DNA of 64,000 bases from Flagellimonas marinaquae. Its GTDB lineage: Bacteria > Bacteroidota > Bacteroidia > Flavobacteriales > Flavobacteriaceae. Positions 1-64,000 of the stretch are shown one piece after another. Every line of letters begins with the position of its first letter. The stretch's first letter is position 1. A program made the translations under genes and the position numbers. The stretch spans positions 1 through 64,000 of the forward strand of contig NZ_RZMZ01000005.1 of assembly GCF_003992675.1 (NCBI RefSeq), read 5' to 3'. The notes under the pieces are model-generated. The model saw nothing but the letters and a program-made list of their open reading frames with translations, did no database searches and had not been told where the DNA came from.

Positions 1-784
1 CGCTTCCGTCACCGCCCTCCACTAGCGATACATTGTCTATCACCACAACTCCTTCGGCTGCGCCCATGTCGAATAAGACCCGACTGTTGTCTCCTCCAAA
101 ATCGGTTGCTGCCAATTGCAGCTCAAAGGTTTGGATTTCCGTTGTCAAATTTATTTCCACACTGGTATTGGTAAATGGGGCCTCATTCAATCCAATCCCA
201 GCCAATAGGGTCCGTTCCCTATCCGATGACGCATCGAATTTTAAAATGTAGTTCGTACCTTGGGTAATGGCAACAACCTGGCTCAAGTTAACATCAAAAG
301 GATTCCCAGCAGCCCCTATATTAGCGAAGTTGAAACTGTTGCCCCCTTCTTCCTGTACGTTCGCCGCATTTCCAATCCAAGGCTCTACACCAGCCTCAAA
401 GTCTCCATTGGTGAGCAAACCACTATCGAAACCGTTTCCGCTCTCCCCTTCATCATCCGGTATAGAAATTGTGATATTTGCGGTTGCCGTATCCGAATTA
501 CCAGCTGTGTTGGAGGCTGTCAACACTACAGTGTACTCACCATTTTCATAGGTCTGTACAGGATTCTTTGCCGTTGAAGTATTTCCATTTCCAAAATCCC
601 AGGAATACGAAGTGGCATTCTGGGAGGTGTTTGTAAAACTGACAGCACCTGTGGTCTGGTCAACGGATTGGGTGAAGCTTGCCACAACTTCTGGCAATAC
701 TTCATCATCATCGCTACATCCAAGAAAAAAAGATAGTAAAGCCAACATGGAAATTAATTTCCCTTTTTTTAAAAATGATTTCAT
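1..784 (-). CDS. PKD- and CBM-containing lipoprotein, 3' end outside the window
   Basis: The frame opens at an ATG at 784 and stays open to base 1, so only about 261 residues are visible. The N-terminus is a lipoprotein signal ending in LGC followed by an acidic SDDDE stretch, which suggests surface export. Residues about 35-105 form a PKD domain (YSWDFGNGNTS, then a TYENGEYTV-type strand). Residues about 120-260 look like a CBM4/9-type carbohydrate-binding module (GLLTNGDFEAG start, VVIDNVSLVEG end). It is the last visible gene of a block with GH16 and a glycan-binding protein, so it probably binds glucan at the surface. A catalytic domain (for example another GH16) may follow beyond the left edge; none is visible here. 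Confidence 0.8.
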   Translation of the reverse strand, partial: MKSFLKKGKLISMLALLSFFLGCSDDDEVLPEVVASFTQSVDQTTGAVSFTNTSQNATSYSWDFGNGNTSTAKNPVQTYENGEYTVVLTASNTAGNSDTATANITISIPDDEGESGNGFDSGLLTNGDFEAGVEPWIGNAANVQEEGGNSFNFANIGAAGNPFDVNLSQVVAITQGTNYILKFDASSDRERTLLAGIGLNEAPFTNTSVEINLTTEIQTFELQLAATDFGGDNSRVLFDMGAAEGVVVIDNVSLVEGGDGS

Positions 785-829
785 AGTTAAATGTTTAATT
801 AGTTAATTTTCTGTTTATAAAGCAATTAC

Positions 830-1663
830 TCAATTATATACGCGTACATAGTCTACCAGCATCGTCTGTGGAAACTGGGTTTCAATATTGGGTGGCCCCA
901 CGAAATTTCCTCCTACCGCTACGTTCATCAATAGAAAAAATGGCTTGTTAAAAACCCATTCCCCTGTAACATCTTCTGGCGTGATTTGGTTATAGAGCAC
1001 ATTGTCCACATAGAAGTTGATGGCATTTGGAGACCATTCGATACCAAAAATGTGATACCCCGTATCGAACCTGTCGTTACGCAGTTCATATTCCTTTGAA
1101 ATGGCATTACCTGCAGAATAGCCAGGGCCGTGCACACTACCCACCAAAATGGTAGGATTCTGCCCCCTGTATTCCATAATATCTATTTCCCCGGCACCAG
1201 GCCAAGGGTTCTCATCAATATCGGCGCCCAACATCCAAAAGGCGGGCCAAATCCCTTGACCTGTTGGCAATTGTATTCTGGCTTCAAAACGCCCATAGGC
1301 TTGTTCAAATCGGTTTTTGGTCAACAATCGGGCGGACGTATAGCCCGCACCCTGGAAGGATTCCTGACGGGCCGTAATTTTTAAATTGCCGTTTTCGATG
1401 ACCACATTTGTAGGACGATCTGTGTAGTACTGCAATTCTTGGTTTCCCCAACCGTCACCATTAGGTCCCCGTCCTATGTCAAAGCCCCATACGTCTGGAT
1501 TTGGGGCGCCGTCGGTATCGAATTCCTCGGAAAGTACCACATTGGTCAGTGTGGTTACCGTCTGGGTTTCGTCCACATCACACCCGATAAATGAGCTGAT
1601 AAAAAGGCCCATAAAAACTTGGTACAAAGTATTTTTCACAATCTTTCTTTTTCTGTTAAGCAT
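830..1663 (-). CDS. GH16 family beta-1,3-glucanase (laminarinase-like) lipoprotein
   Basis: This 277-residue protein is a surface or periplasmic endo-glucanase. It has a lipoprotein signal (lipobox SFIGC, Cys28) and a single GH16 domain from about residue 40 to the end. The active-site signature GEIDIMEYRG places the nucleophile at Glu159, the assisting Asp at 161 and the acid/base at Glu164. The extra residue in ExDxxE (the beta-bulge form) is known from laminarinases rather than from kappa-carrageenase or agarase groups. Aromatic patches (GIWPAFWML, WSPNAINFYVD) agree with the fold. It lies 18 bp after the glycan-binding protein gene and 45 bp before the PKD/CBM lipoprotein, so it is probably cotranscribed with both. 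Exact linkage preference (beta-1,3 or mixed) is inference. Confidence 0.9.
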   Translation of the reverse strand: MLNRKRKIVKNTLYQVFMGLFISSFIGCDVDETQTVTTLTNVVLSEEFDTDGAPNPDVWGFDIGRGPNGDGWGNQELQYYTDRPTNVVIENGNLKITARQESFQGAGYTSARLLTKNRFEQAYGRFEARIQLPTGQGIWPAFWMLGADIDENPWPGAGEIDIMEYRGQNPTILVGSVHGPGYSAGNAISKEYELRNDRFDTGYHIFGIEWSPNAINFYVDNVLYNQITPEDVTGEWVFNKPFFLLMNVAVGGNFVGPPNIETQFPQTMLVDYVRVYN

Positions 1664-1681
1664 TTGAAGTTTTTTTTCGTA

Positions 1682-3097
1682 TTACCTGTAATAATAGATG
1701 TTGTCAACAAAAATGTCTGAAATGGTGCTGTCCGATACAAAGAACAATAGACCAATTTGTGAGCGATCGCCCAAGCCTGTAAAGTCGGCCAATGGGATAT
1801 CAAAGCTGACCCATTCGTCTTGCCTTAGATCGGAAGCGGCTAGGGTCACCGAACCGGAAGTTTCGCCATTGCCTACGGAGTTCAACAATTGGATTCTTAT
1901 AAAATCTCCCGGGTCAATGGCTTCATTGACCTTTATATCGACATGTAAGGTGGTCATGGCCGAAGCATTGATAGGTGACACGTTCAGGAAAGTACCAATG
2001 CCCACAAAGTTGAGTTGGGTATAGTTGATAATCCTATCGCCATTGAAGTCCAGCGGCGGTGAGCCACCTTGGGTAGTTTGACCGTCAGGAGTGAAAAAAC
2101 CATTGAAGTAATCTACCGCAACGTTGGGATACGCATCGCTAAAAACCGAGATGACATCTACAGAAGCTCGTGCTGGCGGGGTAGGGGCGAACTCAAAGGC
2201 ACTTTCAACATTCAGCTCCAAGGAACCTTCCGCAGCGTTGTTTGCCAAGGAGGCGGTAATCGTTGTTCGACCAAGACCCGTAACCGAAATATTTCCAAAC
2301 TCATTGACTTGGGCAACCCCATTATTTGATGATGAAAAGTCAAAGTACGACGGTGCGGCAATCACAGTAATATTTTCCCCGGATTCCAAGTTCACGGTCT
2401 GGGTAAGGCCAGTCAATGATTGACCAATGTTTACAAAGCCGGGCTGTAGCACATCCGCACCGTTTAGGATTGCCGGCCTAGGTTGGCCCAAGGTTCCGGT
2501 CTTTTCAAATTTTATTTCATCAAACCACAAGGTATAACCGCCTTCGTCAAATTCGTTTTCGGCACCTTCGGCTAGCCAAAACAATCCTGTTTGATTAAAA
2601 AGTTTGGAGGGATCTGGTATGGGTATGGTGTATTTTTCCCATCGGGTACTTATTTGTAAATTCTGGGTAGTCACTTGGAATTTATTTCCTGTTTCCCCCT
2701 CAATACCAAATCCAATTTCGTTTATATCTGCCGCTTGGGATGCCTTGGCGTAAAAGGTGAGGGCATCAAAACTTGATAAATCCCTTTTTACTGTTGTATT
2801 GAATGTGGCGCCCACAAAACCCACACCAAAAGGGGGCACATCAAAACGTATGGAGGCATTGCCCGCAAAAAATTCCTTGGTATCCACACTGAATGCTTCG
2901 GGATCCGCACCCCCATCCACAAATGGAAAATAATCCAGACCTGCCGAGAAGGTATCGATGAAAACGTCGCCATTCTGCGGAAACGATGCAAATTCCACGT
3001 CTTCTGAAAAGTTCCGTTCACATCCCAACAGCAAGGTCAGAACAATGGCGGAAAACAAGGTAGTTGTAGTACTGATATATCTGTTGTTTTTCATCAT
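1682..3097 (-). CDS. Surface glycan-binding lipoprotein with Ig-like domain
   Basis: I chose the ATG at 3097 (MMKNNRYIS), because the longer reading would run into the upstream gene, whose stop is at 3105. The 471-residue product has a lipoprotein signal ending in LLLGC. Two jelly-roll, galactose-binding-like modules flank a bacterial Ig-like (BIG2-type) domain near residues 225-300 (NITVIAAPSYF to ITASLANNAAEGSLELNV). No catalytic motif is visible. Position between a glucanase and a glycosidase in one transcription unit fits a non-catalytic surface glycan-binding protein of a polysaccharide-utilisation locus. Ligand specificity cannot be read from the sequence; beta-glucan is inferred from the neighbours. 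Confidence 0.7.
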   Translation of the reverse strand: MMKNNRYISTTTTLFSAIVLTLLLGCERNFSEDVEFASFPQNGDVFIDTFSAGLDYFPFVDGGADPEAFSVDTKEFFAGNASIRFDVPPFGVGFVGATFNTTVKRDLSSFDALTFYAKASQAADINEIGFGIEGETGNKFQVTTQNLQISTRWEKYTIPIPDPSKLFNQTGLFWLAEGAENEFDEGGYTLWFDEIKFEKTGTLGQPRPAILNGADVLQPGFVNIGQSLTGLTQTVNLESGENITVIAAPSYFDFSSSNNGVAQVNEFGNISVTGLGRTTITASLANNAAEGSLELNVESAFEFAPTPPARASVDVISVFSDAYPNVAVDYFNGFFTPDGQTTQGGSPPLDFNGDRIINYTQLNFVGIGTFLNVSPINASAMTTLHVDIKVNEAIDPGDFIRIQLLNSVGNGETSGSVTLAASDLRQDEWVSFDIPLADFTGLGDRSQIGLLFFVSDSTISDIFVDNIYYYR

Positions 3098-3104
3098 TCC
3101 GTTG

Positions 3105-6100
3105 TTATTTACCAATATTGATATGTACATAAGTCATGATTTCCCATTCCGATCCGTTGGGGAATCCTACAGGGCTAATGATCGGTTGGTTCGAAAATTC
3201 TTCGGCGGCATTGGGCGCATATCTCGGTGAAAATTCGTTCAACGAGCGCCAAATTCCCCTAATGCCCACTTGGGTACTGGGTAGGATGAACCAGTCCGGT
3301 TTGCCCAAGGTCGTGGAGACATCCAACATCAATTGAAGGGGGAACGTCAAGTTAAAATCACGGTGGTAATCAAATGGCCCCCAATCGTTCACCTTTACGT
3401 GGGTAGAAAGTTTATAATTCTTATAAATGGCCCTGATATCCCCACCAAATCGTTTGATAAGGCGTTGGCTATCACCGTTTCCCTGACCATTGCCGTAGTA
3501 GAAGTTACCAATAAAACCGAGGTCCGGTCCTATTTTTGACACCATGCGGGAATGTACTTCCCAAAGGTCCTCGGCAGGAGCCGAGTTGGGGAAGGCAAAA
3601 AACTGTCTGTTGGCCAGGAAGCCAATGTGGGCGTCCATAGTGGTTGGCAAGTGCCTGTAGACAAAACCGAGGTTCATTGCAAAAGGGGCGTCCTCCGCAC
3701 GGTCATTGTCCCATTCATACATCCAAGTACCAGGCGTTGGATCAAAGGATATCAATAGTTCACTCCCGATGGTCTCCCTGTTGGCGCGTACCGAGAAAGG
3801 ATCGTCGATGATATTCCGTAAACGGCCCGGTCCTTGAACGTCATTGGGCATAGCCGCTACCAATGGCTTTTGGATCATAAAATTAGGGGCAATCTGAAAT
3901 TTGCCCGAAGCAATGGTAAAGCCGGTCAAAAGACTCGTAACGTTACCACTCCCTGTATCGCGTAGTTTCCATCCGGTAAATGTCAATGTCTGGTCCGCCC
4001 CGCCATTGGCAATGAGCCCCATGGCGGAAGCTTGACCGTACCAATTGAATTTACCGCCTTGGTAGGTGATCTTGACTTTTCCGCCCCAGTTGTCGCTTGC
4101 CTGTATCCGGTCTTCAAAAACGATGTAATTGCCCGTTTCACCACGCACATCCTGGAACGTTAGGCCGTTCAAAGGGCTCCCAGACCAAATGCCGCCCAGT
4201 TCCACACCAAATTTTCCAAATTCTCGCTCTATGGCGATTGCCGCGCGTTCTGTGGGCCATGGGGGTATCACACCACTGCGTACTTGGTTGAGGTCCAATA
4301 TCCGGCGACCGTTTTCATCCAGCTCCACATTGGTCTCAAAATCACGATGATAGATGCCCGTAACGTTGAATTTACCAACATGCTTCCGGTATTTGAACAA
4401 CATGGTGGGATTGGCACCCCACCACAATTGCGGCCCTACGGCGACCTTTAAGCCCTTTAGGGGGCCTTTGCCATCGATTTCGGCACCCAAGATTTCCCCA
4501 TTATAAATATCGAGGTTGGGGCCGTAGTTCGCTTCAGGATAAAACCCGAAGAAATCGCCTTCATAGCCCCAATGATAATGCCCGGTCCTGTAAAATCCAC
4601 GTAAATCGAATTCCTTGGCGTTCCATTCAAATTCGGCCTGATATACCCGTACCCTGTTTACATCCGAGACCACTACATCACCGCGATTGGTACTGACCTC
4701 TATAGGCCGCGAATTGTTTTCGTAGAAGATTTCGTTGATGGGATTTTGGGCGACGTTACCCACTACGTTCAGATTCACCTCTGCCCGCATATTTGGTGCC
4801 GGGTTGCCTTCAACGCCTACAAAATAGGATTGCATGTGGTCGAAACCCAGTTGATTTGGGAAGGTATTTGGGTCGTCCGGGTCTGGATTGTCTGGTGTTG
4901 TAATCAGACTCCCGCCCGTACTAAAAGTAGAGAATCTAGCCTGTAAGTTACTTATCCGCAATAAATTGCTTTGTTCCGAATTCAGTGCCGCCTTATCTCC
5001 CCTCGCCTTAAGTACGGCATCCATAAGAACGATATTGTCAAAATAGTTTTCCAGAAAGTTCAAATCCATACCGGGTTCATACGGATTCAATTTATGGGCC
5101 TCCTGCAACGCATAATAAGCCGCCCTGGGATATAGGTCATAAAGTCCACGTGAGTTCGTTTGACCTTTTGCGCAGATACCAAACCATTCTTCGTTCATAT
5201 TGTTGGCATCCTCTTCAGCTAAATCAAGAGAGTACCCACCATTTGACCATGAGGCATTATTGTCGTGGACATCAGCGTTCTTACGATCGTCAAAACCAAA
5301 CTTCCACCAGCCATCACTGAACTGAAAAGTAAACCCACCTATAGAGTTGCCCGCTTTCCCTAGACCTGCGGCGTTGGCATAGATTTCTTCCCAATTGCCC
5401 ACCATATAATAGGCTTGAGATAACTGATCTTCTTTATTCTCTACCGCGTTGTATGCATCCGCGCCAAACTCGGTAAACATAATAGGCTTGTTCAATTTCT
5501 CCTTGACCACTTGAAACATGTCTCCAAAAGAAACGCCACGGTAGACATTGGTGCCATAAATATCAACATCCGGACACTCCTCGGCAATAATATCTATGAA
5601 AAGGACATCGCCATTACAAATCGCAACGGGATGATTTCCATCGATGGTCTTCATTTTTTTCGTAACTTCGTTCATAAGACGATACATGGGTCTACCACGT
5701 TTTTCACCAATGAACTGCTTTTCTTGTTCATCATCCGGGAAATCCTCCGTTTCCGCACCTTGCCAAAAAAGTCCATAGTTGTTTTCGTTGCCCAATAAGT
5801 ACATTAATAGCCCAGGAGTGTCTTTGTATTCTTCTACGAGCTGGGTCAATTCTCGGGTCAATAATGCCTGGGTTTTGGCATCGTCGTAAATGGTTACGGG
5901 TGTCCAAACACCATCTATGGTCAATCCATACCTGCCAAAGGAGTGATTGAGCATGGTATAAATGCCATACTCCTCATAGATATATTTGATCCATCTGGCG
6001 GGAACCCCCGTATACTGTCGTATCGCATTGACCCCCATATTTCTTAATAGGGACATCTCCATATCTAATCCTTCTTTTATGATGTCGTCTGACTTTTCCC

Positions 6101-6290
6101 AAAATCGTGCATTTACCGTATTTGTGCCAATGGGAATATAATCCCAGTTCATACCATTAATCATGAAGTCTTCTCCGTTCACGACTAATTTTATTCCTGC
6201 CTCATTACTTTCTACCGTTACCTTATCTGTTTGGGCATTTGCCACAAAGACAAAGCACAAAAGGAACAGTGCGTACAGCCAGTTTTTCAT
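3105..6290 (-). CDS. Clan-A TIM-barrel glycoside hydrolase fused to a putative outer-membrane beta-barrel
   Basis: This 1061-residue protein begins with a Sec signal (cleavage near VANAQ, residue 20). Residues about 40-405 look like a GH2-C/GH5-type TIM barrel: NGMNWDYIPIG at the start, GNEN with the likely acid/base Glu169, and MFTEFGAD with the likely nucleophile Glu274. A short Pro/Asp-rich linker (TPDNPDPDDPN) follows near residue 465. Residues about 485-1061 consist of alternating polar/hydrophobic strands with many Gly/aromatic girdle positions and end on WEIMTYVHINIGK, as in outer-membrane barrels. It is the first gene of the glucan block. I infer a hydrolase anchored in the outer membrane by its own barrel. 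The family number and substrate are not settled by eye; a beta-1,3-glucan-active enzyme is most likely from context. Confidence 0.75.
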   Translation of the reverse strand: MKNWLYALFLLCFVFVANAQTDKVTVESNEAGIKLVVNGEDFMINGMNWDYIPIGTNTVNARFWEKSDDIIKEGLDMEMSLLRNMGVNAIRQYTGVPARWIKYIYEEYGIYTMLNHSFGRYGLTIDGVWTPVTIYDDAKTQALLTRELTQLVEEYKDTPGLLMYLLGNENNYGLFWQGAETEDFPDDEQEKQFIGEKRGRPMYRLMNEVTKKMKTIDGNHPVAICNGDVLFIDIIAEECPDVDIYGTNVYRGVSFGDMFQVVKEKLNKPIMFTEFGADAYNAVENKEDQLSQAYYMVGNWEEIYANAAGLGKAGNSIGGFTFQFSDGWWKFGFDDRKNADVHDNNASWSNGGYSLDLAEEDANNMNEEWFGICAKGQTNSRGLYDLYPRAAYYALQEAHKLNPYEPGMDLNFLENYFDNIVLMDAVLKARGDKAALNSEQSNLLRISNLQARFSTFSTGGSLITTPDNPDPDDPNTFPNQLGFDHMQSYFVGVEGNPAPNMRAEVNLNVVGNVAQNPINEIFYENNSRPIEVSTNRGDVVVSDVNRVRVYQAEFEWNAKEFDLRGFYRTGHYHWGYEGDFFGFYPEANYGPNLDIYNGEILGAEIDGKGPLKGLKVAVGPQLWWGANPTMLFKYRKHVGKFNVTGIYHRDFETNVELDENGRRILDLNQVRSGVIPPWPTERAAIAIEREFGKFGVELGGIWSGSPLNGLTFQDVRGETGNYIVFEDRIQASDNWGGKVKITYQGGKFNWYGQASAMGLIANGGADQTLTFTGWKLRDTGSGNVTSLLTGFTIASGKFQIAPNFMIQKPLVAAMPNDVQGPGRLRNIIDDPFSVRANRETIGSELLISFDPTPGTWMYEWDNDRAEDAPFAMNLGFVYRHLPTTMDAHIGFLANRQFFAFPNSAPAEDLWEVHSRMVSKIGPDLGFIGNFYYGNGQGNGDSQRLIKRFGGDIRAIYKNYKLSTHVKVNDWGPFDYHRDFNLTFPLQLMLDVSTTLGKPDWFILPSTQVGIRGIWRSLNEFSPRYAPNAAEEFSNQPIISPVGFPNGSEWEIMTYVHINIGK

Positions 6291-6607
6291 AGTATTGTTT
6301 AGTTTAAATTAGCCTCGCATCAAAACATACCACATCACCGAAATCCTTATTGTTCAGGTTTACTACTATGATTCGTTTACGGTTTGTTCTATTTGCAAAT
6401 TTTAAACTTAACTTAACGATTTGTGAATTCCTTAAAAACTTCCTCAACAAAAAATATACACTTCAAAATAAAGTGTCAATAATTAACAAATCTTGATTTA
6501 ATCCGCTAAAACATTGGCTTAATCAAAGTATATTAAATCGACAGAGAAGGAGTGTTGTGTATAAATGTAGAGGTAATGTTGAGGTGTGAAACCAGTTTCG
6601 TATAGGG
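6291..6607. other. Intergenic gap before the glucan operon
   Basis: These 317 bases separate the regulator (ending at 6608) from the first glucan gene (starting at 6290), both on the minus strand. The promoter of the glucan operon must lie here or further upstream. The stretch is AT-rich, but I found no clean TAnnTTTG/TTTG pair on the minus strand, no strong terminator and no RNA gene. A sensor of this type would be expected to bind in this gap; its site is not recognisable by eye. Confidence 0.5.
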
Positions 6608-9409
6608 CTATAGTTTTAAAATGTAGTCTACAAGATTATCTTCATGAGAAAGATTCATTTTTTTACGAAGTCGATACCGTTTGATTTCCACACTCCTGAC
6701 CGAAATATTGAAAAGTGGAGCTATCTCTTTAGAGGATAAATTCAGACGTAGGTAGGCACATAATCGAACATCGTTGGGAGACAGGTTTGGATGTGCCTTT
6801 TTGAGCTTTTTCAAGAACTTACGGTCGGCATTATTGAATGCTTCCTTGAAGAGTTCCCAATCATCGTTCTGCTTAATATTCTTATCAATGACCTTTATGA
6901 TGGACCTTATGGAACTCGTATCATCGACACTGGACAATAGTTGATCTTTTACCTTGGACAATAGTTCATTCTTTCGGATAATGCTCAAGGTCGATGCTGC
7001 GAGCTCATTGCTCTTGCTCCTAAACTCCTCCTGTAACTGCTCATTCTTTATTTTGATGATTTCCTTCTCATTCTGCGCCTTGGCCAACTCCATTTCCCTT
7101 TTGCTTCTTTCAATCAGCTTTTCTTGCCGTTTATGATAATGGCGTCTGTAGGCTTGATGAATCAACAAAGAACCTAGGATGAAGACCAGCACATACAGCA
7201 CTAGTGCCAAGTTGGAGATGTACCATGGCCTGGCTATGGTAAATGTATAGGATGCAACGTTGCTCGAAACTTTGTCCCCGATTCTGGCCCTAACACGGAA
7301 TGTATAGTCGCCATGGGGCAAATTTTCAAAAGTTGTTGAATAGGCTTCGGACCAATTGCTCCAATTGTCGTAAATACCATCCAATTGATACTGATATTGG
7401 GGTTTGAACAATTTATAATACTCGGGCGTTAAAAAAGAAAAGCGAACATGATCATCGGTACTCTTAAATTCAGCGTTCGAATCCGTTTCCACCAAATCCC
7501 AAAGTTGACTCTGCTTATCGGACTTTTCCACCTTACCGATCTGAACACGAAAATCTGCATTCTTAAACCCGTTGACGTCCAGAGTGATATAACCGGAAGT
7601 GGTTCCTAAAAGGTATTTCCCTTCCTCACCTAGATCCGCAATGTTTTCATAGCCAACGATGCCATCCCTCATATCTTCCGTTAATGGAATGGGCTTGATC
7701 AATAAGGTATCTGCCAAAGAGCCTTCCGAAAGCAAACTGATATTGGAATTGGTAAAGATCCATAGATTCTCTTCATTTTGATCCAATACCATTTTCCCTG
7801 AAACATACTCCTCTCGGTCATATATGCTACTCAGCAAACTGTCCTTTACAAACGAATCCGATTCTGGTTGATATTTGTAAACCCCTTCCCGATACGCATA
7901 GAACACATTGTTTCGATACTTTATGATACCCGATTCCGAACCCTTGATCAAGGTATCCATGGAAATTTTGTTGACCTGATGGAACGTATTGTCCACATCC
8001 AGTTTAAATATGCCCTTATACTCATGGTTCACAAAAACTTTGTTTCCCAATGTTTCAAAGTAGCGTGAAGAATTTCCAAAACCATCTATTTTGTTTCGGA
8101 GCTTCCAATTGCCTTCGGTCTTTTCCAGAACATAAAGCCCATCATAATTGCCTTGTAACAACAAATCCTGTTGCATGGGCAAAGGACTTATTTTCCACGC
8201 ACCTTCCACATCGGTAATTCTTTTGGCATTGCTTCCTTCCACAACGTAGGTCCCTGAATGATGGCAACAGAACAGGGTACCATCAATTTCTTGGAGCGAC
8301 CAAACCTGGCCTTGGGTCCCTTCGATTAACATAAAATCGGAGTTGTTGCCCAACCCTTTATGGAAAAGGCCTTGATTGGTTCCCAGATACAGGATACCAT
8401 CCTTCACTACCGCGGCATAAATACTCCCTACCACCCCTTTGTTATCCCGGTATACCTTTATCGGCGATTTTAGGTTCACATAACTTATTCCATTATCAAG
8501 CCCTAACCATATATTACTGTCCCTATCCTCCATTAAGGAGAGAATGGTATTGTTGCGCAAGCCCTTGATCTGATCGATATGGTCGAGCAGGGACTTATCT
8601 TCATCTAAAAGAACAAGGCCATTGGAAATGGTGCCGAGCGCGAATTTCCCATCTCTCAACCTGATACCACTATACACTGTGATCTTTTTGGGCAAGGCAT
8701 CCAAGCCGGTAGTTAGCTTTGCTAGCGTACCATCACTGTCGCTAAAAAAGCCGTTATGCTTGGTGAGCATATATAAGGTATCATTTTCCTGAAATATATT
8801 GATGATTTCATCTGTCAACACCACTTCATCGTCATACACGAGTTTCGACTTGCCATTGTCGATTTTGAAGACTCCCTTACCGTTTTCCTGAAAATAAATC
8901 TCATTGGAGACCTTGAACATCCGAAACAAGGTATCCTCCGTGTCAATACTGTTGATGGATTCCGTTTGAACATTGTAGATATAAATGCGTTTTAGAGACT
9001 GGAACACAATCCAATCTTCCAAATTTAGAATGCCCCAAAACTCTTCATCCTCCAACAAATCTTCTTGCATATCTGCGGATAAGGAGGTATAGCGCAGCAT
9101 TCCCAGTCCATCTGGCTCCCAATACCCAAACTCCATGTAGCAGCCCGTATAAATCCTATCGCCCACTACCTTTACCGAACGCATGATAGATTCGTTCGGT
9201 GATGGGAACAAAGTCCAATCGGCTCCATTGAAGCGCAAAAGACCTTTGTTATTGGCCATATATACCACCTTATCTTCGCCTTGCGAAAGGGCCCAGTTTT
9301 GATTTTCAGCCTGATAATCCGAAGGAGTATAGTTTTGAATTGGTGGTAACTCTTGACTCCAAAGCCAGTGCGAAAAGAACAAAAGCAAACAAAGTGTGTA
9401 CCTCATCAT
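6608..9409 (-). CDS. Beta-propeller/Y_Y_Y sensor with C-terminal LuxR-type HTH, glucan-locus regulator
   Basis: The 933-residue protein is a membrane-spanning one-component sensor-regulator. After a signal peptide (to about residue 18) comes a long propeller region with repeats such as NIWLGLDNGISYV and GILYLGTNQGLF. A Y_Y_Y domain follows near 665-745 (YQLDGIYDNWSNWSE, NLPHGDYTFRVRA). Then come one transmembrane helix (NLALVLYVLVFILGSLLI), a charged coiled coil, and a C-terminal helix-turn-helix (LSSKEIAPLFNISVRSVEIKRYRLRKKM). There is no histidine kinase or receiver domain, so it is not a classical hybrid two-component system. Its place directly behind a glucan block, on the same strand, suggests that it senses a glucan oligomer in the periplasm and controls that block. 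Confidence 0.85.
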   Translation of the reverse strand: MMRYTLCLLLFFSHWLWSQELPPIQNYTPSDYQAENQNWALSQGEDKVVYMANNKGLLRFNGADWTLFPSPNESIMRSVKVVGDRIYTGCYMEFGYWEPDGLGMLRYTSLSADMQEDLLEDEEFWGILNLEDWIVFQSLKRIYIYNVQTESINSIDTEDTLFRMFKVSNEIYFQENGKGVFKIDNGKSKLVYDDEVVLTDEIINIFQENDTLYMLTKHNGFFSDSDGTLAKLTTGLDALPKKITVYSGIRLRDGKFALGTISNGLVLLDEDKSLLDHIDQIKGLRNNTILSLMEDRDSNIWLGLDNGISYVNLKSPIKVYRDNKGVVGSIYAAVVKDGILYLGTNQGLFHKGLGNNSDFMLIEGTQGQVWSLQEIDGTLFCCHHSGTYVVEGSNAKRITDVEGAWKISPLPMQQDLLLQGNYDGLYVLEKTEGNWKLRNKIDGFGNSSRYFETLGNKVFVNHEYKGIFKLDVDNTFHQVNKISMDTLIKGSESGIIKYRNNVFYAYREGVYKYQPESDSFVKDSLLSSIYDREEYVSGKMVLDQNEENLWIFTNSNISLLSEGSLADTLLIKPIPLTEDMRDGIVGYENIADLGEEGKYLLGTTSGYITLDVNGFKNADFRVQIGKVEKSDKQSQLWDLVETDSNAEFKSTDDHVRFSFLTPEYYKLFKPQYQYQLDGIYDNWSNWSEAYSTTFENLPHGDYTFRVRARIGDKVSSNVASYTFTIARPWYISNLALVLYVLVFILGSLLIHQAYRRHYHKRQEKLIERSKREMELAKAQNEKEIIKIKNEQLQEEFRSKSNELAASTLSIIRKNELLSKVKDQLLSSVDDTSSIRSIIKVIDKNIKQNDDWELFKEAFNNADRKFLKKLKKAHPNLSPNDVRLCAYLRLNLSSKEIAPLFNISVRSVEIKRYRLRKKMNLSHEDNLVDYILKL

Positions 9410-9649
9410 AATTTCATAGCGTTAAGGTGCCTTAAGATACTATCTTTTATCAACATCTCAGCGAATAGCCAGTAGAATGCAACAGGGGTGGCGTTTGTCC
9501 ATATAAATTTGATTTATCTTCCAATATGGGTGAACACCATAGAATTAATGCCATCGCCGCAGTTAGAAGGAGGGCGCGGTAATACAATCCCTCGTTTTGA
9601 TAAAAGTCCTAAAATGCATCACTAGGAAATTGACTAAATTCGCATTGCC

Positions 9650-10795
9650 ATGAGCTCGCCAAGCCCTATTTTAACAACCATTATCTTCGTTTTTGCCCTT
9701 CAGGCAATTGTTTTGGGCGTTTTGCTATTGACCAAACGTCCACGGAAACAGTCCAACATATTCCTATCACTTCTGATATTCTTTTTTGCGCTGATGGCAC
9801 TCAATATTGCGGTGGTCAACGTTTTATGGAGCCGCGACATGATGGATATCTTCCGGTATGTACAATTGGAACTCTTATTTGGTATTGGCCCTGCGTTGTA
9901 TTTCTATACCAAAAGTGTTACCGATAAGGCATTCACCTTTTCAAAAAAGGACGCCCTCCATTTTGTTCCAGTCGCATTGGAGTTTATTTTTTACAGAACG
10001 GCATTTTACCATTTGGGTGCGGACGGGCTCTACCAAACACCGGCTCATCCATACACCAAAATTTACCTTGTGGAACAGTGGCTGGGCAGCTTATCGATAG
10101 TCATCTACGCTATCATTTCGTTAAGGTTGCTATTCCGGTACCAATCGTGGTTAAAACAGCACTATTCCAATCTGGAAAACAAATCGCTAAGATGGCTACA
10201 ACTTCCCATTATTATCTATGCTTTGTTTTGGATTGGTTGGAACTTCTTTGGTGAGGTTGACAAGTACTTTTTTGACAAATCCCTGAAGGAGTATTTCATC
10301 CTTCCCACTTTTGTGGGGTTGGCAGCAGTCACCTGCTGGATTGGTTTTAAAGGCTATCTAAAAACGCAAACAGAAACCTCTGGTTATGCTTCCCAAAAAC
10401 CAAAACCCAGTTCGGATGACCCAAATCCAGAATTAGCAAAGAAACTTACTGCATTGATGGACAAGGAAAGACCATATTTGAACCCAGAACTGGACCTCAA
10501 CAGGTTGGCAGAACTATTGGAGGCGAATCCAAAACAGGTATCGTACACCATTAACCGAAGCTTCTCCAAGAATTTTTATGAATACGTGAACAGCTATCGC
10601 ATTGAAGCCTTTAAACAATCGGTCACCAAACCGGAAAACAAAAAATTGACCCTGCTCGGTCTTGCGTTTGAATGCGGATTTAACTCCAAGTCCACATTTA
10701 ATGATGTCTTCAAAAAAGCAACGGGAAAAACCCCAAGTCAATACGCCAAGCAGCTCAAAAACAAGTCCGAAAAGAAGCAGTCGGTCGTTTCGTAG
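9650..10795 (+). CDS. Multi-pass membrane AraC-family transcriptional regulator
   Basis: The 381-residue product has about seven hydrophobic helices in residues 5-235 (for example ILTTIIFVFALQAIVLGVLLL and LPIIIYALFWIGWNFF). A polar linker follows, and then an AraC/XylS double HTH from about 275 to 370 (LDLNRLAELLEANPKQVSYTIN and LAFECGFNSKSTFNDVFKKATGKTPSQY). It is therefore a membrane-tethered DNA-binding regulator, a common Bacteroidota architecture. The next gene, an S41 peptidase, starts 38 bp downstream on the same strand and may be cotranscribed. The signal and target are unknown. The gene diverges from the glucan-locus regulator across a 240-bp gap. Confidence 0.85.
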   Translation: MSSPSPILTTIIFVFALQAIVLGVLLLTKRPRKQSNIFLSLLIFFFALMALNIAVVNVLWSRDMMDIFRYVQLELLFGIGPALYFYTKSVTDKAFTFSKKDALHFVPVALEFIFYRTAFYHLGADGLYQTPAHPYTKIYLVEQWLGSLSIVIYAIISLRLLFRYQSWLKQHYSNLENKSLRWLQLPIIIYALFWIGWNFFGEVDKYFFDKSLKEYFILPTFVGLAAVTCWIGFKGYLKTQTETSGYASQKPKPSSDDPNPELAKKLTALMDKERPYLNPELDLNRLAELLEANPKQVSYTINRSFSKNFYEYVNSYRIEAFKQSVTKPENKKLTLLGLAFECGFNSKSTFNDVFKKATGKTPSQYAKQLKNKSEKKQSVVS

Positions 10796-10833
10796 CGGAT
10801 GCAACCCTAGTTTTGCGGAAAATTTTGAATTTG

Positions 10834-12234
10834 ATGAAAGCTATTATCAACCCCAGAATCCTTCTGTTCCAAATTTGCTTGGTGACCCATTTATCCTGCA
10901 CCATGCTTCGTGCCCAAGACCATTTCACCAAAAATGAAGTTTTGGAGGATATGGCGTTTCTCTGGAAATCTTTGGAAGAAGCACATTTTGATCTATATGC
11001 CTATACACCCAAGGAGGAGTTTGAAAAGAATTACAACCGTGTCAAAAACACCATTTCAAAAGACAGTTTAAGTCTATTGGAGGCCACTTCCATCTTTCAA
11101 AAAGTAATCTCAAAGGCTGACAATGGCCATACTGAAATAGGGTTCCCTGGAAAATCCTATGGAAGCTATGCCTATAGCGGTGGCACACTTTTCCCACTGG
11201 AAATTGCTCTTGAAAATGGGAAGGCGTTGGTCCGAAAAAATTGGTCGGGCAACCATATCCCCACCGGAGCTGAAATCTTGAGCATCAATCATATTCCCAT
11301 TTCAGAAATCCTAGCTGAAATGTACACGTTGATTTCCGCTGAACGCCCTTATTTTAAAAATGCGAAAATAGAACTGTACTCGTTCCCCAGGCTCTATTGG
11401 CAGCTATACGGCAGGCAAGATAATTTTGAAATCAAATTTAAGTCCAATGACATTACAAAAACCCAAACGGTTGCTGCAGTTGGTTTGATTGAGGGTTACG
11501 AAATGAAACGAACCGAATTGTTCAACCGGGAAAGGTCGCTTCAATTTATAGGAGAATCGGCATACCTCGTCACAGGTGATTTTAGTGGTGATGAAACAAA
11601 GTTCAAAAGGTTTATGGATTCCTCTTTTGCACAAATAAAGGACCGAAAGAGCAAAAACCTCATCGTTGATTTAAGAAATAACGGCGGAGGTCACAATGCC
11701 TTCAGTGATTACCTGGTTTCGTATTTTGCGGACACTACATTTCGATGGAATTCGAGCTACCAACTGAAAACCAGTAAATTTTTAAAGGAACACGCCAGGC
11801 AACATTACGACACCACCAGTGCGTTTTGGAAAGAAGCACTATCGCATGAAAACGGAGAAATTTACAACTACGATTTTGGGGATTATCAACCACAACCGCC
11901 ATCCAAGCGATTTTCTGGCAAAGTCTATGTTTTGGTCAACAGACAGTCGCATTCACAAGCCACGGTTACTGCAGCACAAATACAGGATTATGGCTTCGGG
12001 ACCATTGTTGGGGAAGAAACTGGGGAATATGCTTCCCTTTACGCCTCTATGTTCGAATTTAAATTACCTCACACACAAATCCCGGTAAGTGTTTCCAAAG
12101 GAAAAATGGTTCGGGTAAGTGGAAGCACCAAAGAAGAAGGTGTTGTTCCAGATATCTACATCAAGGATCATTTGTTGGATGACAAAGATGAGATTTTGGA
12201 GGGCTTACTTGAAAAGATCAGCGAATCCGATTAG
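10834..12234 (+). CDS. S41 family (C-terminal processing) peptidase, exported
   Basis: I chose the ATG at 10834, since a longer frame would begin on a TTG at 10813 and the ATG gives a clean signal peptide (MKAIINPRILLFQICL to LRAQ). The 466-residue product carries the S41 core: LIVDLRNNGGGHNAFSDYLV, then VLVNRQSHSQATVTAAQIQDYGFG with the likely nucleophile Ser, and GEETGEYAS. No PDZ domain is obvious; the N-terminal region resembles the tri-helical part of non-CPP S41 enzymes. It follows the AraC gene by 38 bp. Its substrate is unknown. A hairpin overlapping its last codons probably ends transcription. Confidence 0.85.
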   Translation: MKAIINPRILLFQICLVTHLSCTMLRAQDHFTKNEVLEDMAFLWKSLEEAHFDLYAYTPKEEFEKNYNRVKNTISKDSLSLLEATSIFQKVISKADNGHTEIGFPGKSYGSYAYSGGTLFPLEIALENGKALVRKNWSGNHIPTGAEILSINHIPISEILAEMYTLISAERPYFKNAKIELYSFPRLYWQLYGRQDNFEIKFKSNDITKTQTVAAVGLIEGYEMKRTELFNRERSLQFIGESAYLVTGDFSGDETKFKRFMDSSFAQIKDRKSKNLIVDLRNNGGGHNAFSDYLVSYFADTTFRWNSSYQLKTSKFLKEHARQHYDTTSAFWKEALSHENGEIYNYDFGDYQPQPPSKRFSGKVYVLVNRQSHSQATVTAAQIQDYGFGTIVGEETGEYASLYASMFEFKLPHTQIPVSVSKGKMVRVSGSTKEEGVVPDIYIKDHLLDDKDEILEGLLEKISESD

Positions 12235-12260
12235 ATGTACTTCATCCATCGGATTTTTTT
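12224..12260 (+). terminator. Rho-independent terminator after the S41 peptidase
   Basis: The arms AATCCGAT (12224-12231) and ATCGGATT (12248-12255) pair across a 16-base loop and run into a T tract up to 12260. The 5' arm lies in the last codons of the peptidase gene. It stands between two convergent genes. Confidence 0.7.
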
Positions 12261-12275
12261 CAGTGAATGACGGCA

Positions 12276-13040
12276 CTACAATTCCCGGATTTTGATATTC
12301 CGAAACCAAGTTTCAAAGTACCAATATTGCAACGCTATTTGCCCGGAAGTGGTTTTTCCGAACTCAGGATATTTGGAAAAATGGGACGCAGCTACCTTAT
12401 CCTTCCACTCAGGTGACGTCAGGTCCTCTTCTGCCGTAAGCTCACCGTTGAGATAGAACTCGATTTTACCATCCTTTTGTTTGATGGTCGTCTTGTTCCA
12501 ATCTCCTTGTTTCACCTCAACTTTATGCTGTTGTGGCAGAAAAACGTAAAGGCACCCTGGCCTTTTTTCGGACACATCGTAGTCCATATGGTCAGCTCCC
12601 AAGATTTGATACTCCGGACCGCTTTGCCATGCCGTAGGAACATGGGGCAGTTCCTGAACGTTGATAAATATGCCACTATTTCCGTTGCCGATTACCTTCC
12701 ATTCGAGGGACAACTCATAATTTTCGTATGTCTTATCGGTAACCAAGTCGCCGGCCGTCAAAGATTCATCATTGGGGTTGCTATGCAGGGTGCCGTCCAC
12801 CACTTCCCAAACCGACTGGGCACCAGCTTCGTTGTACAAATGCCAACCGTTCATGGTTTCCCCATCAAATAACAATTCCCAACCCGCTTCTTGCTCCACC
12901 TCCAATAATTGGTTGTGAACCGCATTTTCTATTGCGGCTTTTTTAGTACGCCACGTCTCGGAAACCTCGTTTTTCTTTTCATTTTTACAGGATACCAATA
13001 GAAAAAGCGTTAGTAGGCATCCAGTAATCATCTTATGCAT
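12276..13040 (-). CDS. DUF1080 (3-keto-disaccharide hydrolase-like) lipoprotein
   Basis: The 254-residue protein has a lipoprotein signal with lipobox LLVSC and one DUF1080 domain of the concanavalin-like jelly-roll type from about residue 50 to the end. Typical blocks are GWELLFDGETMNGWHLYN, NYELSLEWKV, GNSGIFINVQE and AWQSGPEYQILG. The family includes enzymes acting on 3-keto-glucosides, so a role in sugar breakdown at the envelope is plausible but not shown. It is a single gene, convergent with the S41 peptidase and divergent from thioredoxin. Confidence 0.85.
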   Translation of the reverse strand: MHKMITGCLLTLFLLVSCKNEKKNEVSETWRTKKAAIENAVHNQLLEVEQEAGWELLFDGETMNGWHLYNEAGAQSVWEVVDGTLHSNPNDESLTAGDLVTDKTYENYELSLEWKVIGNGNSGIFINVQELPHVPTAWQSGPEYQILGADHMDYDVSEKRPGCLYVFLPQQHKVEVKQGDWNKTTIKQKDGKIEFYLNGELTAEEDLTSPEWKDKVAASHFSKYPEFGKTTSGQIALQYWYFETWFRNIKIREL

Positions 13041-13135
13041 GTGCAGTCAGTTTTGTTTAGTTGTGCAGCGACTAAAGATAGAAAAAGAATCGGACCCTGC
13101 ACTACCCTCTGTCCTCAAGCCAATTAAAGCCAAAG

Positions 13136-13149
13136 GTGACCTAGGTCAC
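13136..13149. promoter_or_regulatory. 14-bp perfect palindrome upstream of thioredoxin
   Basis: GTGACCTAGGTCAC is a perfect palindrome. It extends outward to CCAAAG on the left and CTTTGG on the right with one extra base, giving an almost symmetric element at 13130-13154. It lies 52 bp before the thioredoxin ATG and about 95 bp upstream of the divergent DUF1080 gene, a position suited to an operator. The binding protein is unknown. Confidence 0.45.
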
Positions 13150-13200
13150 TTTGGAAAAATACCAGTGTTTGTAAATTGCAGGCACTAATTTTTGAAAACG

Positions 13201-13500
13201 ATGAAAGGAAATTTTACAGCTTTGATCAACAGCGACCAGTTAACGCTTATCGATTTTTCGGCGGAGTGGTGCGGACCTTGTAAAATGTTGGCTCCCATTT
13301 TAAAGCAAGTCAAGGACGAGATGGGCGAAGATTTAAAAATTGTAAAAATAGATGTGGACAAAAACCAAAATCTGGCAAATACCTATCAAGTAAGGGGTGT
13401 CCCTACCTTGATCTTCTTTAAAAATGGAAAGCAGCTTTGGAGGAAATCGGGCGTACTTCAAAAAGGGGAACTCGTACAATTGGCCAAGTCCCTCCTGTAA
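13201..13500 (+). CDS. trxA: Thioredoxin
   Basis: This is a compact cytoplasmic thioredoxin of 99 residues counted from the ATG at 13201; a TTG three codons earlier is possible but less likely. The redox motif WCGPC is present in FSAEWCGPCKMLAPI, and the cis-proline loop is RGVPTLIFF. No signal peptide is present, so it acts in the cytosol as a dithiol/disulfide reductant. It stands next to two universal stress proteins on the opposite strand, and together they look like a small stress cluster. The perfect palindrome at 13136-13149 lies in its upstream region and could regulate it. Confidence 0.92.
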   Translation: MKGNFTALINSDQLTLIDFSAEWCGPCKMLAPILKQVKDEMGEDLKIVKIDVDKNQNLANTYQVRGVPTLIFFKNGKQLWRKSGVLQKGELVQLAKSLL

Positions 13501-13502
13501 AC

Positions 13503-14363
13503 TCATTCAAACAGATGGACCACCATAAAAGGTACCCTGGTATTGAAGGCTACTTTTTTGATTACGGGTTCGCGGGTCAACTTCTTAAAGAATGAATGGT
13601 CTTGGTGGATCATTACCAACATATCGATGGTGCCATCCTGCTGCACCAGCTTTTGAATAGTATTGGTGACCGAAGTCTCCTTTTCCACTTCCACAAACTC
13701 GTGGTCTATGGTCGCTACCTTTTTTTGCAACGCCTCCTTGGATGCCCTTTGAGCATCGGTCATATCTTCAGGGTTGCCTACGTAAACGATGCGCAATTTG
13801 GCTTTAAAGTTGACCGGAAGGTTCAATAAAGGTTGTAGTTCGTAATTCTCAAAAAGGTGCTCATAACCAGTGGCCAGCATTAGTGAGTCCAATTCACCAT
13901 CGGTCTGATAGTCTTCCGGAACTGCAATAATGGGACAAAAATCGATTTCTTGAATCACCTCGTAGGTATTGCTGCCCATAAACACTTCTTTAAGACCTGA
14001 CACCCCTTTGGTTCCCATAATGACATAATCAACCTCTTCCTTGTAGACCGTTTTTCCAATGGCATTCACCAGAGTAGCCTGCTCAGATCGGGGAATAAAA
14101 TTATGATTGGGATTTTTGTCCAATGCGTTGATTTTTTCCATCTCCCGTTTCAAATCCCGCTCCGATTGTTCTTTCATCAAGTTGTATAATCGGGTATCAT
14201 TGTACCTGGCCATTTTTGTGGATAAACCGGAAGCACCCACCTGAAATGAATTCAAGATAAAGAAATCACAAGGGTCGTCCTTGAAAACTGCCAAGGCATA
14301 CACAATGGCGTTCCAAGAATTTTTGGAAAAATCTGTTGGCAATATGATTCGTTTCTTTTTCAT
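13503..14363 (-). CDS. Universal stress protein, tandem UspA domains (copy 1)
   Basis: The 286-residue protein has a full N-terminal Usp fold starting KRIILPTDFSKNSWNAI and a signature VDYVIMGTKGVSGLKEVFMGS with a nucleotide-loop-like GTKG, followed by a second, more divergent half. It lies 4 bp downstream of a second Usp gene of similar size and design, so the pair is almost surely one transcript and arose by duplication. Usp proteins bind ATP or other ligands and protect cells in stress or stationary phase; the specific role is unknown. It converges on thioredoxin with only 2 bp between the stops. Confidence 0.9.
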   Translation of the reverse strand: MKKKRIILPTDFSKNSWNAIVYALAVFKDDPCDFFILNSFQVGASGLSTKMARYNDTRLYNLMKEQSERDLKREMEKINALDKNPNHNFIPRSEQATLVNAIGKTVYKEEVDYVIMGTKGVSGLKEVFMGSNTYEVIQEIDFCPIIAVPEDYQTDGELDSLMLATGYEHLFENYELQPLLNLPVNFKAKLRIVYVGNPEDMTDAQRASKEALQKKVATIDHEFVEVEKETSVTNTIQKLVQQDGTIDMLVMIHQDHSFFKKLTREPVIKKVAFNTRVPFMVVHLFE

Positions 14364-14367
14364 GGGT

Positions 14368-15216
14368 TCATCTTTTTATGTTTTGCATTACCATAAATGG
14401 TATCTTAATCTTGAGCCCCAGCAGATCTACCGTGGACCTGTACAACATGTCCTCAAAAAAGGAATGCCTGGAATTCATCATCACCAACATGCCTACCTCC
14501 TTTTGTTGGATATGCTCCAGAATGACTTCAGCCTTATTTTTCACAGGAGTAGTTTCAAAGCTTAGATAGGGTTTGGTCAGCGTGCCCTCCAAAAACAGCT
14601 TGTTATCTTCCTGCCTTGGACTGAGTTCTTCAAAATCAGTGATATACAAACAATGTATCTTGGACTTAAACTTGCCGGCCAAATCGCCCAACAATTTCAA
14701 TTCCCTTCGTTTGTAGGGCAACATATAGTCTGTGGGGAAAAGGATCGCCTTGGGCTGCCGGTACTCAAAATTTTCGGGTATGGCCAACACTGGGCATTTT
14801 ACATATTTGAAAATCTCAATGGTATAGCTTCCGAAGGTGGTTTTGTGGTCGCTGGTTTCCCCTTTGGTCCCCATGATGATCAAATCGATGTTCATCTCGT
14901 CCACAAAATCATTTACCGCGTCCACTAGATTATCCATACGGGCCACGGTCTCAAAATTATGCAAAGGGTTTGGTGGCTCGCCCAGTACGGTATCCACCAA
15001 GTTGTCCAATTTTTTTTGGGTTTCCTCCCGTTTTAACTCCTTCATTTTTTCGAGCTCCTCTTTCGGAGTAGTTTTATAGTGACCATAGACTTCCTCTCCA
15101 TAGGCATGGAGCACAAAAAAACAGGCGCGCTCACATTTGTATAACTGTTGTGCATACTCAAGGGCGTGCAAGGCGTTTTTTGAAAAATCGGTAGGAATCA
15201 ATATCGTTTTCATCAC
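14368..15216 (-). CDS. Universal stress protein, tandem UspA domains (copy 2)
   Basis: The 282-residue protein is the first gene of a two-gene Usp unit. It begins MMKTILIPTDFSKNALHALEYA, and its nucleotide-loop region reads IDLIIMGTKGETSDHKTTFGSYT, close to the G-2x-G-9x-G(S/T) pattern of ATP-binding Usp proteins. The second half (residues about 150-282) is a diverged Usp domain. The start could be either of two adjacent ATGs (15216 or 15213). It is a cytoplasmic stress protein; the ligand is unknown. Confidence 0.9.
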   Translation of the reverse strand: MMKTILIPTDFSKNALHALEYAQQLYKCERACFFVLHAYGEEVYGHYKTTPKEELEKMKELKREETQKKLDNLVDTVLGEPPNPLHNFETVARMDNLVDAVNDFVDEMNIDLIIMGTKGETSDHKTTFGSYTIEIFKYVKCPVLAIPENFEYRQPKAILFPTDYMLPYKRRELKLLGDLAGKFKSKIHCLYITDFEELSPRQEDNKLFLEGTLTKPYLSFETTPVKNKAEVILEHIQQKEVGMLVMMNSRHSFFEDMLYRSTVDLLGLKIKIPFMVMQNIKR

Positions 15217-15398
15217 AATGCGGTTTTGTCAAATATACTGGGCGGCTAGTCGATACAAAATGATTTTGGTCAACCCGTGAAAAGTAAAAAGTTAACATTC
15301 TCAAGCCAATTTTGCGTTTTAGCCCTCTATTTCCGTCGTTAACCTATAACTTATGGACGTTCAAAGGATTCCCATGTTAAAATAGGACTGGTAATTGG

Positions 15399-15427
15399 TT
15401 GGGTACAAATGGTAAACTTTATCTTTG
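15399..15427 (+). promoter_or_regulatory. Bacteroidota-type promoter of the RND efflux operon
   Basis: TTG at 15399-15401 (-33) and TATCTTTG at 15420-15427 (-7, matching TAnnTTTG) are 18 bp apart. A start site near 15434 would leave a leader of about 38 bases before the adaptor ATG at 15472. Confidence 0.55.
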
Positions 15428-15471
15428 AAGTTGAGCTATTTAAAAAAAATAGTACCTATCCACCAAGCCAA

Positions 15472-16548
15472 ATGAAAGTTAGAACTATTGTGTATATCCT
15501 ACTGATCGTAGGTGTGGGCGCGTTGATAGCCTATAGAATCAAATCCAATGCCGAAATTGGGAAATCAAACAATTCCGGCCCAATGGTTCCTACTGTGACC
15601 GGAATGATTTTAAGGCCACAGAGCTTTAAGGACAATATCGCCCTAGCTGGAACGCTGGAAGCAGATGAACAAGTAGAGATACGCAGTGAGGTATCGGGCG
15701 TTGTTGAAAGCATCAACTTTGACGAAGGTAGCAAGGTATCGGAAGGACAAGTTCTTTTTAAAGTGAACGATATTGAGCTCCGTGCCCAACTTTCCAAAGC
15801 GTTGACCGCTAAAAAATTGGCTTCCGAAAATGAAAGAAGGGCAAAACTCTTATTGGAAAAGCAAGCCATTAGCCAAGAAGAATACGATATTGCCAGTGCT
15901 GATTACCAATCAGCTAACGCAGAAGCGGAATTGATAGAGGCCCAGCTTTCCAAAACCATCATACGGGCCCCTTTTTCCGGTACCATCGGACTCCGCTCCA
16001 TCTCCAAAGGCACTTATGTGACCCCTACCACCGTAGTAGCAAAACTGGTCAATACGGACGAACTTAAAATTACTTTTTCTGTTCCCGAAAAATATGCATC
16101 ACAAGTAAGGGTCGGCACGGTTTTGACTTTTACCACCTCAGATTCCAAAGAAGATCACAATGCCACTATTTATGCCATTGACCCGGAAGTGGACATTACC
16201 ACAAGAACACTTCGGATGAGGGCCATTATGGACAATCGTGAAAATAAATTATATCCGGGCGCTTACGCTAGCGTGCAGCTCCCCCTAGAAACTGTAAACG
16301 ACGCCCTATTGGTGCCATCGGAATCCCTGATTCCTGTCCAGAACGGAAAAAGAATCTTTATTTTGGAAAATGGCAAGGCCAAAGAGATAGATGTTGAAAT
16401 CGGTGCAAGAACCGGCAAAGCCGTTCGTATTTTGAGCAACTTGAACCCTGGGGACACAGTTTTGACCTATGGGGTGATGGCCCTTCAGAATGGTTCCCCC
16501 GTGGATGTAGTATTGGAAGAGTTTGAACCTTTGACCCAAAACCAATGA
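15472..16548 (+). CDS. RND efflux periplasmic adaptor (HlyD/MFP family)
   Basis: The start is the ATG at 15472 (MKVRTIVYILLIVGVGALIAY), which gives one N-terminal membrane anchor; a longer frame upstream lacks a better start. The 358-residue product shows the adaptor layout: a lipoyl half (VSGVVESINFDEGSKVSEGQVLF), an alpha-helical hairpin (LSKALTAKKLASENERRAKLL), a second lipoyl half (IIRAPFSGTIGLR), a beta-barrel, and a membrane-proximal domain. It links the inner-membrane pump to TolC. It overlaps the pump gene by 4 bp (ATGA), indicating translational coupling. Confidence 0.92.
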   Translation: MKVRTIVYILLIVGVGALIAYRIKSNAEIGKSNNSGPMVPTVTGMILRPQSFKDNIALAGTLEADEQVEIRSEVSGVVESINFDEGSKVSEGQVLFKVNDIELRAQLSKALTAKKLASENERRAKLLLEKQAISQEEYDIASADYQSANAEAELIEAQLSKTIIRAPFSGTIGLRSISKGTYVTPTTVVAKLVNTDELKITFSVPEKYASQVRVGTVLTFTTSDSKEDHNATIYAIDPEVDITTRTLRMRAIMDNRENKLYPGAYASVQLPLETVNDALLVPSESLIPVQNGKRIFILENGKAKEIDVEIGARTGKAVRILSNLNPGDTVLTYGVMALQNGSPVDVVLEEFEPLTQNQ

Positions 16549-19500
16549 ACCTCTCGACCATAAGTATTAAAAGACCCGTTCTCACCATTGTGATGAACAT
16601 AACCATTATTCTTTTCGGAATTATTGGTTACACTTTTCTTGGGGTACGGGAATTTCCATCCATTGACCCTGCCGTGGTTTCCGTTCGCACAAACTATTCG
16701 GGTGCCAATGCCGATATTATCGAATCCCAAATCACAGAGCCTTTGGAAAAGGCCATCAATTCCATAGACGGGATACGAAATATCACTTCATCCAGTGTTC
16801 AGGGAGCCAGTTCCATAACCATAGAATTTGAACTTGACAAAGACTTGGAAGCTGCTGCAAACGATGTTCGGGACAAAGTTTCCCAAGCCCGCAGAAGTCT
16901 GCCCGAAGACTTGGATGCCCCTCCCGTGGTTTCCAAAGCGGATGCTGATGCGGACAGGATTATCTCCATGACCATCCAAAGCGATAATAAAAATATCTTG
17001 GAGCTTTCCGATTATGCTGAAAATGTTATCTCACAACGGATAGAGACCATTCCCGGTGTAAGTGGCGTACAAATCTGGGGACAGCGAAGGTATGCCATGC
17101 GGTTATGGATAGACCCCTTGAAATTGGCCTCCTACGGACTTACCGTGGCCGATGTACGTGCTGCCCTTTTAGCACAGAACATTGAGCTGCCCTCCGGAAA
17201 ACTTACGGGCGAAAATACCGAACTAACGGTAAAAACCCTTGGGAATCTCAATACAGAGGAAGAATTCAACAATATTATCATCTTGGCCGATGGCGAAAAA
17301 TTGGTGCAGCTCAGCGATATAGGACGGGCCAGTCTGGAAGGAGAGAACATGGAAACCAAAATGAGCGATTCCGGACAGCCCATGGTCGCCATAGCCGTGG
17401 TTCCCCAACCCGGTACCAATTATCTCGAAATCGCGGATGCATTTTATAAGGAGTACGAAAAACTTCAAAAAGATCTTCCAGAAGATTTTAAGCTCAACAT
17501 CGTTATAGACGACACCGTTTTTGTTAAAAAAGCCGTGACAGAGGTAGCCGAGACCATTTTAATATCCATTGTTCTGGTCATCTTGGTGATTTACCTATTT
17601 TTCCGAAACTGGTCATTGGCGCTTCGACCTTTGTTGGACATTCCAGTTTCCTTGATTGCCACCTTCTTTTTTATGTGGCTTTTGGGCTTCTCCGTGAACG
17701 TACTTACGCTTTTGGCCATAGTACTCGCCACCGGATTGGTGGTGGACGATGGGATTGTGGTCACCGAGAACATCTACAAAAAAATCGAAGAGGGAATGAA
17801 CCCCATCGAAGCGGCCATAAAAGGTTCCAAGGAAATCTTTTTTGCCGTCATTTCCATTTCCATCACACTGGCAGCAGTGTTCCTTCCCGTGATTTTTTTG
17901 GAAGGATTTGTGGGTCGTCTGTTTCGGGAATTTGGTGTTGTACTCGGCACCGCGGTCCTCGTTTCGGCCTTTGTTTCCCTTACGTTGACACCTATGTTAA
18001 ATGCTTATCTGACAAAACCCGGAAAGCAAAGTCGTTCCAAGTTCTATCAGGTCACCGAAAAATATTTTGTGGCCATGAACGAATCCTATAAAAGTGCCCT
18101 GGAAAAATTTATGCGACGAAAATGGCTCAGTTTCCCTATCCTTATCGGATGTATCGGGTTGATTGTGCTATTCTATTCCTTACTTCAGAAGGAGACTGCC
18201 CCTTATGATGACCGTAGCTTTGTCCGTTTGAGCGTTTCGGCGCCCGAAGGATCGTCCTACGAATACATGGATAAATTGATGACGGGCATTACGGAACTCA
18301 TCAATGATTCCATTCCCGAAAAAAAGGTCAGCCTTATTTTGACCTCACCCGGATTCGGAACATCGTCGGTAAACAGTGGTCGCGCCAACGTGGCACTGGT
18401 AGAGCCCAGCGAAAGGGAGCGTTCCCAACACGAAATTGCTGAAGACCTCGGGCGTTGGGCCAAAGCCTTCGTAGGCGGACGATCCAATGTATCGGAAAGA
18501 CCGACCATTTCGGTGAACCGTCGTGGCGGACCGCCTATCCAATTCATCATTCAGGCCAAAAACTTCCAAAAATTGGAAGAAAAAGTCCCTGAATTTATGG
18601 CCGAAGCGGAAAAAGACCCCACATTCTCCTTTGTAGATGTCAACCTCAAGTTCAACAAACCCGAAATTTATGTGTCCATTGACCGCGAGAAGGCCGAAAG
18701 CTTAGGGGTTTCCGTTCGGGATGTAGCACAAACTTTACAACTCTCTTTAAGTGGACAACGGTTTGGTTATTTTTTGATGAACGGAAAACAATATCAAGTC
18801 ATTGGACAGTTTGATAAGCAAGATCGGAACGAACCCACGGACCTTACTTCCATTTTTGTAAAGAACGATGAGGGCCAGCTCATACAGTTGGACAACTTGG
18901 TGACCACCGAAGAACATAGCAGTCCACCACAATTGTTCCACAACAACCGGTATATGTCGGCCACTGTTTCGGCCAACCTTGCGCCTGGCAAGAGTATTGG
19001 GGATGGCATTGACGCCATGAATGCCATAAAGGATAGAGTGTTGGATGATACCTTTACCACAGATCTTGGTGGGGAGTCACGTGATTTTGTAGAGAGTAGT
19101 TCCAACACAGCATTTGCCTTTGGCTTGGCCTTTCTACTCATATTTTTGATTTTGGCTGCACAGTTTGAAAGCTTCATTGACCCTATCATTATAATTTTGA
19201 CGGTTCCCATGGCTGTAGCTGGAGCCATGTTTTCGCTTTGGCTGTTCGGTGAGACTTGGAACATTTTTAGTCAGATTGGGACCATTATGCTGATTGGTCT
19301 GGTTACCAAAAATGGTATTCTAATCGTTGAATTTGCCAATCAGTTGCAGGAAGAAAATGAAGATTTGACCAAAATGGAAGCTATTATGAAAGCATCTGTT
19401 TCCCGATTACGTCCCATTTTGATGACCAGCCTTACCATCGCCTTGGGAGCATTGCCCATTGCTTTATCACTGGGAGCGGCATCCACCAGTCGTACCGGAA

Positions 19501-19643
19501 TGGGAGTGGTCATCATTGGTGGCACCTTGTTCTCTTTGGTGCTTACCCTGTTTATCATTCCAGCACTTTATTTGATGTGGTCCAAGAAAAAGGTCATACG
19601 CCCAGAATTCAAAAACCTTGAACTTTCCTCCCATGGACATTAA
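16545..19643 (+). CDS. RND efflux pump permease (AcrB/HAE1-type)
   Basis: The 1032-residue inner-membrane pump has the duplicated RND plan: an N-terminal helix (RPVLTIVMNITIILFGIIGYTF), a porter domain, six helices, and a second copy. The proton-relay pair of helix 4 is present as Asp-Asp in LATGLVVDDGIVVTENIYKK, and a helix-10 Lys region is present (LIGLVTKNGILIVEFANQ). It belongs to the hydrophobe/amphiphile exporter class rather than the heavy-metal class. It is the middle gene of a three-gene operon with overlaps of 4 bp before and 11 bp after. The substrate is unknown; drugs, bile-like amphiphiles or lipids are possible. Confidence 0.95.
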   Translation: MNLSTISIKRPVLTIVMNITIILFGIIGYTFLGVREFPSIDPAVVSVRTNYSGANADIIESQITEPLEKAINSIDGIRNITSSSVQGASSITIEFELDKDLEAAANDVRDKVSQARRSLPEDLDAPPVVSKADADADRIISMTIQSDNKNILELSDYAENVISQRIETIPGVSGVQIWGQRRYAMRLWIDPLKLASYGLTVADVRAALLAQNIELPSGKLTGENTELTVKTLGNLNTEEEFNNIIILADGEKLVQLSDIGRASLEGENMETKMSDSGQPMVAIAVVPQPGTNYLEIADAFYKEYEKLQKDLPEDFKLNIVIDDTVFVKKAVTEVAETILISIVLVILVIYLFFRNWSLALRPLLDIPVSLIATFFFMWLLGFSVNVLTLLAIVLATGLVVDDGIVVTENIYKKIEEGMNPIEAAIKGSKEIFFAVISISITLAAVFLPVIFLEGFVGRLFREFGVVLGTAVLVSAFVSLTLTPMLNAYLTKPGKQSRSKFYQVTEKYFVAMNESYKSALEKFMRRKWLSFPILIGCIGLIVLFYSLLQKETAPYDDRSFVRLSVSAPEGSSYEYMDKLMTGITELINDSIPEKKVSLILTSPGFGTSSVNSGRANVALVEPSERERSQHEIAEDLGRWAKAFVGGRSNVSERPTISVNRRGGPPIQFIIQAKNFQKLEEKVPEFMAEAEKDPTFSFVDVNLKFNKPEIYVSIDREKAESLGVSVRDVAQTLQLSLSGQRFGYFLMNGKQYQVIGQFDKQDRNEPTDLTSIFVKNDEGQLIQLDNLVTTEEHSSPPQLFHNNRYMSATVSANLAPGKSIGDGIDAMNAIKDRVLDDTFTTDLGGESRDFVESSSNTAFAFGLAFLLIFLILAAQFESFIDPIIIILTVPMAVAGAMFSLWLFGETWNIFSQIGTIMLIGLVTKNGILIVEFANQLQEENEDLTKMEAIMKASVSRLRPILMTSLTIALGALPIALSLGAASTSRTGMGVVIIGGTLFSLVLTLFIIPALYLMWSKKKVIRPEFKNLELSSHGH

Positions 19644-20943
19644 GAAAAGAGCCTGTACCATATTATGTATTATTGGGGGCATTCTTTACGGTGGGGCCCA
19701 AGAAATACTCACGGTACAGGAAGCCGTACAGATTGCCCTTGAAAATAATTTTCAGATAAAAACCGCCCAAAACGACCTTGAAATGGATGAACTGGGAGCC
19801 ACCTTGGGGCAAGCAGGGATACTTCCTAGGGTCGGTGCCAATTTAACGGACAATAACAGCATTCAGAATTTATCGCAGTTGCGTAACGATGGTACCCTTC
19901 AGGAACGCGACAATGTAAGGAACAGTAGCCTCAACTATGGCGTAGCCTTGGAATGGACGGTTTTTGATGGATTGCGCATGTTTGCCAACCTGGAACAATT
20001 AAAGGAAACCAAGAAATTGGGCGAGGCCGAATTGAAACAAGCCATTTTGACCAGTGTGGGCGAAGTCATGATCACCTATTACGATTTGGTACAACAACAG
20101 CAGCAATTGGCTGCATTGGATAGTACCTTGACCATATCGGAACAGCGGGTGGAACTGGCACAAAACCGTTTTACCATAGGAAAAGCTTCCAAACTTGAAG
20201 TACTGAACGCGCAAGTGGACCTCAACACGGACCAAACCTTGATGCAGCGGCAACTGGAACTCTACAAGAACACCAAAATACAGTTGAACGAGCAATTGGC
20301 CCGTGATTTAAAAATCGACTTTAGGGTAATTCCAGAAATCTTTGTGGACCAAGAATTGATATTGGAAGAACTGGAAACGAAAGTGGCTTCCGAAAATCCG
20401 CAATTGTTGGCCGAAAAAATCAATAAACGCATCAGTGAACTCGAACTCAAACAGATAAAGGCTGCTCGTTATCCATCCGTTTTTGTGACCTCGGGTTACA
20501 ATATCGGGAGTTCCAAATCGGAATTGGGGTTTGCGATAAGCTCTGAGTCAAGAGGGTTCAATTATGGTTTTGGGGCAACGCTCAACCTTTTCGATGGTTT
20601 TAACCAAAATCGAAACGAAAAAATTGGGAAAGTCGCACTAAAGAACGCCGAAATTGCCATTGCACAACAAGAACAGGCCTTAAATTCCTTGGTAAACACT
20701 ACCTATCAAACGTATTTAACCAACATTAGCCTTATGGAGCTTGAGGAAAAAAACGAGACCATCGCCAAGGAAAATTTGGAAATTACCGTTGAAAAATACC
20801 GCATCGGGATAATCCCTACCATAGAATTCAGAACTGCGCAACTCAACTACATTAATGCCAGTGTACGTCTGAGCAATGCAAAGTTTCAGGCCAAGTTATC
20901 GGAAATCGTTCTGAAACAACTTGCTGGGGATTTGGAGATATAA
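19633..20943 (+). CDS. TolC-family outer-membrane efflux protein
   Basis: I chose the ATG at 19633 (MDIKKRACTILCIIGG), which gives a signal peptide; a TTG at 19618 would leave an unlikely leader. The 436-residue product has two outer-membrane efflux repeats: an N-terminal coiled half (ALENNFQIKTAQNDLEMDELG; RFTIGKASKLEVLNAQVDLN) and a second half with the barrel strands (GFNYGFGATLNLFDGF) and YRIGIIPTIEFRTAQLNY. It is the exit duct of the adaptor-pump pair. The start lies inside the end of the pump gene, so translation is coupled. Confidence 0.92.
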   Translation: MDIKKRACTILCIIGGILYGGAQEILTVQEAVQIALENNFQIKTAQNDLEMDELGATLGQAGILPRVGANLTDNNSIQNLSQLRNDGTLQERDNVRNSSLNYGVALEWTVFDGLRMFANLEQLKETKKLGEAELKQAILTSVGEVMITYYDLVQQQQQLAALDSTLTISEQRVELAQNRFTIGKASKLEVLNAQVDLNTDQTLMQRQLELYKNTKIQLNEQLARDLKIDFRVIPEIFVDQELILEELETKVASENPQLLAEKINKRISELELKQIKAARYPSVFVTSGYNIGSSKSELGFAISSESRGFNYGFGATLNLFDGFNQNRNEKIGKVALKNAEIAIAQQEQALNSLVNTTYQTYLTNISLMELEEKNETIAKENLEITVEKYRIGIIPTIEFRTAQLNYINASVRLSNAKFQAKLSEIVLKQLAGDLEI

Positions 20944-21301
20944 CCATAAACTTTCCTTTTGGGTTACACGCCATTGGTTTACTGTCCAATCAAAGTCTAA
21001 ATACAGGACAATGAACGGATATTCTTCTAACTAATCTTGAAGTAAACAGCAAGAATTGAAAATTTTCTGTCCTTGATACTTGTATTGAAGTGATAGTCCC
21101 TAAGGTTTATCAGCCACAACATTCAACCCTTCTCGTTCAAGTTAAGTGATTCATAAAACATAAAAGGATTTTCATACCATTTCAAAAAAAATTTCTACAA
21201 AAAGTACTAAGGGGGGTTCGTGGCTTCTTACAAAACAATATCACAAAAGTTCCTATCAATAATTGTTTCTATTTTTGATAAAGTATTCTAGATATAAAAA
21301 A
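20944..21301 (+). promoter_or_regulatory. Intergenic gap with a possible promoter for the Nudix-type regulator
   Basis: The 358-bp gap between tolC and the regulator holds no clear gene. TATTTTTG at 21270-21277 matches the -7 consensus TAnnTTTG and would start RNA near 21284, about 18 bases before the ATG; the -33 element is poor. It sits in a loose inverted repeat (TATCAATA at 21254-21261 against TTTTGATA at 21273-21280), where the regulator could act on its own gene. No terminator for the efflux operon was found. Confidence 0.4.
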
Positions 21302-22036
21302 ATGATAGAAGATAACTTGGAAGTCACATCGAACCCCAACCAACAATTGAATTATTATGAAAACGAAGATTGTGTCCTCTTGGCGGTCGACTGTATCATC
21401 TTTGGGTTCGATAAGGAAAAACTGAAAATTTTATTGGTCAAAAGAAACATTGAGCCCGAAAAAGGAAAATGGTCGCTTATAGGAGGATTTCTCAAAAAGA
21501 CTGAAGATTTGGATGAGGCAGCAGCACGGGTTTTGGAAACATTGACCGGATTGAGCGACATCTATCTGGAACAGATTCACACCTACAGCAAGATAGATCG
21601 CGACCCAGGACAACGCACCATTTCCGTAGCCTATTATGCTTTGATTGATGTGGACAGTCACCATTTTGATGGAATCCAAATAGACGCCGCACAATGGTTC
21701 GACATCAAGGAAGCCCCAAGCTTGATTTTTGACCACAACGCCATGGTGGAAAAGGCAAAAGCGCGATTACGCAGACGTGCACTTAGCAAACCTATTGGCT
21801 TTGAGCTTCTTCCCGAAAAATTCACCATGCGACAATTACAAAACTTGTATGAATCCATTTTGGACAAGGAATTGGATAAGCGCAATTTCATCAATAAAAT
21901 CAACTCCCTTGACGTACTCATCAAATTGGACGAAAAGGACATGAGCGTTTCCCGAAAAGGGGCATACCTCTATGTTTTCGATAAGGAGAAATACCGAAAA
22001 AAGGTGGAGGAAGACGGGTTTATCTTCAAAATATAA
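21302..22036 (+). CDS. Nudix-fold transcriptional regulator with winged-helix C-terminus (NrtR/AraR-like)
   Basis: The start is the ATG at 21302; an upstream TTG-led extension (from 21263) overlaps the likely promoter. The 244-residue product has an N-terminal Nudix domain (about 15-150; CVLLAVDCIIFGFDKEKLKILLVKR) and a C-terminal DNA-binding domain (about 160-244; FTMRQLQNLYESILDKELDKRNF). The Nudix helix reads GGFLKKTEDLDEAAARVLETLTGL: the catalytic RE and EE pairs of the canonical box are replaced. It should therefore bind a ligand rather than hydrolyse one. Relatives control NAD or pentose genes; here no such neighbours are present, so its regulon lies elsewhere or is just itself. Confidence 0.85.
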   Translation: MIEDNLEVTSNPNQQLNYYENEDCVLLAVDCIIFGFDKEKLKILLVKRNIEPEKGKWSLIGGFLKKTEDLDEAAARVLETLTGLSDIYLEQIHTYSKIDRDPGQRTISVAYYALIDVDSHHFDGIQIDAAQWFDIKEAPSLIFDHNAMVEKAKARLRRRALSKPIGFELLPEKFTMRQLQNLYESILDKELDKRNFINKINSLDVLIKLDEKDMSVSRKGAYLYVFDKEKYRKKVEEDGFIFKI

Positions 22037-22074
22037 ACCCTTAACTATTACCTCTTTTGATTGAGAAAACTGCC

Positions 22075-23775
22075 TCAATCCTTAAAATCGGTGGAAAACT
22101 TCCAAGTTGTTTTATGGTTTTTAGTGAGTGGCAGCTCTTGTAGCAGGCTTCGCAGTAATTCCACGGGCATTCGCCCCTCAAGCATCACCCGGTCATGAAA
22201 TTGTTTTTCTGTCCATCCTTGAGCCAACATTTCATTGCGGAGGGCATAAAATTGCAAACCTCCCATCATATAGGCCAATTGGTATAAGGGCGGATAGCTG
22301 GTGGTAAAGGACCTTCTCACTTCTGCCTCGGCATTCGCATATTCATGCCCGACCTCATCTACCAATAAATCGATACATTCCTGTGGGGTCATTTCCCCTA
22401 AATGGAACTTCAATGAAAAAATAATCCGGGCACATCGGTGAATCCTCCAAAAAAGCATTCCCATTTTCTGTTCAGGGGTCTGCGGAAATCCCTTGTTCCA
22501 AAGAATGATTTCCCAATACAATGACCACCCCTCGGTCCAAAAAGGCGTGGAAAACGGTCTGCGGTAGCTTTTATGGCGACTCGTCATAAAATACTGCAAA
22601 TTATGTCCCGGCAACAATTCGTGTTGCACCGTAGGAAATGAAAAGTTAGGGTTATTCCCCCGCATGCTCATCAACTTGTCGTTATGGTCCATCTCCATGG
22701 TGGGATATGAAATAATGATATCCCGTCCTCCCAGAAAGAAGGGGCTAATTTTTTGCCGCTCGGGGCTCATCATTTTCATGCCCCAGGTTTCCTTGGCCAA
22801 TTCGGGTAAGGTGATCAAATCCCTTTCCTCTATAAAATTCACGGAATGGGCGAATAAATCCATAATGGCCTGGGGCTGCTGACCCGCTGGCACATAGGTG
22901 TTTTTTACATGCTCTAAGGCCTTTTTCCAGTCATCTCCGTACCCAAGCTCCCTAGAAGCCTTGATCATTTCATTTTTGCACCATTCAAATTGCTCCTCTG
23001 CTGTTTTGATGAGTTCCGCTGGGGTGTAGGGAATAAATTCCAACGCCAAACTTTCTTTTAGCGCCTCTTCTCCAATAGGTTTTCCAATAATGCCGCTGCC
23101 GTCGTCCTTTACACTATCCTCGGAATAATTGTCCTTTAGGAATTCGGCATAGGCGGTGAGCTTTTCGTTTAGTTTTTGATATGGTTTCTCCATCCACCAG
23201 GTAAAATCGGGGTCGTAGCCATAGTAAAATTCATAGGCCTCTTTTAACGCTTTTTGGAATGAGGCAACTACATCCGATGCCTTATCTGCAGTTTGCCAAT
23301 CCTTAAAGGGTTTGGACTTCCAGGTTTCCATATCGGCATCAATCGCTTCGGTGGCATTCTGAAACAGTTGTGCCAATTGTTTTGCATCGTGTTTTTTGCC
23401 CCTTCTCCGCTCTTGGATGAACGGGAAAATGGGATTTGCAAAATCGCCCACCTCTTTCACCCGTTTATAAGCGAGGTAGTCTTGATTCAAAAAGTAGTTG
23501 CCCTTGGTCACCAGATTCTTCAACAACACGTAATCCACCTTTCCCTGTCGTGAAAGGGATGCAAAATCAATGGCGTTCATTTTATTTTCCCAGTTCGAAT
23601 AAAATGTCAAAAACCGCTGATAGTACTCTTCGGATTCATCTACTGTATAGGTGCGTTGCAAGGCCCAAGTATCCATTTCAAACTCGGTGACCAAATCCGC
23701 CAATCGACTATTTTGTGCTGTGCTCCAGGTACCCACAAAGGCGACCAATACAATGGTTATTTTCTTTAAGCTCAT
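22075..23775 (-). CDS. DUF885 family putative metallopeptidase, exported
   Basis: The 566-residue protein has an N-terminal signal peptide (MSLKKITIVLVAFVGTWSTAQ). The DUF885 core is clear: a likely zinc-binding HELLPGH motif (in TVQHELLPGHNLQYFMT) and downstream EGWSLYWE supplying the third ligand or glutamate. Members are about 550-600 residues long, so it is full-length. DUF885 proteins are peptidase-like, and their substrates are mostly unknown. The gene lies 90 bp after the hydroxyproline operon on the same strand and might be read through from it, though the gap argues for its own promoter. Confidence 0.85.
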   Translation of the reverse strand: MSLKKITIVLVAFVGTWSTAQNSRLADLVTEFEMDTWALQRTYTVDESEEYYQRFLTFYSNWENKMNAIDFASLSRQGKVDYVLLKNLVTKGNYFLNQDYLAYKRVKEVGDFANPIFPFIQERRRGKKHDAKQLAQLFQNATEAIDADMETWKSKPFKDWQTADKASDVVASFQKALKEAYEFYYGYDPDFTWWMEKPYQKLNEKLTAYAEFLKDNYSEDSVKDDGSGIIGKPIGEEALKESLALEFIPYTPAELIKTAEEQFEWCKNEMIKASRELGYGDDWKKALEHVKNTYVPAGQQPQAIMDLFAHSVNFIEERDLITLPELAKETWGMKMMSPERQKISPFFLGGRDIIISYPTMEMDHNDKLMSMRGNNPNFSFPTVQHELLPGHNLQYFMTSRHKSYRRPFSTPFWTEGWSLYWEIILWNKGFPQTPEQKMGMLFWRIHRCARIIFSLKFHLGEMTPQECIDLLVDEVGHEYANAEAEVRRSFTTSYPPLYQLAYMMGGLQFYALRNEMLAQGWTEKQFHDRVMLEGRMPVELLRSLLQELPLTKNHKTTWKFSTDFKD

Positions 23776-23865
23776 ACGCTCTATTTAGTTGATCAATACC
23801 TAAAGGTAATGATTGATTATTTTCATGTTTTTGATGCACCTTCCACATCTAAATTTCGATGTGCC

Positions 23866-24873
23866 CTAAAGGACCTGAAAACCGTGTGCGTAGGGGTCAT
23901 CGTCATCTATGATGATGTTGTTGTAACCCGTAACCTTTGCCCAGCCTTGAATGCTGGGAACAATGGCCTGTTTTCCATTCAAGGTGGTTTCGGCCTCTAC
24001 TTTCCCAACAAACTTGCTCCCAATAATGCTTTCGTGCACAAAAGGTTCTCCTACCTTCAAAGTTCCTTTCGCATATAACTGGGCCATACGTGCAGAAGTT
24101 CCCGTGCCGCAGGGCGAACGGTCAATGGCCTTGTCCCCATAGAACACCGCATTTCGACCGGATGAAGTGGCATCCAAAGGTTTTCCTGTCCACATCATAT
24201 GGCTCACATCCCGAATGGTTGGGTTTTCCGGATGCACGAACCTATCTGGATATGTCTCGTTTATGGCCTTTCGAACCACTTGTGAAAACTGGATAATCTG
24301 TCCAGCGGTATAGTCCTCCAATCCTGTAAAATGCTCCTGAGGGTCTACAATGGCATAATAATTTCCGCCATAGGCCACATCAAAATGGATTTCACCAAGG
24401 CCCGGGCAGTCAATCGTCAAATTTTCTGCCGCCAAATAGGATTTTACGTTCACCAACTTTACCCATTCTACCTTTTTTCCCGTCAACTGGTATTCAATCT
24501 CAACCAAGCCTGCAGGTGCCTCCATGCGTATTTTTCCCGGGATTTTGGGAACTATCAAACCTTCTTCAATGGCCACTGTTATGGTTCCGATGGTCCCATG
24601 ACCGCACATGGGCAGGCAACCTGAGGTTTCTATGAAGAGAATGGCAAAGTCATTTTCAGCATCATGGGGTGCCATCAAAATACTTCCGCTCATCATATCG
24701 TGACCCCGTGGTTCAAACATTAAACCCCTTCGAATCCAATCGTATTCCCGTAAAAAATGCTGACGCTTCTCGCTCATGTCCTTGCCCATCAAATTAGGGC
24801 CTCCCCCAGCCACAACGCGTACTGGGTTTCCGCAGGTATGGGCATCCACACAAAAAAATGTTTTTCTGGCCAC
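23866..24873 (-). CDS. 4-hydroxyproline 2-epimerase (proline racemase family)
   Basis: The 335-residue cytoplasmic enzyme starts on GTG at 24873. Both catalytic cysteines of the family are present: MCGHGTIG and SPCGTGTSARM. The second Cys rules out the Thr-containing trans-3-hydroxyproline dehydratases. It would convert trans-4-hydroxy-L-proline to cis-4-hydroxy-D-proline, the first step of hydroxyproline breakdown. It is the last gene of a tight operon with the aldehyde dehydrogenase (3 bp gap) and the DapA-like lyase, which are the last steps of the same pathway. Proline racemase activity is the alternative, less likely in this setting. Confidence 0.88.
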   Translation of the reverse strand: MARKTFFCVDAHTCGNPVRVVAGGGPNLMGKDMSEKRQHFLREYDWIRRGLMFEPRGHDMMSGSILMAPHDAENDFAILFIETSGCLPMCGHGTIGTITVAIEEGLIVPKIPGKIRMEAPAGLVEIEYQLTGKKVEWVKLVNVKSYLAAENLTIDCPGLGEIHFDVAYGGNYYAIVDPQEHFTGLEDYTAGQIIQFSQVVRKAINETYPDRFVHPENPTIRDVSHMMWTGKPLDATSSGRNAVFYGDKAIDRSPCGTGTSARMAQLYAKGTLKVGEPFVHESIIGSKFVGKVEAETTLNGKQAIVPSIQGWAKVTGYNNIIIDDDDPYAHGFQVL

Positions 24874-24876
24874 TCG

Positions 24877-26400
24877 CTATTTTTTTAAATGGTCTGGAAG
24901 CAATTCCGTTGGAAATGATTGATAACTAATGGGGCGCACCCAACGCTTGATGGAATGCACACCAACAGCCGTAAACCTTGAATCGGTGGACGCTGGGTAA
25001 GGTCCACCATGTTGCATGGACGCACATACCTCAACTCCTGTGGGCACACCATTGTAAATAATTCGTCCCACGCGATGTTGCAATGCATCGACGATTTTTG
25101 GTAAATTCAAAGTATCATCCTTTTCTGCGATGAGCGTCCCGGTCAATTGTCCTTCCAAGCCTTCAATAATCTGAAGCAATTCCGCTTCGTCCTCACATTG
25201 CACTACCATGGAAAAGGGACCAAAGACCTCTTGGTGCATCTTGGGGTTATCTAAAAATGCCTTACCAGAAACGGTGGCTATGGTTGCGGCGGCTTCGTTG
25301 GCATCCAAATCCCCATCGTAGGTTGCCACCACCTTAACACCTTCTTGCCCGGTTACGGTATCTCCTTTGGAGATGTACCCTTTTTTGATATTGGGATGTA
25401 ACATGATTTGAGGGGCTATGGCGACGGTTTCTTTGGCCAACTCCTGAATAAAACTCTGGGCATCATCACTCTTCAAAGTCAACAAAAGTCCAGGATTGGT
25501 ACAAAACTGTCCTGTACCCAATGTAATGGACCCTGCATAGGTTTTGGCGAGTTCACTTCCTCTTTTCGAAATAGCACTTGCAGTCATGATCACAGGATTG
25601 ATACTGCCCATTTCGGCAAAAACTGGAATAGGCTCCTCTCTTTTGGCTGCCAAATCGAACAGTGCCCTGCCCCCTCCGATACTTCCGGTAAAACCAACGG
25701 CTTTTACTTTTGGATGGTTCACCAAATCAATTCCGGCCTGTACCGAACCATTGATGCTTGAAAAAACGCCTTTGGGCATACCTGTTTTGTTGGCCGCTTT
25801 TACAATGGCAGAAGCAACCAACTCATTGGTTCCCGCATGCATGGGATGAGACTTTACAATCACTGGGCAGCCTGCGGCCAAGGCGCTTGCCGTATCGCCT
25901 CCTGCCGTGGAGTATGCCAACGGAAAATTACTGGCCCCAAAAACGGCCACAGGACCCAAGGGAATCATGGTTTTTCGCAGACTTGGTTTTGGTTGCGGTA
26001 GTCTATCGGGCTGGGCTGCATCAAATGTATTTTCACGCCAATCGTCGTTGGCAACCAGTTCGGCAAACGAACGCAACTGAAAAATGGTGCGTCCCCGTTC
26101 GCCAATGGCCCTACCTTCTGGCAAACCCGACTCCAACATATAAGTGTCAATCAATTCTTGGTCCAGTGCCAACATTTCGTCAGCAATGGTATTTAAAAAC
26201 GCTGCTCGTTGTTTGCCCGGCATACTTCGGAATACCTTAAAAGCCTCCCAAGCCAAGTCTACGGCCGTATCTATTTCATCTTTGGTGGCTTCTACGAATA
26301 CCGTTGGGTTCGGAACGTTCCTCTTGGGATCTGTTGTTCTAAACTCTACGGAACCGTCTGCCTTAAATTGTCCTCCAATACAGTTTTTACCTGTAATCAT
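24877..26400 (-). CDS. 2,5-dioxovalerate (alpha-ketoglutaric semialdehyde) dehydrogenase
   Basis: The 507-residue NAD(P)-dependent aldehyde dehydrogenase has the Lys/Ser cofactor site in IVKSHPMHAGTNELV, Glu in VFAEMGSINPV and the catalytic Cys in GTGQFCTNPGL. The GQFCTNPG form is typical of the 2,5-dioxovalerate subgroup. It oxidises alpha-ketoglutaric semialdehyde to 2-oxoglutarate, feeding the TCA cycle. Its ATG overlaps the stop of the DapA-like gene by 4 bp and its stop is 3 bp before the epimerase, so the three are one translationally coupled operon. Confidence 0.88.
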   Translation of the reverse strand: MITGKNCIGGQFKADGSVEFRTTDPKRNVPNPTVFVEATKDEIDTAVDLAWEAFKVFRSMPGKQRAAFLNTIADEMLALDQELIDTYMLESGLPEGRAIGERGRTIFQLRSFAELVANDDWRENTFDAAQPDRLPQPKPSLRKTMIPLGPVAVFGASNFPLAYSTAGGDTASALAAGCPVIVKSHPMHAGTNELVASAIVKAANKTGMPKGVFSSINGSVQAGIDLVNHPKVKAVGFTGSIGGGRALFDLAAKREEPIPVFAEMGSINPVIMTASAISKRGSELAKTYAGSITLGTGQFCTNPGLLLTLKSDDAQSFIQELAKETVAIAPQIMLHPNIKKGYISKGDTVTGQEGVKVVATYDGDLDANEAAATIATVSGKAFLDNPKMHQEVFGPFSMVVQCEDEAELLQIIEGLEGQLTGTLIAEKDDTLNLPKIVDALQHRVGRIIYNGVPTGVEVCASMQHGGPYPASTDSRFTAVGVHSIKRWVRPISYQSFPTELLPDHLKK

Positions 26401-27320
26401 ACTTCGGTATTTATGTTTTTATAGTCCGGGAGCTCCGGTCTATGTTTCATTGCGGTTTCAATCACTTGTAAAACGCGTTCCCGTTCAGCGCCTTGCAAGG
26501 GCAATCGGGGTGCTCGCACATGTTCGGTGCCAATTCCCGTGGCCACTTCGGCCAGTTTGATGTTTTGCACCAACTGTGGGCTGATGTCCAATTCCAATAA
26601 GGGCATGAACCATCGATATATCTTCAGGGCTTCCCCAATCCTGCCTGCTTTCACCAACTCATAAATGGCAACAGTTTCGGCGGGGTAGGCACAAACCAAT
26701 CCTGCCACCCAACCCACGGCCCCGATGACCAAACTTTCCAATCCCAAGGTATCCACTCCCGTAAAAACCTTTACACGGTCGCCAAACCTGTTCTGGATCC
26801 GGATAACGTTGGTAATGTCCCTAGTGGACTCCTTTATGGCTTGGATATTATCCAACGTAATCAATTCCTCCAACATATCCAGACTTACCTCAATCTTGTA
26901 ATCTACTGGATTGTTGTACAGCATAATGGGTAAAGCCGTGTTTTCTGCCACAGCCTTAAAATAAGCGACCGTTTCATAATCGGTAGCCTTGTAGCGCATG
27001 GGCGGCAACAACATTAATCCCTCTGCACCTACTTTTTCGGCTTTCTGGGCAGCTTCAATGGCGCCTTTGGTACTCTGTTCCGCCACATTCATGATCACTG
27101 GAATTTTTCCGTCGGCCAGTTCTACCGACTTTTTGATCAAGATTTCCTTTTCATCTTGCTGCAAGGTGCTCGCCTCCCCCAAGGTACCTCCTAAAATAAT
27201 CCCATGTACCCCTGCATCGATTTGCGCTTTTATGTTCTTTTCGAACATTTCAAGATCCAAGGTGTCGTCGCTAGTAAACTTTGTAGTTACCGCTGGCATT
27301 ACGCCTTCCCATTTTACCAT
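26397..27320 (-). CDS. DapA-superfamily lyase, probably 1-pyrroline-4-hydroxy-2-carboxylate deaminase
   Basis: The 307-residue class I aldolase-type TIM barrel has the Schiff-base Lys in AIKESTRDITN, the conserved Tyr in IMLYNNPVDYK and the GGTLGEASTL phosphate/carboxylate loop. Lysine synthesis is unlikely, since it sits as first gene of an operon with 4-hydroxyproline epimerase and alpha-ketoglutaric semialdehyde dehydrogenase. In that pathway this family deaminates pyrroline-4-hydroxy-2-carboxylate to alpha-ketoglutaric semialdehyde. Other keto-acid lyases of the family remain possible. The divergent AraC regulator and a good promoter lie just upstream. Confidence 0.8.
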   Translation of the reverse strand: MVKWEGVMPAVTTKFTSDDTLDLEMFEKNIKAQIDAGVHGIILGGTLGEASTLQQDEKEILIKKSVELADGKIPVIMNVAEQSTKGAIEAAQKAEKVGAEGLMLLPPMRYKATDYETVAYFKAVAENTALPIMLYNNPVDYKIEVSLDMLEELITLDNIQAIKESTRDITNVIRIQNRFGDRVKVFTGVDTLGLESLVIGAVGWVAGLVCAYPAETVAIYELVKAGRIGEALKIYRWFMPLLELDISPQLVQNIKLAEVATGIGTEHVRAPRLPLQGAERERVLQVIETAMKHRPELPDYKNINTEV

Positions 27321-27410
27321 AATGTAAGCTTAATTTTTTCCTTTTTAAAATTACGAAGAGACCTACTCTTTCTTTTGTTCGATTATTAGCTTATTATGAT
27401 AGTATATTAC

Positions 27411-27450
27411 CCTAAATTAGCTATAAAATCAATTTTTCAAATAATTTAGG
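27411..27450. promoter_or_regulatory. Inverted repeat and promoter between the hydroxyproline operon and its AraC regulator
   Basis: CCTAAATTA (27411-27419) and TAATTTAGG (27442-27450) are perfect inverted arms 22 bp apart. On the minus strand TTTG (27441-27438) and TAATTTAG (27419-27412) are 18 bp apart and fit the -33/-7 consensus with one mismatch, giving a leader of about 85 bases to the operon ATG at 27320. The arms overlap the -7 element and lie 8 bp before the regulator's ATG at 27458, so a protein bound here could control both directions. Confidence 0.5.
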
Positions 27451-27457
27451 CGTATCC

Positions 27458-28300
27458 ATGAAGGTGCTTCCCTTTAAAATACCAAAGCCACAAGATGAGG
27501 CATTGGTCTATCAAATTGATCGAGAGCAGGTATTTTATGACCAGTTGCACCAACATGGTGAAATTCAGATCAGTTATGTGGAAAAAGGCGCAGGTTCTCT
27601 CATCGTGGGTGACAGCATCAATGAATACAAAGCTGGTGACATTCTGGTCATTGGTAGTTTTGTCCCTCATGTGTTCCGAAGCGATACCCGAATCAAGGAC
27701 GAATCATTGATGCACACCTTGTTTTTTGACCAAGATTCCTTTGGAAGAAGTTTTTTTCAATTGGCGGATCTTTCTTCCATCCAACACTTCTTTAAAAAAG
27801 CGGAGTTTGGAATGCGAGTAACCTCAAGACAGGGTAATATTATCCCTTTGTTCCTTGCCCTGCAGGAACAGGATAAGGTGGAACAAATTGCATCGCTACT
27901 GCTCATCATCAACCAAATCAATAAATCCAAGACGGCGCCACTTTCGGCCTTTGTGTATCGCAAATCGTTCACGGATGATGAGGGCAAACGGATGAGCAAG
28001 GTCTACGACTATGCCATGGAAAACTACAGGGAACCCATTACTTTGGATGAGATTGCAGAAAAGGCCAACATGACGAAGAATGCTTTCTGCAGATATTTCA
28101 AAAAGAGGACCAACAAGACATTTTTCCAATTTTTGATTGAAATACGCATTGAAAATGCCTGCAAGCTCCTTTTAAAAAACCCTGAGCTTTCCATTGCTTC
28201 CATCTCTGAGCAGTGCGGTTTCAACAATATTGCCAACTTTAACCGCAAGTTCAAGGAATTCAAGCACTGCACGCCAACCCAATACCGTCATCAATTTTAA
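27458..28300 (+). CDS. AraC-family regulator with cupin sensor, likely for hydroxyproline use
   Basis: The 280-residue protein has an N-terminal cupin-type ligand domain (about 20-110; LHQHGEIQISYVEKGAGSLIVGD and GDILVIGSFVPHVFR). A C-terminal AraC double HTH spans about 185-280 (ITLDEIAEKANMTKNAFCRYFKKRTNKTFFQF and SISEQCGFNNIANFNRKFKEF). No membrane helices are present, so it is a cytosolic ligand-responsive activator. It is transcribed divergently from the hydroxyproline operon across a 137-bp gap carrying an inverted repeat. Control of that operon by an amino-acid intermediate is inferred from this position. Confidence 0.88.
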   Translation: MKVLPFKIPKPQDEALVYQIDREQVFYDQLHQHGEIQISYVEKGAGSLIVGDSINEYKAGDILVIGSFVPHVFRSDTRIKDESLMHTLFFDQDSFGRSFFQLADLSSIQHFFKKAEFGMRVTSRQGNIIPLFLALQEQDKVEQIASLLLIINQINKSKTAPLSAFVYRKSFTDDEGKRMSKVYDYAMENYREPITLDEIAEKANMTKNAFCRYFKKRTNKTFFQFLIEIRIENACKLLLKNPELSIASISEQCGFNNIANFNRKFKEFKHCTPTQYRHQF

Positions 28301-28371
28301 TATAAATGGGCATAGCACTTGGATGCTGGGACGTTTATCCATAATTTCAAACTATCTAAGCAACACATCGT

Positions 28372-29739
28372 TTGTACACCATCATCGACATAGAAACTAC
28401 GGGGAACGGCATCAAGGGCAACAAGATTACCGAAATTTCCATATTTAAGTATGATGGCAATCAAATCGTGGATGAATTTACATCGCTTGTCAACCCACAA
28501 TGTCCCATTCCGTATTTCATTACGGGACTAACCGGCATCGATGACCAAATGGTACAAAATGCTCCGGTATTCCATGAGATTGCCAATACGGTAGAAAGCA
28601 TCACGGAGGGCTGCATTTTTGTGGCCCACTCCGTCAATTTTGATTATGGTGTGATCAAGGAGGAATTCCGGCAGATCGGGGTTGATTTTAACCGAAAAAA
28701 GTTGTGCACGGTTCGGCTGTCCCGAAAATTGATTCCCGGACTGCGTTCGTACAGCTTGGGAAAACTCTGCTCGGCCATTCAAATTCCTTTGGTGGACCGT
28801 CACCGTGCTCGCGGGGATGCCCATGCAACGGTGCTTCTGTTTGAGAAGTTGTTGGAGCAACCCGATGCTGATTCCATATTCAAAAAGTTTTTGAATGCCC
28901 GAAGTCAGGAAGCCACCCTCCCGCCCCATTTGCCCAAATCAGTTTTTGACCGTATTCCCCAAAAACCGGGCATCTATTATTTTATGAATCAAAAAGGGGA
29001 GATTATTTACGTGGGAAAGGCCATCAACCTAAAGAAACGGGTTTTGGGCCATTTTTACGACAAGAGCCGAAAGGAAATCCAAATGTGCAGCGAGACGACC
29101 AACATTGATTTTAAACTGGCAGGCAGCGAATTGGTCGCTCTTTTGATGGAATCTGCGGAAATCAAACGGCTTTTCCCACCCTATAACCGTGCCCAAAAAA
29201 GAATGGGAAAACAATACGCCATTTTTGCCTACGAAGACAGAAATGGGATTACCCATCTGGCCTATAACACCATTAAAGGTGTACCGAACCCATTAAAAAT
29301 ATTGCATAACCAAACGGAATGTCGGGCATATTTGGAGCAAGTATGCAAAGTATTCTCGCTGTGCCCTAGATACTGTCATTTGCAACAGACTGCATCAGCT
29401 TGTTCCCATCACGAAATAAATACCTGCGAAGGTATCTGCAGCGGTGAAGAGGAAATAGATAGGTACAACCAAAAAGTTGAAGAGGCCATCACCCACATGA
29501 AAATGCTCTCCTCGGAAATCAGGGTCATTCAAGAAAAAGGCAGAAACGAAAATGAACATGCGGTCATCTTGATAGCGGATGGCATTTACAAGGGTTTTGG
29601 TTTTGTCGATACCGAGACGCAATTATCCACCCTTGAAGATGTGGAGGCTTTTATCACCCCACAAAAGCATACCTTGGAAACGGAAAGTATTCTGACGCAG
29701 TATTTTCTCAAGCAAAACAAGAGCAAGATGCTCGTGTAA
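28372..29739 (+). CDS. DnaQ-like exonuclease fused to a GIY-YIG (UvrC-type) nuclease
   Basis: The 455-residue protein joins two nuclease domains. Residues 1-170 are a DEDD 3'-5' exonuclease: YTIIDIETTG with Asp6 and Glu8, FVAHSVNFDYG, and the last motif HRARGDAHATVLLF. Residues about 200-290 are a GIY-YIG domain (KPGIYYFM, GEIIYVGKAINLKKRV) with a UvrC-like continuation including a Cys-rich patch (LCPRYCHLQ, CEGICSG). The start must be the TTG at 28372: an in-frame stop lies at 28357 with no ATG between, and the exonuclease motif begins at residue 3. A role in DNA repair or proofreading is likely; such fusions are known in several phyla. Confidence 0.88.
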   Translation: MYTIIDIETTGNGIKGNKITEISIFKYDGNQIVDEFTSLVNPQCPIPYFITGLTGIDDQMVQNAPVFHEIANTVESITEGCIFVAHSVNFDYGVIKEEFRQIGVDFNRKKLCTVRLSRKLIPGLRSYSLGKLCSAIQIPLVDRHRARGDAHATVLLFEKLLEQPDADSIFKKFLNARSQEATLPPHLPKSVFDRIPQKPGIYYFMNQKGEIIYVGKAINLKKRVLGHFYDKSRKEIQMCSETTNIDFKLAGSELVALLMESAEIKRLFPPYNRAQKRMGKQYAIFAYEDRNGITHLAYNTIKGVPNPLKILHNQTECRAYLEQVCKVFSLCPRYCHLQQTASACSHHEINTCEGICSGEEEIDRYNQKVEEAITHMKMLSSEIRVIQEKGRNENEHAVILIADGIYKGFGFVDTETQLSTLEDVEAFITPQKHTLETESILTQYFLKQNKSKMLV

Positions 29740-29752
29740 CCCTAAAAGCAGC

Positions 29753-30529
29753 TTATACTCCTGGTTTTAAGACTACTTTAAATTCGGCCGTATCTGTGAG
29801 CTTTTCAAAGCCTTGGTGCAACTCTGTTTGTTTTACAGCATAGGGATAGAACGATATAGGTTCGATACAGACCATATTCCGCACCTCGGTCCAACACATA
29901 AAGTTGCCAAAACCTTCTGTTTCTATGGTGATTTCCTTCTCATCTTTTAGTGTAACGGAGGTACAATCTGAAATTTGGAGTGCCCTACTGCCCACCGCCA
30001 AGACCTCATCCAGCGAAATCCTTTTGCCCTTGGCCAAAATAACAGGAGATTCCGTATGGAGTTTAAAGGCAGGATGGTACCCAAGCATAAACGGCATTCC
30101 TTCTTCACCAGTAATTTTGAAATTGATTTCCAGACTGGAATCGGTCAATAAAAAAGTCTTCTCAAACCGAAAGTTGTAAGGCCAGGTAAGAGCTTCTTCG
30201 GTAGATTTTTCTGGAAACTTGGAATTGATCACCTCAGTGCCCGATTGGTATTGCTTCACAAAAACGGCAGAGGTTTCGGTTTGTCCTTCCAATTTGTATT
30301 CAAGTTGGCGCAAATGTCCATGTTGATCTTGAACCGCTTCGCCTTTCGGGGTTTTTACCCGAAAACCAGCTTCATTGACCGGGCCAATAATGGGAAACAT
30401 TTCGGTGTCGGCGCTGCTCCATCCCGGGCTCCCTTTTTGATGGATAAACTCATGCCCGTCCACTTGATAGCCCACTAGTTCGCCGGCTTCAATCCTTACA
30501 GCTGTGTTTTTGTTTTGTAGTGTTACCAT
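29753..30529 (-). CDS. Aldose 1-epimerase (galactose mutarotase-like) family protein
   Basis: The 258-residue cytosolic protein has the mutarotase-like beta-sandwich, with GSPGWSSADTEMFPIIGPV, the active-site region MLGYHPAFKLHTESP, and a Glu in VCIEPISFYPY. It is shorter than GalM (about 340) and fits the YeaD/LacX-like subgroup, which handles sugars or sugar phosphates. Its ATG overlaps by 1 bp the stop of the upstream M20 peptidase gene, so the two are cotranscribed. The physiological sugar is unknown. Confidence 0.85.
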   Translation of the reverse strand: MVTLQNKNTAVRIEAGELVGYQVDGHEFIHQKGSPGWSSADTEMFPIIGPVNEAGFRVKTPKGEAVQDQHGHLRQLEYKLEGQTETSAVFVKQYQSGTEVINSKFPEKSTEEALTWPYNFRFEKTFLLTDSSLEINFKITGEEGMPFMLGYHPAFKLHTESPVILAKGKRISLDEVLAVGSRALQISDCTSVTLKDEKEITIETEGFGNFMCWTEVRNMVCIEPISFYPYAVKQTELHQGFEKLTDTAEFKVVLKPGV

Positions 30530-31827
30530 TACTTACTGTTGATCAATCGATAAATTAGAATTGCTGTGCGTTTGGTCAAAGCCTCGATGGTATTCAGGTT
30601 AACGGTCTCCTGCGGCGTATGTGCACCGGAGCCCATGGTTCCCAACCCATCCAAACCATCAACATATTCAGCTACAAAGGACACGTCTGCCGCCCCCCTC
30701 CTTCCTGGGTCATAAGCCAAGACCTCACCTTGGTCAAGGTCCAAACTCACTTGGTTCAAAGTGCCCAATAGGGCAAGGTTTCCTTCCGTGGGCTGCATGG
30801 CTGGGTAGCTATCCGTAAAACTAATGGTAGCCGAGGTCTGAGGTAAATTATTGGCCACAATCTCTCTCATTTTGGCTCTAGCCAGTTCTTTTTGTTCTTC
30901 CGAAATAAATCGAAGTCCCCCTTTTACCACCGCTTTTTGGGCCACAACATTGGTTTTTCCAAAGGCGTCGCCCTTACTGGTTTTTTCATCAAAATTGACA
31001 AAGGTTCCTCCGAGCAAAACACCGGGGTTGAAGGTCAGCAAATCCTCTCCCTTCACATCGGTATAAAATTGATGTAGGATTCTGGACATTTCAAAAATGG
31101 CACCAGCACCGGTACGCTCGCTGAAAACACCTGAGGAATGAGCCCTTTTTCCTTCCACTTCCACCGCCCAGCCCGAAGCTCCTCTTCTGGCCACAGTTGC
31201 ATAATTGAACCCTGTTGATGTTTCAAAGCCCAAGGCAATATCGCTTCGCTTGGCGGCATCGATCAAGTCTTTTCTGCTTATCGACAAGGGTTTACCCGTA
31301 CTTTCCTCATCACCTGTAAACGCCACAATGATTTGTGCATCATCCAACAGTCCGTTATCCGAAAGTGCTTTGAGGGCGTAAAGCACGATGACATCCCCTC
31401 CTTTCATGTCATTTCCACCCGGGGCATGGGCAACACTGTCGTTTACCATTTCAAAGGTCTGGAATGGACTATCTTCTTCAAAAACAGTATCCAAATGACC
31501 AATGAGCAATAGCTTCTTTCCTTTGTTTCCTTTTGTTTCAGCAAAAAGGTGACCTGCACGGTTCATTTCAGACGGCATTTCAATCCATTTGGTCTCGAAT
31601 CCAATGTTATCAAAAGCATCCTTAAACACCATTCCCACTGCTTTAACCCCTTTGGCATTGAGGGTACCGCTATTGATATTGACTACCTTCTCCAAAAAAT
31701 CAATGGCCTCGGTATTGTTCTTTTCGATGGTGGAAACAATCTTTTTTTCGGTTCTGGAAAGCTTTTGTGCTGAAATGGAAGCCGTTAGGAAAACAGCTAA
31801 CAGCATCGAGTAATATTTGAATGTCAT
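30529..31827 (-). CDS. M20 family zinc metallopeptidase (carboxypeptidase G2-like), exported
   Basis: I chose the ATG at 31827, which gives a signal peptide (MTFKYYSMLLAVFLTASISAQ); an upstream frame adds a non-signal leader. The 432-residue product has the M20 metal ligands: LLIGHLDTVFE (His, Asp), HAPGGNDMKGG (Asp), the catalytic Glu pair in TGDEESTGK, and the late GSGAHTPQETVN His. A dimerisation domain is inserted in the middle (VEVEGKRAHSSGVF). It acts in the periplasm on small peptides or folate-like Glu conjugates; the exact substrate is unknown. Confidence 0.87.
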   Translation of the reverse strand: MTFKYYSMLLAVFLTASISAQKLSRTEKKIVSTIEKNNTEAIDFLEKVVNINSGTLNAKGVKAVGMVFKDAFDNIGFETKWIEMPSEMNRAGHLFAETKGNKGKKLLLIGHLDTVFEEDSPFQTFEMVNDSVAHAPGGNDMKGGDVIVLYALKALSDNGLLDDAQIIVAFTGDEESTGKPLSISRKDLIDAAKRSDIALGFETSTGFNYATVARRGASGWAVEVEGKRAHSSGVFSERTGAGAIFEMSRILHQFYTDVKGEDLLTFNPGVLLGGTFVNFDEKTSKGDAFGKTNVVAQKAVVKGGLRFISEEQKELARAKMREIVANNLPQTSATISFTDSYPAMQPTEGNLALLGTLNQVSLDLDQGEVLAYDPGRRGAADVSFVAEYVDGLDGLGTMGSGAHTPQETVNLNTIEALTKRTAILIYRLINSK

Positions 31828-31890
31828 GGTTGGTAATTTTGTGCTACAAGGTATCAATTTAGAATGATAAATCATGATTCCTTCACGACC

Positions 31891-33132
31891 CTACTCAAAT
31901 TGAATAGCCTTTACAGGCGTTATTTTGGTGATGATGTAAGAGGGCACCAATAACATCAACAAGCAGAGCAACATCACTCCCAAATTCAAGAGTACGATCG
32001 TCAACAAATCCATGTGCACAGGGATGTAATCGATATAATATTCTTCAGGGTTCGGGAATTTGAACATCCGGTACTTATCCTGAAGAAAGATGACGCCCAA
32101 CCCAATCAGGTTGCCCCAAAACAACCCAATGGCTATCAAATAGGCAGCATTATATAAAAACACCTTTCTGATGCTCCAGTTCGCGGATCCCAATGCCTTA
32201 AGGATTCCTATCATTTGGGTGCGCTCCAAAATCAGGACCAGCAAAGCGGTGATCATATTGATACCACCCACGATAATCATGATTCCAATAATCAGGGCGA
32301 TATTGAAATCAAAAAGACCGATCCATTCAAAAATGCGGAAATACTTGTTTTTGATATTCTGCGTATCCAGTACGGATACCGTTTTCCCATAGATCTCATT
32401 GCTCTTTTCCTCCAATTGGTCAAAATCATCAATAAAAACCTCAAAGTTTCCAATTTGATTGTCTTCCCATCGGTTCATCAACTGGATGTGGCGGATATCC
32501 ACGAACACATAGGTTTCATCAAATTCCTCAAAACCGCTATCGTAAATGCCCACGATTTCAAACCTACGGTTGTTCGGAGGTTTTGATGCGTCCCCGTCCC
32601 TTAGAAAAAAAGAAAAGAAGCTATCGCCCACCTTTAACCGCAACCTGTTGGCCATTAAACTGGAGATGAGTACTTCTTCGTTGAGTTCACCGCTATAATC
32701 GGGCAGTCGGCCATCCACCAAATATTCCTTAAAAGTGCTCCAATCGTAATCCGTACCCACTCCTTTGGCCAGCATGCCCTCAAACGTATCTGCAGTTCGG
32801 ATGATTCCACCTTTGGTGGCCACTGCTTGCACATGCCTCACCCCTTCTACATTTTTAAACTCAGGATAGAAATCTTGGTTAATGGAAACTGGGGTCAAGG
32901 AAACTTCGGAGTTATTGTTGTCGAAATTGGAAATCTGGATATGGCCATTAAAGGCTGCGACTTTTTCGCGAATTTTGTTCTTGAGGCCAACACCTGTAGC
33001 GATGGCAATGAGCATCATCACCACACCGATTGCAATTGCGGCTATGGCTATTTTTATTATCGGGGCGGAAATACTAATTTTATGTTCCTTCCCTGTAATC
33101 AGGCGTTTGGCTATAAATAATTCTAAATTCAA
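31891..33132 (-). CDS. FtsX/LolE-like ABC transporter permease
   Basis: The 413-residue inner-membrane protein has the MacB/LolC layout: TM1 near residues 28-50 (IIKIAIAAIAIGVVMMLIAIATG), a large periplasmic domain, and three C-terminal helices (ALIIGIMIIVGGINMITALLVLI; AAYLIAIGLFWGNLIGLGVIF; LLTIVLLNLGVMLLCLLMLL). ELFIAKRL at the start is typical for Bacteroidota lipoprotein-releasing permeases. It starts on TTG at 33132: upstream in frame a stop follows within five codons, with no ATG. No ATPase gene is adjacent. A role in lipoprotein release to the outer membrane is likely. Confidence 0.85.
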   Translation of the reverse strand: MNLELFIAKRLITGKEHKISISAPIIKIAIAAIAIGVVMMLIAIATGVGLKNKIREKVAAFNGHIQISNFDNNNSEVSLTPVSINQDFYPEFKNVEGVRHVQAVATKGGIIRTADTFEGMLAKGVGTDYDWSTFKEYLVDGRLPDYSGELNEEVLISSLMANRLRLKVGDSFFSFFLRDGDASKPPNNRRFEIVGIYDSGFEEFDETYVFVDIRHIQLMNRWEDNQIGNFEVFIDDFDQLEEKSNEIYGKTVSVLDTQNIKNKYFRIFEWIGLFDFNIALIIGIMIIVGGINMITALLVLILERTQMIGILKALGSANWSIRKVFLYNAAYLIAIGLFWGNLIGLGVIFLQDKYRMFKFPNPEEYYIDYIPVHMDLLTIVLLNLGVMLLCLLMLLVPSYIITKITPVKAIQFE

Positions 33133-33135
33133 CGA

Positions 33136-34359
33136 ATGCCCATTTTATCTAAGATCAAAAGTACAGTTTTATTGTTGTTTTTGGTGTTTTCCGCCTGCAA
33201 GGGACAACAAAAAGATACCGATGCCACTTCGGCGGTGATAACCAATGCCCCAGCACCTATAATAGTCGCGGCCAATCGGACTAAAGCTTACCTCCCGCTG
33301 CTGCAAGGAAAAAAAGTGGGTGTTGTGGCCAACCCGACTTCGGTTGTCTTCCACAAAAGCGGATATACCCATTTGGTGGACTCCTTGCTCTCCTCTATGA
33401 TTGAGGTGCGGAAAGTCTTTGCTCCAGAACATGGATTTCGAGGTACGGCCGATGCCGGGGAACATGTAAAGGATGGGATGGATACCCAAACAGGTCTGCC
33501 CATTATTTCGCTTTACGGCAAAAACCGAAAACCTTCAGGGGAGCAGATGAGCGATTTGGACATTATTGTTTTTGATATTCAGGATGTAGGGGTTCGCTTT
33601 TACACCTACATTGCCACCTTGCAATTGGTGATGGAGGCCTGCGCTGAAAACAACAAACCGATAATCGTTTTGGATCGACCCAACCCAAACGGACATTATG
33701 TGGACGGCCCCACCATGCTAAAAGAGCACACCAGCTATTTGGGCATGAACCCCATTCCGTTGGTATATGGGATGACCATGGGCGAATACGCACAAATGCT
33801 CAACGGCGAAGGATGGTTGGAGAATGGCAACAAAGCTGACTTAACTGTAATTGAGTTGGAGAACTACACGCACGAATCGGAATACCATCTTCCTATCCGG
33901 CCTTCCCCCAATTTGCCCAACGATATCTCCATCAACCTATATCCCAGTTTGGGATTGTTCGAGGGCACTAATGTAAATGCCGGTCGCGGTACCGAATTCC
34001 AGTTCCAACGTTATGGGGCTTCATTTATGGATAGCACCAAGTATGATTTTAGCTATGTTCCGGAACCCAACTTTGGGTCCAAATACCCGAAGGAAGAAGG
34101 AAAAACATGTTATGGCCGTGATTTGTCCCATTTGCCACGAATGAGCGAAGTTTCCATGGAATGGATCATCGACGCCTACAAGAATACCTTGGACAAATCC
34201 AAATTCTTTTTAACCGACGGATTTACCAAACATGCAGGCACTCCCCTGCTTCAACAACAGATTGAGAATGGGATGACGAACGATGAAATCAAGGCCACTT
34301 GGCAAGCGGATTTGGAAGATTTTAGAAGAATTAGGGCGAAGTATTTGATTTATGATTGA
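33136..34359 (+). CDS. DUF1343 / NamZ-like exo-beta-N-acetylmuramidase (GH171), lipoprotein
   Basis: The 407-residue protein has a lipoprotein signal (lipobox FSAC) and the whole DUF1343 fold: GKKVGVVANPTSV, VFAPEHGFRGTADAGEHV, DIIVFDIQDVGVRFYTYIAT, VLDRPNPNG, and YPSLGLFEGTNVNAGRGTEF. NamZ enzymes of this family remove MurNAc from the non-reducing ends of peptidoglycan fragments, so a role in wall recycling at the envelope is likely. The ATG lies only 3 bp from the start codon of the divergent permease gene. A REP-like repeat follows its stop. Confidence 0.88.
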   Translation: MPILSKIKSTVLLLFLVFSACKGQQKDTDATSAVITNAPAPIIVAANRTKAYLPLLQGKKVGVVANPTSVVFHKSGYTHLVDSLLSSMIEVRKVFAPEHGFRGTADAGEHVKDGMDTQTGLPIISLYGKNRKPSGEQMSDLDIIVFDIQDVGVRFYTYIATLQLVMEACAENNKPIIVLDRPNPNGHYVDGPTMLKEHTSYLGMNPIPLVYGMTMGEYAQMLNGEGWLENGNKADLTVIELENYTHESEYHLPIRPSPNLPNDISINLYPSLGLFEGTNVNAGRGTEFQFQRYGASFMDSTKYDFSYVPEPNFGSKYPKEEGKTCYGRDLSHLPRMSEVSMEWIIDAYKNTLDKSKFFLTDGFTKHAGTPLLQQQIENGMTNDEIKATWQADLEDFRRIRAKYLIYD

Positions 34360-34426
34360 ATCTTTGAATAGTTCGGGTTGTTGCGTTATTTGTTCTTGGT
34401 TGATAGGCCAAGGGTCAATGGCAAAA

Positions 34427-34452
34427 GGTTCTCGACTGCGCTCGAACTGACA
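34427..34452 (+). repeat. REP-like repeat unit between NamZ and hydroxylase genes
   Basis: The unit starts GGTTCTCGACTGCG and ends CTCGAACTGACA. A nearly identical sequence lies within argS (56542-56566), and diverged units are at 60010-60032 and 60071-60113. It has an internal inverted core (TCGA...TCGA). It sits in the 218-bp gap 34360-34577 between convergent genes, which otherwise shows only T/G-rich low-complexity sequence. Confidence 0.6.
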
Positions 34453-34577
34453 ATTGGCAACTGCTGATTGTTTGCTGTCTTTTGATGTCTTTGTTCTTGT
34501 GTCTTGTCTTTGACTTTTGGACGATTTGGTTATTTGTTAATGGTCAACTGCTTACTGTCTACTTGTTTCAAGACACC

Positions 34578-35408
34578 TTATCCCTCCGTTGTAGGCCTCC
34601 TATATTTATGAAAAGGTTGTTTTAGCAGCCCTTTGATGCTACTGTTCTCTTTTTCATCAGGAAACGTATCGACACCATAAACGATATTATTGGGGTCCAT
34701 GGACATATACGTGCCGAACAATCGGTCCCAAATAGAGAATATGTTCCCATAATTGGAATCGGTATAGGGCAATTGGTAATGATGGTGCACTTTGTGCATA
34801 TCCGGGCTCACGATAATCCAGCTTAGCGCGGTATCCACCTTTCTTGGCAAACGGATATTAGCATGGTTGAATTGTGAAAACACCACCGAAAGGCTCTGGT
34901 ACAACATGATGATGCCAATAGGCGCACCAACCGCGATAACCCCTACCAAGGTAAAGAAATAACGAATCAAACTTTCCAGAGGATGGTGGCGGTTGGCTGT
35001 TGTCGTATCTACATTATGGTCGGAATGATGCACCAAATGGACCATCCAAAGCGGTTTTACCTTATGTTCCACCCAATGTGCCGTGTAAGCCCCTATCAAA
35101 TCCAAAAGCATAACCCCAAGTACGACATAGAGCCACAACGGCATTTCGGGCAACCAATTGATGATGCCGAAATCGTTGGCAATCGCCCAATCGGATGACT
35201 TGAGCAGCAAGAACGCCAACGGAAAGTTCACGATGATCGTGGTCATTGTGAAAAAAAAGTTGGGAACGGAATGCCTCCATTTTTTGTAGGGCACATTGAA
35301 CAAGGGTACAATCCCTTCCAAAATCCAGAAAAAAGTTATCCCTCCAACCAGTATCAAACTACGGTGCCACGAGGGAATGGTTTCGAAATATGAAATAAGC
35401 TGCTCCAT
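34578..35408 (-). CDS. Sterol desaturase / fatty-acid hydroxylase superfamily membrane protein
   Basis: The 276-residue integral membrane di-iron enzyme has several helices (LILVGGITFFWILEGIVPLF; LWLYVVLGVMLLDLIGAYTAHW). The His clusters of the superfamily are present: HWVEH, HLVHHSDHN, NRHHPLE, and HKVHHHYQLPY. It would hydroxylate or desaturate a lipid, fatty acid or carotenoid. The substrate is not evident; Bacteroidota use such enzymes on ornithine lipids and sphingolipid chains. The YkgJ-type gene stands 21 bp upstream on the same strand, so cotranscription is possible. Confidence 0.87.
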   Translation of the reverse strand: MEQLISYFETIPSWHRSLILVGGITFFWILEGIVPLFNVPYKKWRHSVPNFFFTMTTIIVNFPLAFLLLKSSDWAIANDFGIINWLPEMPLWLYVVLGVMLLDLIGAYTAHWVEHKVKPLWMVHLVHHSDHNVDTTTANRHHPLESLIRYFFTLVGVIAVGAPIGIIMLYQSLSVVFSQFNHANIRLPRKVDTALSWIIVSPDMHKVHHHYQLPYTDSNYGNIFSIWDRLFGTYMSMDPNNIVYGVDTFPDEKENSSIKGLLKQPFHKYRRPTTEG

Positions 35409-35429
35409 GCTATCAAATATAATAAATCG

Positions 35430-35924
35430 TCAAATTTTTATCGCCTTTTTCATTTCCTCTACAATGTTAAAGGCAGCTGGGCAAATCGCCACATTTTTTA
35501 AGGTGAGATTGGATATTTGTTGGAACTTTTTTCTATCTGTATGTGGAAACTCTCTGCAGGCCTTTGGGCGTACATCGTAAATGGAACAGTAGTTATCCTC
35601 TCCCAAAAATGTACAGGGCACAGACTGAAGCACGTAGTCATTCTCCTCATCGACTCGTAAAAAGTCCTCGATAAATCGGGATGGCTTCATCCTAAAATGC
35701 TTGGCAATCCGTTCTATGTCCGCATTGGTGAACAAGGGGCCTGTGGTCTTGCAACAATTGGCACAGTTAAGGCAGTCCGTTCGCTCAAATTCGGCATCGT
35801 GCAGCTGTTGCATGGTATAGTCCAGGTCCTTGGGAGGGCGCTTTTTTAACTTCGTAAAGAATTTTTTGTTCTCGGAATGCTTTTCCCTTGCTTTTTGGGG
35901 CAATTCCCGGAGTAGTTCGTCCAT
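35430..35924 (-). CDS. YkgJ-family cysteine-cluster protein
   Basis: I take the ATG at 35924 as start; the TTG-led version is three codons longer. The 164-residue cytosolic protein has the zinc/iron-chelating YkgJ pattern: CLNCANCC near residue 54, then PCTFLGEDNYCSIYDVRPKACREFP and a final ICPAA. The clustered cysteines probably bind an Fe-S cluster or Zn. Function in this family is poorly known. It lies directly upstream of the di-iron hydroxylase, suggesting a possible metal-related link (inference only). Confidence 0.82.
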   Translation of the reverse strand: MDELLRELPQKAREKHSENKKFFTKLKKRPPKDLDYTMQQLHDAEFERTDCLNCANCCKTTGPLFTNADIERIAKHFRMKPSRFIEDFLRVDEENDYVLQSVPCTFLGEDNYCSIYDVRPKACREFPHTDRKKFQQISNLTLKNVAICPAAFNIVEEMKKAIKI

Positions 35925-35997
35925 AATACACAAACTTATCCATTTTAAACCTTTCTATCCAATTAAAGTCACACCTTTGCAAAAAGATTCCTAAACC

Positions 35998-36708
35998 ATG
36001 GCAGACGTTTTTGGAAAGGCCCTACAAGATTATCAAAAGGGTCAGTATATAGAGGATATCAAAACGTATTCATCTTTGGATGAAGAAGATGTGATTCCTA
36101 TACCCTATTTGTTCCGAACATTTGCTGAAATGCCCAAAATTGAGCAAAAGGCCTTGCAATTGGCACGCGGAAAAGTGCTGGATATAGGTGCTGGGGCTGG
36201 TAGTCATGCACTTTACCTTCAAAAGAAAGGATTGGACGTAACTGCCCTGGACAGTTCCGAAGGGTGCATCGAAGTCTGCCGAGAACGTGGGGTGAAATCA
36301 ACGGTATGCAGTCCTATTTTGGATTATTCCGAAGAAAAATATGATACCCTATTGTTGTTGATGAACGGGATAGGATTGGCGGGGCAACTTAAAAATTTGA
36401 GTGGTTTTTTTCAGTATTTGGCTTCATTATTGCGGCCAAAGGGACAAATATTGTTGGATTCCAGCGATATTATTTACATGTTTGAACAAGATGAGGATGG
36501 CGGTTATTGGATTCCCAATAACGGAACCTATTACGGTGAAGTGCAGTTCGAAATGGAATATAAGGCGCAAAAAAGCGAACCTTTTGATTGGGTTTACGTA
36601 GATTTTGATACCTTGCAAAACGCCTGCGAGTCAAATGGTTTGGATTGCGAGCTTGTAATTTCTGGCGAGCATTTCGACTATTTGGCAAAGCTAACCTTAA
36701 AGACATAA
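35998..36708 (+). CDS. Class I SAM-dependent methyltransferase
   Basis: The 236-residue cytosolic protein has a Rossmann-type SAM-binding core: motif I VLDIGAGAGSHALYLQKKG, followed by VTALDSSEGCIEVC and LLLLMNGIGLAG. No domain beyond the core indicates the substrate. It is divergent from the YkgJ gene and followed by the HEFGH metallopeptidase gene 41 bp downstream on the same strand. The substrate (small molecule or protein) is unknown. Confidence 0.8.
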   Translation: MADVFGKALQDYQKGQYIEDIKTYSSLDEEDVIPIPYLFRTFAEMPKIEQKALQLARGKVLDIGAGAGSHALYLQKKGLDVTALDSSEGCIEVCRERGVKSTVCSPILDYSEEKYDTLLLLMNGIGLAGQLKNLSGFFQYLASLLRPKGQILLDSSDIIYMFEQDEDGGYWIPNNGTYYGEVQFEMEYKAQKSEPFDWVYVDFDTLQNACESNGLDCELVISGEHFDYLAKLTLKT

Positions 36709-36749
36709 TAGATTCCGACAAGGAACGTTTTTTGTTTATATTGATTGCT

Positions 36750-37571
36750 ATGAAAAAAATTGCGCTATACACTTTGTTTGGCCTTGGGTTACTTATGGGT
36801 TGCTCCAAGGATTCTACCCCAACGGCTACGGATTCCAACGCCAACCTTAGGGCGGGAAACCTGTTGGCCACCGGTGCTTCGGCCAGGGACTTACTTTCCA
36901 ACGACGTTTACGATAAACTTTTGATCGAAATTGATTATGTAACCGGGTTCGCCCCAACAGCAGAGGCCATAGCCAATTTTGAAGAATTTTTAAGGCATCA
37001 CACCTTTAAGGAAGATATTGAGTTCAAGTACACTGCTGTATCCTCGCCCAACGAAGCAAGCCTGAACCTCGACGAAGTAGTGGAACTGGAAAGGGAGAAT
37101 AGGGATGAATATAACAGCGGATCTACCATTACCGTGCACATTTATTTTGCCGATGCACCTGCCGAAACCGATGACCAAGAAAACAGCCTAGTGACCCTTG
37201 GTGCGGTGTACCGAAACACCTCAATGGTCATTTATGAGTCCACGATCCAAGAGATTGCCAATAGCAGCACAGCTGTCAGCACCGAAGATGTGGAAACGGC
37301 GACTTTGATACATGAGTTTGGACATTTGTTCGGCTTGGTGAACCTTTCTACACAATCGGTCAACGACCACGAAGAGACCACCATTAATGATGATGGCGTG
37401 GAAGAAGGCAATAATCATTGCAATGTTGATGGCTGTTTGATGCGTTCCGAACTGGAATTTGGTTCTTCTTTATTAAAGCAAATGGAAAGCAACGCTTCCA
37501 AAGGGTTGGCTACCATTCCCGGCTTGGATGCCGAATGCATTTTGGATCTTCAGAAATACGGCGGACGTTAA
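36750..37571 (+). CDS. Zinc metallopeptidase-like lipoprotein with HExxH motif
   Basis: I chose the ATG at 36750, which starts a good lipoprotein signal (MKKIALYTLFGLGLLMGC); earlier in-frame starts would lie inside the methyltransferase gene. The 273-residue mature-surface protein has a catalytic HEFGHLFGL near residue 189, with a third ligand probably in VNDHEE or near NHCNVDGCLMRS, as in metzincins and archaemetzincins. Substrate and exact family are uncertain. Export as a lipoprotein suggests protein degradation or processing at the outer membrane. Confidence 0.78.
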   Translation: MKKIALYTLFGLGLLMGCSKDSTPTATDSNANLRAGNLLATGASARDLLSNDVYDKLLIEIDYVTGFAPTAEAIANFEEFLRHHTFKEDIEFKYTAVSSPNEASLNLDEVVELERENRDEYNSGSTITVHIYFADAPAETDDQENSLVTLGAVYRNTSMVIYESTIQEIANSSTAVSTEDVETATLIHEFGHLFGLVNLSTQSVNDHEETTINDDGVEEGNNHCNVDGCLMRSELEFGSSLLKQMESNASKGLATIPGLDAECILDLQKYGGR

Positions 37572-37580
37572 TTTTGAACT

Positions 37581-38213
37581 TTAAGGGATATTCAAATATT
37601 TATGGGTCTGTAACGAAACCTTCCACTTTGGATGTTTCATCACATAGTCCACGATAAGCGGCATTATCTTGTCCCGCACGCTCCATTCGGGCTGCAAATA
37701 CAGAATACAATCCTTGCCCACTTGCGCAGCCTGTTCTTCAGCGAAAATAAAGTCATGCTTGTTGTAAACGATTACCTTAAGCTCATGGGCTTTTTTGTGG
37801 ATATCGCCAACGGGCAACTTATTCTTTTTTGGGGATAGGCATATCCAATCCCAAACCCCTGTCAACGGGTAAGCTCCAGACGTTTCGATATGGATGTTCA
37901 TGTTTTTGGCCTTTAAGCCTTCGGTCAGTGGCCCCATGTCCCAGGTGAGCGGTTCCCCACCGGTAATCACTATGGTGTTGGAGTACTTTTCGGCATTGGC
38001 CACAATACTATCAATAGGTGTTGGGGGATGGGTTTCAGCATTCCAACTTTCCTTTACATCGCACCAATGGCACCCAACATCACAGCCTCCTACCCTTATA
38101 AAATAAGCAGCTGCTCCCTTGTGGTAGCCCTCACCTTGAATGGTATAAAACTCTTCCATCAAAGGCAACATCAGGCCCTTTTCAACCAAATCCATCACGT
38201 TATGTTCAACCAT
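37581..38213 (-). CDS. queE: 7-carboxy-7-deazaguanine synthase (QueE)
   Basis: The 210-residue radical-SAM enzyme makes the deazaguanine core in queuosine synthesis. Its 4Fe-4S motif is CDVGCHWC (Cx3Cx2C), preceded by FYTIQGEGYHKGAAAYFIRVGGC and followed by VITGGEPLTW, all QueE hallmarks. A C-terminal block WSVRDKIMPLIVDYV is typical of the Bacteroidota form. Other queuosine genes are not in the window. It converges with the metallopeptidase gene with a 9-bp gap. Confidence 0.93.
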   Translation of the reverse strand: MVEHNVMDLVEKGLMLPLMEEFYTIQGEGYHKGAAAYFIRVGGCDVGCHWCDVKESWNAETHPPTPIDSIVANAEKYSNTIVITGGEPLTWDMGPLTEGLKAKNMNIHIETSGAYPLTGVWDWICLSPKKNKLPVGDIHKKAHELKVIVYNKHDFIFAEEQAAQVGKDCILYLQPEWSVRDKIMPLIVDYVMKHPKWKVSLQTHKYLNIP

Positions 38214-38260
38214 GGCGCAAAGATACTACGAAGAAATTGTATGTTCGAGAAACTTATCAA

Positions 38261-40783
38261 TTATTGCTTTAACGTAAAGTGACCCTTTTTCAGATGCACT
38301 TTGCCATTTACATCACGAAGTTCCAATGCATACCAATAATCGGATGGAGGCATTGGTCGGCCATTAAAAAAGCCGTCCCAACCATCCACCAAAGGGTCTG
38401 TTTGGGCGAGCAATCGACCATAGCGATCGAAAACATTAAAAACCCCTTGCTCATAAAATTCGGTAGTGACCCCTAAAATCTTAACGGTATCATTGATGCC
38501 ATCATTATTTGGGGTTATAAATTTTGAAACTCCAATAACTCCGATACGAATTTCATCAAAGCCACAACCGTTCAAATCTAGAGCATATAAGGTATGGAGA
38601 CCAGGAGCTACATTGGTAAAAACACCTTCCTCCTGTACATTGTTAGGGTCATCCAACGCAAATACATACGCCCCAAGACCTAATTGCCCATCCTGATGAT
38701 TCACGGTGATTGTTCCCGTTTCGCCATCATCCTCAACCTGAATAAATTGAGGCAACAACGTTGGAGGGCCAGATTCGGTCACCTGAAAAGATTGCCGCTC
38801 TGCAACACAACCTGATTCCGAGGTGGCGATAACACTGTAAATTCCTTGTTGTGAAATACGTATCCTTGTCGCTGTTCCAATAAGCTGACCTTCTTCATTG
38901 AACCACTTATAGGCATAATCCCCATTGGTAGCGAACGGCTCCACCAAAACACTCCCTTCTGTACAGTAGATATAGTCTTCTTCTACAGCAAAGGACGGAA
39001 TGGGATTCACACTGAGCCATACGTTTGGACCTACGCCAAAGCAAGTCCCCGAAGTATTGTCCTCTACCCTAACAAACAGCGTTTCCTCAAAAGGTGTTAC
39101 ATTGGTATAATTGTCAATTTGTGAAATGGCGTTCCGGCTTAGGTAAGCGTCATCCTCACTGACATAAAACGAGACGGACATATTTTGATTCATGGGCAAC
39201 TCCGAAAGAATGGCATTGACAGCCTCTTGTAAGTCAAAGGAAGTGATACCATCAATTTCTCCTTCATCACATTCTTGTTGTTCAAATACGTAATTCGCAG
39301 GCAAAGAGGTGGTGCTTTCCTCCAAAAATATCCTTCCGACGGAATGACAGAAATCGCCTGTGCCCTCCACTCGAAAAAACACCTCATCAGCGGTGGAAAT
39401 GCTAAACATTTGGTCATCCAAAGGGTTGGTATTGTTTTCTGCATCATTTTCCGAGAGATGATATGTTATGGTGTAACTATTGGAGTCAGCTATTATCAAG
39501 TCGTTGTATTGTGATAAATTAAATAAGACCTCTTGGCCCGAACTACAATTGGCCACCGTGAAATCACTGTTCACCTGCGGCTTTATTTGCACTTGGGCTT
39601 CAACGGGAATTCGTTCACCGTTCAGGCATCCATTGTACGAAGCTATCGCATAAAAAGTAGTGCTGGTTGTAATGTCGGTAGTGAAAACATTGCCCGTGGC
39701 CACAGGGATGCCACCTGTTGGTTCATCAAACCAAACCACCTCGCCCAAAGTGGATTCCGCGCTCAGCGTTATGGTTCCAGCGCCACAAATAACTGCTGGA
39801 TTGGTAGTGAGAATTTTTGGAGTGGTTATTTTAGTACTTGCCGAAAGTGTTAAGATAGGATCTCCCGGCATTCCACCATACTCTACAATATATCCCTTAG
39901 GTTGGTAATCGCCTGTGGGATCACCGGTTATGGACAAATCGTTCCACGAACCGGTTATGCCGACTCCAGGTGCGGTAATATGCGCATAGTCCTCATCGTT
40001 CAGATTGTTAGGTTCATTGGTGTTCCAAAATGCAAAATTAGGTGAGGAGCCATTTTGGGCACCATTCCAAAAAACAGTTCCCGCCTCGGGACCAGTGGCC
40101 CACCTCCAAACCCCTTCAATCACACTGTCCGTGCCACCAATCCAACCTGTTCCCGAAGCCTGTTCACCTGTAAGTTGGGCTTCGGCATCGGAAGTTATGG
40201 TGGCCAAATACCCCTGTAGTCCAAAAAAGCTCCTATTCTCTGCCGCTGCCCTGGCATCGTCCCATCGTATACCAAAGGCTTCTATGTACTCATAATAATG
40301 CCCCGTTTCGGGTAAAAAGTTGGCGCTACCTATCGTGAATGAAAAGAATTTTTCTTCTGTTGGCGATGTGGAGCTGCTCTCGAACACAACGTCGTTTACC
40401 GCCGCAATTAAATCGGTGTAGGCGACTGCACCTCCTGAAGACCCAGTGAGCGTTAGCTTTCCTTCTTGGCTATTCCAACTTACCGCAACATTGGGGTGGG
40501 TGTTTTCCAAACGCAAGGTATCCAATCCCCTTTCGTAACCCGTTGATATTTGGATATAAAATGCGTCTATTTCCGTATCGTCGGGGTCTGTAATCGTAAA
40601 TGTTGTAGCAACGGGAATCGAAGTGAGGGGGCAATATATTTGGTCTCCGGTCGCGTTTACCTCCGGGGCCACATTGGTCTGGGAATAAATGAAATATGGG
40701 ATACAACAAAAGAAACAGATGAAAAGAGAAAGTCTTCTTACTGTTTCCGCACAGAAATGTTTTAACAAATAGCGTTCTGGCAT
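38261..40783 (-). CDS. Type IX-secreted surface protein with C-type lectin domain and gliding-type C-terminus
   Basis: The 840-residue protein has an N-terminal signal (LFICFFCCIPYFIYSQ). A cadherin-like region covers about 40-150. A C-type lectin domain near 160-302 carries the EPN (257-259) and WND (280-282) calcium/sugar motifs. Several Ig-like/PKD-type repeats follow (PAVICGAGTITLSAES; FAVEEDYIYCTEGSVLV). The last ~85 residues are a type B T9SS sorting domain (FITPNNDGINDTVKI, FDRYGRLLAQ, GWDGFFNG, YWYALELRD). It is exported through the type IX system and placed on the cell surface, where EPN suggests mannose-type sugar binding; an adhesin role is inferred. Confidence 0.87.
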   Translation of the reverse strand: MPERYLLKHFCAETVRRLSLFICFFCCIPYFIYSQTNVAPEVNATGDQIYCPLTSIPVATTFTITDPDDTEIDAFYIQISTGYERGLDTLRLENTHPNVAVSWNSQEGKLTLTGSSGGAVAYTDLIAAVNDVVFESSSTSPTEEKFFSFTIGSANFLPETGHYYEYIEAFGIRWDDARAAAENRSFFGLQGYLATITSDAEAQLTGEQASGTGWIGGTDSVIEGVWRWATGPEAGTVFWNGAQNGSSPNFAFWNTNEPNNLNDEDYAHITAPGVGITGSWNDLSITGDPTGDYQPKGYIVEYGGMPGDPILTLSASTKITTPKILTTNPAVICGAGTITLSAESTLGEVVWFDEPTGGIPVATGNVFTTDITTSTTFYAIASYNGCLNGERIPVEAQVQIKPQVNSDFTVANCSSGQEVLFNLSQYNDLIIADSNSYTITYHLSENDAENNTNPLDDQMFSISTADEVFFRVEGTGDFCHSVGRIFLEESTTSLPANYVFEQQECDEGEIDGITSFDLQEAVNAILSELPMNQNMSVSFYVSEDDAYLSRNAISQIDNYTNVTPFEETLFVRVEDNTSGTCFGVGPNVWLSVNPIPSFAVEEDYIYCTEGSVLVEPFATNGDYAYKWFNEEGQLIGTATRIRISQQGIYSVIATSESGCVAERQSFQVTESGPPTLLPQFIQVEDDGETGTITVNHQDGQLGLGAYVFALDDPNNVQEEGVFTNVAPGLHTLYALDLNGCGFDEIRIGVIGVSKFITPNNDGINDTVKILGVTTEFYEQGVFNVFDRYGRLLAQTDPLVDGWDGFFNGRPMPPSDYWYALELRDVNGKVHLKKGHFTLKQ

Positions 40784-40881
40784 GCTTTAATTTCTGAATC
40801 CATGAAGATACTCACATCTATGGATCAGACCCAATTTTTAAAGCCCTTTGCCACAATATCCTCGATATATCGATTAACTGC

Positions 40882-41334
40882 CTATTTTACGGCAATCACA
40901 TCAATTTCAATTTGACCATTGGCGGCTAGGTCCTTTGCTGCAAAAGTAGTCCGGGCCGGTTTTTGGGTAAAATATTGGGTGTAGATTTCATTAAAAGCTG
41001 CAAAATCCTCAATATTCGCCAAGATTACCGTGCATTTTACCACATTGTCCAAAGTCATACCGTGCTGGGCCAAAACCTCCGAAATATTTTGAATAGCTTG
41101 TTGAGTCTCCGCCTGAATCCCGCCGCTCACCAAGGTTCGCGTACTGTGGTCCATGCCTATCTGCCCTGCCAAAAAATAGAGGTTTCCCGCCTGTACCACA
41201 TCGCTAAAGGGAGCGTTTTGCTTCTTGGGCTCATGCGATTGGTGAAAAATCAATTCTGTCTTTTCCTGAGCATTCGCAGGTACCATATAGGCTACCCACA
41301 AAAAAATCAAAATAACATATCGAAAAGGTTTCAT
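40882..41334 (-). CDS. RidA/YjgF-family protein with a signal peptide
   Basis: The 150-residue protein has a Sec signal (MKPFRYVILIFLWVAYMVPANAQ) and then a complete RidA fold: FSDVVQAGNLYFLAGQIG, VVKCTVILANIEDFAAFNEIY and KPARTTFAAKDLAANGQIEIDVIA. The Arg (PARTTF) and the Glu of QIEIDVIA correspond to the residues used by enamine deaminases. Classical RidA is cytosolic and protects PLP enzymes from 2-aminoacrylate, so a periplasmic form is a variant whose substrate is unknown. It is divergent from the HerA-like gene with a 56-bp gap. Confidence 0.85.
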   Translation of the reverse strand: MKPFRYVILIFLWVAYMVPANAQEKTELIFHQSHEPKKQNAPFSDVVQAGNLYFLAGQIGMDHSTRTLVSGGIQAETQQAIQNISEVLAQHGMTLDNVVKCTVILANIEDFAAFNEIYTQYFTQKPARTTFAAKDLAANGQIEIDVIAVK

Positions 41335-41390
41335 ATTCCCATTTTTAGTTTTGCTTAAAATTACCCTATTTTTATCGGAAATTGAACAGC

Positions 41391-42899
41391 ATGGGCAACA
41401 AAGAACAGTTCATCGAACATATCGAACAAGGATATGCCACCAAAGGTGATTACATTACCGTGGGTGCTGGAATGCTCGATGGGGAAACCATGACCAACGC
41501 ATTTATCAAGATTCCCCTCAAAACCATGAACCGGCACGGACTTATTGCCGGGGCAACGGGTACCGGGAAGACCAAGACCTTGCAGGTGCTGGCCGAAAAC
41601 TTATCGGACAAGGGTATACCCGTACTGTTGATGGACCTTAAGGGTGACCTCAGCGGTATAGCCAAACCAAGTCCCGGACACCCGAAAATCGATGAACGCC
41701 ATGCGAAAATCGGACTCCCCTTTGAGGCTAAGGGGTTTCCCGTTGAAATTTTATCGCTCTCGGAACAAAATGGTGTTCGTCTACGGGCCACAGTCTCCGA
41801 ATTTGGACCCGTTCTGCTTTCCCGAATTCTGGATTTGAGCGTTACACAAGAAGGTATTGTTGCGGTGGTCTTCAAATACTGTGACGATAACAAACTGCCG
41901 CTTCTGGACCTCAAGGATTTCAAAAAGGTGCTGCAATACGCTACGGGAGAAGGTAAGGAGGAGTTCCAAAAAGCATATGGACGCATTTCTACAAGCTCCA
42001 CAGGAACTATTTTAAGGAAAATCATAGAATTGGAGCAGCAGGGCGCCGACCTCTTTTTTGGGGAAAAGTCCTTCGATGTGGACGATTTGGTGCGTATCGA
42101 TGATAATGGTCGTGGGTATATCAATATTATCCGTTTGACGGACATACAAGACCGACCCAAACTATTTTCCACTTTTATGCTGAGTCTATTGGCAGAGATC
42201 TACTCCACCTTTCCGGAGCAGGGCGATAGTGAACGTCCCGAGTTGGTATTGTTCATCGATGAGGCCCATTTGATTTTTGACAATGCGAGCAAAGCGCTGC
42301 TCGATCAGATTGAAAGCATCGTCAAATTGATTCGTTCCAAAGGAATCGGGCTTTACTTTGTGACCCAAAACCCCACTGATGTGCCGGACGATGTACTGGC
42401 TCAGTTGGGACTTAAAATACAACATGCGCTTAGGGCCTTTACGGCTAAAGACCGAAAAGCGATAAAACTTACGGCCCAGAACTATCCCATTACGGAATTT
42501 TACGATACGGCCGAGGTGCTGACATCGTTGGGAACCGGGGAAGCACTGGTTTCTGCCTTGGACGAAAAAGGTAGACCTACCCCATTGGCAGCCACGATGA
42601 TGCGGGCGCCGATGAGCCGTATGGATATTTTGACCGATGGGGAAATCGAGGAGGTTTTGGACAATTCAAAGCTCATCAAAAAATACAACGAGGAAATCGA
42701 CCGCGAAAGTGCTTATGAAATCCTGACCGAAAAAATTGAAAGGGCCGAAAAAGAGGCCGAGAAAGAAAAAGAAATAAAAACGACGACCCGAAGCTCAACA
42801 AGCAGAAGAAGCACCCGAATGAACCCTGTTGTCAAAGTCTTGACCAGCGCCACATTCATACGAGGTGTTCTGGGCGTACTCAAAAAAGTGATTCGATAG
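41391..42899 (+). CDS. HerA-like ATPase (DUF853 family)
   Basis: Start chosen at the ATG 41391; a TTG lies nine bases earlier. The 502-residue cytosolic P-loop ATPase has Walker A GATGTGKTKTLQV, Walker B LVLFIDEAHLIF and an arginine-containing LGLKIQHALRAFT block, as in the HerA/FtsK superfamily. A C-terminal charged coil (RAEKEAEKEKEIKTT) is followed by a basic tail. DUF853 proteins are widespread, with possible roles in DNA transactions. No NurA-type nuclease is next to it. A lipoprotein gene follows 8 bp downstream. Confidence 0.88.
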   Translation: MGNKEQFIEHIEQGYATKGDYITVGAGMLDGETMTNAFIKIPLKTMNRHGLIAGATGTGKTKTLQVLAENLSDKGIPVLLMDLKGDLSGIAKPSPGHPKIDERHAKIGLPFEAKGFPVEILSLSEQNGVRLRATVSEFGPVLLSRILDLSVTQEGIVAVVFKYCDDNKLPLLDLKDFKKVLQYATGEGKEEFQKAYGRISTSSTGTILRKIIELEQQGADLFFGEKSFDVDDLVRIDDNGRGYINIIRLTDIQDRPKLFSTFMLSLLAEIYSTFPEQGDSERPELVLFIDEAHLIFDNASKALLDQIESIVKLIRSKGIGLYFVTQNPTDVPDDVLAQLGLKIQHALRAFTAKDRKAIKLTAQNYPITEFYDTAEVLTSLGTGEALVSALDEKGRPTPLAATMMRAPMSRMDILTDGEIEEVLDNSKLIKKYNEEIDRESAYEILTEKIERAEKEAEKEKEIKTTTRSSTSRRSTRMNPVVKVLTSATFIRGVLGVLKKVIR

Positions 42900-42907
42900 C
42901 TAGTTAT

Positions 42908-43456
42908 ATGAAAAAGAGAAATTGGGCCTTTGCCCTCATCTGTGTTATGGCAGCAATGCAATCCTGCCAAAAGGATACTACGTTCCTCATTACCGAAACC
43001 AGTGTTGGTCCCTTGACCAACACCTCCAAAGTAAGTGAACTGGAAACCATTTTTGTACAAGACTCCGTTGTGGGAGATGCCGCCCAAATCAATCTGGGCG
43101 CTTCACCTAAAAAGGTTGATATTTTTGAAAAAGGTGGTAAACATTTGTTGACGCTTACCGCAAATTCCGACAGTATTCCTACCGTCCAAAATGTTAGGAT
43201 CATGGATCCGCGCTACACTTCCGAAAAAGGTATCGGACTGAAAAGCACGTTCAAGGATATTCAGGATTCCTACGAAATCAAAAAAATCGTAACCACTTTG
43301 AACAGCGTTGTGGTTTTCCCAAAGGGAAGCAACCTTTACTTTACCATCGACAAAGAGGAGCTTCCCGAAAGTTTACGATTTTCAACTGCCTCTATTGAAG
43401 CGGTTCAGATTCCAGATGATGCCAAAATCAAATATTTGATGCTGGGTTGGGAGTAG
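42908..43456 (+). CDS. Hypothetical lipoprotein
   Basis: I do not recognise this 182-residue protein. It has a lipoprotein signal with lipobox MQSC, then a region with two similar halves (VGPLTNTSKVSELETIF near 30 and AEKGIGLKSTFKDIQD-like near 100), as in outer-membrane-associated beta proteins. No catalytic motif is visible. It starts 8 bp after the HerA-like gene and ends 16 bp before an alpha/beta-hydrolase, so the three may form one transcript. Confidence 0.75.
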   Translation: MKKRNWAFALICVMAAMQSCQKDTTFLITETSVGPLTNTSKVSELETIFVQDSVVGDAAQINLGASPKKVDIFEKGGKHLLTLTANSDSIPTVQNVRIMDPRYTSEKGIGLKSTFKDIQDSYEIKKIVTTLNSVVVFPKGSNLYFTIDKEELPESLRFSTASIEAVQIPDDAKIKYLMLGWE

Positions 43457-43472
43457 CCCCAAATTATTTTCG

Positions 43473-44312
43473 ATGAAAAAACTGTTGAACAAAGCAATCC
43501 CCTTGGTTTATGGGCAATATTTTAATGCCTACGCGCTAGTTGCTCCACAAAAAGCTGCGGAAACCGCATTCCATGTATTTTGCAAGGTTAGAAAGGGAAG
43601 GGTCACACCAGAACAGGCAGCATATTTGGATGCCCACAAACTCTCCCTTGAGGAAGTAGCTGGGCACAGAATCCAATCGTATCACTGGCCGGGGAACAAA
43701 GAAACGGTTTTATTGGTCCATGGTTGGGAAAGCAACACCTACAGGTGGCGCAATCTGATCAAAAAACTAAGGGAAGCCGATTTTAATATTCTTGCGTTCG
43801 ATGCCCCATCGCACGGGTATTCTTCAGGAAAGCACCTCTACGTTCCCTTATATGAGGAAGCCGTGAACCATATGGTTAAAAAATACAACCCAAAACATCT
43901 CATCGGACACTCTGTGGGCGGGATGACCATTGTGTACAACCAATACAAGAACCCGAGCGACCAAGTTGAAAAACTGGTCACTATTGGTTCTCCTTCGGAA
44001 TTCCATGAAATCATGGCCCATTTTCAAGATTTATTGAAGTTCAATAATCGAGTGATGAAACATTTAGACTCTTATGTGCAACAACGTTTTGGTTTTAAAA
44101 TCGATGAGTTTTCCACTTCTCAATTTGCACGTTCTCTCAGTAAAAAAGGGCTGTTGTTCCATGACAGATATGATAACATTACACCCTACCACGCATCAGT
44201 TGCAGTTAACAAAAACTGGGAAGAAAGCCATTTGGTGAGCACCGAAGGCCTCGGCCATTCCATGCATCAAGACGATGTGAATGATCAAATTGTATCATTT
44301 TTGGAAGCTTGA
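43473..44312 (+). CDS. Alpha/beta-hydrolase fold protein
   Basis: The 279-residue cytosolic protein has the fold markers: oxyanion region LLVHGWESNTYRWRN, nucleophile elbow LIGHSVGGMTIVY (Ser), a late Asp in LLFHDRYDNITPY, and the His in LGHSMHQDD. Substrate is unknown; esterase or lipase-like activity is likely. It follows the lipoprotein gene by 16 bp and precedes a VOC protein by 33 bp on the same strand, so it may be part of one operon from 41391 to 44768. Confidence 0.85.
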   Translation: MKKLLNKAIPLVYGQYFNAYALVAPQKAAETAFHVFCKVRKGRVTPEQAAYLDAHKLSLEEVAGHRIQSYHWPGNKETVLLVHGWESNTYRWRNLIKKLREADFNILAFDAPSHGYSSGKHLYVPLYEEAVNHMVKKYNPKHLIGHSVGGMTIVYNQYKNPSDQVEKLVTIGSPSEFHEIMAHFQDLLKFNNRVMKHLDSYVQQRFGFKIDEFSTSQFARSLSKKGLLFHDRYDNITPYHASVAVNKNWEESHLVSTEGLGHSMHQDDVNDQIVSFLEA

Positions 44313-44345
44313 TAAACTTATTCTAATTTTCAGAAAAAATAAACC

Positions 44346-44768
44346 ATGCAAAAAATAACCCCCTTTCATGTTGCCGTTCCAGTTCATAATCTTCAAGAAT
44401 GTCGAACTTTTTACAGAGATGTCCTCGGGTGTGAGGAAGGCAGAAGTGCGGAACAATGGGTAGACTTTAACTTTTTTGGCCATCAATTTGTTATCCATTA
44501 CAAACCTAAATCTGAGGAAGAGACCCATACCAACCCGGTTGATGGTAAAAATGTACCCGTACCTCACTATGGCGTGGTGTTGCCTTGGGATACTTTCCAA
44601 TCCTTTTCGAAAGACTTGATAGCCAAGGGCATCGATTTTGTGATTGAGCCCTACATTCGGTTCAAAGGGGAGCCCGGCGAACAGGCCACTATGTTCTTTT
44701 TAGATCCTGCGGGAAACGCACTGGAGTTTAAGGCATTCAAGGATATGGGACAGTTATTTGCGAAATAA
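44346..44768 (+). CDS. VOC superfamily (glyoxalase-like) protein
   Basis: The 140-residue protein has a single vicinal-oxygen-chelate pair of beta-alpha-beta-beta-beta modules. Candidate metal ligands are His in [10 protein letters not shown], His in VPHYGVVLP and Glu in GNALEFKAF near the C-terminus. It acts in the cytosol. Glyoxalase, dioxygenase or a binding role cannot be separated by eye. It is the last gene of the + strand run before a convergent DUF2306 gene. Confidence 0.83.
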
Positions 44769-44769
44769 T

Positions 44770-45396
44770 CTAGGCCAAGTTCAACCCTTTTCTTCGGACC
44801 CAGAAAAAGGCAAAAATCATATTGGGCACCCAACATAGCCACGCAACAATCTTATAGGCCACGAGAAACTCTCCGAAAACCACAATCAGAATGGGCAACC
44901 AAATGCGGAGCGTTACGGCTGCAAAGCAGGCTGCGTAGCTGTAGACCATCATACCTTGGTGCAGCGCCAAGTCCTTGTTTTTGATAGCGATGTAGGCACG
45001 GGTTGTGGTAAAGAGCCAAATCAGGGCAAGGCTACTAAAACCAATTGAAGATACCCAACCACCTGTGGCATAAAACCCTAAATAGAGTCCACATAAACCA
45101 CTCAGGATAGCTGTAACCACATAGACCTTTCCTAGGTTTCGATGAAGCTGCAGCCGTCTGGAGCGTAACTTTTTAATGAATTGTGACCAACCCACCAACA
45201 GGGCGATTCCACCCAAACTGATATGCCCATAAAAAGCTACTTTCCAAAGTGAACTTGCCCTTATTTCATCCGATTTGTTCAGCAACAGACCAAAATCGTC
45301 GGAGGCAAAGAGGTACACCAATGGATACAGGCCAATCCCAATGGCCAGGCAGATAAAAACAATCCATGCTACCTTATTTCTTGTGGTTTGGGCCAT
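44770..45396 (-). CDS. DUF2306 family membrane protein
   Basis: The 208-residue protein has about six transmembrane helices (VAWIVFICLAIGIGLYPLVYLFA; FYGHISLGGIALLVGW; LALIWLFTTTRAYIAI). Conserved His residues in GHISLG and LHRNLGKVYV, and HQGMMVYSYA, are in the usual place for a heme- or quinone-type membrane family; DUF2306 resembles cytochrome b561-like folds, though this role is not proven. No partner gene is adjacent. It converges with the VOC gene with a 1-bp gap. Confidence 0.8.
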   Translation of the reverse strand: MAQTTRNKVAWIVFICLAIGIGLYPLVYLFASDDFGLLLNKSDEIRASSLWKVAFYGHISLGGIALLVGWSQFIKKLRSRRLQLHRNLGKVYVVTAILSGLCGLYLGFYATGGWVSSIGFSSLALIWLFTTTRAYIAIKNKDLALHQGMMVYSYAACFAAVTLRIWLPILIVVFGEFLVAYKIVAWLCWVPNMIFAFFWVRRKGLNLA

Positions 45397-45516
45397 AACT
45401 CGATATTAAGCACGAAGTAAGTTATCGATATTTTGATGACAAAAACAAGAATTTTAATGCTAATTCGTTATAAGTGTATCGATTAGATCATTAAGTCGAA
45501 CCCAAATCTTATCCGT

Positions 45517-45678
45517 ATGAAGACAATTTTACTTTTGGTCACCCTTATTTTTTCGGCCATGGCCGTATCGAGCTGCACCAATGACGAAGGTGACACCGAA
45601 TTCGAATACATCAATCCCGAAGAGGAGCAACAAGCAAAGCCTTTAAAAACTGAAGTTGAACAGGAAAATGTTAACTAA
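45517..45678 (+). CDS. Small lipoprotein, 53 residues
   Basis: An ATG at 45517 opens a 53-codon frame ending TAA at 45678. It encodes a lipoprotein signal (MKTILLLVTLIFSAMAVSSC, lipobox VSSC at Cys20) followed by a short acidic tail (NDEGDTEFEYINPEEEQ). Such tiny surface or periplasmic lipoproteins are easily missed by automatic callers. The signal peptide and the ordered frame support it as real. Function is unknown. It lies in a 286-bp gap, converging with folD. Confidence 0.6.
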   Translation: MKTILLLVTLIFSAMAVSSCTNDEGDTEFEYINPEEEQQAKPLKTEVEQENVN

Positions 45679-45682
45679 CACC

Positions 45683-46558
45683 TTATGAGTGACGCTCTCG
45701 TGCGAGCAAGGTGTTCTTAAGCAACATGGCAATGGTCATAGGGCCTACTCCGCCGGGTACGGGAGTGATGTGGGAAGCCTTTTTGCTCACTTCTTCGTAA
45801 TCCACGTCACCAGTGATGTAGTATCCTTTTTCTTTGGTATCATCCGGCACACGGGTAATTCCAACGTCAATGATGGTTACCCCCTGCTTGACCATATCCG
45901 CTTTTAAAAACTTGGGAACTCCTAGGGCAGAGATAACAATATCAGCCTGAAGTGTCAACTCCTTAAGGTTTTTGGTCCTGCTATGGGCAAGTGTCACCGT
46001 TGAATTCCCTGGGTTTCCTTTTTGGCTCATCAAAATACTAATGGGCCGTCCCACAATATGGCTTCTCCCGATAACTACGGTATGCTTACCTTCGGTATCC
46101 ACCTTATAGCGCTTCAACAACTCCATGATTCCGAACGGAGTTGCCGAAATGAAGGTTTCCATATCCAAGGCCATTTTTCCGAAATTCGTTGGGTGAAATC
46201 CATCCACATCCTTATTAGGGTCTACGGCCATCAACACTTTTTCTTCATCAATATGTTTGGGCAGGGGCAATTGGATAATATACCCATCGATTGCAGGGTC
46301 ATTGTTCAATTGGTTCACTTGCTTTAGCAAATCTTCTTCTGTGGTTTCTTCTGGAAGATGGATCAGCGTGGACTCAAAACCTATTTTTTTACAGGAACGC
46401 ACCTTGCTGCCCACATAAGTGAGGCTTGCACCATCGTTACCCACCAGCACTGCGGCCAAATGGGGCACTTTTTCGCCCCGCTCCTTCATTTGGGCCACCT
46501 CAACGGTGATTTCTTCTTTGATTTGGTTCGATATTTTTTTTCCGTCGAGGATTTCCAT
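45683..46558 (-). CDS. folD: FolD, methylenetetrahydrofolate dehydrogenase/cyclohydrolase
   Basis: The 291-residue bifunctional enzyme interconverts 5,10-methylene-, methenyl- and 10-formyl-tetrahydrofolate with NADP. It shows the family pattern: [16 protein letters not shown] with the catalytic Lys, [27 protein letters not shown], the cofactor loop [14 protein letters not shown], and [15 protein letters not shown]. It is 34 bp downstream of ffh on the same strand, so the pair may be cotranscribed. Confidence 0.97.
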
Positions 46559-46592
46559 GGGTTGCTGTGTTGGTTTTTTTTGCTGAAAAGGG

Positions 46593-47921
46593 TTATCTCA
46601 TGTTCTGCATCATCTGCATCATCTTTTTGCCGCCTCCGCCTTGCATCATCTTCATCATTTTGCTCATTTGGTTGAACTGTTTGAGCAATTGGTTTACTTC
46701 TTGAATGGAGGTTCCGCTACCTGCGGCTATCCGTTTTTTGCGACTGGCATTAAGCATGGCCGGGGTGGAACGTTCTTCGGGGGTCATGGAATGGATGATC
46801 GCCTCGATATGCTTAAAGGCATCATCATCGATATCCAATCCTTTCAGGGCTTTTCCCGCTCCGGGAATCATGCCCATCAAATCTTTCATGTTCCCCATTT
46901 TTTTGATCTGCTGAATTTGACTCAGGAAATCATCAAAACCGAACTTATTTTTGGCAATCTTTTTCTGAATCTTACGCGCCTGTTCCTCATCGAACTGTTC
47001 TTGTGCACGCTCCACCAAGGAAACCACATCTCCCATTCCGAGGATACGGTCGGCCATACGTGAAGGGTAGAACACATCGATGGCTTCCATTTTTTCGCCC
47101 GTACCGATAAACTTGATGGGCTTGTCTACCACAGATTTAATGGAAATAGCGGCTCCACCACGGGTATCACCGTCCAATTTGGTGAGGATGACCCCATCGA
47201 AATTCAAGATATCGTTGAAGGCCTTTGCTGTATTTACGGCATCCTGACCTGTCATGGAATCCACCACGAAGAGGGTTTCCTGTGGTTGTATGGCCTTATG
47301 GATATTGGATATCTCGGTCATCATCTGTTGATCCACAGCCAACCGACCTGCGGTATCGATGATCACCACGTTACAACCGTTGCTTTTGGCATGTGCAATA
47401 CCTGCCTTGGCAATAGCCACGGGGTCGTTATTGTCGCGATCGGAGTAGACCTCCACTCCTATCTGCTCCCCAACCACATGCAACTGATCTATCGCAGCGG
47501 GACGGTACACATCACAGGCTACCAAAAGCGGCTTTTTTGTTTTCTTGTTCTTCAGGTAGTTGGCAAGTTTACCGGAAAAAGTGGTTTTACCTGAACCCTG
47601 CAAACCGGACATCAAGATTATGGATGGGTTGCCTGAAAGGTCTATTCCTTCGGCTTCGCCCCCCATAAGTTCAGTAAGCTCATCCTTTACCAACTTGACC
47701 ATAAGCTGGCCCGGTTGAAGGGAGGACAATACATTTTGGCCCAGCGCCTTCTCTTTGACCGTATTGGTAAATTCCTTGGCTATCTTAAAATTGACATCGG
47801 CATCCAACAAGGCTCGTCGCACTTCCTTAAGGGTCTCTGCCACATTGATTTCAGTAATTTGCCCGTGACCTTTGAGGACGTGTAATGCCTTATCTAACTT
47901 TTCGCTTAAATTATCGAACAT
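46593..47921 (-). CDS. ffh: Signal recognition particle protein Ffh (SRP54)
   Basis: The 442-residue cytosolic GTPase targets ribosomes making inner-membrane proteins. It has the N domain, the G domain (G1 [32 protein letters not shown]) and the M domain with the Met-rich tail ([20 protein letters not shown]) that binds SRP RNA and signal peptides. The sequence is full-length. The SRP RNA gene was not seen here. Confidence 0.98.
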
Positions 47922-47970
47922 AAGTTCTTTGTTTTAAAGAGGGACAAATTTAAGAATAATCCAATAGAAA

Positions 47971-47998
47971 AAGGACGGCTTTGGGGAGAGCCGTCCTT
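47971..47998 (-). terminator. Terminator after the small acidic lipocalin-like lipoprotein
   Basis: AAGGACGGCT (47971-47980) pairs perfectly with AGCCGTCCTT (47989-47998) across an 8-base loop, with T-rich sequence on the minus-strand exit side (and CTTTT on the plus side). It lies 28 bp beyond the stop of the minus-strand gene at 48027. Confidence 0.75.
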
Positions 47999-48026
47999 CT
48001 TTTGAAAAAAGATTGGGGAAAAATAT

Positions 48027-48503
48027 TTAATTCTTTTCGAAAACCAATTTATCGGTTCCACCGTTTCCTCCACTTTCATCAATCAATTCGATTCTGACAG
48101 CGGAGTATTTTACAATATCCCAATCGTCCGTCAAATCGGCAAAATCGGCTGGGGCACTAAAAGCAATATTGAAATCCACATCACTATCATCTGGACTGTC
48201 ATCATCCCCATCATCGTCGGAGTCCGAAATGGACCACGTACCATTGATATCAGTTGTACCATTAGTGGCCACTAGGGTGCCATCGGTATTAAAGGTAAAA
48301 GCATAGCCATTAAAATGGTCCGTCTCATCCTTATCATCGAAATAATAGGTAATGGTCCATGACCCACTTGCGGCTATTCCTGTAAGTTCAGTGACCTGGG
48401 CTGCCGATATGTTATCAAGGACATCATCATCGTTGTTGTTTTCACAGCTCACAAAAATCATGAACAATAGAACCGTTGTCAGTTTTAAAATTGAGGTTTT
48501 CAT
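48027..48503 (-). CDS. Small lipocalin-like acidic lipoprotein
   Basis: The 158-residue lipoprotein (lipobox FVSC, Cys20, followed by ENNNDDD) is built of one lipocalin-like module with the pattern SGSWTITYYFDDKDET, YAFTFNTDGTLVATNG, NGTWSISDSDDDGD, LTDDWDIVKYSAVRIELIDES. The closest match in the window is the third module of the larger lipoprotein just upstream (LTDDWKVVSITSTRIELTDES and ending LVFEK), so the two are paralogous. A short Asp-rich loop is inserted before the strand FNIAFSAP. It lies 51 bp after the larger gene and is probably cotranscribed. Function is unknown. Confidence 0.82.
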   Translation of the reverse strand: MKTSILKLTTVLLFMIFVSCENNNDDDVLDNISAAQVTELTGIAASGSWTITYYFDDKDETDHFNGYAFTFNTDGTLVATNGTTDINGTWSISDSDDDGDDDSPDDSDVDFNIAFSAPADFADLTDDWDIVKYSAVRIELIDESGGNGGTDKLVFEKN

Positions 48504-48554
48504 ATATAGTTATTGAAATTGTAAAAAATTTAGTGTTCTCGTTTGGTATCGGGT

Positions 48555-50342
48555 TTATGGTTTTTCGAATACCAGGGTATCATTAGTTCCATCATCGCTT
48601 TCATCCGTTAGCTCGATTCGGGTGGAAGTTATGGAAACTACTTTCCAGTCATCTGTCAATTCGGACAGGACATCCATAGTATCAAAGTTGATAAAGAACT
48701 TTAGTCCTTCTTCGGAATCCCGCAGCACTCTCCAAAGACCTGTGGCCTGAGGATCTGCATTGATGGAGACCTCAACTTGGTGCATTTCGCCAAAATTAAA
48801 GTCCATTCCAGCGAAAGAAGCCGTCATATCCGTGCTTCCTTCCTTGTAAAGGGCCACATTCCATGGTCCGTCCAAAGCGATTCCTCTTATTTCTACCACA
48901 TCACCATCATCAGTGCTGTCATCACACTCTTTCAGCAGCACCATTTCGTGGTCGGTATCGTCGATTTCAAACTCCAATCGTGACTGAAGCATTTTGCGAA
49001 TGGGCCATTCAAAGCTAACTCCGGGTTCGTCACCAATGGTTATCATTAAGGAAAGTTGCAACTGACTGTTCAAACCGGTTTCCCATGTACCTTGTTTGGT
49101 ATTTACGCCATTGCTCAAGGTAACAGTACCGCCAGCGGCAAATTCAAATTCGTAGCCCAAGAGTCTTTCTATTTCCTCGCCTTGGTTTTCCACTTCCTTA
49201 ATAATCCACTTACATTCGTTGAGCAGAGCTGTAAAAGTCTCACTGTCTATTGGATTGGAATCTTCCAAATCACACCTCTCTTTCAATATGATTTTGTTTC
49301 CATCGTCCTTGTAAAGTTTGATTTTATCATCATCCAATTCATACACGATGGCATCGATAGTAAAATCTGGGAAATCTTCAAAGTCAAGGCTCAGCATCAC
49401 ACCATTTTCGGTAGTACTGGTGCTCCATGTACCCATGATCTCATCGGTGGTAAAGGTGGTAAAGTAAACTGTACCATCTGCAGAGAAAGTCAACAGACGC
49501 TCAACATACTGTTCTGTATTGTCCACACTGTTTCGGATGACCTGCCTTACCTGCAATGGGCATTCCAGTAGAAGTTCGTCCAACTCAGATTTAGTAAAGT
49601 CGTCGTCGTTATAATCATTGTCGTCGTCGTTATAAGCATCGTCATCATCTTCGTCGCACTGGTTCTTGGCCATTTCAAGGGCTGCGGCCAAGGCCGCATT
49701 GTTTTCGATCACCACTTGGGTGCCGTCAAACTTAATGAGGGTAATTGGAAATTCGATACTGATCAAGTCATCATCATCCAGTTCGTCAAAGAATCGCTTC
49801 ATGTCGCGATCGCTCTCGATGTTCACTTGACCTGACTGTTGATTGTCCACACCAAAGGTGAAGAGTGTAATGGGGTATACAAAATCAATACATTCGATAT
49901 CATCATCGTCACCTCCTTCAAGACACTCACGGGCATACTGCTCCAGTTGATCTTGATTTTCTATAGTGATTTCACTAAAATCGGAAAGGGTGATAGTAAT
50001 AGGAAAGAAGATATCAAGAATATCATCGTCGTCGTCCAATTCATCAAAGATTTCTTCGATCAAATCCAAATCTTCCCTGGAATCGATGGTTATTTCCACT
50101 CCGTTCACATTTACGGTGTATGGAAATTGTACAGCGAAGCAACTGGCACCATCCACAATATTGTCATAAGAACCATCATTGGAAGAGGTCTTCTGAATCA
50201 AATCGGCGGTAGTGGAGCTGGCGGAAATAGTCTCGCTTTGTGTCCCTCCGCCTACTTCTTCATATTCTTCTTGGCAGGCCATAAAACCAAGAACAAGGAT
50301 TGCAAGTAATGTACGCAACAAGTTGTTTGTCAACTTTTTCAT
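48555..50342 (-). CDS. Acidic repeat lipoprotein: four Asp-ending repeats plus three lipocalin-like modules
   Basis: I do not recognise this 595-residue protein as a named family. A lipoprotein signal (FMAC, Cys23) is followed by four repeats of about 38 residues (starting near 73, 113, 156 and 198). Each opens with F/Y-P-(I/Y)-T-(I/V/L), has an ...V.IES... strand and then a helix, and ends in a DDDD/DDDDD run. An Asp/Asn/Tyr linker follows (about 229-249). Then come three lipocalin-like modules at about 252-357, 366-473 and 484-595, each with GTW or LW and a final LKE/FEK strand. It is divergently placed to the ECF sigma/FecR/receptor genes and so is a likely target or partner. Calcium or metal binding by the Asp runs is inference. 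Confidence 0.85.
   Translation of the reverse strand: MKKLTNNLLRTLLAILVLGFMACQEEYEEVGGGTQSETISASSTTADLIQKTSSNDGSYDNIVDGASCFAVQFPYTVNVNGVEITIDSREDLDLIEEIFDELDDDDDILDIFFPITITLSDFSEITIENQDQLEQYARECLEGGDDDDIECIDFVYPITLFTFGVDNQQSGQVNIESDRDMKRFFDELDDDDLISIEFPITLIKFDGTQVVIENNAALAAALEMAKNQCDEDDDDAYNDDDNDYNDDDFTKSELDELLLECPLQVRQVIRNSVDNTEQYVERLLTFSADGTVYFTTFTTDEIMGTWSTSTTENGVMLSLDFEDFPDFTIDAIVYELDDDKIKLYKDDGNKIILKERCDLEDSNPIDSETFTALLNECKWIIKEVENQGEEIERLLGYEFEFAAGGTVTLSNGVNTKQGTWETGLNSQLQLSLMITIGDEPGVSFEWPIRKMLQSRLEFEIDDTDHEMVLLKECDDSTDDGDVVEIRGIALDGPWNVALYKEGSTDMTASFAGMDFNFGEMHQVEVSINADPQATGLWRVLRDSEEGLKFFINFDTMDVLSELTDDWKVVSITSTRIELTDESDDGTNDTLVFEKP
49599..49640 (-). repeat. 21-bp tandem repeat coding the Asp/Asn/Tyr linker
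   Basis: GTCGTCGTCGTTATAATCATT at 49599-49619 is followed by the same unit with two changes at 49620-49640. On the minus strand each unit codes seven residues around NDYNDDD/AYNDDDN. In-frame 21-bp units can vary in number without frameshift. Confidence 0.7.
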
Positions 50343-50420
50343 AACGAATGAATTTTGGGGTTATAATTCAACCTTAAAACAACCATCAAAAAGAAAACCC
50401 TACTTTTTCCTTAAATTTTT

Positions 50421-50432
50421 CAAATATATTTG
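50421..50432. promoter_or_regulatory. Palindrome carrying back-to-back -7 elements
   Basis: CAAATATATTTG is a 12-bp perfect palindrome, so TATATTTG (the -7 consensus TAnnTTTG) reads on both strands. Plus-strand use would start RNA about 16 bases before the sigma-factor ATG (50455); minus-strand use would give a leader of about 72 bases for the acidic lipoprotein (50342). No good -33 element was found on either side, which would fit dependence on the sigma factor encoded here (inference). Confidence 0.4.
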
Positions 50433-50454
50433 ACGTACAAACAATTTTCCCGCT

Positions 50455-50955
50455 ATGAGCAATGTCTGCGAGGACCATATTTTCAGTGAAGTGTTTAAGG
50501 CCCATTCCAAAACGGTCTTTAATTATATATTCTATAAGTTTGGAAACGAAGAGAAGGCCCATGACGCCGTACAAGAGGCCTTTGTGAAGTTATGGGAGAA
50601 TTGTGCCAAGGTAAGTCCTGAAAAAGCCAAATCCTTTGTTTACACTGTGGCCAACAATCTGTACCTAAACGTAATCAAATCGGAAAAAGTACGGCTCAAA
50701 CACGCGGACAGTCTTGTTAGGGATCGAACCAACGAATCACCCGAATTTTTAATGGAGGAAAAGGAATACCAGAAAAAATTGGACGATGCCCTCAACGCTT
50801 TACCCGAAAATCAGCGCACCACCTTTTTGCTCAACCGGGTAGACGGAAAAAAATATGCGGAAATCGCTGAAATGGAAGGAGTAAGCGTAAAAGCTATTGA
50901 AAAAAGGATGCATTTGGCCCTTAAAAGTTTGCGGGAACATATAGATGGAATCTAG
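50455..50955 (+). CDS. ECF-type RNA polymerase sigma factor
   Basis: The 166-residue protein has sigma region 2 (VFNYIFYKFGNEEKAHDAVQEAFVKLWEN; FVYTVANNLYLNVIK) and region 4 (ALPENQRTTFLLNRVDGKKYAEIAEMEGVSVKAIEKRMHLALKSLREH), with neither region 1.1 nor 3, so it is an ECF sigma factor. It is followed by a FecR-type anti-sigma factor and a TonB-dependent transducer, the FecIR/FecA signalling arrangement. It is divergent from the acidic lipoprotein genes. A signal at the outer membrane should free it to transcribe its target promoters. Confidence 0.93.
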   Translation: MSNVCEDHIFSEVFKAHSKTVFNYIFYKFGNEEKAHDAVQEAFVKLWENCAKVSPEKAKSFVYTVANNLYLNVIKSEKVRLKHADSLVRDRTNESPEFLMEEKEYQKKLDDALNALPENQRTTFLLNRVDGKKYAEIAEMEGVSVKAIEKRMHLALKSLREHIDGI

Positions 50956-51031
50956 CAGGTGATTATTTTTAAACTGGTAAGGTAGGGTATTTTAATAGGT
51001 AGTTGTTATCATAACGTAAAGCATAAGACCC

Positions 51032-51943
51032 ATGCAAGAAAATTATTTAGCAAAATGGTTGAGCGGAGAGCTCTCAGAGCAGGAGCTTCGGGAATTTGAA
51101 ACTTCCGAAGGATATGCTTCCTTTCAAAAACTGAAGGAAGCTTCCAGCGGTTTGCAGGCTCCCGATTTTGATGCGGACCAAGCCTTGCTCCGTTTCAAGG
51201 AAGAGCACATGGCCAAGGCACCTAAGGTCATTTCGTTGAATCCCTTCAAGAAATTCATGAGGGTGGCTGCCGTTATCGCTGTACTGCTTGCCGGTTCCTA
51301 CTTTTATATCAACTCCTTGAACGAAAAGGTTACCACTGGGTTTGCCGAACGTTCCGAAGTTATCCTTCCCGATAATTCCGAATTATTTTTAAATGCGGAT
51401 TCCCGTATTTCATACAGCAAAAAGAATTGGGACAACCAACGAAACATCGAATTGGACGGAGAGGCCTTTTTTAAGGTGGCCAAAGGAAAAAAATTCACGG
51501 TTTCCACAGAACAAGGCACCGTAATCGTATTGGGAACCCAATTCAACGTAGAAAATAGGGAAGGAATCTTTGAGGTGACCTGTTATGAAGGCTTGGTAAG
51601 CGTTACCCACAAGGGCAAAGAAATAAAGTTGCCTGCTGGTAACTCCTATGTGGTCATCAATGGAAAACAAACTACCGGAACTCCCAAAGGAACCCAACCC
51701 TCTTGGATGAACAACGAAAGTACCTTTGAAAGTATTCCTTTAAAATTTGTCTTTGCTGAATTGGAAAGACAGTTCAATGTAAAAGTTACCACGGAAAACA
51801 TCAATACCGATTTACTATTTACCGGATCTTTCAACAACACCGACCTAAATATGGCGTTAAAAAGTATAAGTACCCCCTCCCAAACTCGTTATAAGGTAGA
51901 AGGAGACAATGTACTTTTTTATGCTGGGAACACACCTCAATAA
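51032..51943 (+). CDS. FecR-family anti-sigma factor
   Basis: The 303-residue protein has a short cytoplasmic N-terminus (LAKWLSGELSEQELREFE), one transmembrane helix near residues 73-92 (MRVAAVIAVLLAGSYFYI) and a FecR periplasmic domain (FAERSEVILPDNSELFLNADSRISY; ELDGEAFFKVAKGKKFTV). The C-terminal DUF4974/STN-like part reads LKFVFAELERQFNVKVTTENI. It holds the ECF sigma factor at the membrane and passes the receptor signal inward. It is 76 bp after the sigma gene and overlaps the receptor gene by 35 bp. Confidence 0.93.
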   Translation: MQENYLAKWLSGELSEQELREFETSEGYASFQKLKEASSGLQAPDFDADQALLRFKEEHMAKAPKVISLNPFKKFMRVAAVIAVLLAGSYFYINSLNEKVTTGFAERSEVILPDNSELFLNADSRISYSKKNWDNQRNIELDGEAFFKVAKGKKFTVSTEQGTVIVLGTQFNVENREGIFEVTCYEGLVSVTHKGKEIKLPAGNSYVVINGKQTTGTPKGTQPSWMNNESTFESIPLKFVFAELERQFNVKVTTENINTDLLFTGSFNNTDLNMALKSISTPSQTRYKVEGDNVLFYAGNTPQ

Positions 51944-54491
51944 AAATATAGGCCGCGTATTGGTTTTCCTGTTTTTTATGGGCAGCTTTTGCATGCAGTC
52001 CCAAGAAAAACAAGAGTCGTCCGTTTCCCTTATTTCGTACATCAAAACCTTGGAGGATCGTTTTAATATTAAATTCTCCTACTTGAACGAAGATCTGGAA
52101 GGCTACGCCATCCAGATTCCCGAAAACCTCAACTCCCTAAGCGATATTCTCCAATATATCCAGGATAAATTTCGGATTGTCCCCGAAAAATTGAATGATC
52201 GTTACTACGCTCTTTCCAAGAATAACCGTGTCAATCTTTGTGGTGTGGTACTGGATAATTTTGCGGAAAATACCGTCATAGGTGCCACGGTGGAGGTGAT
52301 GGGCTTCAATATCGCCATTATTACCGATTCCGATGGCTCATTCCGTTTGGAAAACGTATCCCGCGATGCTTCCCTAAGAATTCGATACTTGGGCTACGAT
52401 ACCAAATATATCAGTGTTGAAGCACTCATCCACCAAGGCGGATGTCCCAAAATCCTGTTGGCACCACGTTACGAAGAGTTGGACGAGGTATTTGTGTACA
52501 AGTATCTTACCTCTGGAATCATAAAGGAGAGTGATGCGAGTATCTCACTGAACACCGCTGAGTTTGGTATCCTACCAGGCTTGATCGAGCCTGATATCCT
52601 TCAAACTGTTCAAGCATTGCCTGGTATCAAAAGTATTGACGAGACGGTCTCCGACATCAATGTCCGCGGGGGGACCAATGACCAGAACCTCGTACTGTGG
52701 AACGGTATCAAAATGTACCAATCCGGTCATTTTTTTGGGTTGATTTCCGCCTTCAATCCATATCAAACGGATAAAGTGACCGTCTACAAAAACGGAACCC
52801 CTGCCATTTTTGGGGATGGGGTAAGCAGTGTTATCCAAATGGAAACCGGCAATACCGTGCCCAAAACCTTTAAAGGTGGCGGTGGTTTCAACTTGATTAG
52901 CGGTGATGTATATGCCGAAATCCCAGTAACCCAAAAGTTGGGGGTACAGTTCGCCGCAAGACGCTCGGCTACCGATTTTTTGAGTACTCCCACTTACAAG
53001 CAGTTTATCAATAGGGCCTTTCAGGATAGTGAAATCACCTTGCAGAACAAAAACACCGTAGAGGATGAGTTTCTACGTGACGAAGATTTTTTCTTTTATG
53101 ATTTTTCAGGGAAGATTATTTACGACCTGAATCCCGATCATAAGATAAGCCTCAGTGCCATCCACATCAAAAACAACCTAAAATTTGAGGAGACCAATGT
53201 GTCCCTCAACGAAACGAACATCAGTCTGTTGAAGCAGGATAACATTTCGGTGGGTGGGCAATTGACAAGTAGTTGGACCGAAAGATTTTCTTCTCACCTC
53301 AATATCTATTATTCCAAATATAATTTGGATGCGGAGAACATTTTTGCCAATCAAGTTCAGCTGTTGTTCCAGAACAATGAGGTTACGGAAAACGCGCTAA
53401 AATTGGACACCAGATATCTTATCACTGATGGATGGAGCTGGACCAATGGCTACCAGTATATCGAAACGGGAATTACCAATGCTACGGTAATCAACCAACC
53501 TAATTTTAACAGCGAGATCAAAGGAGTTATACGAACGCACGCCCCTTATTCGGAGCTCAACTATAGTTCGCCGGGCAACAAGTTCATGGGCGGACTCGGC
53601 GCTAGGGTCAATTTTATCGAGAACCTGAATACCTTTCAAAAAGTAATTGTGGAACCCAGACTCAACCTCAATTTTAAACTGGCCAACTATCTTAGGGCCG
53701 AGGTTTTGGGTGAATTCAAAAGCCAAACCACCAACCAGATCATTGATTTGGAGCAAAACTTTTTGGGAATTGAAAAACGCCGATGGATACTTTCCAACGA
53801 CAGCTCTTTGCCCGTTACCACCAGTAAGCAAGGCTCTATTGGCTTCAATTACGAAAAAAACAACCTTTATATCGGTGTTGAAGGGTTTTACAAGCATGTG
53901 GACGGTATCAGCACGAGCACCCAAGGTTTCCAAAATCCAAATCAATTTGCGGGAGAGATTGGCAGTTATGATGTGAAAGGAGTTGAATTGCTCATCAACA
54001 AAAAAGGGGACAATTACAGTACATGGTTCACCTATGCCTACAATAAAAACGATTACACTTTCGATTCCATAACACCTCCAACTTTCCCCAACAACTTGGA
54101 CATTCGGCACACTATAACCTTTGCCAGCACTTATACCTACAAGGATTTGAAGTTAAGTATTGGACTCAATTACAGGACCGGCAAACCTTTTACGGAACCT
54201 GTCGAGGGAGATGAAGGCTTGGATGATGACTTTGTACCGCCCCGCATCAATTTCCAATCCCCGAACAATAGCCGTTTGCCCGACTATTTTAGGGCGGACG
54301 CATCAGCCATTTATCATTTTCAGCTTGCTAGGAACATCAAAGCCAATGCGGGCTTATCCATCTTAAATTTTACGGACCGAAGAAATACCCTAAACAAGTA
54401 TTATCGAGTAAATGAAGAAGATGAAATTGAAACCATAGAAAACTTCTCATTGGGCATTACCCCCAACATCAGTTTCAGGGTGAGTTTTTAA
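51909..54491 (+). CDS. TonB-dependent outer-membrane receptor/transducer with STN domain
   Basis: The 860-residue protein starts at 51909 (an ATG four codons later is also possible). After a signal peptide comes an STN signalling domain (about 40-103; LISYIKTLEDRFNIKFSYL), a carboxypeptidase-regulatory-like domain (about 108-190), a plug (about 210-320; DILQTVQALPGIKS, VRGGTNDQNLVLWNGI) and a beta-barrel ending in aromatic SFRVSF. The STN part contacts FecR and transmits ligand binding to the sigma factor. No SusD-type partner follows, unlike glycan receptors. The ligand is unknown. Its last 45 bp overlap the convergent blh gene. Confidence 0.92.
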   Translation: MYFFMLGTHLNKNIGRVLVFLFFMGSFCMQSQEKQESSVSLISYIKTLEDRFNIKFSYLNEDLEGYAIQIPENLNSLSDILQYIQDKFRIVPEKLNDRYYALSKNNRVNLCGVVLDNFAENTVIGATVEVMGFNIAIITDSDGSFRLENVSRDASLRIRYLGYDTKYISVEALIHQGGCPKILLAPRYEELDEVFVYKYLTSGIIKESDASISLNTAEFGILPGLIEPDILQTVQALPGIKSIDETVSDINVRGGTNDQNLVLWNGIKMYQSGHFFGLISAFNPYQTDKVTVYKNGTPAIFGDGVSSVIQMETGNTVPKTFKGGGGFNLISGDVYAEIPVTQKLGVQFAARRSATDFLSTPTYKQFINRAFQDSEITLQNKNTVEDEFLRDEDFFFYDFSGKIIYDLNPDHKISLSAIHIKNNLKFEETNVSLNETNISLLKQDNISVGGQLTSSWTERFSSHLNIYYSKYNLDAENIFANQVQLLFQNNEVTENALKLDTRYLITDGWSWTNGYQYIETGITNATVINQPNFNSEIKGVIRTHAPYSELNYSSPGNKFMGGLGARVNFIENLNTFQKVIVEPRLNLNFKLANYLRAEVLGEFKSQTTNQIIDLEQNFLGIEKRRWILSNDSSLPVTTSKQGSIGFNYEKNNLYIGVEGFYKHVDGISTSTQGFQNPNQFAGEIGSYDVKGVELLINKKGDNYSTWFTYAYNKNDYTFDSITPPTFPNNLDIRHTITFASTYTYKDLKLSIGLNYRTGKPFTEPVEGDEGLDDDFVPPRINFQSPNNSRLPDYFRADASAIYHFQLARNIKANAGLSILNFTDRRNTLNKYYRVNEEDEIETIENFSLGITPNISFRVSF

Positions 54492-55376
54492 AAATTCTTC
54501 GATTTTTGTCATCACCAACACATGGGGAACCGTAATCGAGGCCAAGAAACAAATCAAACCGGGAACCATAAACTCTTCAGCATTACGTAACAAGAGATAC
54601 AACACGAAAGTTCCCACTAAGGAAGCCAACCAGTAAACAAAACTACTTTTAAAATAGCGGTAGAACGACTTCCAACTTACGTCTCCATAAAGAAACTTCA
54701 TCTGATCTAACAAAGAAGGAATACTATGCCAAATCACAAAATAGATGCAAAAGGCCAGCAACAACGAAGCCGTATTGAAGACAACATAAAAAACACCCAA
54801 TAGGAACAACTCCAATAAGATGGTATAGCTGTTAAGTCCGGCAAAGGCGAAATAAAGGAAATACAAGCTGGTCACTATGCCCACTCCAAGAAATAATTGA
54901 CCAATTACCCAAGTTGGAACATCCTGTCCGGTGATATCCGATACTATCTGGACCACTTGTACGCGGTGCGCATAGAACAGCATAAATAAAATCAAACCAC
55001 CGTAAAGTATGTAGAACAAGGGCTTACCTTTTAGGTTTCCCGTTAAGCTAGCGTTCCAATGCTGTTCCCCAAAATGATAACTGCTAAATAGGATAAATAG
55101 CACCAACGCAATCGTTGGGAAAAAATAAAAAACAATGCATATGGATGCTATCATTACTATGTAAAGCAAAGTCATACCCGTTTTTGCGATTTTGGCACCC
55201 CTCTTTTGAAAATAAGTGGTAAGTACCCCAATGTCATTTGCGCCATGCAATATCCCAAATGTGCCAATAAGCAAAAAGGACAAGAGCAGCTCCAATTCCA
55301 AGGGCAAATACACCGATAGCCATAACCCGAAAAAGGTGGCCACCATCAAAAAACTTGTTATTCTGATACTATCCAA
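54447..55376 (-). CDS. blh: Beta-carotene 15,15'-dioxygenase, Brp/Blh family
   Basis: The 309-residue polytopic membrane enzyme cleaves beta-carotene into two retinal molecules. It carries the conserved histidine motifs: LHGANDIGVL, SYHFGEQHW, YFVIWHSIPSLL and VPHVLVMTKI, which bind the non-heme iron. The start on TTG at 55376 is the only one before an in-frame stop; an ATG at 55346 would remove ten residues. It is head to head with the rhodopsin gene across a 98-bp gap, so its retinal product is made next to its user. Its 3' end overlaps the transducer gene by 45 bp on the opposite strand. Confidence 0.93.
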   Translation of the reverse strand: MDSIRITSFLMVATFFGLWLSVYLPLELELLLSFLLIGTFGILHGANDIGVLTTYFQKRGAKIAKTGMTLLYIVMIASICIVFYFFPTIALVLFILFSSYHFGEQHWNASLTGNLKGKPLFYILYGGLILFMLFYAHRVQVVQIVSDITGQDVPTWVIGQLFLGVGIVTSLYFLYFAFAGLNSYTILLELFLLGVFYVVFNTASLLLAFCIYFVIWHSIPSLLDQMKFLYGDVSWKSFYRYFKSSFVYWLASLVGTFVLYLLLRNAEEFMVPGLICFLASITVPHVLVMTKIEEFLKTHPETDVGGNAQ

Positions 55377-55474
55377 TACGATTTGTTTAAATATTTATAA
55401 AAAAAGTTATACAAAAATATGAATATATTGTTAAATTTTTTATACTTTTAGTTAAACAAAAATATTTACATATT
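55377..55474. promoter_or_regulatory. AT-rich divergent control region for blh and proteorhodopsin
   Basis: The 98-bp gap must contain both promoters. It is very AT-rich. TACTTTTA at 55443-55450 resembles TAnnTTTG for the rhodopsin direction, but I could not place a matching -33 element at a normal distance. No operator palindrome is clear. Confidence 0.4.
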
Positions 55475-56203
55475 ATGGAAAGTTTAATTACATCGTTACC
55501 CATGGTGGCAAAAATAGCTACCAATGATTACGTTGGCTTCACCTTCTTTGTTGGGTGTATGGCCATGATGGCCGCTTCGGCCTTCTTCTTTTTGTCAATG
55601 AACAATTTTGATCGTAAATGGAGAACTTCCATTTTGGTATCAGGATTGATTACGTTCATTGCTGCAGTGCACTATTGGTATATGCGTGATTATTGGGCAG
55701 CCAATGGTGAATCGCCAACTTTTTTCCGTTATGTGGACTGGATTCTAACAGTTCCCCTAATGTGCGTTGAGTTCTACTTGATTCTGAAAGTAGCTGGTGC
55801 CAAAAAAGCATTGATGTGGAAATTGATCGCACTATCCGTAATCATGCTGGTTACAGGTTACCTAGGAGAGACCGTTTACCGTGACCAAGCACAGATTTGG
55901 GGTCTTATTTCCGGAATTGCCTATTTCGTAATCGTTTACGAAATATGGTTGGGAGGTGCCAACAAACTGGCTAGAGAAGCCGGAGGCGCTGTACTTTCCG
56001 CCCACAAAACACTTTGCTGGTTCGTATTGGTAGGTTGGGCCATCTATCCTATTGGCTACATGGCAGGTACACCTGGATGGTACGATGGAATCTTCAATGG
56101 GCTATCCATGGACGTTATTTACAACATCGGTGATGCCATTAACAAAATCGGATTTGGCCTTGTAGTTTACAATTTAGCGGTAATCGCTAACGAAAAGGCT
56201 TAG
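55475..56203 (+). CDS. Proteorhodopsin, green-tuned light-driven proton pump (DTE type)
   Basis: The 242-residue seven-helix protein covalently binds retinal at Lys224 (NKIGFG). Helix C reads RYVDWILTVPLMCVEFYL: Asp88 (counterion, proton acceptor), Thr92 and Glu99 (donor) match the DTE proton-pump pattern, and not the NQ sodium or NTQ chloride types. The tuning position is Met96 rather than Gln, so green absorption is expected. His66 in AAVHYWYM corresponds to the conserved counterion-partner His. The gene is divergent from blh and is followed by a bidirectional terminator. It would add light energy to the membrane potential. Confidence 0.96.
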   Translation: MESLITSLPMVAKIATNDYVGFTFFVGCMAMMAASAFFFLSMNNFDRKWRTSILVSGLITFIAAVHYWYMRDYWAANGESPTFFRYVDWILTVPLMCVEFYLILKVAGAKKALMWKLIALSVIMLVTGYLGETVYRDQAQIWGLISGIAYFVIVYEIWLGGANKLAREAGGAVLSAHKTLCWFVLVGWAIYPIGYMAGTPGWYDGIFNGLSMDVIYNIGDAINKIGFGLVVYNLAVIANEKA

Positions 56204-56232
56204 TCAGATATCATTTTACTTAAACTTAGAAG

Positions 56233-56264
56233 AAATGGCCATGCAAAACATGGCCATTTTTTTT
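56233..56264. terminator. Bidirectional terminator between rhodopsin and argS
   Basis: AAATGGCCATG (56233-56243) and CATGGCCATTT (56249-56259) pair across CAAAA and run into an eight-base T tract to 56264. The two convergent genes stop at 56203 and 56263. Confidence 0.8.
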
Positions 56265-58041
56265 ACATTCTTTCGGGAACGTCAATCCCCAATAATCGGA
56301 ACGCGGATTGAATCACCTCCCCTACTTTTTTGGAGAGCTGAACCCGGAAAGTTTTCTTTTGCTCATCTGTTTCGCCCAAAATGGAAACCTGCTGGTAAAA
56401 CGAGTTGAACTCTTTCACCAAATCGTAGGTATAATTGGCAATCAAGGCAGGACTAAAGTTTTCCGCGGCCAACTGAACCGTTTCTGGGAACAATTGCAAC
56501 TGTTTCAATAATTCTTTTTCCTTTTCGTGCAAATCCATTGTGGTCTCGACCGCGCTCGACCTGACACCCTCTGCTTTGCGCAAAATAGATTGAATCCTGG
56601 CGTAGGTATACTGGATAAACGGCCCTGTGTTTCCTTGAAAATCCACCGATTCTTCCGGATTGAACAAGATGCGTTTCTTCGGGTCTACTTTTAAAATGTA
56701 GTATTTAAGGGCACCCAAACCTATGGTTCGGTACAATTCCTTTTTCTCTTCTTCGGAATAGCCGTCCAACTTGCCCAGTTCTTGGGAAATGGATTCGGCG
56801 GTATCCTCCATATTTTTAATCAGGTCGTCGGCATCCACCACGGTACCTTCCCTACTCTTCATCTTTCCGCTGGGCAAGTCTACCATGCCATAACTTAAAT
56901 GGTACAATTGCTCCGCCCACGAATACCCCAGTTTTTTAAGGATCAGGAACAAGACCTTAAAATGGTAATCCTGTTCGTTCCCTACGGTGTACACCATTCC
57001 GTTGATGTCCGGGAAATCAGTTACCCGCTGAATGGCCGTGCCAATATCCTGGGTCATGTACACGGCGGTACCATCGGAACGCAATACGATTTTTTCGTCC
57101 AATCCTTCATCGGTAAGGTCTATCCAAACGCTGCCATCCTCTTTTTTAAAGAAAACGCCTCGTTCCAGACCATCCTTCACTACATCACGACCCAACAAAT
57201 AGGTATCGCTCTCATAGTACAAGGTGTCAAAATCAACACCTAGGTTTTTGTAGGTAATGTCAAAGCCATCATACACCCAACCGTTCATTTTTTTCCAAAG
57301 TGCTACCACCTCATCATCGCCCGCTTCCCACTTACGCAGCATTTCTTGGGCCTCCAACAATATTGGAGCCTCTTTTTCAGCTTTTTCTTTTGGTGTTCCA
57401 GCCTCACCCAGTTGAGCAATCTGCTCTTTGTACGCTTTATCAAACGCCACATAATATTTACCCACCAAGTGGTCTCCTTTCAATCCAGAAGATTCCGGGG
57501 TTTCGCCATCGCCAAATTTCTGCCAGGCCAACATGCTCTTGCAGATATGGATGCCTCGGTCATTTATAATTTGGGTTTTGTACACCTTTTTACCAGAAGC
57601 CTTCAATATTTCGGCCACCGAATACCCCAACAGATTGTTTCGAATATGCCCCAAGTGCAACGGTTTGTTGGTATTGGGAGAAGAATATTCCACCATCACC
57701 GCGTCATCAGATTGCGATTTTACATAACCAAAATCAGTTTCGTTGGAAATTGAATTAAAGAAATTAAGATAGTAGCTATCCTCAATCACAATATTCAAAA
57801 AGCCTTGCACCACATTGCATTTGGACACCTCATCCACATTTTCGACCAAATACTCCCCTATACTGGTTCCAATTTGAACTGGGTTTCCCTTTACGTGCCG
57901 TAACATAGGGAATACCACAACCGTAATATCTCCTTCGAAATCCTTTCGGGTCGGTTGAAATTCCACCGTGGGCAGCTCAACTTGATATAGTTGTTTCACC
58001 GCCTCGATCACTTTTTGGGTCAAATCGTTCTGCAAACTCAT
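56263..58041 (-). CDS. argS: Arginyl-tRNA synthetase
   Basis: The 592-residue class I synthetase charges tRNA-Arg. HIGH signature is HLGHIRNN (in KPLHLGHIRNN), the N-terminal Add1 domain is present, and the anticodon-binding DALR domain ends with ESAFRLLGIDVPERM-like sequence. A KMSK-like KMKSREG is at residues about 390-397. One oddity: about residues 491-503 (EGVRSSAVETTM) match, in DNA, an intergenic REP-like repeat of this chromosome. The gene is otherwise full-length and looks functional. Confidence 0.96.
   Translation of the reverse strand: MSLQNDLTQKVIEAVKQLYQVELPTVEFQPTRKDFEGDITVVVFPMLRHVKGNPVQIGTSIGEYLVENVDEVSKCNVVQGFLNIVIEDSYYLNFFNSISNETDFGYVKSQSDDAVMVEYSSPNTNKPLHLGHIRNNLLGYSVAEILKASGKKVYKTQIINDRGIHICKSMLAWQKFGDGETPESSGLKGDHLVGKYYVAFDKAYKEQIAQLGEAGTPKEKAEKEAPILLEAQEMLRKWEAGDDEVVALWKKMNGWVYDGFDITYKNLGVDFDTLYYESDTYLLGRDVVKDGLERGVFFKKEDGSVWIDLTDEGLDEKIVLRSDGTAVYMTQDIGTAIQRVTDFPDINGMVYTVGNEQDYHFKVLFLILKKLGYSWAEQLYHLSYGMVDLPSGKMKSREGTVVDADDLIKNMEDTAESISQELGKLDGYSEEEKKELYRTIGLGALKYYILKVDPKKRILFNPEESVDFQGNTGPFIQYTYARIQSILRKAEGVRSSAVETTMDLHEKEKELLKQLQLFPETVQLAAENFSPALIANYTYDLVKEFNSFYQQVSILGETDEQKKTFRVQLSKKVGEVIQSAFRLLGIDVPERM
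56542..56566 (+). repeat. REP-like sequence inside argS
   Basis: GGTCTCGACCGCGCTC continues to GACCTGACA; it matches the intergenic unit at 34427-34452 except for one single-base gap and two substitutions. It lies in a variable-looking surface stretch of ArgS and stays in frame. Confidence 0.55.
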
Positions 58042-58134
58042 CTCATAGGCTTTTCAGGGCGCAAAACTACGTATTTTTTGGGCTTTTCACACACTATTGG
58101 CTCATGGTCCGCCGTAATTTGATTATTTTTAAAT

Positions 58135-58560
58135 ATGCTATTGAACGTATCCTACAACGATAAAAAAATCACCAAAAAAATAGACGAAGCCGTTGGCAAG
58201 CCGATTCCTATAAGGGAGCGCTTTGCCATGGGTGGTATCGGCTCCCCAAAATTGTTCATTACCGAGGCAAGTCTGGATATCTACAACCTGCTCATTTTGG
58301 ACAGCAACACCAACAGCTGCAATGTTGAGCTACGTCCTAATGGCATCATTGTCCGGTTTCGGTCAAGGTTGGAAACCTACGGGCTCATCATCCCCTATTA
58401 CAAATTGAACGTATACAAGGGCGACATGGCCATTTACTCCATTTATATGGACCAATATTTTATCAAAGTACGTTCCGATACCAAGGCCGTTCAAAAATTC
58501 TTCAAAAAATTACTGGATTACCGAGCGGATAACCTACCCACCAATATTGAAGACCTATGA
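58135..58560 (+). CDS. Conserved hypothetical protein, possibly PH-like fold
   Basis: I do not recognise this 141-residue soluble protein. It has no signal peptide. Alternating beta-rich segments (LFITEASLDIYNLLI, NGIIVRFRSRLETYGLIIPYYKLNVY) followed by a basic C-terminal helix (AVQKFFKKLLDY) suggest a PH-like small domain. Its stop overlaps the ATG of the downstream SDR gene by 4 bp (ATGA), so the two are translated together and likely act in one process. It is divergent from argS with a 93-bp gap. Confidence 0.75.
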   Translation: MLLNVSYNDKKITKKIDEAVGKPIPIRERFAMGGIGSPKLFITEASLDIYNLLILDSNTNSCNVELRPNGIIVRFRSRLETYGLIIPYYKLNVYKGDMAIYSIYMDQYFIKVRSDTKAVQKFFKKLLDYRADNLPTNIEDL

Positions 58561-59978
58561 AAATTTTATTGACTGGGGCCAACGGTTATATCGGGATGCG
58601 CCTATTGCCCAAACTTTTGGATATGGGCCATGAGGTCATCTGTGCCGTCCGTGATGAAAAACGACTTTCGGTAGATGCCAAGGTGCGTTCCCAAATAGAG
58701 GTAGTTGAAATTGATTTTTTGGAAGATCCGGCCGACCAACATATCCCCGAAGATATTGACGCCGCCTATTACTTGATACATTCCATGACTTCCTCGGTAT
58801 CAGATTTTGATGAAAAAGAAGCCCAAGCGGCGAAGAACTTCAACACCTTGCTGGAAGGCACGCAATGTGAACAAGTGATCTACCTGAGCGGTATTGTCAA
58901 TGATAAGGAACTCTCCAAACACCTGAGTTCCCGCAAAAACGTAGAGGAGATTCTCTACAAAGGCCATTTTAAACTCACCGTCCTTCGCGCTGGAATCATA
59001 GTTGGCTCAGGGAGTTCATCCTTTGAAATCATCCGTGACCTCTGCGAAAAACTTCCAGTAATGATAACGCCCAAATGGGTGCTCACCAAAACACAGCCGA
59101 TTGCCATTCGGGATGTTATCCAATTTCTCACAGGCGTTTTGGGCAATCGAGAAACCTACGGACAATCCTTTGACATTGGAGGACCGGATGTGATCACCTA
59201 CAAGGACATGCTACATGGGTACGCAAAGGTACGTGGCTTTAAAAATTGGATTTTTACCGTTCCTGTAATGACCCCAAAATTATCTTCCTATTGGTTGTAT
59301 TTTGTTACCTCCACCTCCTATAAATTGGCCGTGAACCTTGTGGATAGCATGAAGATGGAAGTCGTTGCCGAGGATAATCGTTTGCAACAAATGCTGGGCA
59401 TAGAAACCCACAGTTACGAAGAGGCCATCGATATGGCTTTTAAAAAAATCGAACAAAACCTTGTCATTAGCAGTTGGAAGGACAGCATTGCCAGTGGACA
59501 GATTCAGGAAGACCTCGAAAAATATATCCAAGTTCCAAAATACGGGGTGCTACAGGATAAAAAGTCCATACGCATCAAAGATGAACAGGCCGTTTTGGAA
59601 AACATTTGGCGTATTGGAGGCGAAACGGGGTGGTACTACGGCAATTGGCTCTGGAAATTCCGTGGCTTTTTGGATAAACTGGTAGGCGGTCCCGGGCTTC
59701 GGAGGGGGCGCACCCATACCGATAAAATTTTTCCCGGTGATGCCTTGGACTTTTGGCGTGTGTTATTGGCCGATAAAAAATCAAAGCGTTTGTTACTTTT
59801 CGCCGAAATGAAAACGCCGGGAGAGGCTTGGCTGGAATTTAAAATAACAGACGGAAAACTCTACCAAACCGCAACTTTTCGTCCCAAAGGATTGTGGGGC
59901 CGACTGTATTGGTATTCCGTATTGCCGTTCCACCTCTTCATCTTTAGCAACATGATCAAGAACATTGCGAAAGTGTAA
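58557..59978 (+). CDS. Atypical SDR (NAD-dependent epimerase-like) with DUF2867 C-terminus
   Basis: The 473-residue protein has an N-terminal Rossmann fold with the dinucleotide loop LLTGANGYIGMRLLPKLL, and a DUF2867 domain from about 330 to the end (GWYYGNWLWKFRGFLDKLVGG; GRTHTDKIFPGDALDFWRV). The catalytic Tyr-x-x-x-Lys of classic SDRs is not evident, which fits the atypical, NmrA/complex I-like subgroup. Translation is coupled to the upstream 141-residue protein. It could bind NAD(P) as a sensor or act on a quinone or sugar; the substrate is unknown. Confidence 0.85.
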   Translation: MKILLTGANGYIGMRLLPKLLDMGHEVICAVRDEKRLSVDAKVRSQIEVVEIDFLEDPADQHIPEDIDAAYYLIHSMTSSVSDFDEKEAQAAKNFNTLLEGTQCEQVIYLSGIVNDKELSKHLSSRKNVEEILYKGHFKLTVLRAGIIVGSGSSSFEIIRDLCEKLPVMITPKWVLTKTQPIAIRDVIQFLTGVLGNRETYGQSFDIGGPDVITYKDMLHGYAKVRGFKNWIFTVPVMTPKLSSYWLYFVTSTSYKLAVNLVDSMKMEVVAEDNRLQQMLGIETHSYEEAIDMAFKKIEQNLVISSWKDSIASGQIQEDLEKYIQVPKYGVLQDKKSIRIKDEQAVLENIWRIGGETGWYYGNWLWKFRGFLDKLVGGPGLRRGRTHTDKIFPGDALDFWRVLLADKKSKRLLLFAEMKTPGEAWLEFKITDGKLYQTATFRPKGLWGRLYWYSVLPFHLFIFSNMIKNIAKV

Positions 59979-60278
59979 GATTTCATTTTTTTGTGAATAA
60001 GTCAACAGCTGTCACATCGGGCAGAGTCGAGATGTTTTCATTTGTTGGTCATCATTTCTTGGCATGAGATTTCTCGCCTACCTACCTAACACAGGCGGGC
60101 GCTCGAAATGACAATCCTCCTAACTCCTAACTCCACCTCTGTTAAAATACTATTAAGCACAATAGCCGTATGCTTTTTTCTTCGGACTTTGTTACAAACT
60201 TTAGCCAAGTTCGTCTAACCATAAGGCAACCTTTTGCCCCCAAAAAGGTGTCTTATCATTGAAACCCAAGAAGCACAC
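59979..60278. other. Intergenic gap with paired REP-like repeats
   Basis: The 300-bp gap between the SDR and carboxypeptidase-regulatory genes holds no gene. An inverted-orientation unit lies at 60010-60032 (TGTCACATCGGGCAG to TCGAGA) and a second at 60071-60113 (TTCTCG, a stem of CGCCT and AGGCG, then GCTCGAAATGACA). Together they look like a paired REP module. No promoter was recognised. Confidence 0.5.
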
Positions 60279-61784
60279 ATGTCAATTTCAAAATCTTTAT
60301 TTACAGCGTTTATTGCAGTATTGATGGGTCTCCCACTTTCGGGACAGACCATAAGCTCCCGTTTGGTCGATGCCAAGACCCAAAAAGGAATTCCCTACGC
60401 TACGGTGCAATATGGTGAACAACAAGGCGTAATCACCAACGAGGAAGGTCGTTTTAGTTTTGTTTTGGAAGAAGCTACGCTGGATTCCATTTACATCACC
60501 TCCATGGGATACGGCAAAAAGGGATTCACCTTGGAGCAATTACAGGACAGTCTGCTTCAGCTTGACCCCAAAGCCATTGAGCTCAGCGGAGTCTATGTTT
60601 TTGACAAGGAACTGGATGTGGACGACATCATCGAGAAGATGATTGAAAATATCCCCAACAATGTGAACAAGACTCCAGTAAAACAACGCTTTTTTCTCCG
60701 CAAAGCGGAATTGGCCAACATGGAGAAAGTCGATTTTGGGTTTGAAAAATCATCCATAAAAGAACTGAACAAGGAATTGATGGACAGCATTTCGCGCAGC
60801 ATTCCACGGAACGCTTCGCACTATACGGAAAGTTTTGGCGACCTCTATAAAAATAACACCGATTATAAGGTCGACATTATAAAAGCAGCCGATCTTTACG
60901 ATAAAAGAGATGTGGGCTCCTTCGAAGACCTGGCCGAACACATGGAGGACATCTTTGTACAAAACGTAAAACCGGGCTCCTACCTCAAGATAAAATCCGG
61001 GATTTTCAGTGAAAAAATCCAAGTGGATTCTATTTTGGACACCATGGATGATGAGCGGGTGGACCAGTTAAAAAAGGTAAAGGCCCAAATGGAAAAAGAC
61101 AGTGTTTCGGGACTGGTGGACAGCCAGCGATGGCAGTTCAAGGAACTTCTGGGGCAACTCTATTACCAAGAGGATACTAAATTGGACCTTCTGGAGAAGA
61201 CCCGACGCTATGAGTTTAAGCTTTCCGGTTATGCGGATATGGGCGATGCCGGCGTGTACGTAGTCGATTTTTGGCCCAGACGGAGCAGTGCCGATTTTAA
61301 GGGCAGGCTATACATCAACATTGAGGATTTTGCGGTAATGCGATTGGATTTTACCAATACCCAACGCTTACGAAACTTTAGGCTGCTGGGCATTACCTAC
61401 CGAGAAAACGTGTACAAGGGTACCATGCGTTTCGCCAAATTGCCCAATGGCAGGTACGACCTGCAGTTTATGGAATTGGCGGATGGCAAATATTTTGGTG
61501 TGGACCGGCCGCTAAAAGTGGTGGAAAAAAACAAGCATGTAAAGGGGCGCCGCAAACAAAACGAGCTCAAACTGAACATAGACTTTCGAATGAACATCAC
61601 TTCCAAATGGGAATTGGTGGTATTTAACCAAGACGAGATTGCCCAAAACGACTTCAACAACTTTACCGAGGACAAGACCGTGCGTGCCACCTATATGCCA
61701 CGCTACAATCCCGAGTTTTGGGAAGGCTATACCATCATGGAGCCCAACCAGGCAATTCGAGGTTTTACGACGGAGGAAGAGTAG
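60279..61784 (+). CDS. Carboxypeptidase-regulatory-like domain protein, exported
   Basis: Start chosen at the ATG 60279, giving a signal peptide (MSISKSLFTAFIAVLMGLPLSGQ). The 501-residue product has a carboxypeptidase-D regulatory-like domain (about 25-110; SSRLVDAKTQKGIPYATVQYGEQ, GVITNEEGRFSFVLEE) and then a long region with a charged Lys/Asp-rich helix and beta segments (YVVDFWPRRSSADFKGRLYINIED). No catalytic or TonB plug motif is present. Proteins of this kind in Bacteroidota are periplasmic or outer-membrane; function is unknown. Confidence 0.8.
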   Translation: MSISKSLFTAFIAVLMGLPLSGQTISSRLVDAKTQKGIPYATVQYGEQQGVITNEEGRFSFVLEEATLDSIYITSMGYGKKGFTLEQLQDSLLQLDPKAIELSGVYVFDKELDVDDIIEKMIENIPNNVNKTPVKQRFFLRKAELANMEKVDFGFEKSSIKELNKELMDSISRSIPRNASHYTESFGDLYKNNTDYKVDIIKAADLYDKRDVGSFEDLAEHMEDIFVQNVKPGSYLKIKSGIFSEKIQVDSILDTMDDERVDQLKKVKAQMEKDSVSGLVDSQRWQFKELLGQLYYQEDTKLDLLEKTRRYEFKLSGYADMGDAGVYVVDFWPRRSSADFKGRLYINIEDFAVMRLDFTNTQRLRNFRLLGITYRENVYKGTMRFAKLPNGRYDLQFMELADGKYFGVDRPLKVVEKNKHVKGRRKQNELKLNIDFRMNITSKWELVVFNQDEIAQNDFNNFTEDKTVRATYMPRYNPEFWEGYTIMEPNQAIRGFTTEEE

Positions 61785-61787
61785 ATT

Positions 61788-62030
61788 CTAGATGTCAGAT
61801 TTTAGATTGCAGAGGTTAGATAGAGGTACTTCCAAGGCTTGGCTTATTCGGTAAAGCGTGTGAATGGTGGCATTGGTTCTCCCCTTCTCTATTCTGGAAA
61901 TATTCGTAGTATCGATTTTGGCTTCTATCTTACCAACCAAGTCAACCTGTGTATAGCCCTTTTCTAGTCGGGCTTTTTTGACATTTTCACCAATTTTCCG
62001 TAAAACTTCCGTTTTTTCCATACTTGCCAT
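61788..62030 (-). CDS. XRE-family HTH regulator
   Basis: The start is ATG 62030 (MASMEKTEV) or 62021 (MEKTEV); longer frames run through the operators. The 77- or 80-residue product is little more than one XRE/Cro-C1 HTH: IGENVKKARLEKGYTQVDLVGKIEAKIDTTNISRIEKGRTNATIHTLYRISQALEVPLSNL. No sensor domain is present. It is divergent from a 69-residue protein, and a CTTGCCAT-type palindrome pair lies in between, one overlapping its own start. It likely represses both genes by binding there. Confidence 0.85.
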   Translation of the reverse strand: MASMEKTEVLRKIGENVKKARLEKGYTQVDLVGKIEAKIDTTNISRIEKGRTNATIHTLYRISQALEVPLSNLCNLKSDI

Positions 62031-62040
62031 ATTTGACAAG
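62023..62040. promoter_or_regulatory. Operator-like palindrome, copy 1 (at XRE start)
   Basis: CTTGCCATATTTGACAAG has arms CTTGCCA and TGACAAG, imperfect by one base from full symmetry. It matches copy 2 closely (consensus CTTGCCATATATGGCAAG). If the XRE gene starts at 62021, the site lies just upstream of its ATG. Confidence 0.6.
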
Positions 62041-62071
62041 TCAAGAAAAGGTTTATATTTACCGCTATTAA

Positions 62072-62085
62072 TGCCATATATGGCA
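62072..62085. promoter_or_regulatory. Operator-like perfect palindrome, copy 2
   Basis: TGCCATATATGGCA is a 14-bp perfect palindrome (extending to CAAG on the right), 14 bp before the ATG of the 69-residue protein at 62100. Its centre is 47 bp from that of copy 1. Confidence 0.65.
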
Positions 62086-62099
62086 AGTTTAAAATTATA

Positions 62100-62309
62100 A
62101 TGGTACATCCTGAGGTTTTGATCAATTGGATTGAAGATACGTATGGCTCCCCAGAAGAGTTGGCAAAAATTCTAGATTATGGGATTGAAATGCTATTTTA
62201 TCTGGAGGAAGGTTCTTTTGAACAAAGAGAAGTTCAAGAGGTTGTGGTTGCGCTTAGAGGAATTGTGGTTGGGTTGAGGAAACAAGAATCTATTAAACTT
62301 TCTCAATAA
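62100..62309 (+). CDS. Small protein, divergent from XRE regulator
   Basis: I do not recognise this 69-residue protein. Its sequence predicts mostly helices (LINWIEDTYGSPEELAKILDYGIEMLFYL; EVQEVVVALRGIVVGL) and is mildly acidic. The ordered frame, an ATG immediately behind a perfect operator palindrome, and a partner HTH gene support it as real. A toxin or an XRE-controlled accessory factor is possible but no toxin fold is recognised. Confidence 0.65.
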   Translation: MVHPEVLINWIEDTYGSPEELAKILDYGIEMLFYLEEGSFEQREVQEVVVALRGIVVGLRKQESIKLSQ

Positions 62310-62335
62310 ATCTACTTTATTGAGGTGTATATTCC

Positions 62336-62535
62336 CCAAAAATCGTCAATTCGAGTGGCGAGCCGTATCGAGAATCGATTTTTTATCTTAAAATAGGGTC
62401 TCGATACATTCCAAACTCCATTTGGAACACTCAACCTGACAGCTGAGAAATTTGTGCAGTTCCTGCCTACGGCAGGTAGGCGTGTAAAGCAGTGAGATGC
62501 TGAAACAATCCCGATAACTATCGGGACAGCATGAC
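62336..62535. repeat. REP-like hairpin cluster before the citrulline-hydrolase gene
   Basis: Several inverted repeats lie in this gap: CCTGCC/GGCAGG at 62462-62476 with a TAC loop, and TCCCGATA/TATCGGGA at 62509-62526. Diverged REP-like sequences starting TCTCGATACA and CTCAACCTGACA run around 62399-62443. The last hairpin lies just beyond the stop of the minus-strand gene at 62541 and may also end its transcript. Confidence 0.55.
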
Positions 62536-62540
62536 GAAAC

Positions 62541-63476
62541 TTAGGCTTTGGGCAAAAACACCTCCGCCATCATACAACGGGCGCTACCACCTCCGCAGGT
62601 TTCAATGGTATCCAAAGGACTGTGGATAATGCCGCAATGCTTTTCAATGGTTTTGATCTGTGCGTCCGACAAGCTGTTATAGGCCTGAGTACTCATCACC
62701 ATAAAACGCTGGTCATTGGCACCGATTACCTGCAACATATTGCCCGCAAAATGACACATTTGCTCTTCGGTAATCTTTATGACTTCCTTTCCGTCCATTT
62801 TCAGGTGCTCCACCACATTCTTTCGCTCCTTTTTATCATCAATGGAGTCCAAACAAATCACCGCAAAGGTTTCGGCCATGGCCATCATTACATTGGTGTG
62901 GTAAATGGGCAAACGCTTGTCCTCCACAGTTTGGTTAGCATGGAAAATGACAGGGAAACAATCAAAATCCTCACAGAACTCGATAAAAAGGTCTTCATCT
63001 GCGCGTTCGGAAAGGGCACAATAGGCTTTTTGGTTTACCCTATCCATTAAAATGCTTCCAGTACCTTCCAAGAAAATACCTTCCTCTTCGGCCGCCGTGT
63101 AATCCATAATGTTATCGATTTGGAATCCGTTGTCCTCGAGCAACTCAAATATGTCCTCCCGACGCTCCTTTCTCCGGTTTTCGGCAAACATCGGGTACAC
63201 GCATACGGTCCCGTTCTGATGAAAGGAAACCCAATTGTTCGGAAAGATGGAATCAGGAGTATCTCGCTCCAAATTGTCGCTAATGGTCACTACGTTCACA
63301 CCATGTTCCCGAAGAACCTTTACAAATTGGTCGAACTCTTCCTGAGCCTTTTTGTTGATCTCAGCGTTCTTGAGATGAGGGTCCTCCTGGAAGTAGTTGT
63401 TGACGGCAGTCTGCTCGTTCATCCTAAAGTTCACGGGGCGCACCATTAAAATGGTATTGGTAATCTGTTTTTTCAA
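62541..63476 (-). CDS. ctlX: CtlX-type citrulline utilisation hydrolase (amidinotransferase fold)
   Basis: The 311-residue cytosolic guanidine-modifying enzyme has the family layout: MVRPVNFRMNEQTAVNNYFQ, DSIFPNNWVSFHQNGTVCVYPM, the Asp/Glu region EEEGIFLEGTGSILMDRVN, His in LPIYHTNVMMAMAE, and the catalytic Cys in ETCGGGSARCMM near the end. This corresponds to the CtlX family, which acts on citrulline. It lies 51 bp downstream of a second amidinohydrolase-fold gene on the same strand, probably in one operon. Confidence 0.87.
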   Translation of the reverse strand: MKKQITNTILMVRPVNFRMNEQTAVNNYFQEDPHLKNAEINKKAQEEFDQFVKVLREHGVNVVTISDNLERDTPDSIFPNNWVSFHQNGTVCVYPMFAENRRKERREDIFELLEDNGFQIDNIMDYTAAEEEGIFLEGTGSILMDRVNQKAYCALSERADEDLFIEFCEDFDCFPVIFHANQTVEDKRLPIYHTNVMMAMAETFAVICLDSIDDKKERKNVVEHLKMDGKEVIKITEEQMCHFAGNMLQVIGANDQRFMVMSTQAYNSLSDAQIKTIEKHCGIIHSPLDTIETCGGGSARCMMAEVFLPKA

Positions 63477-63527
63477 GATGTTGACTTTTTTAATGATTCC
63501 TGTGGCAGCAGAAAGTTAGGTTAGGAA

Positions 63528-64000
63528 TTATGCTCTGATCAAAGGCAGGGTGCTGCACCGCAGCAAGCCTTCTTGTTTGGCGATTTCGGAATAGGGTATC
63601 TCTTCCACGGTAAATCCTTGGTCACGGAGCCAGTTATTGAGCCTTGTAAAGCTTTTTTCGGATACCACGACGTCTGGTGAGATGGAAAACACATTGCTGA
63701 ACATTTGGTACATTTCCTCCTTATCGATTTCAAAGATATTTTCGGGGCCGAAGTAATCCACCAAATACTGATATTCTTCCTCTACCAAAAACCCGTTCTT
63801 GTGCAGTATGGCCTTGTTGGTTCCTACCGGTTGAAAACAGCAGTCCAAATGGAGTGCATTTTCCCTAGGGTCGGTATTGGATTTACGAAGCTCAAAGGAT
63901 TTCACCGTTTTGTGCGGAAACATATCACGGATAAACTCTACCGCTGCTTGATTGGTGCGGGCTGTAATGTAGCTGGCGTAATCAGGTTTAGTGTATGTCC
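63528..64000 (-). CDS. Dimethylarginine/arginine deiminase-type amidinohydrolase, 5' end outside the window
   Basis: The frame is open to base 64000, so only the C-terminal 157 residues are visible. They show the guanidine-modifying fold: NALHLDCCFQPVG with the conserved catalytic His, and the C-terminal loop GLLRCSTLPLIRA, whose Cys is in the nucleophile position. It probably hydrolyses arginine or a methylated arginine to citrulline, feeding the downstream ctlX product. Exact substrate cannot be set from the fragment. Confidence 0.8.
   Translation of the reverse strand, partial: TYTKPDYASYITARTNQAAVEFIRDMFPHKTVKSFELRKSNTDPRENALHLDCCFQPVGTNKAILHKNGFLVEEEYQYLVDYFGPENIFEIDKEEMYQMFSNVFSISPDVVVSEKSFTRLNNWLRDQGFTVEEIPYSEIAKQEGLLRCSTLPLIRA

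Follow-up and report, generated by a model that had tools for sequence, protein, structure and literature searches.

An acidic lipoprotein conserved across the Flavobacteriaceae and apparently co-regulated with a TonB-dependent receptor

What does an ECF sigma factor control when its gene stands between a FecR-receptor pair and two divergent lipoprotein genes? The question is raised by positions 48027..54491 of the window, the stretch of 64,000 nt analysed here, from an Allomuricauda/Flagellimonas-type genome of the Flavobacteriaceae, to whose numbering all coordinates refer. The five open reading frames of this locus were recovered at the same coordinates and on the same strands as in an earlier note. 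Here, from sequence comparisons, we consider it probable that the locus encodes a cell-surface-signalling system of the FecI/FecR/FecA kind, whose regulated output would be the divergent operon of surface lipoproteins together with the receptor. The features of the locus are the following.

48027..48503, minus strand: LipB, a 158-residue acidic lipoprotein with one lipocalin-like module (open reading frame; sequence match to LipA)
48555..50342, minus strand: LipA, a 595-residue acidic lipoprotein comprising Cys23, four beta-beta-beta-alpha units, an acidic linker and three lipocalin-like modules
49656..50141, minus strand: LipA residues 68-229, the four beta-beta-beta-alpha units, conserved core of the family
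49599..49655, minus strand: LipA residues 230-248, Asp-rich linker of low predicted confidence (predicted model)
49272..49592, minus strand: LipA lipocalin-like module 1, residues 251-357
48924..49244, minus strand: LipA lipocalin-like module 2, residues 367-473
48558..48905, minus strand: LipA lipocalin-like module 3, residues 480-595
50378..50403, minus strand: ECF-type box of lipA, GTAGGGT-N13-GTTGTT, 35 nt ahead of the lipA start
50425..50432, plus strand: TATATTTG, a sigmaA-type box (TAnnTTTG) ahead of the sigma gene (sequence; consensus as it appears in PMC9723704)
50455..50955, plus strand: ECF sigma factor, 166 residues (Pfam, above cut-off)
50982..51007, plus strand: ECF-type box of fecR and the receptor gene, GTAGGGT-N13-GTTGTT
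51032..51943, plus strand: FecR anti-sigma factor, 303 residues (PF04773, PF16344)
51909..54491, plus strand: TonB-dependent receptor/transducer, 860 residues, start codon provisional (Pfam)
52026..52169, plus strand: receptor residues 40-87, an STN-like signalling domain (sub-threshold FecR_C match, E 1e-3)

The sigma factor has the segments Sigma70_r2 (E 3.8e-11) and Sigma70 r4_2 (E 5.6e-17), both above the Pfam cut-offs, and scores 123.6 bits against TIGR02985, slightly under the cut-off of 126.4. The anti-sigma factor matches the periplasmic FecR domain (PF04773, E 3.8e-21) and, with its STN-like C-terminus, FecR_C (PF16344, E 3.2e-11), again above the cut-offs. The receptor has a CarbopepD_reg_2 domain (E 1.3e-11) and a Plug domain (E 7.9e-8, above cut-off). 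Pfam thus bears out the sigma factor, the anti-sigma factor and the receptor of the signalling unit described earlier, while the STN domain also ascribed to the receptor corresponds to an FecR_C match at residues 40-87 that falls short of the cut-off (21.1 bits against 24.4, and 17.2 bits in a second search). The equivalent match in a paralogue of the receptor, on contig C13, is above it. The receptor was matched in 35 of 35 other genomes from the same genus, and one of its matches among PDB sequences is the fragment 9hfj of a SusC homologue (E 5.8e-4). The report that no SusD follows the receptor holds: neither LipA nor LipB has a SusD match in Pfam, and the open reading frames after the receptor are a beta-carotene dioxygenase (PF15461), directly 3', and then a PF01036 protein.

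The two lipoproteins that face this unit each carry a lipobox and are acidic, with Asp and Glu making 23% of LipA and 22% of LipB, and Lys and Arg 6% and 4%, respectively. As had been proposed, they share a lipocalin-like module, found in three copies in the predicted model of LipA, whose three C-terminal modules were classed as lipocalin-like by fold, and in one copy in the sequence of LipB, which aligns with LipA residues 475-594, the last module, at 36% identity (E 2.2e-8). The number of these modules varies among LipA proteins. The four repeats ending in Asp that were first noticed in LipA correspond, by prediction, to four beta-beta-beta-alpha units in its N-terminal part, close to runs of Asp. 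Against curated lipocalin-type families, all scores of the window proteins were under the cut-offs (META, 18.7 bits with a cut-off of 24; DUF4923, 13.7 with 22.8; Lipocalin_4, 11.2 with 22.4); by E-value, META was matched by 9 of 69 LipA relatives, with a best E of 2.9e-4. No PDB sequence matched the LipA profile at E<=1. A weak NCBIfam match of LipB to the BSAP-5 immunity family (15.6 bits, where 150 is required) was rejected. The lipB gene starts only 51 nt past lipA, so the two are probably on one transcript. The pattern of a Cys followed by an acidic run is present in 105 of 130 LipA proteins, and 122 of the 130 have at least two acidic residues at positions +2 to +6 after the lipidated Cys, mostly as CQ(E/D)E. 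Export signals of surface lipoproteins of Bacteroidota have been published (PMC5080379), and the acidic stretch of LipA is like, yet not identical to, these, from which we infer that LipA may be located at the cell surface.

The earlier note had made its reading depend on a neighbourhood shared by relatives, and the order is indeed kept across the family. The lipA gene adjoins the sigma gene divergently in 39 of 40, 73 of 80 and 17 of 18 loci in three samples, or 129 of 138; seven of the nine remaining loci are at contig ends. Among the 138 loci, 58 were found through LipA itself and the 80 named loci through the receptor, and those of this genome (L007-L009) are outside the counts. The one miss in the third sample, L303, has a partial LipA match and neither FecR nor receptor, and was excluded from the box counts; FecR is absent from L131, where the stretch read stops. 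Among 199 Flavobacteriaceae genomes sampled, 146 carry genes related to LipA, some matched in the lipocalin-like part only, at times at several loci per genome (three were retrieved from G183).

A promoter-like box, in the clade of the window GTAGGGT-N13-[AG]TTGTT, recurs in the two halves of the locus. It precedes lipA in 120 of 129 loci (the other nine lack it by the pattern used), fecR in 128 of 132, the sigma gene in none of 129 and other genes in 11 of 917; this enrichment is partly by construction, because the pattern was defined on these same loci, and the control genes were searched with the same pattern. The fecR genes of L156 and L192, which are cut or frame-broken (<200 residues), were excluded. 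In two diverse sets, the lipA box occurs at one fixed spacing in 49 of 56 loci, whereas each of ten alternative spacings accounts for 0-7 of the 56. There are three variants of the box; within a locus, lipA and fecR carry the same variant (0 of 10,000 permutations). The -35 class of the two boxes agrees in 43 of 45 loci, and their mean mismatch is 1.02 within a locus versus 3.34 when permuted (0 of 10,000). The agreement also holds inside a class (0 of 5,000 permutations). A TAnnTTTG box, after the consensus as it appears in PMC9723704, precedes the sigma gene in 66 of 73 loci of the named set, which is rich in members of the genus, but in only 16 of 39 family loci, counts made without control genes. 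The earlier note had left open whether the lipoproteins are partners or outputs of the receptor. The paired, co-varying boxes argue for outputs, and lipA as an output of the system is well supported in silico; that LipA and LipB are physical surface partners of the receptor is only suggested, by the N-terminus of LipA and by the distance correlation described below.

In the mechanism that we propose, the sigma gene would be transcribed at a basal level from its housekeeping TAnnTTTG promoter and its product kept at the inner membrane by FecR. An extracellular ligand, probably presented by LipA or bound together with it, would load the receptor. Through its STN domain the receptor would then act on the STN-like FecR terminus, with release of the sigma factor. 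RNA polymerase carrying this sigma factor would then read both boxes, giving LipA and LipB in one direction and FecR and the receptor in the other. More receptor and partner would be produced as feedback, and surplus FecR would stop the response once the ligand is exhausted. On the surface, the array of four units of LipA could be the part that docks.

The lipoproteins might instead be outputs only, with a task of their own (coat, adhesin, metal or lipid binding) and no contact with the receptor, a reading that we regard as possible although it is not the one we favour. The promoter data indicate co-regulation rather than contact, and in some loci lipA is followed by further genes that differ from one locus to another, so that the divergent operon resembles an output slot of variable content. 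In L120, L123, L124, L128 and L307 these encode an OB-fold protein, a cupredoxin, a DUF5777 barrel, a c-type cytochrome and YceI; L126 has such accessory genes but no cytochrome match, and in L131-L133, L296, L297, L301 and L302 a metalloprotease-like protein follows. Cupredoxin matches in L114, L134 and L305 were discounted, as the secretion tail of the query may produce them, and a search for the DUF5777 set was blank in this genome and in control genomes alike, which does not imply absence. Moreover, a paralogous sigma-FecR-receptor system in this genome has Trx-ApbE-DUF3570 in the divergent slot, with its own paired boxes. However, lipA stays divergent from the sigma gene (129 of 138 loci) while the accessory genes change, and its distances correlate with those of the receptor (0.73, 54 loci), also after correction for ffh. 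The partial correlations of lipA given ffh (23 loci) are 0.72 with the receptor, 0.65 with FecR and 0.13 with the sigma gene adjoining lipA, where orthologues and paralogues are mixed, binding and linkage give the same signal, and FecR nearly equals the receptor.

Nutrient uptake, with the receptor as a transporter of a metal chelate or similar compound, LipA as its lid or capture protein and signalling as a secondary role, appears rather unlikely to us. Lipoprotein-receptor pairs of this type are known, such as BtuB-BtuG (PMC10404256) and those of iron piracy (PMC13142918), and TbpB chains ranked first when the whole LipA model was searched with Foldseek. However, the TM-scores of these chains were about 0.1, so that a shared fold with LipA is not evidenced, and no recurring uptake gene was seen beside the locus among the flanking genes, which are annotated in part.

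That another ECF sigma factor or a shared regulator serves the boxes, rather than the sigma factor of the locus, we judge improbable. In its favour, similar boxes elsewhere in the genome mean that another sigma factor may read the same box. GTAGGGT-N7-CGTT-N2-[AG]TTGTTA, with extra conserved bases, lies ahead of a conserved 27-residue open reading frame across the genus, and the paralogous system has ATAGGGT-N13-[AC]CTGTC. The exact box has six sites in the genome, two of them at the window locus. C7:547020, ahead of a lipoprotein of 183-192 residues, was dropped as a regulon member since its box is poorly conserved: among 27 readable rows (3 of 30 were unreadable) it is exact in 5, this genome included, and lax in 11, and it is missing in L250-L259, the closest relatives by identity. 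The site C7:544661 differs from the box at one position and is followed by the gene for an acidic PepSY-like lipoprotein that occurs in 1 of 40 genomes of the genus, this one, and its conservation is therefore uninformative. No open reading frame of 60 or more residues starts on the same strand within about 900 nt of the box C4:21761. The box C13:91631 lies about 60 nt ahead of a secreted open reading frame of 134 residues, and C15:887630 is a further box site. In favour of the sigma factor of the locus, a GT-to-TC change at -35 accompanies K150-to-Y and A147-to-V in its region 4.2 helix (15 of 15 sigma factors of the TCAGGA class versus 0 of 97 others), a link confounded by descent, because the sigma classes are clades too. 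Against another regulator, the lipA and fecR boxes match locus by locus, across the three classes and inside a class, and in each of the three samples the sigma gene has boxes on both sides. We infer that the boxes are read by the sigma factor encoded at the locus. Conservation by mere position near ffh/folD, with two functionally unconnected halves, is highly improbable: ffh is close by in 71 of 80 named loci, but ffh/folD are absent from the stretch read in 36 of the 129 divergent loci, one of these (L291) comes from a family other than Flavobacteriaceae, and the boxes are paired and co-vary.

Returning to the signalling system that we favour, it was earlier called coherent and apparently undescribed, and the conserved order agrees with its being coherent. 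No description of the locus was recognised among titles and starts of abstracts listed from an open-access collection, a scope outside which preprints and most subscription papers lie. Its components are of known kinds and their combination is apparently new; in particular, the locus seems to hold a family-wide, undescribed lipoprotein co-regulated with a receptor. Because the box predicts the target promoters of the sigma factor, the regulon and then the ligand are directly testable in laboratory flavobacteria, and a natural series for ECF promoter specificity in Bacteroidota is provided by the three classes of box, which are matched within loci. A bolder idea, for which we see only a slim chance, is that LipA serves as a dedicated co-receptor that presents the signal and whose N-terminal repeats adopt an undescribed fold. 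Across the family, LipA and the receptor together would sense the redox or metal state outside the cell and control a surface electron-transfer set. If so, that set would comprise the cupredoxin, the c-type cytochrome, YceI and the DUF5777 barrel, with flavinylation genes in the paralogue, and would be attached to the same locus in several flavobacteria.

SusC/SusD systems with an ECF sigma factor and FecR have a CarbopepD_reg receptor and a surface lipoprotein as its partner. The window receptor has such a domain and the lipoprotein partner recurs as a theme, whereas the locus is without SusD and LipA has no sequence match to a solved structure. As in BtuB-BtuG and TbpA-TbpB, a gene for a putative surface lipoprotein adjoins a TonB-dependent receptor gene; no sequence relation to those pairs was found, and a complex of LipA with the receptor would be putative. 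The DUF3570/ApbE/thioredoxin/DUF4266 clusters, as portrayed in PMC8238504, resemble the divergent slot of the paralogous system and are absent from the window locus. The sigma factor, anti-sigma factor and TonB-dependent transducer are like FecI-FecR-FecA of E. coli, including the housekeeping promoter, which is predicted here. In the account of Fec in PMC9249621, the sigma and anti-sigma genes are on one sigma70 promoter and FecI drives only fecA onward, whereas here one predicted sigma box lies between the sigma gene and fecR and another is divergent. The closest wiring is that of Has in Serratia marcescens (HasI/HasS/HasR, HasA), where, according to section 22 of PMC9249621, the sigma factor is not autoregulated, the anti-sigma factor and the receptor are under its control, and the response includes an extra extracellular binding protein, HasA; the same wiring and the role of LipA are predicted here in silico. 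The likeness is one of wiring only; no hemophore relation was found by sequence when the LipA profile was compared with PDB sequences at E<=1, and a distant likeness of fold is conceivable. Unlike in Has, the window receptor has a carboxypeptidase-D-type domain, and the additional protein, LipA, is an acidic lipoprotein that carries lipocalin-like modules and is encoded in a divergent operon.

The earlier note had placed five genes here, and ORFs were found at those positions; two promoter-like boxes were located by pattern match.

48027-48503, minus strand, lipB (158 aa), 51 nt past lipA
48555-50342, minus strand, lipA (595 aa)
50378-50403, minus strand, lipA box
50455-50955, plus strand, ECF sigma gene
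50982-51007, plus strand, fecR box
51032-51943, plus strand, FecR gene
51909-54491, plus strand, TonB-dependent receptor gene (860 aa)

The receptor has a carboxypeptidase-D-like domain and a plug domain; its STN-like match is weak. No SusD gene follows it, as had been claimed; a beta-carotene dioxygenase gene (PF15461) adjoining a rhodopsin gene (PF01036) comes next, at 54447-56203. By BLAST, dioxygenase- and rhodopsin-type neighbours recur in 22/80 and 21/80 named loci, respectively. Among named genomes, the nearest to this one belong to Muricauda, Flagellimonas and Allomuricauda.

The receptor was matched in all 35 of the other same-genus genomes searched. LipA homologues are present in 60/60 genus genomes and in 146/199 family genomes; the family count also takes in genomes where nothing but the lipocalin-like part is matched. 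A profile of the N-terminal 300 residues of LipA was run against 296 genomes sampled across the phylum. There, 26 Flavobacteriaceae genomes match (G525 covers the profile in part), and at least 4 among the genomes listed, which are ordered by kinship, do not; 243 further non-matching genomes are not itemised. Outside this family 7 genomes match, with a full-profile match in G326 only.

Three sets of loci were read: 40 family loci reached via LipA, 80 named loci via the receptor and 18 via the LipA profile. The neighbourhood, whose conservation in relatives had been proposed as a check, does recur: lipA is divergent from and adjoins the sigma gene in 39/40, 73/80 and 17/18 loci, respectively, and the FecR gene adjoins the receptor gene in 37/40, 80/80 and 17/18. 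The lipA-sigma arrangement is missing at contig ends (L130, L156, L165, L191, L195, L201, L205) and in L168, where a longer spurious ORF covers sigma. L303, a partial LipA match without FecR or receptor, is missed on both counts, and the other FecR-receptor misses are at contig ends (L129, L130) or at the end of the stretch read (L131). Extra ORFs occupy the sigma-fecR interval in L101, L106, L113, L202 and L203. In 36 of 129 divergent loci the stretch read lacks ffh/folD, so the conserved arrangement is not explained by linkage to ffh.

The suggestion that the lipoproteins are outputs of the system is supported in silico by paired, co-varying boxes at lipA and fecR. Alignment of the lipA-sigma gap in the named loci reveals a conserved GTAGGGT...GTTGTT box oriented toward lipA, and the sigma-fecR interval carries the same box. 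A single pattern covering all classes, applied to 260 nt upstream of each gene, found the box at lipA in 34/39, 71/73 and 15/17 loci (120/129) and at fecR in 35/37, 76/78 and 17/17 (128/132), and at the sigma gene in none (0/39, 0/73, 0/17); the control values were 11/917 for other genes and 6/917 for reversed upstream sequence. Near-versions are visible by eye in L304 and L305, whose lipA boxes the pattern missed. A single spacing holds in 49/56 loci of two diverse sets, against 0-7/56 at ten other spacings. The -35 elements fall into three classes, GTAGGG, GTAGGA and TCAGGA. Among 45 two-box loci from the two diverse sets, the lipA and fecR boxes share a class in 43, and their mean mismatch is 1.02, versus 3.34 (sd 0.24) when permuted (0/10,000 permutations as low); within-class permutation gave a mean of 1.46 (0/5,000 as low).

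The region 4.2 helix of sigma varies with box class: V147 and Y150 occur in 15/15 TCAGGA-class sigmas, while the GTAGGG and GTAGGA classes have K150 in 97/97 and A147 in 95/97. Position 150 presumably corresponds to a DNA-contacting residue of E. coli sigmaE. The association is no more than supportive, because the box classes are also clades.

The simplest account of these sequence patterns is a cell-surface signalling system with two divergent outputs, in which sigma would drive fecR-receptor on one side and lipA, with lipB, on the other, and its own gene would be transcribed via the housekeeping sigma. TAnnTTTG, which PMC9723704 gives as the flavobacterial sigmaA-type box, lies upstream of the sigma gene in 66/73 named and 16/39 family loci (uncontrolled counts). 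Beyond the named set this box is a minority finding, which slightly lowers our confidence in the account.

Acidic residues follow the lipid Cys in 122/130 LipA proteins. This N-terminus resembles the lipoprotein export signals that PMC5080379 demonstrates in Capnocytophaga and relatives, which suggests that LipA may be displayed on the cell surface. The LipA-receptor distance correlation is 0.73 (54 loci); partial correlations given ffh (23 loci) are 0.72 for receptor, 0.65 for FecR and 0.13 for sigma. These values suggest that LipA may partner the receptor; linkage and paralogy limit their weight.

A paralogous sigma-FecR-receptor set (31% identity) lies in the same genome (L007, G000:C13:24000-40000), and such a set is also present in G018 (L244). 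In both it is divergent from Trx-ApbE-DUF3570, with paired ATAGGGT-N13-[ACG]CTGTC boxes; the circuit is the same as that of the window locus and the output is different. The G000 paralogue is followed by an integrase-like ORF, by MbnP and by a gene of the CCP_MauG (di-haem peroxidase) family.

An OB-fold/DUF5777/cytochrome c/YceI set, with a cupredoxin in some cases, accompanies related loci (L120-L128, L292-L295, L306, L307), and its position varies. Behind lipA in L120, L123, L124, L128 and L307 are an OB-fold protein, a cupredoxin with a secretion tail, a DUF5777 barrel, a c-type cytochrome and YceI; L126 has this set with the cytochrome match absent, and L130, at a contig end, has part of it. 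The set stands behind the receptor, without cupredoxin, in L293-L295 and L306 and in part in L292, and parts of it are on the ffh side in L218 and L207. A metalloprotease-like gene follows lipA in L131-L133, L296, L297, L301 and L302, with a small barrel in 5/7. Cytochrome and metalloprotease names are based on CxxCH and HExGH-type motifs, a Pfam scan of some of these ORFs having given zero matches. The accessory genes and those around the paralogue suggest a role in redox or metal processes of the envelope, without singling out a ligand; the window locus has none of them.

Related boxes occur elsewhere in the genome. At L247:6631-6762 (G000:C15:887630 onward) a GTAGGGT-N7-CGTT-N2-[AG]TTGTTA box stands before an ORF of 27 aa, which resembles a very small membrane protein; a comparable ORF of 28-30 aa lies directly upstream, and both are shorter than the length limits of the ORF lists. 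The box and the two ORFs are found together in G000 and in 19/19 fetched genus loci with such a box (L309-L327), a 20th site (L328) being set aside for its different box type. By hand count this type occurs in about 49/60 genus genomes, against 3 control-pattern matches over the 60. At L245:4919-7687 (G000:C7:537000-548282) a near-exact box precedes an acidic lipoprotein with PepSY_like repeats, then an ORF that we take to be thioredoxin-like, ApbE and DUF4266. This lipoprotein, found in 1/40 genus genomes, is close to a contig end and beside a presumably transposase-like ORF.

In the open-access literature searched, no description of the locus was found. FecR-type proteins contact STN domains in published signalling work, according to PMC11637429. 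The unusual wiring predicted here from sequence resembles that of the Serratia Has system, where, as PMC9249621 describes, sigma is not autoregulated, the anti-sigma is under sigma control, and a binding protein acts as a co-player in the response.
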